41,363 bases of DNA from a virus: positions 1 through 41,363 of IMG/VR virus record IMGVR_UViG_3300009163_000072; one strand, 5' to 3'. Both the position numbers and the translations under genes were made by a program. Below the pieces are notes generated by a model, which was given only the letters and a program-made list of their open reading frames with translations, ran no database searches and was not told the origin of the DNA. Positions 1 through 41,363 of the stretch are shown here, one piece after another. How positions within the stretch are numbered: the stretch's first letter is position 1; each line of letters opens with the position of its first letter.

Positions 1-1073
1 CACAAATCATCTAATTTAACATATCTCATTCCACCCTCATCTTTAATGGAAGATGCTGCATCTGCTGTTTGAATAACGCTATCATCAACTGATATTGGAA
101 TAAAAAGAGTATCACCTTCAGGCTTTATACCTGTAAAATCTATAGCCTGATATTGTTTATTAGCATCTCCTGGAGTATATGTAACAGTATTTCCCATCTG
201 GGTAGTTGGAGTACCACCTGTATTAACATTGTTAATAAGTTGCCATTGACTCTTCAATTGAGGATTAGTGCTTGCGGTTATAGCTACTTGTTCTTTAATT
301 TGATCTCTTAGGTATTCGTCATAAGAATTAAATTTATCAAAATTCTTATCTGCAATTCCGTTTGCTTTTTTGAAATCATATAATTTTTCTTCTAATTGAG
401 AAGCCTCAGTGTTTTTAGCCACTTGAAATACGTCTTCTATCTTATCATCAGGTATTGATTTTTTTATTTCCACTTGATCAAATCTATTAAATTTAGTAAT
501 ATCTACTATCTCGCTAGTTTTAGCAGTAGAGTTTACAGTTGCAGCCACAGCCTTTTGAAGATCAGGAGCTTTAGCAAGGAGATCTTTATTCTGTCTATAT
601 AAAACTGCTGTTTTTTCAATGTCATCAGGATTTTTAGCTTCTCCAATTTTACCAATAAAGTATTGGTAAGCATCTTGATCAGCACCTTTAATATTCTCTA
701 TTTCTTCAATATCTTGTTCATAGTCTTTCATTTCAGTAGAAAATCTATTTAACCCAGAAATTTCTTCTGCAAAGGCAGATCCCTCTGGAGTAGTCGCATC
801 CCAAATTGGAATACCTGCCGCAGCCATCTTGCTATATGTATCACGAATTTGGTTCGCCTTAGCCTCTATAGCGTTATTTAAAACACTTTTAGTTGTGGGC
901 TTAGGTTGCAAAGCAAGAGCCGCATCGTTCTTTGTCTTTAAATCTTTTTTAGCCTGTATACCCGCCTTTAAAGCAGCAACTTTATTAGCAGCCTCAGCGT
1001 CTATTTTACCAGCAAAATCAGATGGTTTATATACGTAAGGACTCGGTATTCTAGCGTTTGTTTCTAATGCCAT
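1..1073 (-). CDS. Helical virion/ejection-type protein, partial (C-terminus off the left edge)
   Basis: An open frame runs from an ATG at 1073 leftwards to the window edge without a stop, giving about 357 residues of an unfinished protein. It begins MALETNARIPSPYVYKPSD and is then dominated by Ala, Lys, Glu, Asp and Gln, consistent with long helices; a mid-region reads GIPIWDATTPEGSAFAEEIS. It starts 6 nt after the stop of the 229-aa gene and is the last visible gene of the minus-strand assembly block, after the muzzle-like gene. In crAss-like phages this slot holds cargo proteins stored in the head and ejected with DNA. That role is inferred from position and composition only; no enzymatic domain is visible. 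Confidence 0.7.
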   Translation of the reverse strand, partial: MALETNARIPSPYVYKPSDFAGKIDAEAANKVAALKAGIQAKKDLKTKNDAALALQPKPTTKSVLNNAIEAKANQIRDTYSKMAAAGIPIWDATTPEGSAFAEEISGLNRFSTEMKDYEQDIEEIENIKGADQDAYQYFIGKIGEAKNPDDIEKTAVLYRQNKDLLAKAPDLQKAVAATVNSTAKTSEIVDITKFNRFDQVEIKKSIPDDKIEDVFQVAKNTEASQLEEKLYDFKKANGIADKNFDKFNSYDEYLRDQIKEQVAITASTNPQLKSQWQLINNVNTGGTPTTQMGNTVTYTPGDANKQYQAIDFTGIKPEGDTLFIPISVDDSVIQTADAASSIKDEGGMRYVKLDDL

Positions 1074-1079
1074 TGTTTA

Positions 1080-1769
1080 TTATTTGAAATAATCTGGATA
1101 AGTGCTTTGATATAATTTATATGTAGAGCTATTTGTATCTAACCCTGCAACAGCGGCTAAAACAGCCTCTTTACTTAAATTAAGACTTTTTAAGGTAGCT
1201 GATTGTGTGTTAAAATCCCCAACAGAATTAGCTGCAATTGAAGATCCGATAGTATCAAAACCTGAGGCTATACCACCTCCGATGTTTTCGTTTCCGGCTC
1301 CTTGTAGTTGCGTGATCTGCTCTTGTTGACGAAGATATGGAGATAGTTTATTAGTTTCATATGCTTTATCGGCATACCCTTGCAATCCACTAACTCCTTG
1401 CAAATAGTTTTGGAGAAGACCTTGTTTAGTCATAGCTCCCTGACCAATGATATCAGCGTAGGACTGATTAGCATTAGCGTTAACACCAACTAAAGCTCCA
1501 AGACCTGCTGCTCCAGAAGGTGCCATGTTTTGGATATTCTGATTGGTATTTGCCACACTTTGGTTAACGGCCTGTAGCTGTTGAGTCATCCCAGGAGCCT
1601 CACCTTGAGCAAGGTTTAATTGACCTGCAACACCTCTTTTAGCGTAGTCAAAATCATATATAGGTTGAGGGCCAAGTTTCTTTTGAAGACTCTTAGCTTG
1701 TTGCTGCTGATATACTCCGTAGCCTATCTGGCCTGCCGCCTGTATTGCTCCTAATAGTGCTAAACTCAT
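1080..1769 (-). CDS. Putative ejection/cargo virion protein, 229 aa
   Basis: The N-terminus is Ala/Gly-rich and mildly hydrophobic (MSLALLGAIQAAGQIGYGV), followed by a Gln/Lys helix (YQQQQAKSLQKK) and a long segment rich in Gln, Asn, Ala and Gly. This pattern is common in small internal virion or pilot-type proteins that reach the host envelope during DNA entry. It lies 36 nt downstream of the muzzle-like gene and 6 nt upstream of another helical protein, so all three are probably co-transcribed. There is no recognisable catalytic motif. The virion assignment is an inference from composition and neighbours; it could also be a tail-assembly chaperone. Confidence 0.6.
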   Translation of the reverse strand: MSLALLGAIQAAGQIGYGVYQQQQAKSLQKKLGPQPIYDFDYAKRGVAGQLNLAQGEAPGMTQQLQAVNQSVANTNQNIQNMAPSGAAGLGALVGVNANANQSYADIIGQGAMTKQGLLQNYLQGVSGLQGYADKAYETNKLSPYLRQQEQITQLQGAGNENIGGGIASGFDTIGSSIAANSVGDFNTQSATLKSLNLSKEAVLAAVAGLDTNSSTYKLYQSTYPDYFK

Positions 1770-1805
1770 GTCAATATAAATTTAAAGTTCAAATATACAA
1801 AAAAA

Positions 1806-4800
1806 TTACTGAATTATCGGTTCCGATGTTGCGAAGTTAACACCAACATTCATAAGTATCTTTTTAATAGTCGTGTCAGTGTTTGTTAGAATATGTTTTA
1901 AGACATATCCTCTAAGCTCCCTGCCATTTACTCTCGCCTCTAGAGTAGAGGTGAATGCCGGATCACTTAAATCTCTAAAGTATCTTGAGACGTAGTATCC
2001 CTCCTGGTTTTTAAGAACTGCCGTAGGAATATTACTTTCCATTCCCAAAGGATATGTTTGATTAGCTGGTACGGACACCTCCACGTAAAATGGATAGTTA
2101 GCCTGCTGCAAGTGAGTGTAGAATCTCTTAACAACTGTCGGGTTATCATTGAATACAAACCTTAGCTCCTGAGTTCTTGGACTACCTAAGAATGTCAACT
2201 CATTACCGTAGTTCTCTTCAAACAACTCACCAAATTTGAATATGTCTCCACCACCTGTAGAGTAAGCTCTGCTACCCAATTGAGTGGCAAAAGAAACCCC
2301 GTGATTAAGTCTAGTGATCCATCTGTTTCTTTCGTAAGAATAAGATACCGCCTCGCCAGACGCTTCAACAAAGCCCCCGTACCAATATAAATTTACATCC
2401 TCTCCCTTACAATCTTCAGTCACAAATCCAGGTAAAATAGGAATTTGTATTTCTGTTTCATTAGATCCTGATAAGTATCTATCACTACCCGTAATAAAGG
2501 TACCGTTATTTTCTATATTAGGAGATCCGTCAATAAATATTTGAGTCCCCGGAACAAATGAACCAGTGTAATTTCCGTATAAGAATATAAGGTTAGGAGC
2601 AGCAAATCTAGTAACAGGAAGCTCGTATCTCATTGGTATATTTCCAGATACTTTATCGCTCACATAAAATGTATATTCATTATTATTACGGTTGATGTGA
2701 GACCAAATATTAGCATTGATATACCCTCCGTAAATATTGTTAATTCTACCGGTCAGATCACGAACTCCTTTTGAAAACTTTTTATCTTGCTCGCAGATAT
2801 TTATAACACCTCCTGCTGTTACTACTCCAAAAGCTGAGTTATAATAGTCGTAGAAGAATACATTATTCTCAACACGAGAGATAGATCCTGGATGTATAGA
2901 TCCGTAATCATCATCATGGGGACGCACACCTGCAAATGTCTTATCAGAGAGGATTACATTATTGGTTCCGTCTCCATTAAGCGCAAAGGCTTTCTGTATG
3001 TATATTGAGGTGATCTTTCTATCCTGAAACGCTTTTAATATATCTCCAATTTGAATTAGTTTATTAATGCCTCCCTGCTCTTCTTTTAAAGACACGTTAT
3101 TAAAGAAATCAACACGGCTTAACCCGTTAATCTGAGTGTTGTCAATAAAAGAATTAGTGTGGTACACCGATGACTTCAAATGCTGTCTTTTTGCAAAGGG
3201 AGAATATAGAGCAATACGCCCCTTATTATTCCAATTTGATATATAATAATCAGAGTAGTGAGGATCTTCACAGAACCAGGCACCTCTTGTATCATTAGCA
3301 TCAGTTACGTTCTCTAAATCACCTTCATATTTATATCCTGTATTCATTATTCTTTGACGGATATACACATCACCACAATCTAAATTTACAACAGCATTTG
3401 TAATATTTAGAACTTGATTAGTATTTCCTCCGTGAACACGGTTTGCCGTATGAGGATTTAACACAGGAAATTCTATTCCAGTCTCAAACCAAGGATCACT
3501 TTCGCTTTGTTTTTTTGGAGTATATATTTCTATTTGAAATCCACCGGAAACTAATTGTCTAGCAGAATTATCTCCTTGGTATACTAAATAAGCTCCCATC
3601 AAACTAGCGTCAAAATAATTTACTATAATAGTTTCCTCGTTATTAGGACCTCCTGCTGGATCGTATGCCAATACATTTAACTCTTGTATTAGATTATCCT
3701 CTTGCGTAACATAATTAGGGTAGTAATGTGAATTATCCCAACTTTGATTTTCAATTAAATAACCACGTATGTCAATATCTTTGCATGTAATTTGAAAATC
3801 AGCTAGAGGAACAAGTAAATCGTTATAACTAAATTTAAAATAATACGTAATAGTATCTCCTGCTATAAATGAGTCAGTAAATACGTGATTAAATGTTTTG
3901 TGGACGGATTCGTCTGGATTTAAATCCTCTATAGTATATGTCGTTGCCTGAGTCCCTGGGAGCAATCCATTTACTTTGTAGTATATATCAAGAGTAACTG
4001 TGTTTATACTTAAAAGACCTCCTGTTCTATCGATTCGGATATCTCCAATATTTACATTAAAGGTATATAGGCCATCTTGCGTTATTACAAAATCACCGTT
4101 AGGAGCAGGATTAGGAGGGAAAATTTCTGTACTTGGTTGATCAAATGTAATTCCATCTTGTATAAATACGGTTGAAGGAGAATAGCCTAATGTGTTAGTA
4201 ACATACCCTAAAAATATATTTACAAATATAACTTCTCCTGTATTGGATTCAATAAACCGATTAATCAATCTATCTGTGTATTTTGTATTTACGTATAAAG
4301 ATAATTTGTAATCGCTATCAAACATTACCCTTTCTCTAACAAAACGGACTAAATCTCCTCTTGATGGTGTTTGATTTATACTAGCACCTATTTGAAATCC
4401 TTCACCTTGACTTTTGTAATAATCATCTAAAATTATTTTGATAGATGAGTCTGGAAGATACTCAATATTTTTAACTGACCTCTGTTGAAAGTTAGCTATA
4501 TTAACAGATGGTTTGTATACTATTTGATAATTGGTAGCCCATACTGGGGGTTGAAATCCATCAAATATCTCCAAGCTCATATTCGTGTAATATGGCTGCC
4601 TGTTAAATCCTATTATTGTATTTAATTGAGTATTAGTTAAATCTGTATTGAATGGATTGTACACATTTCCAACAGGAACAGTAGTAACAGTGCCATCTCT
4701 ATTTGCTCTATCGTAATACTGGATACCAAACTCATGTGTAGCACCTGTCTTAAATGTTCTGTTTGCTTTGTTGTTTCTTAATAAAACTATATTCCTTTTA

Positions 4801-6359
4801 TAGTCATTCTCATTTGTTTGTGATGTTTGACCTTCTGTTAAATCAAACCACTGCAAGTCTTCTAAGCGAACTGAATCTTGATTAATTGGGAAAGTTCCAA
4901 AATTAAATGTACCTGCTGGAATTAAATTGGAAGGTATACCTTGCGTAGCTAAAAAACTTATAAATTCATTACACAACGCTGTGTTTTTTAGTTGATCAGT
5001 ATTGTACACGACAGAATCTATAACCGGAACCGTAAAATATATGGTCCTTAAAGGTAGCACTTGATTATTAATATACGCAGGCTCATATTTCTTAAATTGA
5101 AATATTAAAATATCACCGGCCTCATATCTATATTTAAATATATTGTCTATTCCTGCGAATGAAATAAGACTGGTATGTTTGCCTGTTAGTAGTTCACTTT
5201 CATTGAATATTATGAGATATTCACATATCGGCACTGTAAAAGCTGTATCATCTATAGCGTATCTATCAATAGTAATTTGAAAGTCACCTTCATTTACCTG
5301 TATCTTATCGTAACCCTCCACATAGTTACCTATTGCAAATTGATTAGAGGGCAAATACTCAACTGCTTTTGCTACTTGAGGTATAAGGTCGTAATTTCGC
5401 TCAGAGTTGCTTATAGCGGCTCCTGAGGTCTCATTCTTGAATGTTATAGTGACAGTCTCTTCATTATTCCACCCCTCCTCTGCCTTAACGTATTCTTTAT
5501 ACAAGAAAAACTCGCCTGTATTTCCAATGCGGTATGCCACACGGATAAGACGAGCAATAGAAGATCCTGTACTTAATGTAAGATAAATTGAATTATCTAC
5601 ATAAGGATCAATGTTTACTGTTTGAGAGATGTACTCTCCATTTGGAGGAAGTGCCATAATTGATATTGGGGACCATGCAGACTCCTCATTATCATCATAA
5701 ATATATTGGTAACGAAACTGGAATAATTTGTTTTTTAAATTATTAGCCGCCTCGTTTATATCGGTAAAATATGCAGGATCAGGAGAGAATAAAGGTGGGT
5801 GTTTGATCCAGTCTAAGTTGTCAAATGTAATCTCTGAGTATCCGTTAGGATCAACACCACCGGATTCGGTATATAGTATCGCCTTCTCAATATTTATTTT
5901 ACGAGGAGGATTAAAGTCATTTCCTTCATAAGAATTAAAGTAGTTATCTGTCCAGTACAGTAAGTTGTTAACAACAGCTGCATGATAAACAGGGTAGTCT
6001 AATTTAAAATTAAGAATAGAACTCTCAAGTATTTTTATATACGATAGATCCTGAGTACTATATCTCCATATTGAGTGGTGGTCAAGATCGTTGTAAACAA
6101 AAAGAATTAAGTTTCCACTTGTGTCTGCATCCTTCCCTTCAGTATCCTCACAGGCTCCGATAACAATATTAATTCCAACTGGCAAATTGCTATTGGTTCT
6201 TAATAAGTTCCCGGTCATTGACTGTAAAGCTCCCTCATCAGAGGTGTTAATACCATAGTTTCTAGAGTACAAGGCATCTCTAAAATCTGAATTTGGTATT
6301 AAGCGGTCCTCATCATCGGTGTTTATTCCTCCGAAAAAAAAGTTTGACTGTGAATACAT
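1806..6359 (-). CDS. Tail muzzle / stabilisation-like protein, 1517 aa
   Basis: This is the longest gene in the window. The N-terminus (MYSQSNFFFGGINTDDEDRL, then an N-SDFRDALYSRNYGINTSDEGALQ stretch) resembles the start of P22-type stabilisation proteins, which describe how many tail copies are laid down, and the rest is Asn/Tyr/Thr-rich and predicted beta. In crAss-like phages a protein of about this length forms the muzzle that closes the tail below the ring proteins, and it sits at the same place: after three short connector genes and before cargo genes. The upstream 247-aa gene ends 3 nt before it. The assignment rests on length, N-terminal pattern and gene order; no homology search was possible. 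Confidence 0.65.
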   Translation of the reverse strand: MYSQSNFFFGGINTDDEDRLIPNSDFRDALYSRNYGINTSDEGALQSMTGNLLRTNSNLPVGINIVIGACEDTEGKDADTSGNLILFVYNDLDHHSIWRYSTQDLSYIKILESSILNFKLDYPVYHAAVVNNLLYWTDNYFNSYEGNDFNPPRKINIEKAILYTESGGVDPNGYSEITFDNLDWIKHPPLFSPDPAYFTDINEAANNLKNKLFQFRYQYIYDDNEESAWSPISIMALPPNGEYISQTVNIDPYVDNSIYLTLSTGSSIARLIRVAYRIGNTGEFFLYKEYVKAEEGWNNEETVTITFKNETSGAAISNSERNYDLIPQVAKAVEYLPSNQFAIGNYVEGYDKIQVNEGDFQITIDRYAIDDTAFTVPICEYLIIFNESELLTGKHTSLISFAGIDNIFKYRYEAGDILIFQFKKYEPAYINNQVLPLRTIYFTVPVIDSVVYNTDQLKNTALCNEFISFLATQGIPSNLIPAGTFNFGTFPINQDSVRLEDLQWFDLTEGQTSQTNENDYKRNIVLLRNNKANRTFKTGATHEFGIQYYDRANRDGTVTTVPVGNVYNPFNTDLTNTQLNTIIGFNRQPYYTNMSLEIFDGFQPPVWATNYQIVYKPSVNIANFQQRSVKNIEYLPDSSIKIILDDYYKSQGEGFQIGASINQTPSRGDLVRFVRERVMFDSDYKLSLYVNTKYTDRLINRFIESNTGEVIFVNIFLGYVTNTLGYSPSTVFIQDGITFDQPSTEIFPPNPAPNGDFVITQDGLYTFNVNIGDIRIDRTGGLLSINTVTLDIYYKVNGLLPGTQATTYTIEDLNPDESVHKTFNHVFTDSFIAGDTITYYFKFSYNDLLVPLADFQITCKDIDIRGYLIENQSWDNSHYYPNYVTQEDNLIQELNVLAYDPAGGPNNEETIIVNYFDASLMGAYLVYQGDNSARQLVSGGFQIEIYTPKKQSESDPWFETGIEFPVLNPHTANRVHGGNTNQVLNITNAVVNLDCGDVYIRQRIMNTGYKYEGDLENVTDANDTRGAWFCEDPHYSDYYISNWNNKGRIALYSPFAKRQHLKSSVYHTNSFIDNTQINGLSRVDFFNNVSLKEEQGGINKLIQIGDILKAFQDRKITSIYIQKAFALNGDGTNNVILSDKTFAGVRPHDDDYGSIHPGSISRVENNVFFYDYYNSAFGVVTAGGVINICEQDKKFSKGVRDLTGRINNIYGGYINANIWSHINRNNNEYTFYVSDKVSGNIPMRYELPVTRFAAPNLIFLYGNYTGSFVPGTQIFIDGSPNIENNGTFITGSDRYLSGSNETEIQIPILPGFVTEDCKGEDVNLYWYGGFVEASGEAVSYSYERNRWITRLNHGVSFATQLGSRAYSTGGGDIFKFGELFEENYGNELTFLGSPRTQELRFVFNDNPTVVKRFYTHLQQANYPFYVEVSVPANQTYPLGMESNIPTAVLKNQEGYYVSRYFRDLSDPAFTSTLEARVNGRELRGYVLKHILTNTDTTIKKILMNVGVNFATSEPIIQ

Positions 6360-6362
6360 ATC

Positions 6363-7106
6363 TTATCGTAGTTTTAATCCAGGAGCTGAGTAGTATGCGT
6401 CAAGTAATTCATCAATAGTATTACCTTGAGACATTGCTGCATCTGCCATAGATTCGGTATAAATTCTCTCTCTGTTTACAGCGTTAACAGGATATTTCTG
6501 TGGTTCAAACTCAGCTAATTGCCATATGATGTAATTTCTCATTGGCTCTATATAGTAGTGAGGGACAAGAGTCTGAGAGTTAATATCAGCACCAGTACTT
6601 AAATACTCTAGTACAATCTTACCACCCCGAACCTCATTACTTAACTGTATAAAAGTATTTGACGGATCTACTCTGTAGTAAGCCTGGTTGAAACCACCGC
6701 CTGCTGCAAATAGTGCCGGAAAGTAAACTCCGTTCCATGAGTGGTCAATAAAGTACACACCGGTTTGAACATCTGTTACACCGGCTTGAGTTATACTATC
6801 ACACGCTTGCATGTCTGTGGGAAGGGACATGTTAGGATCTAGACCTAGTGTCCATAAACGGCCACCGTAGTCAAGTGCGATCTTTGTATATCTCATGATG
6901 TCAGGAGGAAGAGCCACTTCATTAACTGAGTTAATATCTAAGTGTGCTACCTTAAGACAAGGAAACGCTGTAGTGCCTCTAACAACCTCACTCATCCATT
7001 CTATCCCGATCTGCTCTAAGCGAGGGATCTCAGTAGTCTGTCCCTTAACACGGTTAAGAGAGGATTGAATTACGTATTCTATATTTTTTACAGGAGTACC
7101 TTCCAT
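6363..7106 (-). CDS. Connector/ring-like tail protein, 247 aa
   Basis: The protein starts MEGTPVKNIEYVIQSSLNRV with a helical N-terminus (IEWMSEVVRGTTAFPCL) and continues as a mixed alpha/beta protein with many aromatic residues. The ATG at 7106 coincides with the end of the 197-aa gene, so translation is probably coupled. It is one of three consecutive genes of 197-248 aa between the fibre-like gene and the muzzle-like gene. In crAss-like and P22-like virions this slot encodes gatekeeper or ring proteins that stack under the portal. The ring role is inferred from order and size. Confidence 0.55.
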   Translation of the reverse strand: MEGTPVKNIEYVIQSSLNRVKGQTTEIPRLEQIGIEWMSEVVRGTTAFPCLKVAHLDINSVNEVALPPDIMRYTKIALDYGGRLWTLGLDPNMSLPTDMQACDSITQAGVTDVQTGVYFIDHSWNGVYFPALFAAGGGFNQAYYRVDPSNTFIQLSNEVRGGKIVLEYLSTGADINSQTLVPHYYIEPMRNYIIWQLAEFEPQKYPVNAVNRERIYTESMADAAMSQGNTIDELLDAYYSAPGLKLR

Positions 7107-7699
7107 TATTGAGCGTAATTAGTTTGTTTAGGAGTGTTATCTTCACTTGAATTGTTAATAACTTCCTCAGGACGAGTATCAGTTCCTCTAACTAATTCAA
7201 TAACACGAGTTAGAATAGCAGAAATAGAGCTAGGCATTACCGCTTCCTCATTATCGTCCATGTCTAAGAAGTTAGGAACCATGTAAACAGTAGTAGTATC
7301 AAAATCCGGGTTACAAGTCCATATCAATTTCTTCCCACGCACATAGAACTCAGGCTTAGACATGTTTTTAATTCTACTTAAGAATAAATTCTGATCATCG
7401 CTTTGACGAGAATAGTACGTATTGCCACAAGAATCTGTAGCGTACTTCACACTCATAGGACCATACGCAGGAGCAGCAGTAAGCATACTGAAATACTTAC
7501 CGTTCTCACAAGTCACAGTCAGGTCATATGGTAAAACCATGGTGCCAAGTACTGAGTTGTCAGCCGTGGCCGCTTCTTGATATACAATGGCAATAAGAGC
7601 AGACACTGTCTGATACTTATAACGGCCCATGATATCGTTAGGGACATCACCGCTAGCTAAACGCTCCTGTATTAAGTCTATGAGGTCTCTCTTAGTCAT
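7106..7699 (-). CDS. Connector/ring-like protein, 197 aa
   Basis: The N-terminus is a helix (MTKRDLIDLIQERLASGDVPNDI) followed by a segment typical of small head-tail connector proteins (YKYQTVSALIAIVYQEAA) and then a beta-rich body with aromatic strands. It shares one base with each neighbour at the start/stop junctions (7699 and 7106), showing a tightly packed operon. No enzymatic motif is seen. Similar helix-first proteins bind the underside of the portal in podoviruses, but which ring position it would take cannot be decided here. Confidence 0.55.
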   Translation of the reverse strand: MTKRDLIDLIQERLASGDVPNDIMGRYKYQTVSALIAIVYQEAATADNSVLGTMVLPYDLTVTCENGKYFSMLTAAPAYGPMSVKYATDSCGNTYYSRQSDDQNLFLSRIKNMSKPEFYVRGKKLIWTCNPDFDTTTVYMVPNFLDMDDNEEAVMPSSISAILTRVIELVRGTDTRPEEVINNSSEDNTPKQTNYAQ

Positions 7700-8445
7700 T
7701 ATGGTCTACCTTTTTCAATTTCTATAGTCTGCAAGCTGCTTAAATCCTTAAGATTAATAGCAAAGAATTTATAAATAATATTAATGATATCATCATGAAC
7801 ATCTTCTGTCCACTCTAACTCAACGCTCTCACTTGGATCACCTACCGTAAAGCCTGGGCGAACTGTAGTATCAGGTAAATCACCATGATCTGTTCCTGGT
7901 GGAAGGTACACAGGTAAAAAAGTAATATCACTAAAGTCGTAATCGTAATTAGGAGTAAGTGGCATTCTGATATAGGTAAAACTAATATCATTAATATTTC
8001 TTGGTCTCACTAATAATTTCTCATTCTGTATTGTAGCAATAGGTCTGCTAGTTGTTGGAGAGTAAAGAGAGGTGCTAAGTCTATAAGAAAATTCTTTATT
8101 ACTCAACATTTCAATGTGCCTGTACACCTCCGTAGATCCGGTTGTATTGTTCGTGTAATCCATCCGGCTACTCTGAACGTATCTTACGTAATCTGAAGGA
8201 AGAACGGCATATCCATATTCGTCTAAGTAGACTGGAGATGAAGAGCTATCACCAAGCGTAATAACAAAAGGACGTAGGTTATCAATCATCTCCTCATCCT
8301 GCTCTAGGACAACTAAGAAGTCATTCAGCTTCTCAATATTAGAGTAGCTCAATGCCTTATTAAAGCTATCAGGAGTAACTACGTTACCGTAGGCATCCTT
8401 TCCTAGTTTTAGATAAACCTGTTCGTATATTACGTCTAGTGTCAT
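7699..8445 (-). CDS. Connector/ring-like protein, 248 aa
   Basis: The N-terminus MTLDVIYEQVYLKLGKDAYG looks like the helix that opens many phage adaptor proteins; the middle contains FSYRLSTSLYSPTTSRPIAT, and the C-terminal 40 residues are again helical (DDIINIIYKFFAINLKDLSS). A helix-beta-helix layout is usual for P22 gp4/gp10-type adaptors. It is the first of three such genes and follows the fibre-like gene by 10 nt. Function is inferred from architecture and order. Confidence 0.5.
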   Translation of the reverse strand: MTLDVIYEQVYLKLGKDAYGNVVTPDSFNKALSYSNIEKLNDFLVVLEQDEEMIDNLRPFVITLGDSSSSPVYLDEYGYAVLPSDYVRYVQSSRMDYTNNTTGSTEVYRHIEMLSNKEFSYRLSTSLYSPTTSRPIATIQNEKLLVRPRNINDISFTYIRMPLTPNYDYDFSDITFLPVYLPPGTDHGDLPDTTVRPGFTVGDPSESVELEWTEDVHDDIINIIYKFFAINLKDLSSLQTIEIEKGRP

Positions 8446-8455
8446 GCTTTATTAG

Positions 8456-10573
8456 TTATGAGTATTCAATAAGGAAACGGAATTTCAATCCTGCCAAGTT
8501 ATTAATTCTTGGTTGTAAACAGAAATTAATATACTGTGTTGAATAGTAATCATTTCCACTTGGAGCTATTCCTATATACTTTGTTCCTATAGTAGAAATA
8601 CCACCTTGTGAAATTGGAGATGTAGCGTAAGAAAGCTCACCCCAAGCAGTTCCCGGGTCACCAATATTTGTTGTGAGTTCGTGATAAGCTAAAGTAGCTC
8701 CCGGAACAGTTTGATTTACAGTTCCAAAATCTCCTAAAACACTTGCTGAGTATGAGTTTATTGGATCGTAATCATCAAATGTAGTTGTCCCGGGCAAGTA
8801 AGCGTTTATTGACATGGTTGATGCAATACCCCATTTAAAATTACTTAAACTTGTAGATGAGATGTTTGTATAAACTTTAACTCTTATAATGCTATTCCAA
8901 GGCAGAGGTGGTTGAAAACCAATGCCTATTTGACCTGGGACATTATCAACAATAAGTGTTGGATATTTAGGTTTAAATGCTCCGTTATTAGACCAATTTG
9001 TATTTGTATAAAAACCGGTTCCTATTACATACTGAGTACTATCTGCGGCACTTATAACTCCGGTACCTATTGTCCCGGTATTTGTAACAGTAATTGCACC
9101 GCTGTCATACTGAGCAACTGTGGCAGGATTCCAAGTCCATTCTCCCGGAAGAGGATTTTCTGTACATATAAATATGTAAGGGCTTCCGTCAGGAGGAATA
9201 CTAGCAGGAGCATCTATTGCATTGTTATTAATTTGACCTCCAACCATTGAAGGAAATAACAATACAGTCATATTAGACTTGTTAATTACGTACAAGCTTT
9301 TACCTGTAACTGGTGTAGGTAGTTTACAAGCATAATCTGTAGCTGTAGCTGTTGTTATAACATTCACCCCATAGGCTAATGTTAAATCAGTATTTGCCAT
9401 TGTTGTATTACTAGCAGTAAGATTGTTATCTACGTTTAATGTAGTTACAGCATCAACCTCTTCTTGAAGAGTATCGACATCACCCTGCAAGGCTAAAATA
9501 TCCGCGTTTATTTGAGCCACATCTAAGCTGCTAAGAAGAGCATTAATATTATCAATCTCCCCCTGCATCTGCTCTAAAACAGATAGGGTTGTAGATCCCG
9601 GAGTGTTAATCCAACGTGGAGTATTATCATCTCCACAAGAATCACAAGAGCAAGAAGAGTCGCAAGATCCTGAACAAGATCCTGATCCTGAACAACCGCA
9701 AGAAGATTCACCTCCTACTAATTCGTTCATTAAGTTTAAGTACTCGTTTGCTTTAGCTGTATTGCCACAAGCTCTCTCCATTTGATATTGAGAGAAGTAA
9801 GAGTTCATTAAAGTCAATTGCTTTGCGTAACGAGGGGTAGTAACGCCACAAGCAACATCAGAATTAAACGCTTGAGTCATGCCGTCAATACACTTGTTAA
9901 TTGAGCATAATTGACCTACACAAGCTACATTATGATTTAACGTCTTCTTTAATTGATACTCAATAACTAAATCGTCATCTTGAATATATAAAAGTTCAAC
10001 ATCCATGATAGCTGTCCACATTCCTGTAGCAAGAGTATCTACTGTTAAGGTATAATTTCCGGTAGTAATTGGAGATTGATCACCTATAGCTGGGTTAACA
10101 GCAGGAGTTGGATTTACTAAACCTTCAGGGTAGAATAAAGATATAGTGCGAGAAAGAATCTCAGGACTTTTAGCTGTTCCTGAATTATCTCCGTAATAAG
10201 TAGAGTCAGTTGCTGAAATTAAACCTGTTGGGTAGTAATCACAATTATGCTCTACAGTAAAGCATGCCGTTAAAGTTTCGGCACCTAAATATGTAAATGA
10301 AACAGAATGGTATGTCGCAGGGTTATTAGGATTAATAACCTCAGTTCCGTACTTTAAGGTGTACGTCCCGTATACAATATTGTTCGAAGTATCAAGAGGA
10401 AGATTAAAATAAGGCGATTCAGTGTCATTAACTATAAGTTCAAGACCTATTGCGTTTTTAGTTACAAAAGCAACACCCGATGGGCCGGTAATAATACCAT
10501 ATAAGTCTTGAGAAACTGTTTGATCAACCTTTACCTTTTTGGTGGTTATATTAAAGTGTAATGTAGTAGCCAT
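8456..10573 (-). CDS. Fibre-like virion protein with a cysteine-rich insert, 705 aa
   Basis: The start is placed at 10573 (MATTLHFNITTKKVKVDQTV). A longer frame to 10633 would translate the upstream terminator hairpin, so it is rejected. The first ~250 residues look like beta domains. Around residues 286-318 there is a striking segment with seven cysteines in about 22 residues, spaced by Ser, Gly and Asp. It is followed by a heptad-like coiled coil (about residues 325-375; MQGEIDNINALLSSLD) and a Thr/Ser/Asn-rich beta C-terminus ending LKFRFLIEYS. Domain-coiled coil-beta tip is the usual layout of trimeric fibres or head fibres. The place after the capsid genes suits a head fibre, but a tail fibre is possible. 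Confidence 0.55.
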   Translation of the reverse strand: MATTLHFNITTKKVKVDQTVSQDLYGIITGPSGVAFVTKNAIGLELIVNDTESPYFNLPLDTSNNIVYGTYTLKYGTEVINPNNPATYHSVSFTYLGAETLTACFTVEHNCDYYPTGLISATDSTYYGDNSGTAKSPEILSRTISLFYPEGLVNPTPAVNPAIGDQSPITTGNYTLTVDTLATGMWTAIMDVELLYIQDDDLVIEYQLKKTLNHNVACVGQLCSINKCIDGMTQAFNSDVACGVTTPRYAKQLTLMNSYFSQYQMERACGNTAKANEYLNLMNELVGGESSCGCSGSGSCSGSCDSSCSCDSCGDDNTPRWINTPGSTTLSVLEQMQGEIDNINALLSSLDVAQINADILALQGDVDTLQEEVDAVTTLNVDNNLTASNTTMANTDLTLAYGVNVITTATATDYACKLPTPVTGKSLYVINKSNMTVLLFPSMVGGQINNNAIDAPASIPPDGSPYIFICTENPLPGEWTWNPATVAQYDSGAITVTNTGTIGTGVISAADSTQYVIGTGFYTNTNWSNNGAFKPKYPTLIVDNVPGQIGIGFQPPLPWNSIIRVKVYTNISSTSLSNFKWGIASTMSINAYLPGTTTFDDYDPINSYSASVLGDFGTVNQTVPGATLAYHELTTNIGDPGTAWGELSYATSPISQGGISTIGTKYIGIAPSGNDYYSTQYINFCLQPRINNLAGLKFRFLIEYS

Positions 10574-10600
10574 TTTTTTATTACGAATTATACCACGAAG

Positions 10601-10630
10601 ATAAAAAAAAATAGGGTACAAACAGTACCC
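10601..10630 (-). terminator. Intrinsic terminator after the 287-aa gene
   Basis: On the minus strand GGGTAC, a 5-nt loop and GTACCC form a perfect 6-bp stem (10614-10630), followed by TAT and a run of T (the A run at 10601-10610 on the plus strand). It lies between the 287-aa gene and the fibre-like gene. It shows that the true start of the latter is the inner ATG at 10573, and it should lower transcription of genes beyond this point. Confidence 0.85.
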
Positions 10631-10655
10631 CATTTCAGATTTTTACGAAATATTC

Positions 10656-11519
10656 TTAGATAATCGCCTTCTTAACAAGGTTTAAGGCTTTTTTGTCCTT
10701 AGATAGGAAGTCAGCCAATCCTTGCTTATCATCTACTGGAAGATCTGCAAGAGTTATTTCTTTGCCATTCGCAATCAAGATTGTCTGTGTACCATCCATG
10801 CTTGGGATTAAACGATCTAAGTTCCACGCCTTCTCGATAATCTCAAGAATCTCATTGTTTTGAGGAGGAGTTAGAGTGTCAATTACATAGTTGCGGTATT
10901 CAGCGTTCTTGTCCATAATGGTGTAGATACGTGAAACAATAACTTCTTTCGTGTCATCAGCATTAACAACTATATCATTCTTAGCAAAGGCAACTAACTG
11001 CTCTTTTGTTAAGTTTGCAATTGCTACTTTAGCACGAGCTTCTGCCATTTGAGAGTTTGCACGTTCTGTAGCTTCTCTTTCTGGCATCATGAATTTATAA
11101 GGAGAATTAGGTTTTCCTTTTAGTCCATTACCAAAAAGACCACTGAAGTTGTATACAAACCAAAGCAATTCTTTATCTTTTTTAGGATCAAATACGAAAT
11201 TTGAATCTAATGGTAATGACTTAGCAGGAAATGATTTTCTGCCATCTGATTTAAATCGTGGAGGACCATCACTGTAACGAACTTCTCTTTGTTCGCCAGT
11301 CTCTTGATCTACAAAATTATGGAATAATAGCATACCGTGCCTAGGTTTTGAAAAAACAAATGGCATACCTGGATTATTAGTTTGCAATTTTCTTATTGCG
11401 TCTCCATTATGGGCAAGTCTTACAGCTCTGTTTTTCAACATGAAATCTGGAAATACAGACTTTAATTGATTTATCTCCTCTGTACCTAATGAGAATTTTT
11501 CACTGTCTATAAATAGCAT
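10656..11519 (-). CDS. Virion-associated protein of unknown function, 287 aa
   Basis: The gene lies alone between two intrinsic terminators, directly after the major capsid gene. The N-terminal half contains PGMPFVFSKPRHGMLLFHNF and a Lys/Asp-rich segment (FDPKKDKELLWFVYNFSGLF). The C-terminal half is helical and charged (ATERANSQMAEARAKVAIAN; EQLVAFAKNDIVVNADDTKEV), with a possible SAP/HeH-like helix pair (NLTKEQLVAFAKNDIVV). The position suggests an auxiliary capsid or head-completion protein. A neighbouring-terminator layout like this often marks proteins made at a level different from the capsid. No firm family is recognised. Confidence 0.5.
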   Translation of the reverse strand: MLFIDSEKFSLGTEEINQLKSVFPDFMLKNRAVRLAHNGDAIRKLQTNNPGMPFVFSKPRHGMLLFHNFVDQETGEQREVRYSDGPPRFKSDGRKSFPAKSLPLDSNFVFDPKKDKELLWFVYNFSGLFGNGLKGKPNSPYKFMMPEREATERANSQMAEARAKVAIANLTKEQLVAFAKNDIVVNADDTKEVIVSRIYTIMDKNAEYRNYVIDTLTPPQNNEILEIIEKAWNLDRLIPSMDGTQTILIANGKEITLADLPVDDKQGLADFLSKDKKALNLVKKAII

Positions 11520-11560
11520 ATGTGTATATTTTTATTTTGTGTTTTTGTGTGTTGAAAAAG

Positions 11561-11590
11561 AAAAAAAAGGGAGGGAGAAACTCGCCTCCC
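11561..11590 (-). terminator. Intrinsic terminator after the major capsid gene
   Basis: On the minus strand GGGAGG (plus CCTCCC at 11585-11590), a 10-nt loop and CCTCCC (plus GGGAGG at 11569-11574) form a 6-bp GC-rich stem followed by eight T. The stem is flanked on the other side by a short T run too, so it could also stop plus-strand transcription. It lies 23 nt past the capsid stop codon and should make the capsid message the main product of this segment. Confidence 0.85.
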
Positions 11591-11612
11591 CTTTTTATAT
11601 TTAATTTAAAAC

Positions 11613-13052
11613 TTACGCTGGAGTTACCGGGCTAAGTTTAGTGAATTGCTCCAATACGAAGAAGTCAAATCCAATATCAGAAGACAAGTAAAGTTTAGCA
11701 ACGTCACTTGGTCCAATCTTACGAGCAGAAGCACGTCCATCGTCAGTGATCTCCATGAAGCGGCTATATCCGTTCATTTCCTTGTAAACTAACTCGATAC
11801 GGTTGCGAAGAACACCTTCAGCATCAGCCATCTTGTTCAATGGAATAACCCATCCACGTCTGCGTAAAGAATCGCTTACTCCGCTAGCAGCTAAAGTAGT
11901 TGGATCTTGCATGAAACGAGCTTGCTTCAACATGAAGTTGTAACCATCTACAATCAAACCTTGGAATGAAAGTGTACCAGTTAATGCTTCAACATCGCTC
12001 ATGTTACCACCGAAGAATACGTCAGCAACTGAAGAGTTCAATGCGTTTACGTTAGCATTTCCGAAGTAACCAGTTGAGTTTGCATCTTCGTTAAGTTCAG
12101 AGTATAACTCTTGAGTCAACCAAGTCAAGAACAAGTTACTAGAATAACGCTTAGACATCTCAGTAGCAATAGTACGCAAGTCATCAACACCAAAAGATCC
12201 AGCAGCAGAACCAATCTCAGCAGTGTATCCTCTTGAACCAATCTCGGTATCAAGACCAGAGAAAGTTTGTGGAACAGCAGAGTTAGTTTGAGCTTGACCG
12301 AAGATCATTGATAAAGCAATTTGCTTGATCAAACGATATTCAGCTTCGTCTTGACCTTCGTAGAAGAAACCGTTCATCTTCTTAGTACGACCATCACCAT
12401 ACTCAACTTCCATGAATTGAGGAGCGTTAGTTTTTTGAGTACCAGTCAATTCGTAAGTCTCTTTGAAGATTTGAGTCTGCCAGTTGTACTTAGTCCAGAA
12501 AGACTGAGATGAAGTTGGTTGATCAGAACCTTCAGCCCATGCAGAACCCACAACGATAATTGTGTGAACTTCAGCAGCTACTAATACAGAAAGAGATCCA
12601 GAAACAACAGCGTCTAAAGTAACATAGTAGTCATCAGAAGATGGAACTTTAGTAACAGCAGATACACGAGCCAAAGGAAGTGTAGCTTCAGTAGCAATCA
12701 TAACTACTTGACCAACTTTTGAATAAATCAAGTTGATGTCAACGCTATTGATTGTCTCACCTTCAACACGAATAACAGCTTGGTTGCTAGTTGGAGATGA
12801 TTGTACAGTACCGCTTACAGCAGCATCATAGAAACCTTTCTCCCAGTGCCATCCAGTGATGTTTTGAACACCACGCTTCATTCCTAATCCCATCAAAAGT
12901 TGGAAGTCAGAAAGACCGTTGTCACCGTACTTGTTTTTTAAGGTACGTAAATAGTGTGGAACCAAAAGTCCACTTGTGTATGAAGCATCAAATAACGATA
13001 ATAGACCGCCATTTAAACCTTCACCCGAAACAGGAGCAAATGTATTTGCCAT
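11613..13052 (-). CDS. Major capsid protein, 479 aa
   Basis: A ~480-residue protein directly downstream of a scaffold-like gene and upstream of a strong terminator, the usual place of the capsid gene. It begins MANTFAPVSGEGLNGGLLSL and contains an HK97-like succession of mixed segments with aromatic- and Gly-rich strands (GWHWEKGFYDAAVSGTVQSS) and a helical middle (VDDLRTIATEMSKRYSSNLF), ending in FDFFVLEQFTKLSPVTPA. Codon use is biased to a small set of codons more than in its neighbours (for example repeated GTA, CCA and CTT types), in line with very high expression. The length matches capsid proteins of crAss-like and related Bacteroidota phages. The call rests on order, length and codon bias. 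Confidence 0.8.
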   Translation of the reverse strand: MANTFAPVSGEGLNGGLLSLFDASYTSGLLVPHYLRTLKNKYGDNGLSDFQLLMGLGMKRGVQNITGWHWEKGFYDAAVSGTVQSSPTSNQAVIRVEGETINSVDINLIYSKVGQVVMIATEATLPLARVSAVTKVPSSDDYYVTLDAVVSGSLSVLVAAEVHTIIVVGSAWAEGSDQPTSSQSFWTKYNWQTQIFKETYELTGTQKTNAPQFMEVEYGDGRTKKMNGFFYEGQDEAEYRLIKQIALSMIFGQAQTNSAVPQTFSGLDTEIGSRGYTAEIGSAAGSFGVDDLRTIATEMSKRYSSNLFLTWLTQELYSELNEDANSTGYFGNANVNALNSSVADVFFGGNMSDVEALTGTLSFQGLIVDGYNFMLKQARFMQDPTTLAASGVSDSLRRRGWVIPLNKMADAEGVLRNRIELVYKEMNGYSRFMEITDDGRASARKIGPSDVAKLYLSSDIGFDFFVLEQFTKLSPVTPA

Positions 13053-13085
13053 TGTAGTAAATGTTTAAAATTTATAAATCACGTT

Positions 13086-14162
13086 TTATTGTTGTGACTC
13101 GAAGTACCTTTGTAATTGAGACTTGTCAGACTTAGCGTCAGGTTTCTCGTGTTTTACCACCTCTGATCCATTATGGAACTCTTTAAGTGCTGCTTCTTGG
13201 GCCTCCCCTCTCACAGCGGTTATTAAAGCTTTATATACATTCTTCGCCTCAAGTGCCTCAGCACGTGTGCGGATGTACATATTTATAGCATCCATATTTT
13301 GTTCATTGGCAGGTAAAGGGTTCGCAGAAATAATTCCCATGACCTCTTGATTGATTAAGGTTCTAGTTTCCTCCGACACCGAAGTTTTTACTTTTAAACC
13401 GTCAATCTCAATGTCAAGTTCGCTAATCTTTGATGCCTCTGTTACAATCGGCTTCCAATCACCAACTAACTTATTAACCCCATCTTTTTGAGTGTTAATT
13501 TGTTCTCGCAAAGATGCAATAAAATCTTTATTCTCACCAATATTATTTAATTTTTCTTCAACTATAGAGATGTTTTTTCCTAATTTCATTTTCATTGTCT
13601 TAGGAATGTCTTCACTAGAGGCATTTACATAGGTATTATTTTCCTCTGCAATGGTCTCGCAAATCTCTTCAAAGGTCATATCTTGTAAGAGAGACGGATC
13701 CTTAATCACCTCAGCAAGTGCCATAGTTTGAATAGGAGTCTCACGCATATCTGATGCGGTCTTTCCCACAAATTTATCAGCCACATCTAAATCATTGATT
13801 CCGGTGCTTTTAATAAAGGCATTTAAGTTTGCCAATTTCTCATTAGCAAAAGGAGATTCCAATTGACTAAATAAAGTCTCTCTCTCTGAGATGTAAGGCT
13901 CAAACTCATCAAACTTTTTAGCACGCTCCTCAATGGTCATGTACTTCTCTTTGATAGAATCGATTGATTCAAAATCTCCAAATATAGCTTTTAGATCAGA
14001 CGCTCTAAATGTAGCCTCTTCTGCTGCCGGAGCAACAGATCCATCGCCTTCATTACCAACTGTTCCTGCAACAAATTCAGGTGTACTTCCTAAATCAGCT
14101 TTGTGTTCATCCTTTACCCCCAATGCATCAAAGATGCTGGTAGCTTTTGTTTCATTTTCCAT
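13086..14162 (-). CDS. Scaffold-like protein, 358 aa
   Basis: An acidic, strongly helical protein (EEATFRASDLKAIFGDFESI; TIEERAKKFDEFEPYISERE) between portal and capsid genes, ending in a Lys/Gln-rich tail (KPDAKSDKSQLQRYFESQQ). This composition, a negatively charged coiled-coil body with a basic C-terminal tip that can bind capsid subunits, is usual for phage scaffolds. No protease domain is visible. It is preceded 26 nt upstream by the portal stop. The scaffold role is inferred from place and composition. Confidence 0.65.
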   Translation of the reverse strand: MENETKATSIFDALGVKDEHKADLGSTPEFVAGTVGNEGDGSVAPAAEEATFRASDLKAIFGDFESIDSIKEKYMTIEERAKKFDEFEPYISERETLFSQLESPFANEKLANLNAFIKSTGINDLDVADKFVGKTASDMRETPIQTMALAEVIKDPSLLQDMTFEEICETIAEENNTYVNASSEDIPKTMKMKLGKNISIVEEKLNNIGENKDFIASLREQINTQKDGVNKLVGDWKPIVTEASKISELDIEIDGLKVKTSVSEETRTLINQEVMGIISANPLPANEQNMDAINMYIRTRAEALEAKNVYKALITAVRGEAQEAALKEFHNGSEVVKHEKPDAKSDKSQLQRYFESQQ

Positions 14163-14188
14163 ATGTGTATTATTTGTGTGTGTTTATT

Positions 14189-16522
14189 TTACTTTTTTCT
14201 CATCGAGCCAGTTATCTCAGCTCCGGTTTGCTCTTGAAGAAATGCTTCTGTCTTTAACTCGGCAAGATTACCCTCTGTCTTAGCAGCCTGCATAGCTTGC
14301 ATTTCCTGTATTCTAAGTTGAGAGAGAGCAGTCTCTTGCTCAATTGTAGCGTTTTTCTTAGCATCAATTTTAGCCAATTCATTATCAAGTTTAGCTCTCT
14401 CTAAGTCAATTAATGATTGTGATTGTGCCTGTTGATTTTGGGCCGCCATCTCATCATTATACTTTCTCTTCTTAGCTGACTTATAATTTAAGTACCATGT
14501 AGCCTCTTTGATTCTACCTTTCTCCAACATTTCAATGATCATAGTATAGTCAGCAAGTTCAATCTCAGGCATGCCATTACGACCTACCTTAAGCGCAGTT
14601 TCTGCCGCTTCCATAATTTTAAACTTCTGAGTTTGAGAAACTTTATTTGAAAGAGAAAGACCTAACTCGTCAAGAGTCATTTCTGCTCCTGTCATCATAG
14701 CATCTACAGAGGCTTGACCGAATACACCGCTATAGTAATCTCGTGTAGCTTTGTCATATCTCATTGTAGTTAAGGCGCGAAGAATAATATTCTCAGAGGC
14801 TTTAATCTTTAACTGCTCAATACCTTGTTGTAAAGGCCATAGAGAGTTATTAGTAGCCTCAACCTCAAGTTCTGCAATACCAACAAGCTTATCACCCTTT
14901 GCAGGAGATCCTGCCATTGTTGGAGTGATACCTGTGATCTGTAATAATTTCTCAACATCGTGCTGATAAGCTGTAATCCATTCCGCTAATTGCTTACCGA
15001 TACCACCCTCTAATTCTTCAAATGAGCGAGAAGTGTTTACCTTGCCGCCTAAGATAGAAGACTTATAGAAGAAATTACCCGTCTGTGAGTAAACTTGAAC
15101 AAGATCAAATGGGGTGAACATTGTACCAGCAATGCTGTTAATATTTAACGCTCCAACATCAATTGCAATACCCTTAGGAGCAGCAGCTAATTTAGCAGCT
15201 TGCAATTTAAGGTGATTGATTTGCATTGAGTCGTAGATAGGCATTGCCGTTTCTGTAATAGATTTACCAGGTATTCTAAGGAAACGATAAGAGAGTTGAG
15301 GCTTTTGCTTATTAACTCTTTTCATGTTCTTTTGCTTACCACCCACCGTTACATTGGCACCGGGTAAGAAATAACCTTCGTATATAAAATGGCCGTCAAC
15401 GACTACCGTTTTCTTCTTATCTGTATTTACAACATCTCCAAACATATCCTTATAGAACTGAACGCTTCCATCTCTATATCTTTTCTTAAAGAAATTACTG
15501 TCTTTAGAAATGTATTCAAACTCAAGAACGTCAACAAAGAAATCATCGTAACGCATACGGTCTGTAATGGTGTCTCTTTGAGAGTACCAAGACCAACCAT
15601 ATCTATCGTTAGCATAAACTGTGTCATAAGACCACTTAGCAATCTTTGATACAAGACCTTCAGTCTCGTCCTCTGAGTATCCGTTTTGAAGGAGAATCTT
15701 ACGGACTTCTGGTAAACTATATTTTTGGAAGTGACCTCCAAAAGGACTATTATCACCTTGGCTCTCATCGGTCCAAGCGCAAACAAATTTAGTAACGTCA
15801 ATATACTTAACCTTTGCCATCCCTGTATCAGGATCAGTATAATCCTTAACTACAACAAATCCAAAGTTCATAGCATCATCCTTAAGCTGACGCTCAATTT
15901 TTGTCCAATCACTATTTTTTAAACCGAACTCAGCAAGCTTCTCTATGCCAATCTCAAAGTTTAATTTAAAGCCACCAAGAGTTTCGTATAGCTCTAATTC
16001 AGTAATATTTTCAGGAACAAACTCATTCTCAGATACTTGAGGTTTACCTATTTTTCTTAAGATAGGATCTAACTTACTCTTAATATATAATTGGTACTTC
16101 TTCAATGCTCTTTGATTGCGAGCGTCTGGATTAATAGAGTCTACTTGTATTCTCTGATTCTCTGTGCCTAATACAGACATGATAATTCTCTTGATCTCAG
16201 GAGCCATAGAGAATGGAGTAAAGTCAATATTTGCATATCCTTTACGCTTACCACGAGCATTGGCCATATTCAAACCCGTATTCGCACCCTTGGTTTTCTC
16301 ATCACCACGGCTAGCCCACATATCAATATATTTCTGAGGACTTTGTCTTCCTTCGGAATAATTTTTTATTTCAAATAAACGAGCAAGGTCATGTCGACTA
16401 TAGTACGTTTTGTTATTTTCATAACGATAAAAAATGGCACGGCCAACTTGAGATAACCAGTTGTTATTCTTTTTTTTAGGATCGATATCATCCCTAGGCC
16501 AAAGTACAGTATATTCGTTCAT
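14189..16522 (-). CDS. Portal protein, 777 aa
   Basis: A large protein between the terminase and the scaffold, in the canonical position and with the length usual for crAss-like portals. The N-terminus has basic and aromatic patches (SQVGRAIFYRYENNKTYYSR). The middle has the clip/stem-like stretch ITGITPTMAGSPAKGDKLVG, followed by EATNNSLWPLQQGIEQLKIK, where the long stem helices are expected. The C-terminal 130 residues form a long coiled coil rich in Gln, Ala, Glu and Lys (barrel-like). Portals form the dodecameric ring through which DNA enters the head. The call rests on order, length and this arrangement. Confidence 0.75.
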   Translation of the reverse strand: MNEYTVLWPRDDIDPKKKNNNWLSQVGRAIFYRYENNKTYYSRHDLARLFEIKNYSEGRQSPQKYIDMWASRGDEKTKGANTGLNMANARGKRKGYANIDFTPFSMAPEIKRIIMSVLGTENQRIQVDSINPDARNQRALKKYQLYIKSKLDPILRKIGKPQVSENEFVPENITELELYETLGGFKLNFEIGIEKLAEFGLKNSDWTKIERQLKDDAMNFGFVVVKDYTDPDTGMAKVKYIDVTKFVCAWTDESQGDNSPFGGHFQKYSLPEVRKILLQNGYSEDETEGLVSKIAKWSYDTVYANDRYGWSWYSQRDTITDRMRYDDFFVDVLEFEYISKDSNFFKKRYRDGSVQFYKDMFGDVVNTDKKKTVVVDGHFIYEGYFLPGANVTVGGKQKNMKRVNKQKPQLSYRFLRIPGKSITETAMPIYDSMQINHLKLQAAKLAAAPKGIAIDVGALNINSIAGTMFTPFDLVQVYSQTGNFFYKSSILGGKVNTSRSFEELEGGIGKQLAEWITAYQHDVEKLLQITGITPTMAGSPAKGDKLVGIAELEVEATNNSLWPLQQGIEQLKIKASENIILRALTTMRYDKATRDYYSGVFGQASVDAMMTGAEMTLDELGLSLSNKVSQTQKFKIMEAAETALKVGRNGMPEIELADYTMIIEMLEKGRIKEATWYLNYKSAKKRKYNDEMAAQNQQAQSQSLIDLERAKLDNELAKIDAKKNATIEQETALSQLRIQEMQAMQAAKTEGNLAELKTEAFLQEQTGAEITGSMRKK

Positions 16523-16532
16523 ATTTTAATAA

Positions 16533-18941
16533 TCAAAAGTAATCAAAAGTACCAAATAAATCACTATCAATTTTAGAAGCTTGTTCATTCATTTCTACAA
16601 ATTTAGGGTATAATGACTTACTTCCCAAAAGTGCATAGCCTCCAGCCGTAAAAATATCGTACTTTGTCATCTCTGACCTTCCGTCAATATTTGCCGTTTC
16701 CTCTAAAATTTCAATATGATTCTCATACTCACAACCGTCCTTTAAGTACTGTTCCCATGTATCAAAGATATCCTGTTTTGCTGAGTTGTTAGATCCATCC
16801 GTGGTAATTCTACCCGGCAATGGCTTCTTCTCCCCCTGCTCATTCATATCATACAATAGGTAACCACTTAGCTTCCATTCTAAGAAGTGTTCGTAGAGGT
16901 GAGTAATGTTCATCTCAGGATATAACATGGCTCCATAAAACACGCAAGCCTTTGCCATATCGTCAGCATACTCCTCTCTACCTACATCTCTTTGTTTGTA
17001 AGTAAGTACAAATTTATCACTATTCCATTGACTACGCAATTTTATTTCAGTACCATTATCACCATCGGTAGACATGTCTCTCTTATAAAACATAGCTCCT
17101 GCGTGGTACGACTTCTTCTTACCACTAACTTCATGAGTCTCGTATTTCGCTGGATCGGCCCCTAATACGTATCTATTCATTACATTCCATGACGGTCTCC
17201 ACGACTCGGTATCTGTATCCCACTCCTTTAAATTACGAAGGCCATGCGGAGGGAGATGAGATATAATAAATTTACCTTCTTCTGTTTCTTTCAATATAAC
17301 ACGGGATCCACGGCCTGATTCCCATTCAAAATTATATTTTCTTGTGAGATGAGGTTGGAATGTAAGCTCGCTAATTCTTCTTCTAATTTTCAATACAGGG
17401 AAGGACGAATCTCTTGATGCCGACATAAAACACTCCTTCAGTGTGAATGGGAAGTTTTGCATCTCTTCAATCAAGCCTGTCTGATCATCACTATCTTCAA
17501 ATGATTTTCTTTTGTTTTTCAAATATGTCTTAGCCCCAATGGACACCATACGGCCATCACTATTTTTAACAGGTCTCTTTGGATCATCAACAATGGAGTT
17601 GCCAAATTCATCAATAAAACCATCGAGTCCATCGTATGCCGGGAAAAATATTGTGAATAAACCTGAGGCTGTCTGACCATTGTCATTTCTAGATTCAAAC
17701 TTAGAGGCAAGGATAAGTCGCTTCATCTGGTCTCCACCACCCTTCTCCATTTCACCTAAGGTAGATGTTAGAAGACCAAGGCCGTGGATGTAAGGACCTT
17801 GAGCAAGACACTTCATAACAACCCTCCACCTGTCAATAATATTCACGTTAATACCATTCTTAGGATCAACCTTACCTACCTCATCATGGTGGATGAAGTG
17901 GAGCTTCTCCATATCGTATGCTCTCTCCCCTGAAGGGCGGTGATTAATCCAACCCTCGTGTGGAGGGAGAGAGGTTGTTCCAACACCTCCTGCCGTTCTA
18001 TTAGCTGGGGCAGTGAATTGTATTGCCTCTTTTGGGACAGAGGATCCCTCAGTCATTAACTTAAAAAAGAACGGCATCCTGCGGAGACGCTTTGCAATAT
18101 GATCCACAAAAACTTGCGTGGAGTGGTAGTCAGACATGCTCTGTATTCCACCAAAACGCTGTATCCCCATGGTTGCCGTTATGTACCAATTTAAAAATCC
18201 TGCACGTGATGTGGCTCCCTCTCTTCGATGCTTAGGGTAAATAACTCCGTACATCGTCCTTTCCCCAGTATCAACAATAAAGTTTCCTTCCTCAACGTAA
18301 CACTGAGTATTAATATCTTTAAATTCATCAACGCTTTTCTTATTGTTAAAGTATCTAACAAATGACTCGCTGCCATCTGTATAAACTACCTTAAACTTAA
18401 ATACTCCATCACGTGTTGTGTACGAGTACATTACACCTGCAAACCATCTTCTATCTCTATCTCTATACTCAGGCAATCCGTCTCTATTCTTAGGATTGCC
18501 AATTGGCCAGAAGTTTAAGTACGTGTACATACAACCGGGTATGTACGTAGGTTTACCATTGTTAAAAAAGAAATATCCTTTGTAATGTCTTCTTACTTGT
18601 TTCTTAATCCAGATGATTTCTTTTGAGTAGTATGCGGCATTGCTAAATAACTCTTCGTCTATATCTTCAAGACGAATAACCTCCTTAGGCTTGATTTGTT
18701 TTTTCTTTCTAATTACAGCCTCTATATCCTTTAATTTAGCCGGCATCTCTTGATACTGAAACTTTTGTTTTTCAGGAGATACTCCGTAACCATCTATTTT
18801 TTTTATCGCCTCTTCGTATGGTAAATTGTAATACTCTTCAGGTGTTGATACCGGGACTTCAATTTTAAATAAATCCTCATCGTCCGTATTTAAAAATACA
18901 GACTTGTCAGCTACTTGATATGGGTACTTACTATCACGCAT
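16533..18941 (-). CDS. Terminase large subunit, 802 aa
   Basis: DNA-packaging motor. An ATPase-like Walker A variant is seen at about residues 239-247 (RREGATSRA), Walker B at about 347-357 (LHFIHHDEVGK, with catalytic DE) and a coupling motif near 389 (LLTSTLGEM). The C-terminal nuclease half contains an Asp-containing strand (YVLGADPAKYE) near residue 580 and further acidic positions (TTDGSNNSAKQDIFDTWEQY). The length, about 800 aa, is long compared with many terminases but normal for crAss-like phages. The ATG overlaps the upstream candidate small subunit by 8 nt. The motif order is clear; the exact nuclease residues were not verified. Confidence 0.85.
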   Translation of the reverse strand: MRDSKYPYQVADKSVFLNTDDEDLFKIEVPVSTPEEYYNLPYEEAIKKIDGYGVSPEKQKFQYQEMPAKLKDIEAVIRKKKQIKPKEVIRLEDIDEELFSNAAYYSKEIIWIKKQVRRHYKGYFFFNNGKPTYIPGCMYTYLNFWPIGNPKNRDGLPEYRDRDRRWFAGVMYSYTTRDGVFKFKVVYTDGSESFVRYFNNKKSVDEFKDINTQCYVEEGNFIVDTGERTMYGVIYPKHRREGATSRAGFLNWYITATMGIQRFGGIQSMSDYHSTQVFVDHIAKRLRRMPFFFKLMTEGSSVPKEAIQFTAPANRTAGGVGTTSLPPHEGWINHRPSGERAYDMEKLHFIHHDEVGKVDPKNGINVNIIDRWRVVMKCLAQGPYIHGLGLLTSTLGEMEKGGGDQMKRLILASKFESRNDNGQTASGLFTIFFPAYDGLDGFIDEFGNSIVDDPKRPVKNSDGRMVSIGAKTYLKNKRKSFEDSDDQTGLIEEMQNFPFTLKECFMSASRDSSFPVLKIRRRISELTFQPHLTRKYNFEWESGRGSRVILKETEEGKFIISHLPPHGLRNLKEWDTDTESWRPSWNVMNRYVLGADPAKYETHEVSGKKKSYHAGAMFYKRDMSTDGDNGTEIKLRSQWNSDKFVLTYKQRDVGREEYADDMAKACVFYGAMLYPEMNITHLYEHFLEWKLSGYLLYDMNEQGEKKPLPGRITTDGSNNSAKQDIFDTWEQYLKDGCEYENHIEILEETANIDGRSEMTKYDIFTAGGYALLGSKSLYPKFVEMNEQASKIDSDLFGTFDYF

Positions 18942-19599
18942 CTATGTCAGGGAACACATCCCCCTTGTCTTGAAATTCACGAATATACTCTTCAGGTCTG
19001 ATGCCTAGTGAGTCGAGTAAGGTAAACTCAGTTAACTCATCATCAAGGTCCTTGCTTTTTTCTCCCTGTAAAAATTGATTCTTGGAGGAGGTGATTTGAC
19101 TCATGGTCATATTAATAATCTCCCTTCGAGTCTTCTCTGCTTGAACGATCTTTGCTTGAGCAACTTCATCCTCTGCCTCTAGTTTAATCTCTAGCTCAGT
19201 GTAACGCAAGAGAGCCTCTTCGGCAGACTTCCACACCATGTACTGCTCACCACCCATAAGTAACAAGAAGTGTATTGCCCTTCTATTCACTCCCTTAATT
19301 TTCCAAGATAACATATCTGTAATGTGCTTTGGATAAGGAGGCTCAATATTTAAGCACTGCATAGCCCATGTCTTCCTTCTCTTCAAATCTGGTATCCCCT
19401 GTCCAGGAGATCCAAGGTCATACATAAATATTAAATATCTCAAAACAAGATCTGGATCCAATGCTTTGGGTAAATCATTTGCCGAGAATACTATGGAGAA
19501 TTTAGAAAGATCTGAAAATTCAAATAGGACCGGCTGATCCATAGGTATCTTATGGATCGGATATTTTAATTTCTCAAATTCAGTACTATCGAATTTCAT
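18934..19599 (-). CDS. Putative terminase small subunit, 221 aa
   Basis: A soluble protein with a helical, Glu/Lys-rich C-terminal half (EEALLRYTELEIKLEAEDEV; KIVQAEKTRREIINMTMSQI) that looks like an oligomerising coiled coil, and an N-terminal half with an aromatic-rich domain. It overlaps the large terminase start by 8 nt and the preceding 209-aa gene by 14 nt, so the three are translated together. Small terminases recognise DNA and load the motor, and they are usually just upstream of the large subunit. The assignment is from position and coiled-coil content, without a recognised DNA-binding motif. Confidence 0.5.
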   Translation of the reverse strand: MKFDSTEFEKLKYPIHKIPMDQPVLFEFSDLSKFSIVFSANDLPKALDPDLVLRYLIFMYDLGSPGQGIPDLKRRKTWAMQCLNIEPPYPKHITDMLSWKIKGVNRRAIHFLLLMGGEQYMVWKSAEEALLRYTELEIKLEAEDEVAQAKIVQAEKTRREIINMTMSQITSSKNQFLQGEKSKDLDDELTEFTLLDSLGIRPEEYIREFQDKGDVFPDIDA

Positions 19600-20215
19600 A
19601 GCCCATTACATCATTGTGTCTAATTAAGAAATATCTCTCATCAAGCTTTTTATTTAAATGAGCCTCAAGTGGAACACCACGATCTTTTCTTACCTTAACA
19701 TGCCACCCCTCTTGAGGAATAGCATCGGTACCAAAGGCACTCTCTTTTAATGGACTAGGACCGCCTACTTTAATTATCCTCCACACATCTTTTTCAAAAG
19801 TGTCTTCTTCATCCTTATCAATCGTAATAACAAACTCACTTTTCTTTTTATCTTGTAAAGCTGGGAGAACTAAACAGAATCCGTTAGGAATAATCATTTC
19901 TCCATCACGTATTGTAAGATAAACCATTTCTGGATTGGCAAGATGAACTTGAGCATTCCCATCAAACATGATTCTATTTGACGATCCGTATACACCACAC
20001 ATTTCTCGAATCTCATTGTACTTGATAAATACACTATCCCCCTTTTTCCAAGTCAAATAATCGGAGTGTACTGTACAATCAATGTTTGTCCAATACTCTG
20101 CATCTTGACCGTTTTGGTGAAGTGACATATGTATTCTAGTGTCACCTATGTTAAAACCCGTAACTAAATGATTTCCATCATTTAAAATAACAGGTAAATA
20201 ATTCAAATACTTCAT
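19586..20215 (-). CDS. Unknown protein at the head of the assembly block, possibly GroES-like, 209 aa
   Basis: First gene of the packaging/assembly operon. It is beta-rich, with segments such as IIPNGFCLVLPALQDKKKSE and HVKVRKDRGVPLEAHLNKKL followed by YFLIRHNDVMGYEIR. The pattern of short strands, a mobile charged loop and an xxVRxxD-like end recalls GroES/gp31-type co-chaperonins, which help fold capsid proteins, and such genes can sit beside head genes. The similarity is weak and by eye only; a packaging accessory role is equally possible. Confidence 0.35.
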   Translation of the reverse strand: MKYLNYLPVILNDGNHLVTGFNIGDTRIHMSLHQNGQDAEYWTNIDCTVHSDYLTWKKGDSVFIKYNEIREMCGVYGSSNRIMFDGNAQVHLANPEMVYLTIRDGEMIIPNGFCLVLPALQDKKKSEFVITIDKDEEDTFEKDVWRIIKVGGPSPLKESAFGTDAIPQEGWHVKVRKDRGVPLEAHLNKKLDERYFLIRHNDVMGYEIR

Positions 20216-20245
20216 ATAATGTTTTTTTCGTGTGTGAAATTGAAA

Positions 20246-20253
20246 TACTTTTG
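20246..20253 (+). promoter_or_regulatory. TAnnTTTG promoter facing right
   Basis: TACTTTTG matches the Bacteroidota -7 element TAnnTTTG on the plus strand, although the neighbouring genes on both sides are on the minus strand. It lies about 55 nt upstream of a plus-oriented intrinsic terminator. The upstream element at the usual distance is weak (GTTT). Confidence 0.45.
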
Positions 20254-20259
20254 TATAGG

Positions 20260-20330
20260 GCTGTTCTGGTCCTATAATGTGTGTTTTTTATTTGTGTGCA
20301 GAAAGTGGGAACAACGGTTCCCATTTTTTG
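20260..20330 (+). ncRNA. Candidate small RNA ending in an intrinsic terminator
   Basis: Transcription from the TACTTTTG element would start near 20260 and stop at a hairpin with GGGAAC (20307-20312), loop AACG and GTTCCC (20317-20322), followed by TTTTTT (20324-20329). That gives an RNA of about 70 nt with no reading frame. It runs antisense to the leader of the large minus-strand assembly operon (its first gene starts at 20215), so it could pair with that message. The inverted repeat could also be an operator. Promoter plus terminator are visible; the RNA itself is inferred. Confidence 0.4.
20307..20329 (+). terminator. Intrinsic terminator, plus orientation
   Basis: A 6-bp stem (7 bp with the flanking T/A pair) of GGGAAC and GTTCCC around AACG is followed by ATTTTTT on the plus strand. 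No plus-strand gene ends here, so it most likely ends the candidate small RNA. On the minus strand no T run follows, so it is not a stop for the metallophosphoesterase message. Confidence 0.7.
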
Positions 20331-20446
20331 TTAGTGATCTTTTACGTGTGTAAACTTAGGAGACAACAATATTGCCTCTCTCGTATTCCCTGTCTCATAG
20401 GCAGTGCCAAATGACAAAATGTATAATTTCATTGCTTTATTTTTTT

Positions 20447-21604
20447 TTATCTAACATTGCTCTGTAAATATCCTTCAAGACCTTCATCGTGATTCCAGAT
20501 AAAAGCCTGAGCTGTTCTTAATGCTTGATATCCCATCTTCCTATGCCATTCGTCTAATGCACAAATTGAAGGAAGGAATCTCACCTTAACACCCCGGTAT
20601 TCATTCACCTGTTCTTTATGGTAATGTCCACAATGAGCTTCTCTAAATTCAGTTGTCGCAAACATCTCCGGTTGCTCAGTTGCCATTATTAGTGGCATGT
20701 CAGAAGGCTTTTCGTTATCTCCATGAGTAAACATTATCATGTTTTTACCGTACCTATAATATTTCCTAGGCATTGTAGAGTTATCTACAGTGACATTCGG
20801 ATCGTTGCGATACCACCCTGCTAGGACATCTCCAGCATAAAACATTCTCTCATAGTCATGGTTTCCTGATACAACAATGATATCAACAGGAGCCACGTCT
20901 TTCAAGAAGTCTACTGCTCTAATTATTAAAGTCCAGTAACCTTTAAATGATTCTTTCCATCCAAGAACATCATGCTGAGGGGTACCTTTTGTTGTAGCCA
21001 TTCTCATGCCGTCTGTATTCATCCCATCGTTTCCAATTGGAAGAAGAATCTTCTCTATATTTATACCCCTTCCTTTGTTGACTAAATCTTCAATTGTGTC
21101 AAGGAATTGTTTCTCCATTTCTTCTAGGGTGATATCTGTTAACTTTCCATAGTGAATGTCAGGCAAAGAAATTTCAAGAGTTGACTTCACTTTGTAGTCA
21201 GGCCCTCGACCTTTAGTTATTACTCTAGCTTTAGGACTGTAACTAGCTGCAAACTCTTCAATATCTTTTTGAATTTCTTCAGCTCTCCTCTCACTTTTCG
21301 TTACTACAGAGAACCGCTGTTCTCCCTTCATGTTTTGCCAGTATTTAACAGAATTAACCATTGAGTGATCAATACCGTTTTTATCTAAATACTGTTCGAA
21401 CTCAGTTATAACATTATCGGAATCGTTGGATAGCTCAACCTTCACAACCTTTCCATCAACTTTTTTTCTTTCGGATCTAACAGTATTTAAAGCTGATGTA
21501 GCGTCCTTCAAACTAACCTTAAATTTTCTCGCTATATAACTTGGACCTGACTTTAAGTAACCTGGCCTGGCGTGGAGTATCTGTACTAGTTGTTGTATTG
21601 TCAT
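20447..21604 (-). CDS. Metallophosphoesterase with N-terminal helix-turn-helix, 385 aa
   Basis: Calcineurin-like phosphoesterase motifs occur in order: DIHYG (near residue 150), GND (near 188), GNHD (near 248), HGD (near 293) and GHYH (near 325), the residues that bind two metal ions. The first ~45 residues (MTIQQLVQILHARPGYLKSG) look like a winged-helix or helix-turn-helix segment, and about 60 residues of linker with Lys/Glu follow. The family includes SbcD/Mre11-type nucleases and phosphatases; phage members are often near replication genes. Which substrate it uses cannot be told. It is transcribed on the minus strand, 31 nt after the 113-aa gene. Confidence 0.85.
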   Translation of the reverse strand: MTIQQLVQILHARPGYLKSGPSYIARKFKVSLKDATSALNTVRSERKKVDGKVVKVELSNDSDNVITEFEQYLDKNGIDHSMVNSVKYWQNMKGEQRFSVVTKSERRAEEIQKDIEEFAASYSPKARVITKGRGPDYKVKSTLEISLPDIHYGKLTDITLEEMEKQFLDTIEDLVNKGRGINIEKILLPIGNDGMNTDGMRMATTKGTPQHDVLGWKESFKGYWTLIIRAVDFLKDVAPVDIIVVSGNHDYERMFYAGDVLAGWYRNDPNVTVDNSTMPRKYYRYGKNMIMFTHGDNEKPSDMPLIMATEQPEMFATTEFREAHCGHYHKEQVNEYRGVKVRFLPSICALDEWHRKMGYQALRTAQAFIWNHDEGLEGYLQSNVR

Positions 21605-21635
21605 ATAGCTTATTTAAATATTTTCAAACTACACC

Positions 21636-21977
21636 TCACTTAGTGTTGTTATGAGCTTCGTTTGATTTTAATAAAGTAAAATATTCTACAAAAGTTTTGT
21701 ATGGAGAGTCAACTATCAGAGGCTCGCTAGAACCTATTAAATATATCAATGTTCTTGATCCTATTGATGCGGAACCGTCATTTCTAAACTCAACATCTGC
21801 CTGAATAGCAGTTACTTTAGTTACGTCAAAAATAATAGGTACGTAATCCGTATACAGGCCTTGGCTGGGGTTTGCCTCAATCTCTTCTTCGCTATTCCAA
21901 ACTACACAATACGTGCTGCAAAGAACCGGTAATGGTACAGATTCTTCTTGTTCTTTCTTTTTGGATTTGAAAAACAT
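21636..21977 (-). CDS. Unknown 113-aa protein
   Basis: The start is placed at 21977 (MFFKSKKKEQEESVPLPV); a longer frame to 22238 would overlap the DUF3127-like gene and run through its terminator, so it is rejected. The N-terminus is Lys/Glu-rich. The remaining part is a beta-rich domain with DYVPIIFDVTKVTAIQADVE and ends in SNEAHNNTK. No family is recognised. It sits between the single-strand-binding-like gene and the metallophosphoesterase, with its own weak promoter, and may be co-transcribed with the latter. Confidence 0.6.
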   Translation of the reverse strand: MFFKSKKKEQEESVPLPVLCSTYCVVWNSEEEIEANPSQGLYTDYVPIIFDVTKVTAIQADVEFRNDGSASIGSRTLIYLIGSSEPLIVDSPYKTFVEYFTLLKSNEAHNNTK

Positions 21978-21992
21978 AGATTTTATTTTATC

Positions 21993-22000
21993 CAAAAATA
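21993..22000 (-). promoter_or_regulatory. TAnnTTTG promoter for the 113-aa gene
   Basis: On the minus strand TATTTTTG fits TAnnTTTG, 16 nt upstream of the ATG at 21977. It lies inside the T-rich tail of the preceding terminator, so part of the match may be due to that run. Confidence 0.35.
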
Positions 22001-22024
22001 CAAAAATCCCCCTAAACAAGGGGG
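22001..22024 (-). terminator. Intrinsic terminator after the DUF3127-like gene
   Basis: On the minus strand CCCCCT, loop TGTTT and AGGGGG form a 6-bp stem (plus 22008-22024), followed by ATTTTTG. It lies 14 nt after the stop at 22039 and separates that message from the 113-aa gene. Confidence 0.85.
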
Positions 22025-22038
22025 ACTTTCTTTTTGAC

Positions 22039-22383
22039 TTAGAACGGGAGGTCGTTTTCGTCTTTATTTTGGCTTGTGGTATGAGGGGCGTTTTCTGTTG
22101 GGGCTGTTTCATTATTGCTTGATTTAGATTCACCTTCAATCTTCCATGCCTGTAACGAGTTGTAAACCCTTCCGTTATGCTCTCTTCCTTTGAGATTAAA
22201 CTGAACGTCAACTTCATCACCCGGTTTAAAAGGATCAATGATAAACGTGTTATTGTTTATAAGCTGAAACTCAATAAGTTCAGGGTACTTACCCTCAATC
22301 TCAATAACAAATGTTCTAACAGCAAACTTGTCACTCTTTTGTTCGGTCTGACCTACCGATTTGATTTTTCCTTTAATATTCAT
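22039..22383 (-). CDS. DUF3127-like single-strand DNA-binding protein, 114 aa
   Basis: The protein begins MNIKGKIKSVGQTEQKSDKF and has an OB-fold-like series of strands (VRTFVIEIEGKYPELIEFQL; FKPGDEVDVQFNLKGREHNG; RVYNSLQAWKIE) that matches the DUF3127 family of Bacteroidota, regarded as SSB-like. About 25 residues of Ser/Asn/Thr/Glu tail follow, ending in DLPF, the acidic-aromatic tip used by SSB to recruit partners. It would coat single-stranded DNA at the fork beside the primase-helicase and winged-helix protein across the divergent promoter. The promoter is the TATATTTG at 22403-22410, which gives a leader of about 15 nt. Confidence 0.8.
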   Translation of the reverse strand: MNIKGKIKSVGQTEQKSDKFAVRTFVIEIEGKYPELIEFQLINNNTFIIDPFKPGDEVDVQFNLKGREHNGRVYNSLQAWKIEGESKSSNNETAPTENAPHTTSQNKDENDLPF

Positions 22384-22402
22384 TTTATGTAATTTTGTTT
22401 TG

Positions 22403-22410
22403 CAAATATA
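22403..22410 (-). promoter_or_regulatory. TAnnTTTG promoter for the DUF3127-like gene
   Basis: On the minus strand TATATTTG is an exact TAnnTTTG element 20 nt upstream of the start at 22383. No clear TTTG is found at the usual upstream distance. It is divergent from the plus-strand promoter at 22488-22520. Confidence 0.6.
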
Positions 22411-22487
22411 CTTGCATTTATTTTGAATAATATATTTGAGTTTTCATAGTTTTCAACAATTCGGTGTTTGTTTGTTATTAAATTTAA

Positions 22488-22520
22488 TTTGGAATATTTG
22501 TAAGAGTATCACTACATTTG
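22488..22520 (+). promoter_or_regulatory. Promoter of the plus-strand replication module
   Basis: TTTG at 22488-22491 and TACATTTG at 22513-22520 are separated by 21 nt, the layout of a Bacteroidota -33/-7 promoter. Transcription would start near 22527 and give a leader of about 25 nt before the ATG at 22553. It is divergent from the promoter of the DUF3127-like gene. Confidence 0.75.
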
Positions 22521-22552
22521 CAAAAGTAAAAACACACATAATAGAAAATAAC

Positions 22553-22771
22553 ATGTTACACATTGACAAAAACATTCCGATCCCAGATAGTAGTGGACGA
22601 GGACGCAAGACTGAATATATCTTGCCAGAACTAGAGGTGGGAGATTCTTTCTTCGTTGAAGGAGAGACCTCAAAGTACTTAGCTAAATTGTTCTACCAAA
22701 AGAAGAAAAGAAACTACGAGTTAACCGCAAGAACTATGGATGGCGGTGTTCGTATTTGGAGAGCAGCGTAA
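22553..22771 (+). CDS. Small phage protein with a GGVRIWR C-terminus, 72 aa
   Basis: First gene rightwards. The ATG at 22553 follows the promoter closely; longer frames back to 22436 would run through it. The sequence has a Gly/Arg patch (SSGRGRKTEYILPELEVGDS), a helix with Lys/Arg (YLAKLFYQKKKRNYELT) and a C-terminus GGVRIWRAA. A similar layout (basic patch, short strand pair and RTxDGGVRxWR end) is widespread in small proteins encoded next to phage replication genes, some grouped as DUF7303. It is likely to bind nucleic acid; the exact role is unknown. Confidence 0.7.
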   Translation: MLHIDKNIPIPDSSGRGRKTEYILPELEVGDSFFVEGETSKYLAKLFYQKKKRNYELTARTMDGGVRIWRAA

Positions 22772-22786
22772 AAAGTATTACATTTG
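22755..22786 (+). promoter_or_regulatory. Internal promoter giving the structured leader
   Basis: TTTG at 22755-22758 and TACATTTG at 22779-22786, separated by 20 nt. The -33 half lies inside the 72-aa gene. Transcription is expected about 7 nt after the second element, close to 22793, which is exactly where the base-paired leader (22794) begins. Confidence 0.65.
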
Positions 22787-22793
22787 TTTCGTT

Positions 22794-22877
22794 GGAGTAG
22801 AGGCCGACAAAAACATAAAATCATTAGCCCTGTTGAATAGGTGAGTCCTCTACCTCCCTGTTCTTCGGGGCATTTTT
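22794..22877 (+). promoter_or_regulatory. Structured leader RNA with attenuator-like terminator
   Basis: GGAGTAGAGG (22794-22803) pairs with CCTCTA-C-CTCC (22847-22857) in ten base pairs with one bulged C. The enclosed 43 nt include a small hairpin near CCCTGTTGAATAGG. Then CCCTG (22856-22860), TTCTT and CGGGG (22866-22870) form a second hairpin followed by TTTTT (22873-22877), a terminator-like stop. Two C residues (22856-22857) are needed by both stems, so they exclude each other in part, as in attenuators or riboswitches. The next gene starts at 22892. No known class is recognised. Confidence 0.55.
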
Positions 22878-22891
22878 ATCTCAAAAATATT

Positions 22892-23413
22892 ATGAATACA
22901 CTTAAGGTTTTTAGAGCCATAGGTAAACACGAATTACTCATTTTTAACGAAGAGAGTCAAGTATATGTTCCAAATGGAAGGTTATGTTTTACAGATAAAG
23001 AAGTTGATGAAATCATTGAAACATTAATAAGAACAAAAGAATTTTATTTGAAGTATAAAAAATCTATAGAACAGCACGAACAAGAAATGAAAAAAGAAGC
23101 TGATAGAGAATTAGATATTGCTACTTACAACTTAATGAACAAAAAGAAAAAAAGTAGAACTACTAATTTATATGTAATGATAGACCATCATACTGGTCAT
23201 TATAAAATTGGAAGAAGTGATAGCCCTACAAAAAGAGAAGCTACTTTACTTAGTCAAAAATCATCAATAGAACTATTATTTTTTTTCCCAGGAACAACAA
23301 ATCAAGAGAAGATGTTACATGAAATTTTCAAAGATAAATGGGTTAGAGGTGAATGGTTTGATTTAACAAATAACGATTTAATGTTATTAAAAAAAATAGG
23401 AGGTTTGTTATGA
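22892..23413 (+). CDS. T5orf172/MUG113-type GIY-YIG-like protein, 173 aa
   Basis: The start is placed at the ATG at 22892 (MNTLKVFRAIGKHELLIF); a GTG at 22841 would lie within the leader. Residues 1-85 are charged and helical (EHEQEMKKEADRELDIATYN). Residues 95-165 show LYVMIDHHTGHYKIGRSDSP, then TKREATLLSQK, GTTNQEKMLHEIF and WVRGEWFDLT, matching the T5orf172/MUG113 branch of the GIY-YIG fold (tyrosine in YVM and YKIG, arginine in KRE, glutamate in EKMLHEIF). These are nuclease-like modules in phage and host proteins; whether this one cuts is unknown. It overlaps the next gene by 4 nt. Confidence 0.75.
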   Translation: MNTLKVFRAIGKHELLIFNEESQVYVPNGRLCFTDKEVDEIIETLIRTKEFYLKYKKSIEQHEQEMKKEADRELDIATYNLMNKKKKSRTTNLYVMIDHHTGHYKIGRSDSPTKREATLLSQKSSIELLFFFPGTTNQEKMLHEIFKDKWVRGEWFDLTNNDLMLLKKIGGLL

Positions 23414-24147
23414 GTTTACATTCATTTGAAGTTAATCATGCCAAGGAGTATGGTTTAGCAGAAGCAGTCTTAATCAAGAACTTTAAGTTTTGGATTGAAC
23501 ACAACATTGATCAGAAGTATAATTTTAAGGACGGGAGGACTTGGACTTATATCTCATTAAAAGAACTTGCCAAGAACTTTGAGTATCTCTCAGAGAAACA
23601 AGTAAGAACTGCCATTGATCATTTAGTTGCCGATGGTGTATTAATGAAAGGGAACTACAATAAACTTGCTATTGATAAGACTTTATGGTATGCATTTATT
23701 GATGAAAAGAAGTTCATTAAACCATATGACGTGACGGAAAACCCATCTGCCCCAAGGGGCAATCGAGCGGCCCCTGAGGTCAAAGCAATACCAGATACAC
23801 TAAACATATACAGTAATACAAATACTACTAATACTAATACTATGGCAAAAAAATCGAAATCAAGTTCGGTGCCACCTAGTTTAGAAGAAGTGAAATTGTA
23901 TTTTAAGGAAAAGGGATACCAAGAAAATGTGGCAATAAAGGCATTTGAATATTACTCATCTAATGATTGGAGAGATAAAAACGACTCTCCTGTAAAAAAT
24001 TGGAGGTTGAAAATGCATGTCTGGTTTAAGGACAGTGCCAAAATTCAAGAAGAAAAGATTAAGGTGAGAGATTTTTTCGGAAGCGTACATTATAAAACAC
24101 AACAGGAAATAGACAGAGCTGAACCAGGATACTTCAAACAAATATGA
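23410..24147 (+). CDS. Winged-helix replication protein (DnaD/replisome-organiser type), 245 aa
   Basis: The N-terminal half is a winged-helix domain: VNHAKEYGLAEAVLIKNFKF, TWTYISLKELAKNFEYLSEK and QVRTAIDHLVADGVL give the helices and recognition helix. A Ser/Asn/Thr linker (about residues 125-155) follows, then a C-terminal helical segment (SLEEVKLYFKEKGYQENVAI; AFEYYSSNDWRDKNDSP) that resembles the C-terminal region of phage replication-initiation proteins. It overlaps the primase-helicase start (ATGA) and is likely to load it on DNA. The class is typical of phages; homology was judged by eye. Confidence 0.7.
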   Translation: MSLHSFEVNHAKEYGLAEAVLIKNFKFWIEHNIDQKYNFKDGRTWTYISLKELAKNFEYLSEKQVRTAIDHLVADGVLMKGNYNKLAIDKTLWYAFIDEKKFIKPYDVTENPSAPRGNRAAPEVKAIPDTLNIYSNTNTTNTNTMAKKSKSSSVPPSLEEVKLYFKEKGYQENVAIKAFEYYSSNDWRDKNDSPVKNWRLKMHVWFKDSAKIQEEKIKVRDFFGSVHYKTQQEIDRAEPGYFKQI

Positions 24148-25892
24148 GCAACTACCAAAAAATAACAGCACTCGGAATTAAGTGCAAGGACATCTCAGGA
24201 CAACAGAAGGTTAATTGCCCGTTCTGTGTAGATGGGAGATCAAACAAGAAGGATAAGAGTCTATCTGTCAATGTGGAGATGGGTGTGTACAAGTGTCACT
24301 ACCCAGCCTGCCCGGCATCAGAGGGTAAGAGTGTAAATATTCACGAGAAGAAAGTTGAATACGTGAGACCTGTCTCTCGATTGCAGAAGGTGAGTGATAA
24401 AGTTGTCTCTTGGTTTGAATCCAGAGGTATATCAAATAACACTCTCCTCCAATTTAAAGTTACAGAGGAGGAACAGTTCTTCCCTCAAGTGCAGAAGAAG
24501 CGAAATGCAATTTGCTTTAACTACTTTAAGAATGATCTTTTGGTCAATGTAAAGTACCGTGATGCGGAGAAGAATTTCCGTATGGTTTCTGGAGCAGAAT
24601 TGATCATGTACAATTTGGCTTCATTAGAGGGCTATAAATGGTGTGTAATCGTTGAAGGTGAAATGGACTGCCTCTCGATGCATGAAAGTGGAATCTACCC
24701 TGTCGTAAGCGTCCCAAACGGAGCCTCTAAGGGTAATCAGAATCTTAAATACTTGGATAACTGTATTGATGACTTTGCCGGCATGGATAAAATCATCATT
24801 TTTACAGATAGTGATTCGGCAGGACTTTCTCTACGCGATGAGCTGACAAGGAGGCTTGGTCGGGAGAGAATATGGTACGTAAATTCTATCGATGGTTGTA
24901 AGGATGCCAATGATATACTTATCACCTACGGATCAGAGATGTTACAGAAGGTAATAGCAGAGGCTTATCAAATACCGATAGAGGGTATAGAAAAGGTAAA
25001 TGATGTAAGGGATAAGATAAATGATATATATCTTAATGGTTTTCCAACAGGACTTAAGGCCGGATATCCAATTCTTGATGATCATATTTCTTTTAGGGGT
25101 TCGGAGTTTACAATAATTACAGGTACGCCCAACGCAGGTAAGTCTACATTCTTGAGTAATATCATTGTGAGACTTGCTGCAAAGCACTCTTGGAAGATAG
25201 CAATGTTTTCCCCAGAAAAGCAACCTACAGAGATTTTATTTACAGAGTTAGCTGAACTTTTTATAGGTAAGTCTTTCTTCTCATACAATCCGATAAACAA
25301 GATGACCGAGAAGGAGGTTGATGTTGCCCGTGAGTTTGTGGAAGACATGTTCTTCTTCATGAAGATTGATGAGATGGATGTAACCATAGACGGTATCCTA
25401 GATAAGGCTGCCGAACTAGTAAAGAGGAATGGAATTAACTGTCTCGTAATAGATCCGTGGAACTACGTAGAGCATCAAGTCCCAAAAGGCATGAGCGAAA
25501 CACAATATATATCAGAGGCATTAACAAAAGTAAAAAGATTTAAAGATCGTTATGGAGTACACGTTTTCCTTGTCGCACACCCGACTAAAATTAGAAAAGA
25601 GAATGGAGCTTATGTTGTCCCTACTCTCTACGACATCGCTGGTTCAGCGCATTTCTTCAACAAATGTGACAATGGTTTTGTGGTCTATAGAGATTACGCA
25701 ACTGGAGAGACACAGGTCCACATTCAGAAAATTAGGTGGTCTTTTGTAGGAAGAGTTGGAGAAGTTAGATTCGTATACGATGTAAAGTGCAAGCGTTTTA
25801 CTGAGATAGGAAGCGAGGAGAGATTTAGCCCAATGAATGATTACGAACAAAAAAATGATGAAGTTTATGGAAACGAGGATATACCATTCTGA
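24144..25892 (+). CDS. Primase-helicase, T7 gp4-like, 582 aa
   Basis: The N-terminal zinc ribbon has CPFC (near residues 25-28) and CHYPAC (near 51-56), for template reading. A TOPRIM primase domain follows (VIVEGEMDCLSMHESGIYPV near 168; IIIFTDSDSAG near 215). The RecA-like helicase core has Walker A TPNAGKST near 330 and Walker B CLVIDPWN near 432, with HLVAHPTKIRK-type motifs afterwards (VHVFLVAHPTKIRKENG). The length and order are those of a fused primase and replicative helicase. The protein ends in NEDIPF, like an SSB C-terminal tip. It starts within the stop of the winged-helix gene. Confidence 0.9.
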   Translation: MSNYQKITALGIKCKDISGQQKVNCPFCVDGRSNKKDKSLSVNVEMGVYKCHYPACPASEGKSVNIHEKKVEYVRPVSRLQKVSDKVVSWFESRGISNNTLLQFKVTEEEQFFPQVQKKRNAICFNYFKNDLLVNVKYRDAEKNFRMVSGAELIMYNLASLEGYKWCVIVEGEMDCLSMHESGIYPVVSVPNGASKGNQNLKYLDNCIDDFAGMDKIIIFTDSDSAGLSLRDELTRRLGRERIWYVNSIDGCKDANDILITYGSEMLQKVIAEAYQIPIEGIEKVNDVRDKINDIYLNGFPTGLKAGYPILDDHISFRGSEFTIITGTPNAGKSTFLSNIIVRLAAKHSWKIAMFSPEKQPTEILFTELAELFIGKSFFSYNPINKMTEKEVDVAREFVEDMFFFMKIDEMDVTIDGILDKAAELVKRNGINCLVIDPWNYVEHQVPKGMSETQYISEALTKVKRFKDRYGVHVFLVAHPTKIRKENGAYVVPTLYDIAGSAHFFNKCDNGFVVYRDYATGETQVHIQKIRWSFVGRVGEVRFVYDVKCKRFTEIGSEERFSPMNDYEQKNDEVYGNEDIPF

Positions 25893-26289
25893 TCCAGCAT
25901 TTCAATACGGCCTTAGGCAAGTGGCAATCACATCTTATAAAGATGGGGAGTTAACTGGCTCAAATCAAGACTTTTATGAAAACATAGAGGCCGTTTACAT
26001 CTGTATGGATAAAAAATATGTAGAAATAATTGAAGTTTTATTTGCATTCTGTGAGAAAAATGTTAGATATTTGCGAAAGAATAATTTAATACCGAAAGAA
26101 GTAAATGAAAACATCAAGAAGAACTCAAGTAATAGAACTTGTAAGGAGCTTGGTCTCGGAAAGCCAAATGGTTCAAAAAAGTACCAGGAAAAATATCTAC
26201 GTAATCTATACAAATTCGTCTACTGGGATTTTATTCAAAATTACTCAATAGATCAGGTAAAAGAAATGTTTAACAAAATAAATAAATAA
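25837..26289 (+). CDS. Unknown 150-aa protein overlapping the helicase end
   Basis: The frame runs on after the helicase, overlapping it by 56 nt if the ATG at 25837 is used. Later ATGs at 25855, 25858 and 25867 (METRIYHSDPAFQYGLRQVA) would shorten it by 6-10 residues and lower the overlap, and 25867 may be the real start. The protein has IEAVYICMDKKYVEIIEVLF and a Lys/Asn-rich helical C-terminal half (KKYQEKYLRNLYKFVYWDFI; YSIDQVKEMFNKINK). No family is recognised. Placement between helicase and DnaA-like gene suggests a replication role. Confidence 0.55.
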   Translation: MITNKKMMKFMETRIYHSDPAFQYGLRQVAITSYKDGELTGSNQDFYENIEAVYICMDKKYVEIIEVLFAFCEKNVRYLRKNNLIPKEVNENIKKNSSNRTCKELGLGKPNGSKKYQEKYLRNLYKFVYWDFIQNYSIDQVKEMFNKINK

Positions 26290-26291
26290 AA

Positions 26292-26804
26292 ATGACAACA
26301 GAAAAAAAACAAAAGGAAATTCACTTCGGTGATATTTTAGAGTATGTGCCAAATGATCGTAAGGAAAGATTCATTAGCGATTTAATTTTATATGTACCTC
26401 ACCTAAAAGAAGAGGCTGATAAATTTAGCCACGTGATTCACAATGTAGCCATTGGTACTAATATGAGAAACTACATTAACCTCATGAAAGACATGGCTCT
26501 AAAAGTTTATAACGCCACAGGAGAAAAAGATAGAAAAGCAGCAAACATTCTCTATAGACGTTTGGTGTACTGGATGATGTACAAAACATTACCTGTTACA
26601 TTAGAAGGTGTTGCGAGCGAGTTTGACAGCAAAAACCACGCGACTGTTTTGCACGGAGTTAATATGTTTGAGGATTGTATGGAAACATCGTGGAAGGATA
26701 GAATGATTGTACAATATTTTGTTGAGAAGATGGAGGAACTTGGATATCCACAGCCGAGGCAGGTATACAAAGAATTAGTTTTTAAATTAAACATTCAACA
26801 CTAA
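26292..26804 (+). CDS. DnaA domain IV-like protein, 170 aa
   Basis: The C-terminal half matches the DnaA DNA-binding domain: helices around ILYRRLVYWMMYKTLPVTLE, then GVASEFDSKNHATVLHGVNM (near residues 105-125), in which NHATVLHGV aligns with the DHTTVLHA signature that contacts DnaA boxes. There is no AAA+ domain, and the N-terminal 90 residues are helical and charged (SHVIHNVAIGTNMRNYINLM). The protein could bind DnaA-box DNA on the phage or host origin and act as an initiator or decoy. It is 2 nt after the previous stop and 7 nt before the next start. Recognition is by motif. Confidence 0.7.
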   Translation: MTTEKKQKEIHFGDILEYVPNDRKERFISDLILYVPHLKEEADKFSHVIHNVAIGTNMRNYINLMKDMALKVYNATGEKDRKAANILYRRLVYWMMYKTLPVTLEGVASEFDSKNHATVLHGVNMFEDCMETSWKDRMIVQYFVEKMEELGYPQPRQVYKELVFKLNIQH

Positions 26805-26811
26805 AAGCACA

Positions 26812-27048
26812 ATGGAGATCACGATTGAAAAGCCGCATCAAACTATTTACCATTTTAATGGTGAGGTTATCTTAGACATGAAGTATGAATACACCCTTAC
26901 TAAGATTGTTAACTTTGCAGGAACCTCATATGAGGTAGAAGCTCACCCATCTTCAAGCGAAACAAATTGGGGAAGCTGGAACGAGTTAAAAAAACAATTC
27001 GTTGAGGATATTATTGTTAAACACTACGAGACACATGGAGCAGAGTAA
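26812..27048 (+). CDS. Unknown 78-aa protein
   Basis: Small beta-rich protein: MEITIEKPHQTIYHFNGEVI, YEYTLTKIVNFAGTSYEVEA, and a helical end NELKKQFVEDIIVKHYETHG. The start is 7 nt after the DnaA-like gene, and its last bases overlap the next gene by 14 nt, so all are translated from one message. No family is recognised. Confidence 0.6.
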   Translation: MEITIEKPHQTIYHFNGEVILDMKYEYTLTKIVNFAGTSYEVEAHPSSSETNWGSWNELKKQFVEDIIVKHYETHGAE

Positions 27049-27274
27049 GACCACTATAAGCAAAGTAAAGTACAATTACAAGGATGAAAAAAGTTCAAAT
27101 ACTCTTGAAAGTGTAATTGCAGATCTTCGTAAAAGGGAAGAAAAAGGTTTGAAAGAATATGGGACCACAGTTGATCGAAAAGATCTAATTTTGAAAGACT
27201 GGATAAAAGAAGCCTATGAAGAAACCCTTGACCTTGCCGTCTACCTACGAAGAGCTATGGATGACATACAATGA
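27035..27274 (+). CDS. MazG-like nucleotide pyrophosphohydrolase-type small protein, 79 aa
   Basis: The start is placed at the ATG at 27035 (MEQSKTTISKVKYNYKDEKS), not the longer frame at 27002. The protein carries the stretch ADLRKREEKGLKEYGTTVDR and DWIKEAYEETLDLAVYLRRA, a signature of small phage MazG-like proteins that contribute E-E-x-x-E/D metal ligands for cleaving dNTPs or dNTP analogues. Members with only this core may need to form oligomers. Role: keep unwanted nucleotides out of phage DNA or alter the pool. Enzyme activity is inferred from the family. Confidence 0.6.
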   Translation: MEQSKTTISKVKYNYKDEKSSNTLESVIADLRKREEKGLKEYGTTVDRKDLILKDWIKEAYEETLDLAVYLRRAMDDIQ

Positions 27275-27353
27275 AGAAAAAGATAATTACATTCCTGTGG
27301 TAATAACTGTAATGGATTACGAATACGAAGAAGATAAAAAATATGGAAAATAA
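27261..27353 (+). CDS. Possible 30-aa small protein
   Basis: ATG at 27261 opens MTYNEEKDNYIPVVITVMDY, ending EYEEDKKYGK. It overlaps the MazG-like gene by 14 nt and the next small gene by 11 nt, typical of a compact operon. It is acidic with no recognised family. Its short length makes it uncertain. Confidence 0.3.
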   Translation: MTYNEEKDNYIPVVITVMDYEYEEDKKYGK

Positions 27354-27489
27354 CTTGCTTTTTTTAAAACACTTAATTAAGAACATGCATCCTGACTGGA
27401 GTGATGCTCAGGTAGAAATGGAGGCTCTTCGCACTTCCTTAAATCAAAATGATGATGATGAGGATGGGTGCCTATACTGTGGATCATAA
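27343..27489 (+). CDS. Small acidic protein with a C-terminal CLYCG, 48 aa
   Basis: ATG at 27343 gives MENNLLFLKHLIKNMHPDWS, then AQVEMEALRTSLNQNDDDED and GCLYCGS at the end. The C-x-x-C ending may bind metal or be redox active; with only two cysteines it would need a partner. It follows the MazG-like gene and ends 45 nt before a promoter. No family is recognised. Confidence 0.5.
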   Translation: MENNLLFLKHLIKNMHPDWSDAQVEMEALRTSLNQNDDDEDGCLYCGS

Positions 27490-27534
27490 CATCCTGCTGT
27501 TAATATCTTTTCATTAACTTTATAAAATTATTTA

Positions 27535-27542
27535 TACCTTTG
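27535..27542 (+). promoter_or_regulatory. TAnnTTTG promoter abutting the next ATG
   Basis: TACCTTTG lies 5 nt before the ATG at 27548. Transcription from such an element starts about 7 nt downstream, so the message would begin at or next to the start codon and be nearly leaderless. There is no good TTTG at -33. Confidence 0.5.
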
Positions 27543-27547
27543 TAACT

Positions 27548-27649
27548 ATGAATAACTGGTTTATTTTAGCCTTAGCTATTGCGTGCCTAATTGCTATTGC
27601 TTCTTTTTTAGATAATGGCAACAATAATCAAAACGGACTGTCCGCATGA
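27548..27649 (+). CDS. Single-span membrane peptide, 33 aa
   Basis: ATG at 27548 gives MNNWFILALAIACLIAIASF followed by a polar tail LDNGNNNQNGLSA. One clear membrane segment covers residues 4-20. It overlaps the nuclease-like gene by 4 nt. A small membrane peptide next to replication genes may alter the host membrane or act as a superinfection factor; the role is unknown. Confidence 0.5.
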   Translation: MNNWFILALAIACLIAIASFLDNGNNNQNGLSA

Positions 27650-28134
27650 CGATTATATTAAATGAATCTGAAGTTCACTTTTTGAGAACTATTGCTTCTA
27701 CAAGATCATTTGTAAGCAGAAGAAAAAATGTATTAGACCAAAAGTTTGCCTCGAATAAGTCTGGTTTTGAAATTGACTTTGACGGTTGTCTCTCTGAATA
27801 CGCTTTTTGCAAATGGCACAACATTCACTTTAATCTCTCTTTTGGAGACGATACAGCAGGTCAGCCAGACTGCGTGTATAAGAACTTAACAATAGACATC
27901 AAAAGCACACGCTTGCCTAAGGGCCGTATGATTGTTAAGTTAAATCCTCAGCCGATGGATATGTATGTTCTAGCTATTGTAGAAGATGACTACACAATTC
28001 GTTTTGCTGGATACTCTCGCTCGGAAGATATAAAAAAAGATGAGAATGTCCGCAACCTCGGAACAGGAGATTCGTATGTACTAGAACAAGATCAACTATT
28101 AAGATTTAAAGAAAATGCACACAAAAAAAATTAA
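27646..28134 (+). CDS. PD-(D/E)XK-like nuclease, 162 aa
   Basis: Residues: a helix near LRTIASTRSFVSRRKNVLDQ, then DGCLSEYAFCKWHNIHFNLS, the acidic E in LSEYAF, PDCVYKNLTIDIKSTRLPKG with D-x(9)-DIKST, matching the E-x(n)-D-x(n)-(D/E)-x-K core used by phage exonucleases and resolvase-like nucleases. The length is short for RecB-like nucleases but normal for small phage ones. It follows the membrane peptide and precedes two small genes in one message. Cutting specificity is unknown. Confidence 0.6.
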   Translation: MTIILNESEVHFLRTIASTRSFVSRRKNVLDQKFASNKSGFEIDFDGCLSEYAFCKWHNIHFNLSFGDDTAGQPDCVYKNLTIDIKSTRLPKGRMIVKLNPQPMDMYVLAIVEDDYTIRFAGYSRSEDIKKDENVRNLGTGDSYVLEQDQLLRFKENAHKKN

Positions 28135-28318
28135 GAAGACATTCTTCCACGATCAGGAGGAAGGAAAGTTACTAGAAGTAACAGAATGGGCCAATGGCGC
28201 AGGAGTAGACTTTTCTATAAGCGATGACAAGGGTAGACAACTAATTCCTCTCTCCTATAGAGACGCTAAGAACTTGCGTAGATTAATTCGGCACATACTA
28301 CGCCCTAATGTTGATTAG
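28115..28318 (+). CDS. Unknown 67-aa protein
   Basis: Starts MHTKKIKKTFFHDQEEGKLL within the end of the nuclease-like gene (overlap 20 nt), with strands EVTEWANGAGVDFSISDDKG and a C-terminal helix DAKNLRRLIRHILRPNVD. The basic N-terminus and C-terminus suggest nucleic-acid contact. No family is recognised. Confidence 0.55.
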   Translation: MHTKKIKKTFFHDQEEGKLLEVTEWANGAGVDFSISDDKGRQLIPLSYRDAKNLRRLIRHILRPNVD

Positions 28319-28562
28319 AGGCTATTATATAGAGGCTATGGAGGTATTGACTAATACTGGAGGAGTTGATTTCTTTGATCTCACCCCAACAGAACAATTA
28401 GTTGCCACTATGTTTGATATCCGGGATGTAATGTCTATAAGACAGGTGGATGAGTTAGTTCCAGAATATACTGTAATAGAAATAGGCATGGGAAACCCAC
28501 GCCTATTCAAACTATCTTATGATTCAATTAAGTCTATTTTTATGAACAGAGATTCTATTTAA
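28308..28562 (+). CDS. Unknown 84-aa protein
   Basis: The ATG at 28308 overlaps the previous stop by 11 nt; an inner start at 28338 (MEVLTNTGGVDFFDLTPTEQ) is possible. Rest: VATMFDIRDVMSIRQVDELV and YTVIEIGMGNPRLFKLSYDS. Last gene of the replication message before the convergent minus-strand gene, with stop codons overlapping by 4 nt. No family is recognised. Confidence 0.5.
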   Translation: MLIRGYYIEAMEVLTNTGGVDFFDLTPTEQLVATMFDIRDVMSIRQVDELVPEYTVIEIGMGNPRLFKLSYDSIKSIFMNRDSI

Positions 28563-28894
28563 AGATCTCTTCCGTCCATAGCGTATACGTTTACTTTTGC
28601 GTATGGAATGTTAACGCTAGCCGCGTTATTAATTACTCCCATCTCAGCAATGTAACAAGCGTACCCATCGATATCTTGATAATAATCTGAGCAATATTGT
28701 ATAGTATTTGCAATTAAATTAGCATTAGAATTAGTAATCGTACTTTGATCATATACGCTTGGTAAAAATTTAGCTGCGTCAGCAGTTATAACAAAAGAAG
28801 TTAAAAAAGTAACCTTACTAAAATCAGTAAGTGGATCTCCGCCATTATTATTAACTCGGATATATTCCTTTCTATTTAAATCGAATGCGTTCAT
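28559..28894 (-). CDS. Unknown 111-aa protein on the minus strand
   Basis: Starts MNAFDLNRKEYIRVNNNGGD; contains VTFLTSFVITADAAKFLPSV and ends in a beta-like VNIPYAKVNVYAMDGRDL. Its promoter is TATCTTTG on the minus strand 18 nt upstream. It is convergent with the 84-aa gene and is one of the few minus-strand genes inside the plus-strand half. A virion or accessory role is possible; no family is recognised. Confidence 0.6.
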   Translation of the reverse strand: MNAFDLNRKEYIRVNNNGGDPLTDFSKVTFLTSFVITADAAKFLPSVYDQSTITNSNANLIANTIQYCSDYYQDIDGYACYIAEMGVINNAASVNIPYAKVNVYAMDGRDL

Positions 28895-28911
28895 AGTATA
28901 AAATGTTTAAA

Positions 28912-28919
28912 CAAAGATA
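28912..28919 (-). promoter_or_regulatory. TAnnTTTG promoter of the 111-aa gene
   Basis: On the minus strand TATCTTTG fits TAnnTTTG, 18 nt before the ATG at 28894. It is preceded (on the minus strand) by an A-rich region and by the end of the next small gene. Confidence 0.6.
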
Positions 28920-28983
28920 TTACTTTTTCTTTTAGCAATTCCATTTTTTTAGAGAAAGTGCCTTTCTTGTTGGTTTTCCTTTT

Positions 28984-29121
28984 TCATCGTCCTTGACCTT
29001 TATAAGATTTAACATAATTCTTAGAAGTCTTAGAGCAAGAGCATTTTGTTTTTGCAATGACACCAGGTCTTTTAACCTTTGGCTTCTTCTTGAAATTAGA
29101 TGTACTCTGTACCTTTGCCAT
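28984..29121 (-). CDS. Small basic protein with a C-x-C, 45 aa
   Basis: The ATG at 29121 gives MAKVQSTSNFKKKPKVKRPG, then VIAKTKCSCSKTSKNYVKSY and KGQGR. Small basic proteins with a KTK-C-x-C/K-x-SKNYxKxYxGQG layout are frequent in phages of Bacteroidota; I recognise the pattern but not a function. It begins 3 nt after the stop of the 149-aa basic gene on the same strand, so both form one message. It could bind DNA or RNA. Confidence 0.6.
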   Translation of the reverse strand: MAKVQSTSNFKKKPKVKRPGVIAKTKCSCSKTSKNYVKSYKGQGR

Positions 29122-29124
29122 GTC

Positions 29125-29574
29125 TTATGATCTCTTTAATTTGTTAGCCTTTCTATTAGCAGCTATTGCATTCTTAGCAGAGTATTTTCTACCTGTACTA
29201 GCGTCAGTAATAGAGAAGCGAGATTTTCCTCCTGCTCTCTTAGTCTTAGTCGTAGTAACATCACCATCAACCTTAGTCTTAGTCTTATTACCTTTGTTAT
29301 CCACCTTAACCTCTCTCGACTTAAGGACCTTCTTCTCTTCTCCTGCAAGTGAGCTAACTTCCTTTATGCTGTAGAAACGATCCTTACCTGTACCTTTCTT
29401 CCAAGGCATAGTTATAGATACAGCTTTTTTAGTTGTCTTTTCTGGCGAGTAAGGATATTCATTAGATAACTCCCAAGTAGTTTTTCCTTTTGTAAGGACT
29501 CCTGTTTTTTTATTATACTTAAGAGGACTCCTTGAACTCTCAGTTGTTTTTTTGTCTTTAGGGAATATTGGCAT
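29125..29574 (-). CDS. Lysine/threonine-rich basic protein, 149 aa
   Basis: The start is the ATG at 29574 (MPIFPKDKKTTESSRSPLKY), 25 nt after a TACCTTTG promoter; a longer frame upstream is rejected. The whole protein is rich in Lys and Thr with beta-like repeats (LKYNKKTGVLTKGKTTWELS; REVKVDNKGNKTKTKVDGDV) and ends SAKNAIAANRKANKLKRS. The pattern resembles that of the plus-strand protein at 33681-34169, including an xANKLxK-type segment, so they may be related. A nucleic-acid-binding role is likely from charge; no family is recognised. Confidence 0.6.
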   Translation of the reverse strand: MPIFPKDKKTTESSRSPLKYNKKTGVLTKGKTTWELSNEYPYSPEKTTKKAVSITMPWKKGTGKDRFYSIKEVSSLAGEEKKVLKSREVKVDNKGNKTKTKVDGDVTTTKTKRAGGKSRFSITDASTGRKYSAKNAIAANRKANKLKRS

Positions 29575-29598
29575 GACGTAATTTTTATTAGTTGTAAA

Positions 29599-29606
29599 CA
29601 AAGGTA
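29599..29606 (-). promoter_or_regulatory. TAnnTTTG promoter of the basic-protein message
   Basis: On the minus strand TACCTTTG is an exact TAnnTTTG 25 nt upstream of the ATG at 29574. It is divergent from the small zinc-ribbon-like gene at 29632. Confidence 0.6.
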
Positions 29607-29631
29607 TAAAAAAAAATATTATCTTGCACGC

Positions 29632-29793
29632 ATGAAAAAGCAAAAAAGTAAATGCCCTGAATGTGGGTACTATAACGCTCACCAATTAGGCTGCTCTCAG
29701 ATCGGAAAGAAGCCACTCCTATGCGATATAATCAAAGACTATAAGTCAAGTCTCAATTCTGGAGAGGAGTACAAACTTCCTAATAATATTTAA
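29632..29793 (+). CDS. Small zinc-ribbon-like protein, 53 aa
   Basis: ATG at 29632 gives MKKQKSKCPECGYYNAHQLG, CSQIGKKPLLCDIIKDYKSS and the tail LNSGEEYKLPNNI. Cys8, Cys11, Cys21 and Cys31 could form a metal site. It is divergent from the basic-protein gene and followed by a promoter/operator region. Likely a nucleic-acid- or protein-binding accessory protein; the family is unknown. Confidence 0.5.
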   Translation: MKKQKSKCPECGYYNAHQLGCSQIGKKPLLCDIIKDYKSSLNSGEEYKLPNNI

Positions 29794-29800
29794 AATTGTT

Positions 29801-29843
29801 AATAACTTAATTTGTTATTTGTTTTCTGTTATTCGTACATTTG
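29801..29843 (+). promoter_or_regulatory. Promoter with overlapping inverted repeat
   Basis: TTTG at 29811-29814 and TACATTTG at 29836-29843, separated by 21 nt, form a promoter for the 90-aa gene. An inverted repeat AATAAC (29801-29806) and GTTATT (29814-29819) overlaps the -33 half and may be an operator. Confidence 0.6.
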
Positions 29844-29858
29844 TGAAAATAATACAAA

Positions 29859-30131
29859 ATGAGTCAGTTAAATTTAACAAGTAGTGGGGTAGAAGCCTTT
29901 GCTGAGGCATTTGAAAAATTGCTAATAGAGCTATTGGCCCTTAATCTGGATGCCAGTAATGAGGAGATCGTAGGATCCGCAGTAAAGTTAATGGCTGGAT
30001 TCGAAGGCATATCACATGAGCCTCTCACAGAAATGAGGAACAACCCTGATTTTCAAAACTACGCAAGATTATTCCGTGCCTCATTAGAAGAAAAAGATAC
30101 AGATGAAGATAGTGAAGCAGCTAGTGTATGA
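29859..30131 (+). CDS. Unknown acidic 90-aa protein
   Basis: Starts MSQLNLTSSGVEAFAEAFEK and is strongly helical and acidic (LLIELLALNLDASNEEIVGS; LFRASLEEKDTDEDSEAASV). Good promoter 16 nt upstream. It overlaps the small gene at 30103 by 29 nt. No family is recognised; a helical dimer with an acidic tail suggests a binding or mimic protein. Confidence 0.6.
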   Translation: MSQLNLTSSGVEAFAEAFEKLLIELLALNLDASNEEIVGSAVKLMAGFEGISHEPLTEMRNNPDFQNYARLFRASLEEKDTDEDSEAASV

Positions 30132-30231
30132 GCGAATGCTCCGCAAGACCTTTAGTGAGGAAATCTCCGATGATTTGAAGCTAGAGGTCTTGACGTGGGT
30201 ACTCTCTCAAATGAATAAGAAAGAAAAATAA
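30103..30231 (+). CDS. Small 42-aa protein
   Basis: ATG at 30103, preceded by an A/G-rich stretch, gives MKIVKQLVYERMLRKTFSEE, ISDDLKLEVLTWVLSQMNKK and EK. It overlaps the previous gene by 29 nt. A helical, mostly amphipathic peptide with no family. Starts at 30138 are also possible. Confidence 0.45.
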   Translation: MKIVKQLVYERMLRKTFSEEISDDLKLEVLTWVLSQMNKKEK

Positions 30232-30238
30232 AACTGTA

Positions 30239-30347
30239 CCTGCCTGAAACGCAGAGTCCCTTGCAGATGGTCGCGACATTATTGCAAGTAGCTGTGCTAG
30301 ACCTCGCAAAGGCTGCTAACACATAACACCAAGCTAAAGTCGGGTGT
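30239..30347 (+). ncRNA. Structured intercistronic RNA, unrecognised class
   Basis: Between the stop at 30231 and the ATG at 30368 the RNA can form at least four helices: CTGC/GCAG (30240-30243, 30251-30254), CTTGCA/TGCAAG (30260-30265, 30283-30288), TGTGCTAG/CTAACACA with one mismatch (30293-30300, 30316-30323) enclosing CCT/AGG, and ACACC/GGTGT (30326-30330, 30343-30347). The last helix ends 20 nt before the start codon, as the ribozymes at 36.3-37.2 kb do. It shares CTGAAACGC with the tRNA-like element at 36056-36064. It could be a processing element, riboswitch or ribozyme; no known class fits. Confidence 0.4.
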
Positions 30348-30367
30348 AAATTTTAAAACTAAATACA

Positions 30368-30706
30368 ATGTCAGGAGGAGCCTTTGATTACAACCAACGC
30401 TTAATTGCGGATATCGCTGATGAGATTGAGAGTCTTATCGAAACGAACGGTGCTAAAAAGACCGAAGAGGAATTAAAAGATTACCCCTGGAAAACAGAGG
30501 AGTGGTACAAGGAGTTCCCTGATGAGCTTTATCGTTACAAGTATCCCGATGAGGTCGTGGAGGAATTTAAGAATGCCGCCAAATATTTAAGACTTGCCTA
30601 CGTCTACGCTAAAAGAGTAGACTGGTTAATTTCTGGAGATGATGGAGAGGAGTCCTTCCTAGAGCGATTAAAAGAGGAACTAGAAAAACTAAAAAGCCAT
30701 GAGTGA
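30368..30706 (+). CDS. Phage protein of the MSGGAFDYNQ type, 112 aa
   Basis: Begins MSGGAFDYNQRLIADIADEI and continues as an acidic helical protein (ESLIETNGAKKTEEELKDYP; EVVEEFKNAAKYLRLAYVYA) with a conserved-looking VDWLISGDDGEESF. Proteins that start with MSGGxFDYxQ are common in phages; function is unknown, sometimes suggested to be regulatory. The first of four tightly spaced small genes. Confidence 0.65.
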   Translation: MSGGAFDYNQRLIADIADEIESLIETNGAKKTEEELKDYPWKTEEWYKEFPDELYRYKYPDEVVEEFKNAAKYLRLAYVYAKRVDWLISGDDGEESFLERLKEELEKLKSHE

Positions 30707-30917
30707 GAAGAAGCAAACCTCGGTAGATGTCCTCTACGAAATACTATGGGATTGTCCAAGAGATAAGTGGGAGTGGAATGCATTACTCAAGGAGGTAAGG
30801 GAAATACATAAGCAGGAGATGAAGGATTTGTATCTTGCTCATGTGACTAAAGTTCCTCGCCTGAGAGAAATCTTCGAGAAACAATTTGAGGAATACTACA
30901 CGAATACATTTGAGTAA
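30699..30917 (+). CDS. Unknown acidic 72-aa protein
   Basis: Starts MSEKKQTSVDVLYEILWDCP; overlaps the previous gene by 8 nt and ends 2 nt before the next. Contains EWNALLKEVREIHKQEMKDL and a C-terminal helix. A purely helical, charged phage protein with no recognised family. Confidence 0.55.
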   Translation: MSEKKQTSVDVLYEILWDCPRDKWEWNALLKEVREIHKQEMKDLYLAHVTKVPRLREIFEKQFEEYYTNTFE

Positions 30918-30919
30918 TT

Positions 30920-31141
30920 ATGACACCCAAGGAAAAGGCAAAGGAACTAGTCGACAAGTATTGGATCTATCTACGAGCAGGACTGCTTTACGATGAGGAG
31001 GCAAAAGACGATGCAAAGCATTGCGCAACAATAGCCGCAAAAGAAATGCTAGAGGAGATCAAGGAGCATAAGTATGATGACAGCTCCGCTATTAGAATCA
31101 TATACTGGTTTAAGGTAATTAACGAAATAGAGAAGCTATGA
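30920..31141 (+). CDS. Unknown 73-aa protein
   Basis: Starts MTPKEKAKELVDKYWIYLRA; acidic/basic helical segments (DDAKHCATIAAKEMLEEIKE) and a C-terminal IIYWFKVINEIEKL. Starts 2 nt after the previous stop and overlaps the next gene by 4 nt. Proteins of the form MTPKEKAKELVDKY are common in phage accessory regions; the function is unknown. Confidence 0.6.
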   Translation: MTPKEKAKELVDKYWIYLRAGLLYDEEAKDDAKHCATIAAKEMLEEIKEHKYDDSSAIRIIYWFKVINEIEKL

Positions 31142-31380
31142 GCAGAGTAACAATAGAATTTGACCGGATAGAAGATGCAGATGATATTCGTTTAGCCTTA
31201 GACGGATGGAAATACAAAGCGTTCATCTGGGACCTCGACCAGAAACTCCGCAGCGTGCATAAACACGGAGCCGCCCTCCAAGGATCAGGAGAGGCAACAG
31301 AAGAAGAAATGGACGTATGCTACAGGTTACGAGAGTACATCCGCCAGGAACTACAGGACAGTAACTTGACAATAGAATGA
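31138..31380 (+). CDS. Unknown 80-aa protein
   Basis: Starts MSRVTIEFDRIEDADDIRLA, with a helix LDGWKYKAFIWDLDQKLRSV and a C-terminal LREYIRQELQDSNLTIE. Overlaps the previous stop by 4 nt (ATGA). Last of four genes before the operator/promoter at 31405. No family. Confidence 0.55.
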   Translation: MSRVTIEFDRIEDADDIRLALDGWKYKAFIWDLDQKLRSVHKHGAALQGSGEATEEEMDVCYRLREYIRQELQDSNLTIE

Positions 31381-31404
31381 TTGGTTTTTGGTTATGGGCA
31401 GATT

Positions 31405-31454
31405 AATACGTATAAGTACGTATTGCAATAATTCCAAAAATGTTAATATATTTG
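31405..31454 (+). promoter_or_regulatory. Palindromic operator and promoter
   Basis: AATACGTA (31405-31412) and TACGTATT (31417-31424) form a perfect 8-bp inverted repeat with a 4-nt spacer. TTG at 31423-31425 and TATATTTG at 31447-31454 are 21 nt apart and make the promoter, so the palindrome overlaps the -33 half. It is probably a repressor site for the 126-aa gene message. Confidence 0.6.
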
Positions 31455-31488
31455 CAAAACACACAATAACTAAATTAAAAAATAATTT

Positions 31489-31869
31489 ATGAAAACAAAA
31501 AGAACGGTGTTCATCTACAACACCAAAGAAACAACAGAGCAAGAAGCTAAGTACATTGTTGACATTCTGAACTGTGATGACTCAATGCTATGGGATAAAT
31601 CAGACCATGACAGAGTAGAAGTATTTGAAGTACCAGTTGAATCAACTACAACTCAAGAAACATTTGAAGAATTTTTAGAAAGAGAAGGCTACGATGAAGG
31701 TAGAACCCAAGAGATATGGGCAGACGGTGCTAGAATAGGTGCTGAATGGCAAGCCAAACAAATGTATAGTAAGGATGAATTAGCAGATTTAATAGACGCT
31801 ACTTTTCAAGGTAGACAAGATGTTGCAGATTTATTTTCTGAATTGTTAAAAAACCTAAAAACTAAATAA
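31489..31869 (+). CDS. Unknown acidic 126-aa protein
   Basis: Starts MKTKRTVFIYNTKETTEQEA, then KYIVDILNCDDSMLWDKSDH and ESTTTQETFEEFLEREGYDE, with a final helix (DLIDATFQGRQDVADLFSEL). Acidic and Thr/Glu-rich. Promoter 35 nt upstream with a palindromic site. It precedes the 81-aa gene by 2 nt. No family is recognised. Confidence 0.6.
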   Translation: MKTKRTVFIYNTKETTEQEAKYIVDILNCDDSMLWDKSDHDRVEVFEVPVESTTTQETFEEFLEREGYDEGRTQEIWADGARIGAEWQAKQMYSKDELADLIDATFQGRQDVADLFSELLKNLKTK

Positions 31870-31871
31870 CT

Positions 31872-32117
31872 ATGGAAAAGAAACAAACTGCGGTTGAATG
31901 GTATGCAAATGCCTCACACGAATTAATTGTAAAAAAGAACAACGGTGAAATAACTAACACTGACTTTCTCATGTTGCATCATAACTTGTTTTATGAAGCA
32001 CAAAAAATGGAGAAGGAACAGACTATAAGTGCTGTAAAATATGGCTGCTCAGATTGGGGAAGTGCTAAAGATGCTGAACAATACTACAACGAAACTTATG
32101 GAGGTCAAGATGAATGA
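31872..32117 (+). CDS. Unknown 81-aa protein
   Basis: Starts MEKKQTAVEWYANASHELIV, followed by NNGEITNTDFLMLHHNLFYE and a C-terminal EQYYNETYGGQDE. It overlaps the next gene by 8 nt. Small phage proteins that open KQTAVEWY are frequent in Bacteroidota phages; the function is unknown. Confidence 0.55.
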   Translation: MEKKQTAVEWYANASHELIVKKNNGEITNTDFLMLHHNLFYEAQKMEKEQTISAVKYGCSDWGSAKDAEQYYNETYGGQDE

Positions 32118-32307
32118 TATATGCAAGTGTAGGGGGACAGATTGTCCCCACAAAGAAAAGTGCTATAGGTTTACAGCACCGGCTGATGAATATGGTCAAG
32201 CCTATTTTGTAACCCCTCCAATCAAGGCAGACGGAACCTGCGATTTATTCTGGGGAAAGACACAAACAGACATCCTAACACAACTAAAGGAGATCGTCAA
32301 GCCGTGA
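32110..32307 (+). CDS. Small cysteine-rich protein, 65 aa
   Basis: The start at 32110 is preferred over a frame from 32041. MNDICKCRGTDCPHKEKCYR gives a cysteine cluster (C5, C7, C12, C18) followed by FTAPADEYGQAYFVTPPIKA and a later GTCDLFWG. The cluster may bind metal. Phage proteins with a CxxxxCPxxxxCYR start are common; the function is unknown. Confidence 0.55.
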   Translation: MNDICKCRGTDCPHKEKCYRFTAPADEYGQAYFVTPPIKADGTCDLFWGKTQTDILTQLKEIVKP

Positions 32308-32404
32308 TGAATTGTCACACTTTGGTTTGACAAAATTTCGAATGCCTGAAATAATATAAGTTTACTTTTTGTGACAAAAACATAGGTATAATTGTTACGA
32401 GCAT

Positions 32405-32478
32405 ATCACATTATATTGTGATTATATTTGTTTTCCTGTATGATATTTCATACCTTTGTATTATATTTAATACATTTG
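32405..32478 (+). promoter_or_regulatory. Operator-promoter region of the GIY-YIG/XRE gene
   Basis: ATCACA (32405-32410) and TGTGAT (32417-32422) are a 6-bp inverted repeat. Three TAnnTTTG elements follow: TATATTTG (32423-32430), TACCTTTG (32451-32458) and TACATTTG (32471-32478). The last two are in two tandem 20-bp repeats, TATGATATTTCATACCTTTG (32439-32458) and TATTATATTTAATACATTTG (32459-32478), with 17 of 20 identical, each starting with a small palindrome. The encoded HTH protein likely binds here. Confidence 0.65.
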
Positions 32479-32481
32479 ATA

Positions 32482-33048
32482 ATGAAGAACATAATCTACG
32501 GACTGCGAGATCCAAGAAACGATGTCTACCAGTACATAGGTAAAAGCACAGTAGGCGAACAAAGGCCTATAAAGCATTTAACCAACTCACATTCTCCTTA
32601 CGTTAATGAATGGGTTAAAAAACTAGAAGAGAATTGGTTGTATCCAAAAATAGATATCATAGAGGAAGTTGAGGACCTTGATAATTTAGCAATTAGAGAA
32701 AAGTACTGGATAGCATACTACCATGACATTAACCCTAATCTTTTAAATATACAACTGCTTCCTGATAAATTAATTGAAACAAGGTCAGATCAAGATGGTA
32801 AAGACTTTGAGGAGCTTTTAAGAATTATACATAACCTACCATCTATACTAAAAAAAGAAAGAGCATGTAGGGGATTGAGTCAAAAAGAACTTTCTGAACT
32901 GATGGGTGTAACAAGGTGTACTGTATCGATACTAGAAAATGGAGGTAATCCAACTTTATCGGTTATCCAAAAATGCATATTATCACTTAAAGGTGTAGAT
33001 CTCAAAACAAAAATAATTAGAAGGCAATCAGAAAAAATTGCAACGTAA
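32482..33048 (+). CDS. GIY-YIG nuclease fused to an XRE helix-turn-helix, 188 aa
   Basis: Start at 32482, 3 nt after the tandem repeats. Residues 1-95 show a GIY-YIG-like fold: IIYGLRDPRNDVYQYIGKST, RPIKHL, EVEDLDNLAIREKYWIAYYH. Residues 120-185 are an XRE/Cro-type helix-turn-helix: KKERACRGLSQKELSELMGV, TRCTVSILENGGNPTLSV. Nuclease and repressor in one chain is unusual; a self-regulated nuclease module (homing-like or defence/anti-defence) is a possible reading. The R and E residues in HLTNS and AIREKYW match conserved sites in part. Activity is not shown. Confidence 0.7.
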   Translation: MKNIIYGLRDPRNDVYQYIGKSTVGEQRPIKHLTNSHSPYVNEWVKKLEENWLYPKIDIIEEVEDLDNLAIREKYWIAYYHDINPNLLNIQLLPDKLIETRSDQDGKDFEELLRIIHNLPSILKKERACRGLSQKELSELMGVTRCTVSILENGGNPTLSVIQKCILSLKGVDLKTKIIRRQSEKIAT

Positions 33049-33053
33049 TACAT

Positions 33054-33097
33054 TTTAATATGCAATACCTTACCCCATAGGCATTCTGCATATTAAA
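33054..33097. repeat. Perfect 11-bp inverted repeat
   Basis: TTTAATATGCA (33054-33064) and TGCATATTAAA (33087-33097) are perfect complements around a 22-nt loop, starting 6 nt after the GIY-YIG/XRE stop. There is no T run, so it is not a standard terminator. It may be an operator or an RNA stability element. Confidence 0.6.
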
Positions 33098-33623
33098 CCA
33101 TACTTTAATGTGGTTTTGTTAAAAGAACAAACCTCTCCCTTATAAGAAACAAAGCCGCCTAATTTTATCTTTCTAATGACATCTTATGAGTTAGATGTTA
33201 TAAACCACACCTGTCCGATATAAACGGACAACCAACAATAGACAGTAAACCTCATGCACTGGCAAATGTTTGATCGTGGAAAATAATCCCCAGAATAGGC
33301 CGTATAGTGGAAAATAATCAATAAAGCATACACCTTTATCAATCATAGTGGAAAAATCAGGATGAACCTGACCAGAGTGATACAAAGGGATCGATTCCCA
33401 CCCCTTGAGAATACCAGGAGCATTCAATAAATTACGAACGCACTGCATCCGTATTTGGGAAAAGCAGGCGCAGAATGCCAAACTCCGTAACAAAAACACG
33501 CCAAACTCGGAAGTCCTCCGAATTACCTGCATGAATTTTACCAAAAACCTAATGTCAAGTTTTCCGCACCATTTGGTTGACTCCATCAAGATGGTTAGTA
33601 GATGTAACCAACTCAATTATTTT
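33098..33623. other. Stretch without a convincing gene
   Basis: Between the GIY-YIG/XRE gene and the promoter at 33624 no convincing gene is seen. A 141-codon minus frame at 33191-33616 has hydrophobic, cysteine-rich composition and no promoter, and the plus strand is rich in A and C. Apart from the repeats listed, I see no further structure. Confidence 0.45.
33212..33358. repeat. Inverted repeat and three iteron-like repeats
   Basis: TGTCCG (33212-33217) and CGGACA (33225-33230) are an inverted repeat with a 7-nt spacer. GTGGAAAATAATC occurs at 33276-33288 and 33307-33319, and a shortened form GTGGAAAAATC at 33348-33358, all on the plus strand. Irregular spacing (31 and 41 nt) argues against a CRISPR. 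Such repeats can be replication iterons or regulator sites. Confidence 0.5.
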
Positions 33624-33654
33624 TTTGCGTAATCAACCAAGCTTTGTATATTTG
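33624..33654 (+). promoter_or_regulatory. Promoter of the basic 162-aa gene
   Basis: TTTG (33624-33627) and TATATTTG (33647-33654) are 19 nt apart. Transcription would start near 33661, leaving a short leader before the ATG at 33681. Confidence 0.65.
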
Positions 33655-33680
33655 TGTATTATTAATAAAAAAAAGAAATC

Positions 33681-34169
33681 ATGCCTAAAATTAAAATCAC
33701 ACGGTACAAAGGAGCTAGCGATACTGGTACCGGTAAAACAAAAAACATCCAAGTTACAGTAGGTAACAAAAAGGGATCGGCAACTCTCACTCGCTCAGTA
33801 ACTAAGGACGGTGGCAAAAAGACCACAGAGCGTAGCGTAGTTAGAAACCTCCGCCAAGGAAGCGATGTAAAGAAAACCAAAGAGAACGGTGTTAAAACTA
33901 AGACATACCGTACCATGGTTGACCGTGATGGTGGAAAGACCTACGAAGGAACAGACAGAAAGATGTTCAAAGGAGCTAACAAGCTTAACAAGGTGATCGA
34001 GAAGAGAGGACGTGCAGCTGATCTTCAAAAGCAGAAAATGGATGCTTTTAAAAACTATAAGCCGACAAAATTAGGTTCTAGTGAGCCTTCAATGAGAGAT
34101 ATAGCTCCAATGGAAGATATTCGTCAGACTGTTGAATCAAGAAGATCTTCACAAAAGAGAAGATCATAA
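33681..34169 (+). CDS. Lysine-rich basic protein, 162 aa
   Basis: Starts MPKIKITRYKGASDTGTGKT and is rich in Lys, Thr, Gly and Arg, with beta-like repeats (KNIQVTVGNKKGSATLTRSV; KTKTYRTMVDRDGGKTYEGT) and a helical, basic C-terminus (GANKLNKVIEKRGRAADLQK). It ends SRRSSQKRRS. Shares the MPxIxxxK-like start, KTKT blocks and ANKLxK segment with the 149-aa protein at 29125-29574, so they may be distant paralogues. The gene has its own promoter and terminator. A DNA- or RNA-binding role is likely from charge. Confidence 0.65.
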   Translation: MPKIKITRYKGASDTGTGKTKNIQVTVGNKKGSATLTRSVTKDGGKKTTERSVVRNLRQGSDVKKTKENGVKTKTYRTMVDRDGGKTYEGTDRKMFKGANKLNKVIEKRGRAADLQKQKMDAFKNYKPTKLGSSEPSMRDIAPMEDIRQTVESRRSSQKRRS

Positions 34170-34187
34170 TACAAAATATTAAACTAA

Positions 34188-34220
34188 AAAAAAAGGAGCC
34201 TTGGAAACAGGGCTTTTTTT
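34188..34220 (+). terminator. Intrinsic terminator of the 162-aa gene
   Basis: An A run (34186-34194) precedes AGCC (34197-34200), a 10-nt loop, and GGCT (34211-34214) followed by TTTTTT. Short stem, but A run and T run can extend it. It ends the message of the basic protein. Confidence 0.7.
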
Positions 34221-34333
34221 ATGCCCAAATGGTTAGTACCACTACCCAAATACCCCTAAAAATTTTTTTTCAGCCATGTCCCACGCCTACAGATCCACAT
34301 TCCCTAAGAACTCAATTTTACGAAACCACCCCC

Positions 34334-34522
34334 CTACCCCAGAACCACATTAATCCGGTAACCCAAGTGGGACAGCATGGAACACATATCCCCAAAGGAC
34401 ACGTCAATGGATCCTCGCTCAACACGACTCAACCAGGCACCACTCTTCCCCACAACACCAGCCAGCGAACATAAGCTCATACCATGCAACTTACGTAAAC
34501 GTCTCAAATCATCCGTCAACAT
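34334..34522 (-). CDS. Small XRE/Cro-type regulator, 62 aa
   Basis: Starts MLTDDLRRLRKLHGMSLCSL and continues AGVVGKSGAWLSRVERGSID, VSFGDMCSMLSHLGYRINVVLG, a complete helix-turn-helix domain of the XRE family with nothing added. It is the second gene of a minus-strand message behind the 85-aa gene (1 nt apart). Possibly controls its own message or early genes nearby. Surrounding DNA is G-rich on this strand, unlike the rest. Confidence 0.7.
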   Translation of the reverse strand: MLTDDLRRLRKLHGMSLCSLAGVVGKSGAWLSRVERGSIDVSFGDMCSMLSHLGYRINVVLG

Positions 34523-34523
34523 A

Positions 34524-34781
34524 TCAGAATAACTTTAATTGGACCATACTCTTAACACCATCCATAATAGGCTGAACATTGGGATCGATAATATCAGCAA
34601 ACTCTATCTCACAGAAAGTTCCACAGTCTGGAACAATAGGCGGATCATGTCTACCCTCACCCTCAGTCATCTCATCCAAGAAACGCCCACTAATACACGA
34701 ATGACCAACCTCCCTCTCCAGCACAGCCATACGACAAGCCACAGCCGAAGTAACACCACAACTAAACCATCCAATGTACAT
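34524..34781 (-). CDS. Internally deleted PAPS-reductase-like protein, 85 aa
   Basis: The start is the ATG at 34781 (MYIGWFSCGVTSAVACRMAV). The first ~17 residues are the PP-loop signature (FSCGVTSAVA) of the PAPS reductase/adenine nucleotide alpha-hydrolase family. The next residues (LEREVGHSCISGRFLDEMTE, GEGRHDPPIVPDCGTFCEIE) resemble the C-terminal end of full-length phage members, which have F-x-DEL/M, GRH and C-x(3)-C near the end. Full proteins are some 250 residues or more, so the middle appears to be missing in frame. The protein may be a remnant. It has its own TATATTTG promoter. Family by eye. Confidence 0.55.
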   Translation of the reverse strand: MYIGWFSCGVTSAVACRMAVLEREVGHSCISGRFLDEMTEGEGRHDPPIVPDCGTFCEIEFADIIDPNVQPIMDGVKSMVQLKLF

Positions 34782-34812
34782 AATTCTATATTTTATTTTA
34801 TAATGTGTTCCG

Positions 34813-34820
34813 CAAATATA
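34813..34820 (-). promoter_or_regulatory. TAnnTTTG promoter of the minus pair
   Basis: On the minus strand TATATTTG fits TAnnTTTG, 31 nt upstream of the ATG at 34781. TTTG occurs 24 nt further upstream, slightly longer than usual. Confidence 0.55.
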
Positions 34821-34849
34821 CACCTTTTTTTACGTCACAGTTAACAAAA

Positions 34850-35759
34850 CACGGGAAAAGTTTTACTCAGAGGTAAATAAATACCACAAAAAGGGAATCA
34901 AGGGAGAACCAGATTCAAAAGGGGATGTACACGGGATGTTTAGGGAAGGGGGTTTCCCTACCACATGGCCACCCCCTCCCGCTCAGGGAATCCGCTCGTT
35001 GCGAACCCACCCCCCGTCTTCGGTCAAGCACCCCAAGAGGAAAGCCTCGAAGCTTCTGCATCGCCCGTCAGCACTGAGAATAAGCCAAGGTCAAGCACGT
35101 CTCTCTCTCTACATCTGATTGCTACACGCCTCGTCATCCGTGCTGTTCAGCGTGTCACCACCTCGGCAAAGCATGACCGCGATACGTGACCATGAACGTA
35201 ATGTATTCACCTCTCCTATATGCATGTATCACCTCATGTACTAACGTCTCACATAAGGCCTGAATGAAAGCCATAACATAACGTCTCATTCATGCCACGA
35301 ATCAACATTCAACCTCGGCATAAAATAACCCTCGAAACATTGCCATAAATTCACACAACATTGCACCAACATTTCACCTCACATCATCGGCACATTTCAA
35401 TACACATATTGCCATGAATGAATACACACAAACACAAACCAAAAACGTCAGCATGTCAGCACGAAACATCATAAACAGGCACAACAAAACCGCAATCGCC
35501 AGTCTTTTTTGACCTCCTGAACCATTCGCCAATCCTACATTTTTTCTTTATGTATTACCTGTAACCCTTACCATTGCTACGTTTCTCTTTTCGTGCGTAT
35601 TTTTTGCCATTTTATATGTTTCTCTATCGCTTCTGTATTGCCTGTATTCATTGGTTTCTTTTGAATGAGGTGTTGAATCTATTGGTCTGTAGGACGAAAA
35701 TGAAAATAGTGGGTGCATAAAATGCGGGTTACAGAGCATGTTTTGAAAATAGTTTAAAA
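34850..35759. other. Strand-asymmetric region without a convincing gene
   Basis: About 0.9 kb with no convincing intact gene. From 34930 to 35190 it is GC-rich, with an inverted repeat AGGGAA/TTTCCCT at the left. From 35190 to 35560 the plus strand is poor in G and has many short words in common (ACATTGCC, AACGTCTCA, CCTCGGCA). Frames of 60-85 codons on both strands lack promoter or known features. One minus frame has a metalloprotease-like HEVIH. It may be a replication or packaging region, or degraded genes. Confidence 0.45.
35155..35289 (-). pseudogene. Possible fragment of a SprT/Spartan-like metalloprotease, 44 codons
   Basis: A minus frame from ATG 35289 to TGA 35155 encodes MRRYVMAFIQALCETLVHEV and IHAYRRGEYITFMVTYRGHA, ending LPRW. 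ETLVHEVIHAY has the HExxH zinc motif in the setting seen in SprT-like proteases, and a later GH lies where a third ligand is expected. The frame is preceded by a stop, too short for the family and without promoter, so it may be a remnant or chance. Confidence 0.25.
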
Positions 35760-35767
35760 TATATTTG
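35760..35767 (+). promoter_or_regulatory. Promoter of the small-protein/ribozyme operon
   Basis: TATATTTG on the plus strand. A TTTG at 35742-35745 is closer (14 nt) than usual. It is the only good -7 element between 34.9 and 36.1 kb on this strand, and the next terminator is at 40744, so it should drive about 5 kb of small genes with a long leader. Confidence 0.5.
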
Positions 35768-35813
35768 GAATGACGTTTACAATGGTTGTAGGTTTGCTCC
35801 ATCATTCAACGGA

Positions 35814-35924
35814 ATGGAAACAACGAAAGCTTACTTACTGATTACTGCCCGTACTGATGAGATATCAGATATACACATGAGTGTTCTTCGAATAGAGGTA
35901 GTTGAGGAGAGAGAGTCTAGTTAG
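35814..35924 (+). CDS. Possible leader gene, 36 aa
   Basis: ATG at 35814 gives METTKAYLLITARTDEISDI, HMSVLRIEVVEERESS. It starts about 40 nt after the expected transcript start and precedes the antitermination-like region. Acidic end like the later small proteins. It may be a true small gene or a leader peptide; length makes it uncertain. Confidence 0.4.
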   Translation: METTKAYLLITARTDEISDIHMSVLRIEVVEERESS

Positions 35925-36010
35925 ATAGAGTTAGTACTCACCTATACTACAGCCGTCAAAGGTAACTAACTGAGCAAGGGACGTTACACGGAGAGAGTAC
36001 TAGTCACACA

Positions 36011-36043
36011 GGTCGGACTTAAAAGACCAAAGTTCTTTGACAT
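36011..36043 (+). promoter_or_regulatory. boxB/boxA-like antitermination signal
   Basis: GGTC (36011-36014) and GACC (36025-36028) form a small hairpin, followed two bases later by AGTTCTTTGACAT (36031-36043). This matches 11 of 12 positions of the bacterial boxA consensus TGYTCTTTRANA. Hairpin before boxA is the order used in rRNA leaders. NusB and S10 of the host could bind and let polymerase pass the many hairpins downstream. Function is inferred. Confidence 0.5.
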
Positions 36044-36056
36044 ATCGGTAACACAC

Positions 36057-36118
36057 TGAAACGCTTGGAGAGACCTGCTCGTGAGAGAGGTTGTAGGGTT
36101 CGAGTCCCTACGTTTCGC
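36057..36118 (+). ncRNA. 61-nt tRNA-like element without D and anticodon arms
   Basis: A 7-bp acceptor-like stem TGAAACG/CGTTTCG (36057-36063, 36111-36117), with one U-G end pair, stacks directly on a perfect T arm: TAGGG, loop TTCGAGT, CCCTA (36094-36110). In place of D and anticodon arms there is one hairpin ACCT-G-CTC, GTGA, GAG-AGGT (36073-36091). Base 36118 would be the discriminator. The acceptor/T minihelix is what RNase P and RNase Z recognise, so it is a likely processing signal. Cutting after 36118 would leave 22 nt before the ATG at 36141. It is not a decoding tRNA. Confidence 0.6.
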
Positions 36119-36140
36119 TAACCAATAAATACACACAACT

Positions 36141-36329
36141 ATGTTTACTAGAACAATCAACGCACAAGACCTTGCCTCTGAATTAGCTTCCTTACACCTT
36201 GAGAGAGAGTATAAAGAGAAGATGCAAATTTGGGAGGAGGACGGTAAGTATTACACCGAGGAGGCTAACGAACTATTCCACATACTTTACATGGACTATT
36301 TCAATGAAATAGAAAAAAAGGTAGTGTAA
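36141..36329 (+). CDS. Small acidic protein, 62 aa (paralogue of 39093-39293)
   Basis: Starts MFTRTINAQDLASELASLHL, then EREYKEKMQIWEEDGKYYTE and EANELFHILYMDYFNEIEKK. The 66-aa protein at 39093-39293 repeats the same layout (ELASELASxHxER, QIWEE, YTEEAxxxFxxLYxxY), so they arose by duplication. First full gene after the tRNA-like element; its stop TAA (36327-36329) touches the first hammerhead. No family is recognised; acidic and helical. Confidence 0.65.
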   Translation: MFTRTINAQDLASELASLHLEREYKEKMQIWEEDGKYYTEEANELFHILYMDYFNEIEKKVV

Positions 36330-36381
36330 GGTTTACTGAAGAGAGTTGAGTACTCGAAACGGGGTTCGCCCCGTCTAAACC
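36330..36381 (+). ncRNA. Hammerhead ribozyme 1 (type I)
   Basis: Stem I GGTTTA/TAAACC (36330-36335, 36376-36381), core CTGAAGA (36336-36342), stem II GAGT-TGAGT-ACTC (36343-36355), GAAA (36356-36359), stem III CGGGG-TTCG-CCCCG (36360-36373), then TC. All conserved hammerhead bases are present, with A at the free position 7. The cleavage site is predicted after C36375 in GUC. Stem I is the open stem, so it is type I. It begins one base after the stop of the 62-aa gene, and the next ATG is 23 nt past the cut. Confidence 0.9.
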
Positions 36382-36398
36382 AATTAATAATTAATGCC

Positions 36399-36689
36399 AT
36401 GAGCAAAAATGAAATGCATGACGGAATTGAGAACTTCATCAACTATTACACCTCTGATGAAGAGACAGCAGTAAGGATGTTTGAAACCCTTAAGGACTAC
36501 ATGGACGAGGTGTACCAAGAGCCACAAGAGGTTATGGTCTTCACCTTCGATGTACGAAAGGGACAGGATATCTTTTGGAAGAAGGCTGTGGGAGATATGT
36601 CTCCGACAAGCGAGTACATTCCTATCGAAGAGCTACACCTTTGGGTGAATAAGTACAGGAACTTCGGATGGGAGGTAAAAGTTAACTGA
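36399..36689 (+). CDS. Acidic small protein, 96 aa
   Basis: Starts MSKNEMHDGIENFINYYTSD, continues ETAVRMFETLKDYMDEVYQE and FTFDVRKGQDIFWKKAVGDM. Acidic, with many aromatic residues and a C-terminal LHLWVNKYRNFGWEVKVN. It lies between hammerheads 1 and 2; the TGA stop (36687-36689) is part of the second hammerhead core. No family is recognised. Confidence 0.6.
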   Translation: MSKNEMHDGIENFINYYTSDEETAVRMFETLKDYMDEVYQEPQEVMVFTFDVRKGQDIFWKKAVGDMSPTSEYIPIEELHLWVNKYRNFGWEVKVN

Positions 36690-36733
36690 TGAGTCTTAAT
36701 GAGACGAAACACGGGTTCGCCCGTGTCTTAACT
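36680..36733 (+). ncRNA. Hammerhead ribozyme 2 (type I), core includes a stop codon
   Basis: Stem I AGTTAA/TTAACT (36680-36685, 36728-36733), core CTGATGA (36686-36692), stem II GTCT-TAATG-AGAC (36693-36705), GAAA (36706-36709), stem III CACGGG-TTCG-CCCGTG (36710-36725), TC. Cleavage is predicted after C36727. The stop UGA of the upstream gene is bases 2-4 of the core, and stem I overlaps the last codons. The next ATG is 24 nt past the cut. Confidence 0.92.
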
Positions 36734-36751
36734 AATAAATATTTTAAACAC

Positions 36752-37117
36752 ATGGAAAACATGAACGTATTTCAATTGAACATCGGGTTAAACAATAACC
36801 CTTACTCTTTCGAACTAATTACACGGGCCTTGGTTGCCGCATTCGAGGGTGAAATAGTCGCTACACGAGAAGACCTCGGGGAGTACATTACTTCGACAGA
36901 ACCGACCTTGGTAGCTAAGATTATAACCCAAATGGACGAGGAGAGTGCCAGAATTTTAACAGGAGCCATGTGCCTTAAGTTCACACAGGGGTGTATTGGA
37001 ATGAAGTTCAACGAGGAGGGAAAGCTAGTGTACAACCCCGACTTCAAAGGGGAGCAGTACATGTTCAACCCTACGTACTTCATAGAGTTCGATGCTCGAC
37101 TAGAGTCTATATTGTAA
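36752..37117 (+). CDS. Acidic small protein, 121 aa
   Basis: The start is placed at 36752 (MENMNVFQLNIGLNNNPYSF). A longer frame from 36689 would translate the whole ribozyme and is rejected; the ATG at 36752 follows the AAACAC leader usual here. Contents: ELITRALVAAFEGEIVATRE, TSTEPTLVAKIITQMDEESA and a C-terminal FNPTYFIEFDARLESIL. Its stop is 2 nt before stem I of hammerhead 3. Acidic; no recognised family. Confidence 0.65.
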   Translation: MENMNVFQLNIGLNNNPYSFELITRALVAAFEGEIVATREDLGEYITSTEPTLVAKIITQMDEESARILTGAMCLKFTQGCIGMKFNEEGKLVYNPDFKGEQYMFNPTYFIEFDARLESIL

Positions 37118-37119
37118 CA

Positions 37120-37177
37120 GGTTAACTGATGAGGGTTCAATACCCGAAACACAGGACTTCGGTCTTGTGTCTTAACC
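37120..37177 (+). ncRNA. Hammerhead ribozyme 3 (type I)
   Basis: Stem I GGTTAA/TTAACC (37120-37125, 37172-37177), core CTGATGA (37126-37132), stem II GGGT-TCAAT-ACCC (37133-37145), GAAA (37146-37149), stem III CACAGGAC-TTCG-GTCTTGTG with one G-U pair (37150-37169), TC. Cleavage is predicted after C37171. It starts 2 nt after a stop codon, and the next ATG (37192) is 20 nt past the cut. Confidence 0.92.
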
Positions 37178-37191
37178 AAATCTAATAACAC

Positions 37192-37473
37192 ATGGAACGT
37201 ATTACTAAATTACAGAAACAGATTGCCGATGCACACATTAAGGCAAATCGAGAGGGTTCATTCACTAATCCCGTGGTAAATTCAAAAGAGGAATTGTACA
37301 TGGCTCTTCGCAACGGGGAAACATTCGAACACGTGTACGATGAAATTGCTTTCCGTTACGCCTCGGTGACTAGCTTAATGATGGCGAGTGTTTTAGGCCA
37401 TGATAGTAAGGCTTACACACAGGCTGTGTACAAAGGATTCAAAAATGTACTTAATTCAATCGATGTAAAATGA
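37192..37473 (+). CDS. Small protein, 93 aa
   Basis: Starts MERITKLQKQIADAHIKANR, then NSKEELYMALRNGETFEHVY and RYASVTSLMMASVLGHDSKA. It is helical, less acidic than its neighbours, and follows hammerhead 3. It overlaps the next gene by 4 nt. No family is recognised. Confidence 0.6.
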   Translation: MERITKLQKQIADAHIKANREGSFTNPVVNSKEELYMALRNGETFEHVYDEIAFRYASVTSLMMASVLGHDSKAYTQAVYKGFKNVLNSIDVK

Positions 37474-37679
37474 AACCGAGCTATCACAACATGAAATTGC
37501 CTATGCTAAAAGGGGAGGTGACCTTTCCTTGCAAGGCTAAAGTAGAACTACGTATTCAGGTATACGGAAGAGTGGTAGTGAGTGAGGTGAACTTCAGCAA
37601 TGAGGTTCACGTTATGAACTACACAAAGATGATGTACCGCCAGATGATGGACGTACTAACAATTGAGAAACTTAATTAA
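37470..37679 (+). CDS. Small basic protein, 69 aa
   Basis: Starts MKPSYHNMKLPMLKGEVTFP, beta-like strands CKAKVELRIQVYGRVVVSEV and a helical end. ATG within the previous stop (ATGA). A basic protein among acidic ones. No family is recognised. Confidence 0.55.
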   Translation: MKPSYHNMKLPMLKGEVTFPCKAKVELRIQVYGRVVVSEVNFSNEVHVMNYTKMMYRQMMDVLTIEKLN

Positions 37680-37704
37680 TAAATAATAAATAAAAAAAAA
37701 ACAA

Positions 37705-37947
37705 ATGAAAAAAGTAGGACACAATATGTTTGTAGATGGAAACAAGTTCATCTCATTCACCACTCATGTAGCAACAATTGAGGGAGACAAATTAATTGAG
37801 AACGGAAAGTACTCTGCAACAACTTCGAAACATGTTTCAAAATATGCCAAGGCAATGGGACTGGAGGTCGTGAGAAGTAAAGAGAGACCTGAGTTCGAAA
37901 TGCTATGGTCGGGGGTTGTAATCAAGTTAGATAATCTTAAAAAATAA
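37705..37947 (+). CDS. Small protein, 80 aa
   Basis: Starts MKKVGHNMFVDGNKFISFTT, with HVATIEGDKLIENGKYSATT, SKHVSKYAKAMGLEVVRSKE and a C-terminal MLWSGVVIKLDNLKK. The preceding 25 nt are A-rich, without a ribozyme. No family is recognised. Confidence 0.55.
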   Translation: MKKVGHNMFVDGNKFISFTTHVATIEGDKLIENGKYSATTSKHVSKYAKAMGLEVVRSKERPEFEMLWSGVVIKLDNLKK

Positions 37948-37954
37948 TAAACAC

Positions 37955-38419
37955 ATGGAATACACAACAAAGGACGGATTCAATTGGAAGATTGTAAGCA
38001 AGGAGAGAGCAATTTCTCTAATCAAGTTAGGCGCAGAGGTCTACAAGGTATACGAAGATGAGAGCGAGGCTCTGATTAATTCAGATGACGAGTTATGGGA
38101 TGTTGCCGGACTCATGTTCTACGCCATCGAGTGGAAGAAATCTCCGGTGGAATGGGCGAGAGTTGACACAGCTACCGGAAAGGGAATGAATGTAGGCTAT
38201 TGCGTAGGAGATGGAGAGGCTTACTTCGAGAACGAGGCTGACCTGATTAGATACCTAAGAGATAGAAATGTTGACGAGTACAAAGAGCTATCAGACGAGT
38301 TTATTCTGAACGAGGCTTACGAACTTGAAGAGTATTACTACACCGAGTGGGACGTTGAAGACAGCGACTACTACTACGAGGAACAAGCGGACGGAACACT
38401 AATTGAAATTAATAAATAA
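37955..38419 (+). CDS. Very acidic protein, 154 aa
   Basis: Starts MEYTTKDGFNWKIVSKERAI, followed by EVYKVYEDESEALINSDDEL, YCVGDGEAYFENEADLIRYL and a C-terminal EWDVEDSDYYYEEQADGTLI. Glu, Asp, Tyr and Trp make up much of it. Such composition occurs in DNA-mimic and anti-restriction proteins, but no ArdA-like family is recognised. It starts in the AATAAACACATG context. Confidence 0.55.
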   Translation: MEYTTKDGFNWKIVSKERAISLIKLGAEVYKVYEDESEALINSDDELWDVAGLMFYAIEWKKSPVEWARVDTATGKGMNVGYCVGDGEAYFENEADLIRYLRDRNVDEYKELSDEFILNEAYELEEYYYTEWDVEDSDYYYEEQADGTLIEINK

Positions 38420-38437
38420 CCTATAAAAAATAAACAC

Positions 38438-38815
38438 ATGAACACACAACAAGTAACACAGGAAGACATCTTCAAAGTAATCAATACACTTGCCACTCAG
38501 GTGCGAAATGACCTGATGGAGAGTGAGGTATTCGAAGATTCAGATACACTAGAAACGATAAAGACCATTGTCTTTCTAGCTCAACTACACAACTCTGATT
38601 GGAGTTACCCTTTTACCGAGGGAGATACTTACTACACCATCGAACATGATACAATTATCGAGTCGGTGTGGGACGAGGAGAGCAAAGAGTTATACCTGAG
38701 TGACAGCAATAAACTTTACAACCACTCAGACCAGCAGTACTTCAGCAGTCTAGACCACGCAGTACATTACTTCAGAACTAAAGGAAAATCAACCCCTAAA
38801 TTATCATTATTATGA
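38438..38815 (+). CDS. Acidic protein, 125 aa
   Basis: Starts MNTQQVTQEDIFKVINTLAT, then LMESEVFEDSDTLETIKTIV, HNSDWSYPFTEGDTYYTIEH and DQQYFSSLDHAVHYFRTKGK. Acidic, rich in Tyr, Ser and Asp. It overlaps the next gene by 4 nt. No family is recognised. Confidence 0.55.
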   Translation: MNTQQVTQEDIFKVINTLATQVRNDLMESEVFEDSDTLETIKTIVFLAQLHNSDWSYPFTEGDTYYTIEHDTIIESVWDEESKELYLSDSNKLYNHSDQQYFSSLDHAVHYFRTKGKSTPKLSLL

Positions 38816-39078
38816 ACACACGATTTAAAAACAAAGAGATTGTCGAATATACTAGTAGACCAATGTCTGAAATTACATTTAATCAGGGAGACTCTCTGAT
38901 AATTGTGGACGGAAGTAATTTAGAACTATATGAACACGATTGGAAAGGAAAGGAATTTATTTTCCATTCGTATGACGAAAAACTAAATGGGTTAATCAAT
39001 GTTATGGATTACGATTCTAATGAAGATGACAATGGATGCTACTCTTTATATTCATATCGATTTTCAAAATTAAACTAA
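38812..39078 (+). CDS. Small acidic protein, 88 aa
   Basis: Starts MNTRFKNKEIVEYTSRPMSE, with ITFNQGDSLIIVDGSNLELY, EHDWKGKEFIFHSYDEKLNG and DYDSNEDDNGCYSLYSYRFS. A beta-rich, acidic protein; no family. Its ATG overlaps the previous stop codon. Confidence 0.5.
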   Translation: MNTRFKNKEIVEYTSRPMSEITFNQGDSLIIVDGSNLELYEHDWKGKEFIFHSYDEKLNGLINVMDYDSNEDDNGCYSLYSYRFSKLN

Positions 39079-39092
39079 AAAATATTATTGCT

Positions 39093-39293
39093 ATGAACAC
39101 ACACGAAATAACAATCAACGCTGTTGAACTTGCATCTGAACTTGCATCAGCACACATTGAGCGAGTACACTATGACCGAATACAAATTTGGGAAGAGTCG
39201 GAAGAGGGGGAAAGATACACCGAGGAGGCACAAGATATCTTCAATGACCTTTACGATGAGTACTACACGCTAATCGAATCAACTAAAATCTAA
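39093..39293 (+). CDS. Small acidic protein, 66 aa (paralogue of 36141-36329)
   Basis: The start is placed at 39093 (MNTHEITINAVELASELASA), followed by HIERVHYDRIQIWEESEEGE, RYTEEAQDIFNDLYDEYYTL. It repeats the layout of the 62-aa gene at 36141-36329. It lies 14 nt after the previous stop and 4 nt before the next gene. No family is recognised. Confidence 0.6.
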   Translation: MNTHEITINAVELASELASAHIERVHYDRIQIWEESEEGERYTEEAQDIFNDLYDEYYTLIESTKI

Positions 39294-39297
39294 AGAC

Positions 39298-39525
39298 ATG
39301 AACGTACTAACCATTAAGAAACGCCCGATGCGGGAACATATCGGAGGCACTCAGGACATTGTGTTTCACACACGGGACAAGGCTCTGTCCAGATTCTTCG
39401 AAATGACAGACGAGTTAGGTTACGAGGTTGAGGTTACCTATCAGGGCAATCTTGTTACCTACGAAGCAGGAGGGAGAGGAAATGATTACAGGGTTGAACT
39501 GGAGCTAACGAGTACACACCTATGA
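39298..39525 (+). CDS. Small protein, 75 aa
   Basis: Starts MNVLTIKKRPMREHIGGTQD, then IVFHTRDKALSRFFEMTDEL and GYEVEVTYQGNLVTYEAGGR. It overlaps the next gene by 4 nt. Alpha/beta, no family recognised. Confidence 0.55.
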   Translation: MNVLTIKKRPMREHIGGTQDIVFHTRDKALSRFFEMTDELGYEVEVTYQGNLVTYEAGGRGNDYRVELELTSTHL

Positions 39526-39701
39526 ACGAGACAACATTCTTCTTCAATAAAACAGGTGAGACATACACGCTAGAGGTTCACCAAAACAGGAAGAGAGAGT
39601 ACAAGAGAGCAAATCTTGTACTATCATCTTTCTCTCAGTCCATTGCTGAGTACGAACAATGGAAACAACAACAAGAACAATTTAAAAACACAATGCCATG
39701 A
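39522..39701 (+). CDS. Small protein, 59 aa
   Basis: ATG at 39522 within the previous stop (ATGA) gives MNETTFFFNKTGETYTLEVH, QNRKREYKRANLVLSSFSQS and IAEYEQWKQQQEQFKNTMP. Beta start and a helical Gln/Glu end. No family is recognised. Confidence 0.5.
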   Translation: MNETTFFFNKTGETYTLEVHQNRKREYKRANLVLSSFSQSIAEYEQWKQQQEQFKNTMP

Positions 39702-39874
39702 TGAAAGCTAAAATTAACGGAGTAGTTCACGAAATTGAGGACTACTTAAGCGAGAATGTAGGGACACGTTCAAATCCTGAAATGTACTTACACTCAGTAA
39801 CAACTTCTGACGGAAAGAAATTCCTTGCAGAGAATAACGAGATTGAGTTCTTGACTGGAGGTGTAAATGCGTAA
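39698..39874 (+). CDS. Small acidic protein, 58 aa
   Basis: ATG at 39698 (or 39701) overlaps the previous stop and gives MMKAKINGVVHEIEDYLSEN, VGTRSNPEMYLHSVTTSDGK and a C-terminal IEFLTGGVNA. It overlaps the next small gene by 8 nt. No family. Confidence 0.5.
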   Translation: MMKAKINGVVHEIEDYLSENVGTRSNPEMYLHSVTTSDGKKFLAENNEIEFLTGGVNA

Positions 39875-40022
39875 CGAGAGAATCGCGTATGGAATTGCCG
39901 CTGTCCTGATCATCATCTTGTATATCGGAATCTCCTTGGAGTCAATGACCATAACATTAATCGGCATCGGGTTGCTCTTGAGTATACCCCTTGCCTCAGC
40001 CATTAAAAACTTATTCAATTAA
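39867..40022 (+). CDS. Two-span membrane peptide, 51 aa
   Basis: ATG at 39867 gives MRNERIAYGIAAVLIIILYI, GISLESMTITLIGIGLLLSI and PLASAIKNLFN. Two hydrophobic segments (about residues 8-23 and 29-45) are separated by SLES. It is likely to sit in the host inner membrane; a holin-like or superinfection role is possible but unsupported. Confidence 0.5.
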   Translation: MRNERIAYGIAAVLIIILYIGISLESMTITLIGIGLLLSIPLASAIKNLFN

Positions 40023-40032
40023 TAACACAAAC

Positions 40033-40440
40033 ATGAAAACACAAATCGAAAAACTAATTGTCATTGCACGTAATGTTGCGGACGCACACATGGGTTACAA
40101 CCTTCTTGGAGAAATAGTGACGCACACCTTCAACGTGAAGGTGCATCAAATGAATGCCGATAAGGAGAGGGAGTTCACTACAGTGTACTTCACATCAGGT
40201 CAGGTTGAGTTTAACATTAGATTCTCACACTACCGAGGCGTCACCGTGGAGTTCCAATATGCTACAAACATCGAAGAGGTTCTAGATACCCTCATCACCG
40301 ATGTTGAAGAGTCCCTCGTTGATTGGTTCGTAACCTATCTGGATGACATGGTTCGAATTAGAGAGGAGGCTATTGAGAAGAGAAAGCAAATGCTTATACA
40401 ATTAACAAACGAGATAAACGAAATGGAGGGCAAATCATGA
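40033..40440 (+). CDS. Acidic helical protein, 135 aa
   Basis: The start is placed at 40033 (MKTQIEKLIVIARNVADAHM). Contains FNVKVHQMNADKEREFTTVY, FSHYRGVTVEFQYATNIEEV and a long C-terminal helix (VRIREEAIEKRKQMLIQLTN). It overlaps the next gene by 4 nt. Mixed alpha/beta with a coiled end; no recognised family. Confidence 0.55.
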   Translation: MKTQIEKLIVIARNVADAHMGYNLLGEIVTHTFNVKVHQMNADKEREFTTVYFTSGQVEFNIRFSHYRGVTVEFQYATNIEEVLDTLITDVEESLVDWFVTYLDDMVRIREEAIEKRKQMLIQLTNEINEMEGKS

Positions 40441-40715
40441 AATACTTTATAAAGGACATAGCAGACCAAGTACAACTAGACGTGTACCCTTCAGGAAGAT
40501 TACTAGCCTTCGACTCAGTTCATGTAGTGGACTGCGGAAAGAAAGATATCAAGGTATACTTTCAGGGAGTAATTAACATGGATGAGGAGAACTTGGTAAT
40601 TCACACCGCATCTTACACGGATGACATGGAGGCAGATGATGATTCAGCAGAGGACTGGAACTTGTTTGATGATAGCGAGATTATCTTCTTAGAGAAACAT
40701 TTACAATACAATTAG
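40437..40715 (+). CDS. Acidic protein, 92 aa
   Basis: Starts MKYFIKDIADQVQLDVYPSG, with beta strands LLAFDSVHVVDCGKKDIKVY and an acidic C-terminus (MEADDDSAEDWNLFDDSEII). It is the last gene of the operon, 28 nt before its terminator. No family is recognised. Confidence 0.55.
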   Translation: MKYFIKDIADQVQLDVYPSGRLLAFDSVHVVDCGKKDIKVYFQGVINMDEENLVIHTASYTDDMEADDDSAEDWNLFDDSEIIFLEKHLQYN

Positions 40716-40743
40716 TTCGTGGTGTTTATTGGTTAACGAAAGA

Positions 40744-40777
40744 GGGAGTAGGCTTAATTGCTTATTCCCTTTTTTTA
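40744..40777 (+). terminator. Strong intrinsic terminator of the ribozyme operon
   Basis: GGGAGTAGGC (40744-40753) pairs with GCTTATTCCC (40760-40769) in ten bp with two G-U pairs around TTAATT, followed by TTTTTTTT. It closes the plus-strand operon that begins near 35760 and precedes a new promoter. Confidence 0.9.
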
Positions 40778-40784
40778 TTTTCAC

Positions 40785-40792
40785 TATCTTTG
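40785..40792 (+). promoter_or_regulatory. TAnnTTTG promoter after the terminator
   Basis: TATCTTTG matches TAnnTTTG, 9 nt before the ATG at 40802. The transcript would have a leader of only a few bases. No clear TTTG at the usual distance. Confidence 0.5.
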
Positions 40793-40801
40793 TAAAACAA
40801 T

Positions 40802-40969
40802 ATGTTAAACACTATTTCACTAATTAAAAAACACACCAGCACGATGAAGCAAGAAACCAATAGGAAATTAGACCTGACGTACACAAGAATCAGGGTGAGT
40901 ATTTTTTTGCACAATCTCAGAAAAAGCATGGCCTTCAGACGATCAAACCGAAAAAAATCGGGCCGATGA
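40802..40969 (+). CDS. Small basic protein, 55 aa
   Basis: ATG at 40802 gives MLNTISLIKKHTSTMKQETN, RKLDLTYTRIRVSIFLHNLR and KSMAFRRSNRKKSGR. Basic with an Arg/Lys tail and a central hydrophobic strand. It overlaps the next gene by 4 nt (ATGATGA). No family is recognised. Confidence 0.5.
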   Translation: MLNTISLIKKHTSTMKQETNRKLDLTYTRIRVSIFLHNLRKSMAFRRSNRKKSGR

Positions 40970-41292
40970 TGATAGTAAGAGATGATAATGCTAAGGGGGG
41001 CGTGGAAGAAAATAAGAACGGTCAACAAGAGATACCTAAGCACGTTTTAGACTATCTTATTTCGTCCTGTAGGTCTCATGCAGATGTAATAAACATGTAC
41101 TATATATGCAAGAAGAAAAACCTTTCAACGCGATATATGAATGATCTTGTGGGCCGGAAAAAACCTCTCAAGAATAGGGAGAAGATTGAAGTATTACTAC
41201 AGGGGCTGATTGAATATTGTGAAGAGGTGGAAGAATTACGCTCAAAAATTGAAAAGGTAATAGATGAAATCAGTACACAAAAAGAGGGCTAA
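40966..41292 (+). CDS. Unknown 108-aa protein, possible HTH
   Basis: Starts MMIVRDDNAKGGVEENKNGQ, with HVLDYLISSCRSHADVINMY, YICKKKNLSTRYMNDLVGRK and a helical end (QGLIEYCEEVEELRSKIEKV). The segment KKNLSTRYMNDLVGRKKPLK could be a small helix-turn-helix, as in some regulators. It overlaps the last gene by 29 nt. No firm family is recognised. Confidence 0.5.
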   Translation: MMIVRDDNAKGGVEENKNGQQEIPKHVLDYLISSCRSHADVINMYYICKKKNLSTRYMNDLVGRKKPLKNREKIEVLLQGLIEYCEEVEELRSKIEKVIDEISTQKEG

Positions 41293-41363
41293 TTGGTTCC
41301 TATACTTTGCCGAGAGGAATATAAATCCTCGCAAGGCCCTCTTGGTATTCCGGCCAGATTATG
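41264..41363 (+). CDS. Partial gene running off the right edge
   Basis: ATG at 41264 opens MKSVHKKRANWFLYFAERNI, NPRKALLVFRPDY and continues to the end of the window. It overlaps the previous gene by 29 nt. Basic and aromatic start; no family can be told from 33 residues. Confidence 0.4.
   Translation, partial: MKSVHKKRANWFLYFAERNINPRKALLVFRPDY

Follow-up and report, generated by a model that had tools for sequence, protein, structure and literature searches.

A compact class of type I hammerheads at phage gene junctions and its likely role in punctuating a long transcript

Clusters of hammerhead ribozymes in phage genomes have been described before. In prophages, Perreault et al. (2011; PMC3088659) found several hammerheads placed around single genes or short blocks of genes, with a triple array in Agrobacterium and Pseudomonas phage PaP3 among their examples. 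The clustered phage hammerheads cleaved both in vitro and in E. coli, and the authors proposed that they process transcripts into mRNAs of one gene each. De la Pena et al. (2017; PMC6155905) described such motifs as flanking small ORFs of unknown function and regarded their role as open. The idea of clustered phage hammerheads flanking genes is thus not new, having been reported in 2011. The window analysed here, the whole stretch of 41,363 bases of viral DNA, shows the same kind of clustering, with several hammerheads lying close together around single genes or short blocks of a phage genome. An earlier note on this DNA had regarded a set of hammerheads placed one per gene junction in an operon as unusual. 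That view needs correction, since multiple gene-flanking hammerheads had already been reported (PMC3088659) and the observation was restated later (PMC6155905), and since only three of the ∼12 junctions of the transcription unit in the window carry a hammerhead.

The three elements, HH1, HH2 and HH3, all lie on the + strand, where they alternate with four ORFs to which no function was assigned. HH1 (36330–36381, predicted cut after 36375) is made up of GGTTTA, CTGAAGA, GAGT-TGAGT-ACTC, GAA, ACGGGG-TTCG-CCCCGT and C^TAAACC, where the caret marks the cut, and its 5′ edge directly abuts the TAA stop of a 62-residue ORF (36141–36329). HH2 (36680–36733, predicted cut after 36727) is made up of AGTTAA, CTGATGA, GTCT-TAATG-AGAC, GAA, ACACGGG-TTCG-CCCGTGT and C^TTAACT, and its CTGATGA core contains the TGA stop (36687–36689) of the 96-residue ORF (36399–36689) that lies between HH1 and HH2. 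HH3 (37120–37177, predicted cut after 37171) is made up of GGTTAA, CTGATGA, GGGT-TCAAT-ACCC, GAA, ACACAGGAC-TTCG-GTCTTGTGT and C^TTAACC. It starts 2 nt past the TAA stop of the 121-residue ORF (36752–37117) that separates it from HH2; this ORF has a weak match to phrog_11722, and its gene family is the largest found flanking this hammerhead class. A 93-residue ORF (37192–37473) follows HH3, and the next ATG lies 14–18 nt 3′ of each of the three hammerheads. Elsewhere in the window, the small gene at 39093–39293 is a paralogue of that at 36141–36329 (52% identity), of which only the latter has a hammerhead after it, and 22841–23413 holds a MUG113/T5orf172 (GIY-YIG type) nuclease-like gene.

The earlier note had placed three type I hammerheads with these cuts at these positions, between consecutive phage cistrons. 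All three are present with their parts in the right order, the cut positions are correct by motif, the ORF layout on the + strand is right, and the reading as type I hammerheads between consecutive cistrons is well supported. The note gave stem III 5, 6 and 8 bp; including the A15.1–U16.1 pair raises these lengths to 6, 7 and 9 bp. Each element has the CUGANGA ... GAA A core and the N-U-H cut site of a type I hammerhead in the correct order, together with three helices, of which stem I is open to the flanks. A strict scan of both strands of the 41,363 bases gave exactly three matches, namely HH1, HH2 and HH3, where dinucleotide shuffles predict 0.03 per window. For each element the minimum free energy and centroid folds are exactly the hammerhead fold, with z-scores of −2.0, −2.9 and −3.3, respectively. 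The covariance model R1 scores them at 67.5, 65.6 and 63.7 bits, values that provide no independent test since all three are also in its training set. As judged from sequence, HH1–HH3 are real and conserved, and very probably catalytic.

The earlier note had also proposed a search with hammerhead models. At the curated cut-offs of Rfam 15, nothing was reported for the window; with relaxed settings, each of the three elements scored best against RAGATH-1-hammerhead (RF03152), at 25.9–28.9 bits where the cut-off is 56.3. Membership of RF03152 is ruled out by these scores, and HH1–HH3 lack clear counterparts of its conserved extra 5′ hairpin and UAUAAAAU stretch. Hammerhead_1 (RF00163) resembles the present class in its core and in its open stem I. 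Its best scores on relatives of the window elements are 29–32 bits (top 31.9), all below the cut-off of 34 bits, which is a library threshold and not a chemical criterion; in the window it scores HH2 alone, with 16.9 bits. A curated RNA library therefore misses a common class of phage ribozyme.

The three elements belong to a compact and widespread class of type I hammerheads at phage gene junctions, in which a 6-bp stem I is flanked by A and AA, a 4-bp stem II is closed by a U-N-A-N-U loop, and stem III is variable. A pattern in which the inner stem I and the core were fixed and the other parts left free found at least 120 stretches in IMG/VR, against 10 for a pattern with a scrambled core. 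Among the 138 distinct matches listed, the two outer stem I pairs, which the pattern leaves unfixed, form in 133, and four or more stem II pairs, likewise unfixed, form in 104. A collection-wide double-change test, in which a motif was counted as complete when stems II and III were both present, settles the pairing of stem I: among the matches listed, 100 of 138 motifs were complete for TTAA/TTAA and 28 of 49 for the compensated TTTA/TAAA (128 in total with an intact stem I), whereas none of 18 was complete with stem I broken (TTTA/TTAA) and none of 7 with the core scrambled. This comparison of four patterns is free of the selection bias that affects our alignment of 82 members, which were picked by stem scanning and whose pairing percentages are for that reason biased high. 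In the alignment, 99.9% of stem cells pair, both partners have changed in 13 of the 16 pairs, and compensatory cells number 314, compared with 77 in shuffles; when the partners are slid by 1–3 columns, pairing falls to 26–40%. The earlier note had argued from covariation among the three copies. Taken alone these are weak evidence, but the covariation holds in the 82 relatives and in the collection-wide test.

Short G+C-rich hairpins between genes could also be non-catalytic structures such as terminators or attenuators, or could resemble hammerheads by chance. This is very improbable and is already largely refuted: the unpaired letters of the core are nearly all invariant in the 82 members, complete motifs are absent from the scrambled-core control, and no T run follows the elements. 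In addition, at least one R1 match lies nearby in 33 of 64 loci having a homologue of the gene at 36752–37117, and R1 found no match in 35 control viral loci (336 kb). The shuffles, the core scrambling and the stem I mismatch controls rule out both chance and simple hairpins. In bacterial and archaeal contigs the pattern found 84 stretches, of which only nine loci score with R1, and several of these are probably phage contigs within metagenome-assembled genomes (MAGs). Arrays of two to eight hammerheads were seen on contigs assigned to MAGs of different phyla (L160, in an Aliivibrio MAG, L139, L178 and L184); these, too, are probably phage contigs.

Stem III varies greatly among class members and is often strong, with UUCG caps. 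In L003 (4920–4992), L210, L213, L221, L258 and L270 it is replaced by a conserved three-way junction (GGA-UUAAAUG-hairpin-AGCC-hairpin-GGU-UCC), which was found in only these six contigs in IMG/VR and could be an aptamer-like or protein-binding insert. A TTTA/TAAA subgroup (L329, L338–L342, L358, L367 and L375–L391) has a common stem III whose UUCCCCC-like loop is conserved.

Outside the helices, stems I and II covary most strongly at two positions, the last base of loop II and the base that follows stem I (T-A 130, G-A 16, A-T 13, A-A 2). The first base of loop II and the base before stem I are T-A in 158 cases and A-T in two. The signal is one of covariation only. It is compatible with loop II touching the end of stem I, the arrangement of natural fast hammerheads, although an extension of the stems would also account for the A-T cases. 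The A before stem I is not kept merely as the end of a stop codon, since it is an A in 59 of the 64 elements where the stop lies further inside.

The placement of the class relative to genes was calculated for 148 hammerheads, with ORFs defined as 40 or more codons. An ORF ends near the 5′ edge of 122 of them, an ATG lies downstream of 131, at a median distance of 23 nt from the cut, and both features are found for 111, compared with 290 of 2960 random positions on the same strand and seven of 148 on the antisense strand. Full records contain up to nine copies (on a 51 kb contig; seven on one of 83 kb), and a 5.8 kb contig in a MAG has eight; in arrays, which have 3–9 copies, neighbouring hammerheads mostly have one to three genes between them. 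The 273 flanking proteins group into 201 families, few of which have a Pfam or PHROG match, and a common gene function is thereby ruled out as the link.

The ends of the upstream ORFs cluster at 0/+1, at +6 (TAA in stem I) or at +10 (TGA in the core), and in 83 of the 122 hammerheads with an upstream ORF the stop codon ends inside the element, mostly at +6 or +10. Such an overlap might indicate a translation-sensing switch, in which terminating ribosomes block folding and cutting occurs mainly when the upstream gene is untranslated. We consider this quite improbable, as many elements, HH1 and HH3 among them, have the stop just before them, and as GGTTAACTGA gives stops in two frames, so that the peaks may only mark the first end of an open frame.

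The terminase and portal proteins of the window phage point to Flavobacterium elemo and Cellulophaga phages, and its host is therefore likely to be a member of the Bacteroidota; at the DNA level, no similarity of the window to any INPHARED phage was found. Hammerheads are kept at the window junctions in contigs L001 (the same), L002 and L003. L002 has all three, with changes in the N of the core, the cut base and the loop, and there HH1 is preceded by a different gene and HH2 followed by an additional one. L003 retains HH2 alone, with a rebuilt stem III. Among cultured phages, Cellulophaga phi18:3 and phi19:3 and Flavobacterium elemoA and elemoB each have one R1 match. That of elemoB lies, like HH3, just 3′ of a homologue of the gene at 36752–37117, 69 nt from its stop, and precedes an unrelated gene; the gene downstream of HH3 was sought after the elemo hammerhead and was not found there. 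In elemoF (NC_055853, 16042–16104) stem II is mismatched and an antisense hypothetical CDS is annotated over the element. This hammerhead is likely, from its sequence, to be decaying and, as its stem II is broken, is dispensable in that phage.

These comparisons bear on whether the elements are selfish or passive cassettes, carried along by modular small phage genes, that cut without advantage to the phage, the stop codons in their 5′ edge rendering any junction a safe landing place. The large number of flanking families, the changed gene neighbours in L002, the near-identical copies within each of L079 and L080 and the apparent decay in elemoF are all compatible with such an origin. Against it, strand and position are strict, the same junction is conserved in L003 at 73% protein identity, the putative docking bases covary, and no linked mobility gene was seen. 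On balance we regard passive cassettes as unlikely.

Upstream of the array, a Bacteroidota-type promoter-like site, TTTG-N21-TAGGTTTG (35764–35796, + strand), is conserved in relatives and, going by its sequence, is probably where the array transcript starts. No further promoter-like site was seen between 36141 and 37700, among the array genes, and a hairpin with a T run (40738–40775, + strand), resembling an intrinsic terminator, may mark the transcript end. Taken together, these signals suggest that a single transcript of ∼5 kb carries the array. Terminators between the array genes were ruled out: the one candidate is a weak hairpin (36785–36801) inside an ORF, and terminator-like sites are no commoner in the window than in shuffles. 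Just 5′ of the first gene lies a tRNA-like structure (36057–36124, + strand), which has an acceptor and a T arm and no D arm. It shows compensatory changes between the window and L002, L003, L209, L210, L213, L215 and L279, and is found ∼20 nt 5′ of the first array gene even where the first genes of relatives differ; the leader that follows it (CTAACCAATAAATA) is similar to that after the hammerheads. In L217, a full tRNA-Thr lies ahead of a gene in a similar place.

We propose, with a probability of roughly 80%, that HH1–HH3 are self-cleaving type I hammerheads that punctuate a long phage transcript. Their anatomy, covariation and placement are read from the sequence, and from these we infer cleavage in the cell and its benefit. 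RNA polymerase would start near 35,800 and transcribe the tRNA-like element and ∼12 small genes. Each hammerhead would fold as it emerges, with its loop II docked against the stem I end, and would cut itself co-transcriptionally just 3′ of GUC, past the stop of the preceding gene and ahead of the start of the following one. The upstream mRNA would retain its whole ORF and stop and gain a folded 3′ end with a 2′,3′-cyclic phosphate, whilst the downstream mRNA would begin with a 5′-OH and an A/T-rich leader of ∼20–24 nt for which a Shine-Dalgarno sequence is not needed. The predicted outcome is a set of one- to few-gene units whose stability and translation are uncoupled. A ribosome terminating at the stops in stem I or the core would unfold the ribozyme, so that cutting may occur only in part or under some conditions. 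Besides the motif, covariation and placement statistics, the persistence of hammerheads at these junctions in L002 and L003 while their neighbours change, the promoter-like site upstream of the array with none inside it, and the published activity of clustered phage hammerheads favour punctuation; the many junctions of the same operon without a hammerhead, the broken element of elemoF, and the Rfam scores below cut-off, speak against it.

The ribozymes could also be active with the 3′ end as their key product, stem II, stem III and the cyclic phosphate shielding the upstream mRNA from 3′ exonucleases and the separate downstream mRNA being merely incidental. The variable but often strong, UUCG-capped stem III would suit such a role, as would the three-way junction and the UUCCCCC loop found in some lineages. 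The distance to the downstream ATG is, however, equally tight, and we think it somewhat doubtful that protection of the 3′ end is the main function. A wider form of the punctuation proposal is that phages in general dice their early operons with stop-bearing hammerheads and tRNA-like elements, some three-way junctions perhaps sensing a ligand or protein. This extension is tentative; if true, the resulting mRNAs would each carry one to a few genes behind a short leader of standard form.

Compared with the hammerheads in the main text of Perreault et al. (2011), those described here are compact and of type I, with a 6-bp stem I, A and AA flanks and a U-N-A-N-U loop; their placement between stop and start is fixed, and their arrays reach nine copies. 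The PaP3 element also sits after a stop codon, and scores 32.5 bits with R1. A literature search, covering mainly the main texts of freely available papers, found no paper on the compact class, the stop/start rule or these phages, and the theta ribozyme paper does not mention hammerheads or intergenic arrays. What appears to be new is the class itself, its stop/start placement, the docking covariation, the tRNA-like companions and the cultured phages in which to test them. The class offers a clear rule of position, with stop, ribozyme, short leader and start in that order, together with a model for searches. It also offers phages in culture (phi18:3, phi19:3 and the elemo phages), each holding a single natural copy, that allow cleavage and its consequences to be measured for a group of ribozymes whose role has been called open (PMC6155905). 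A further parallel is tRNA punctuation, in which, as here, a folded RNA between genes sets the cuts, and the tRNA-like element ahead of the first gene adds to the likeness. The two differ in that tRNA punctuation uses RNase P and RNase Z, whereas hammerheads require no enzyme.
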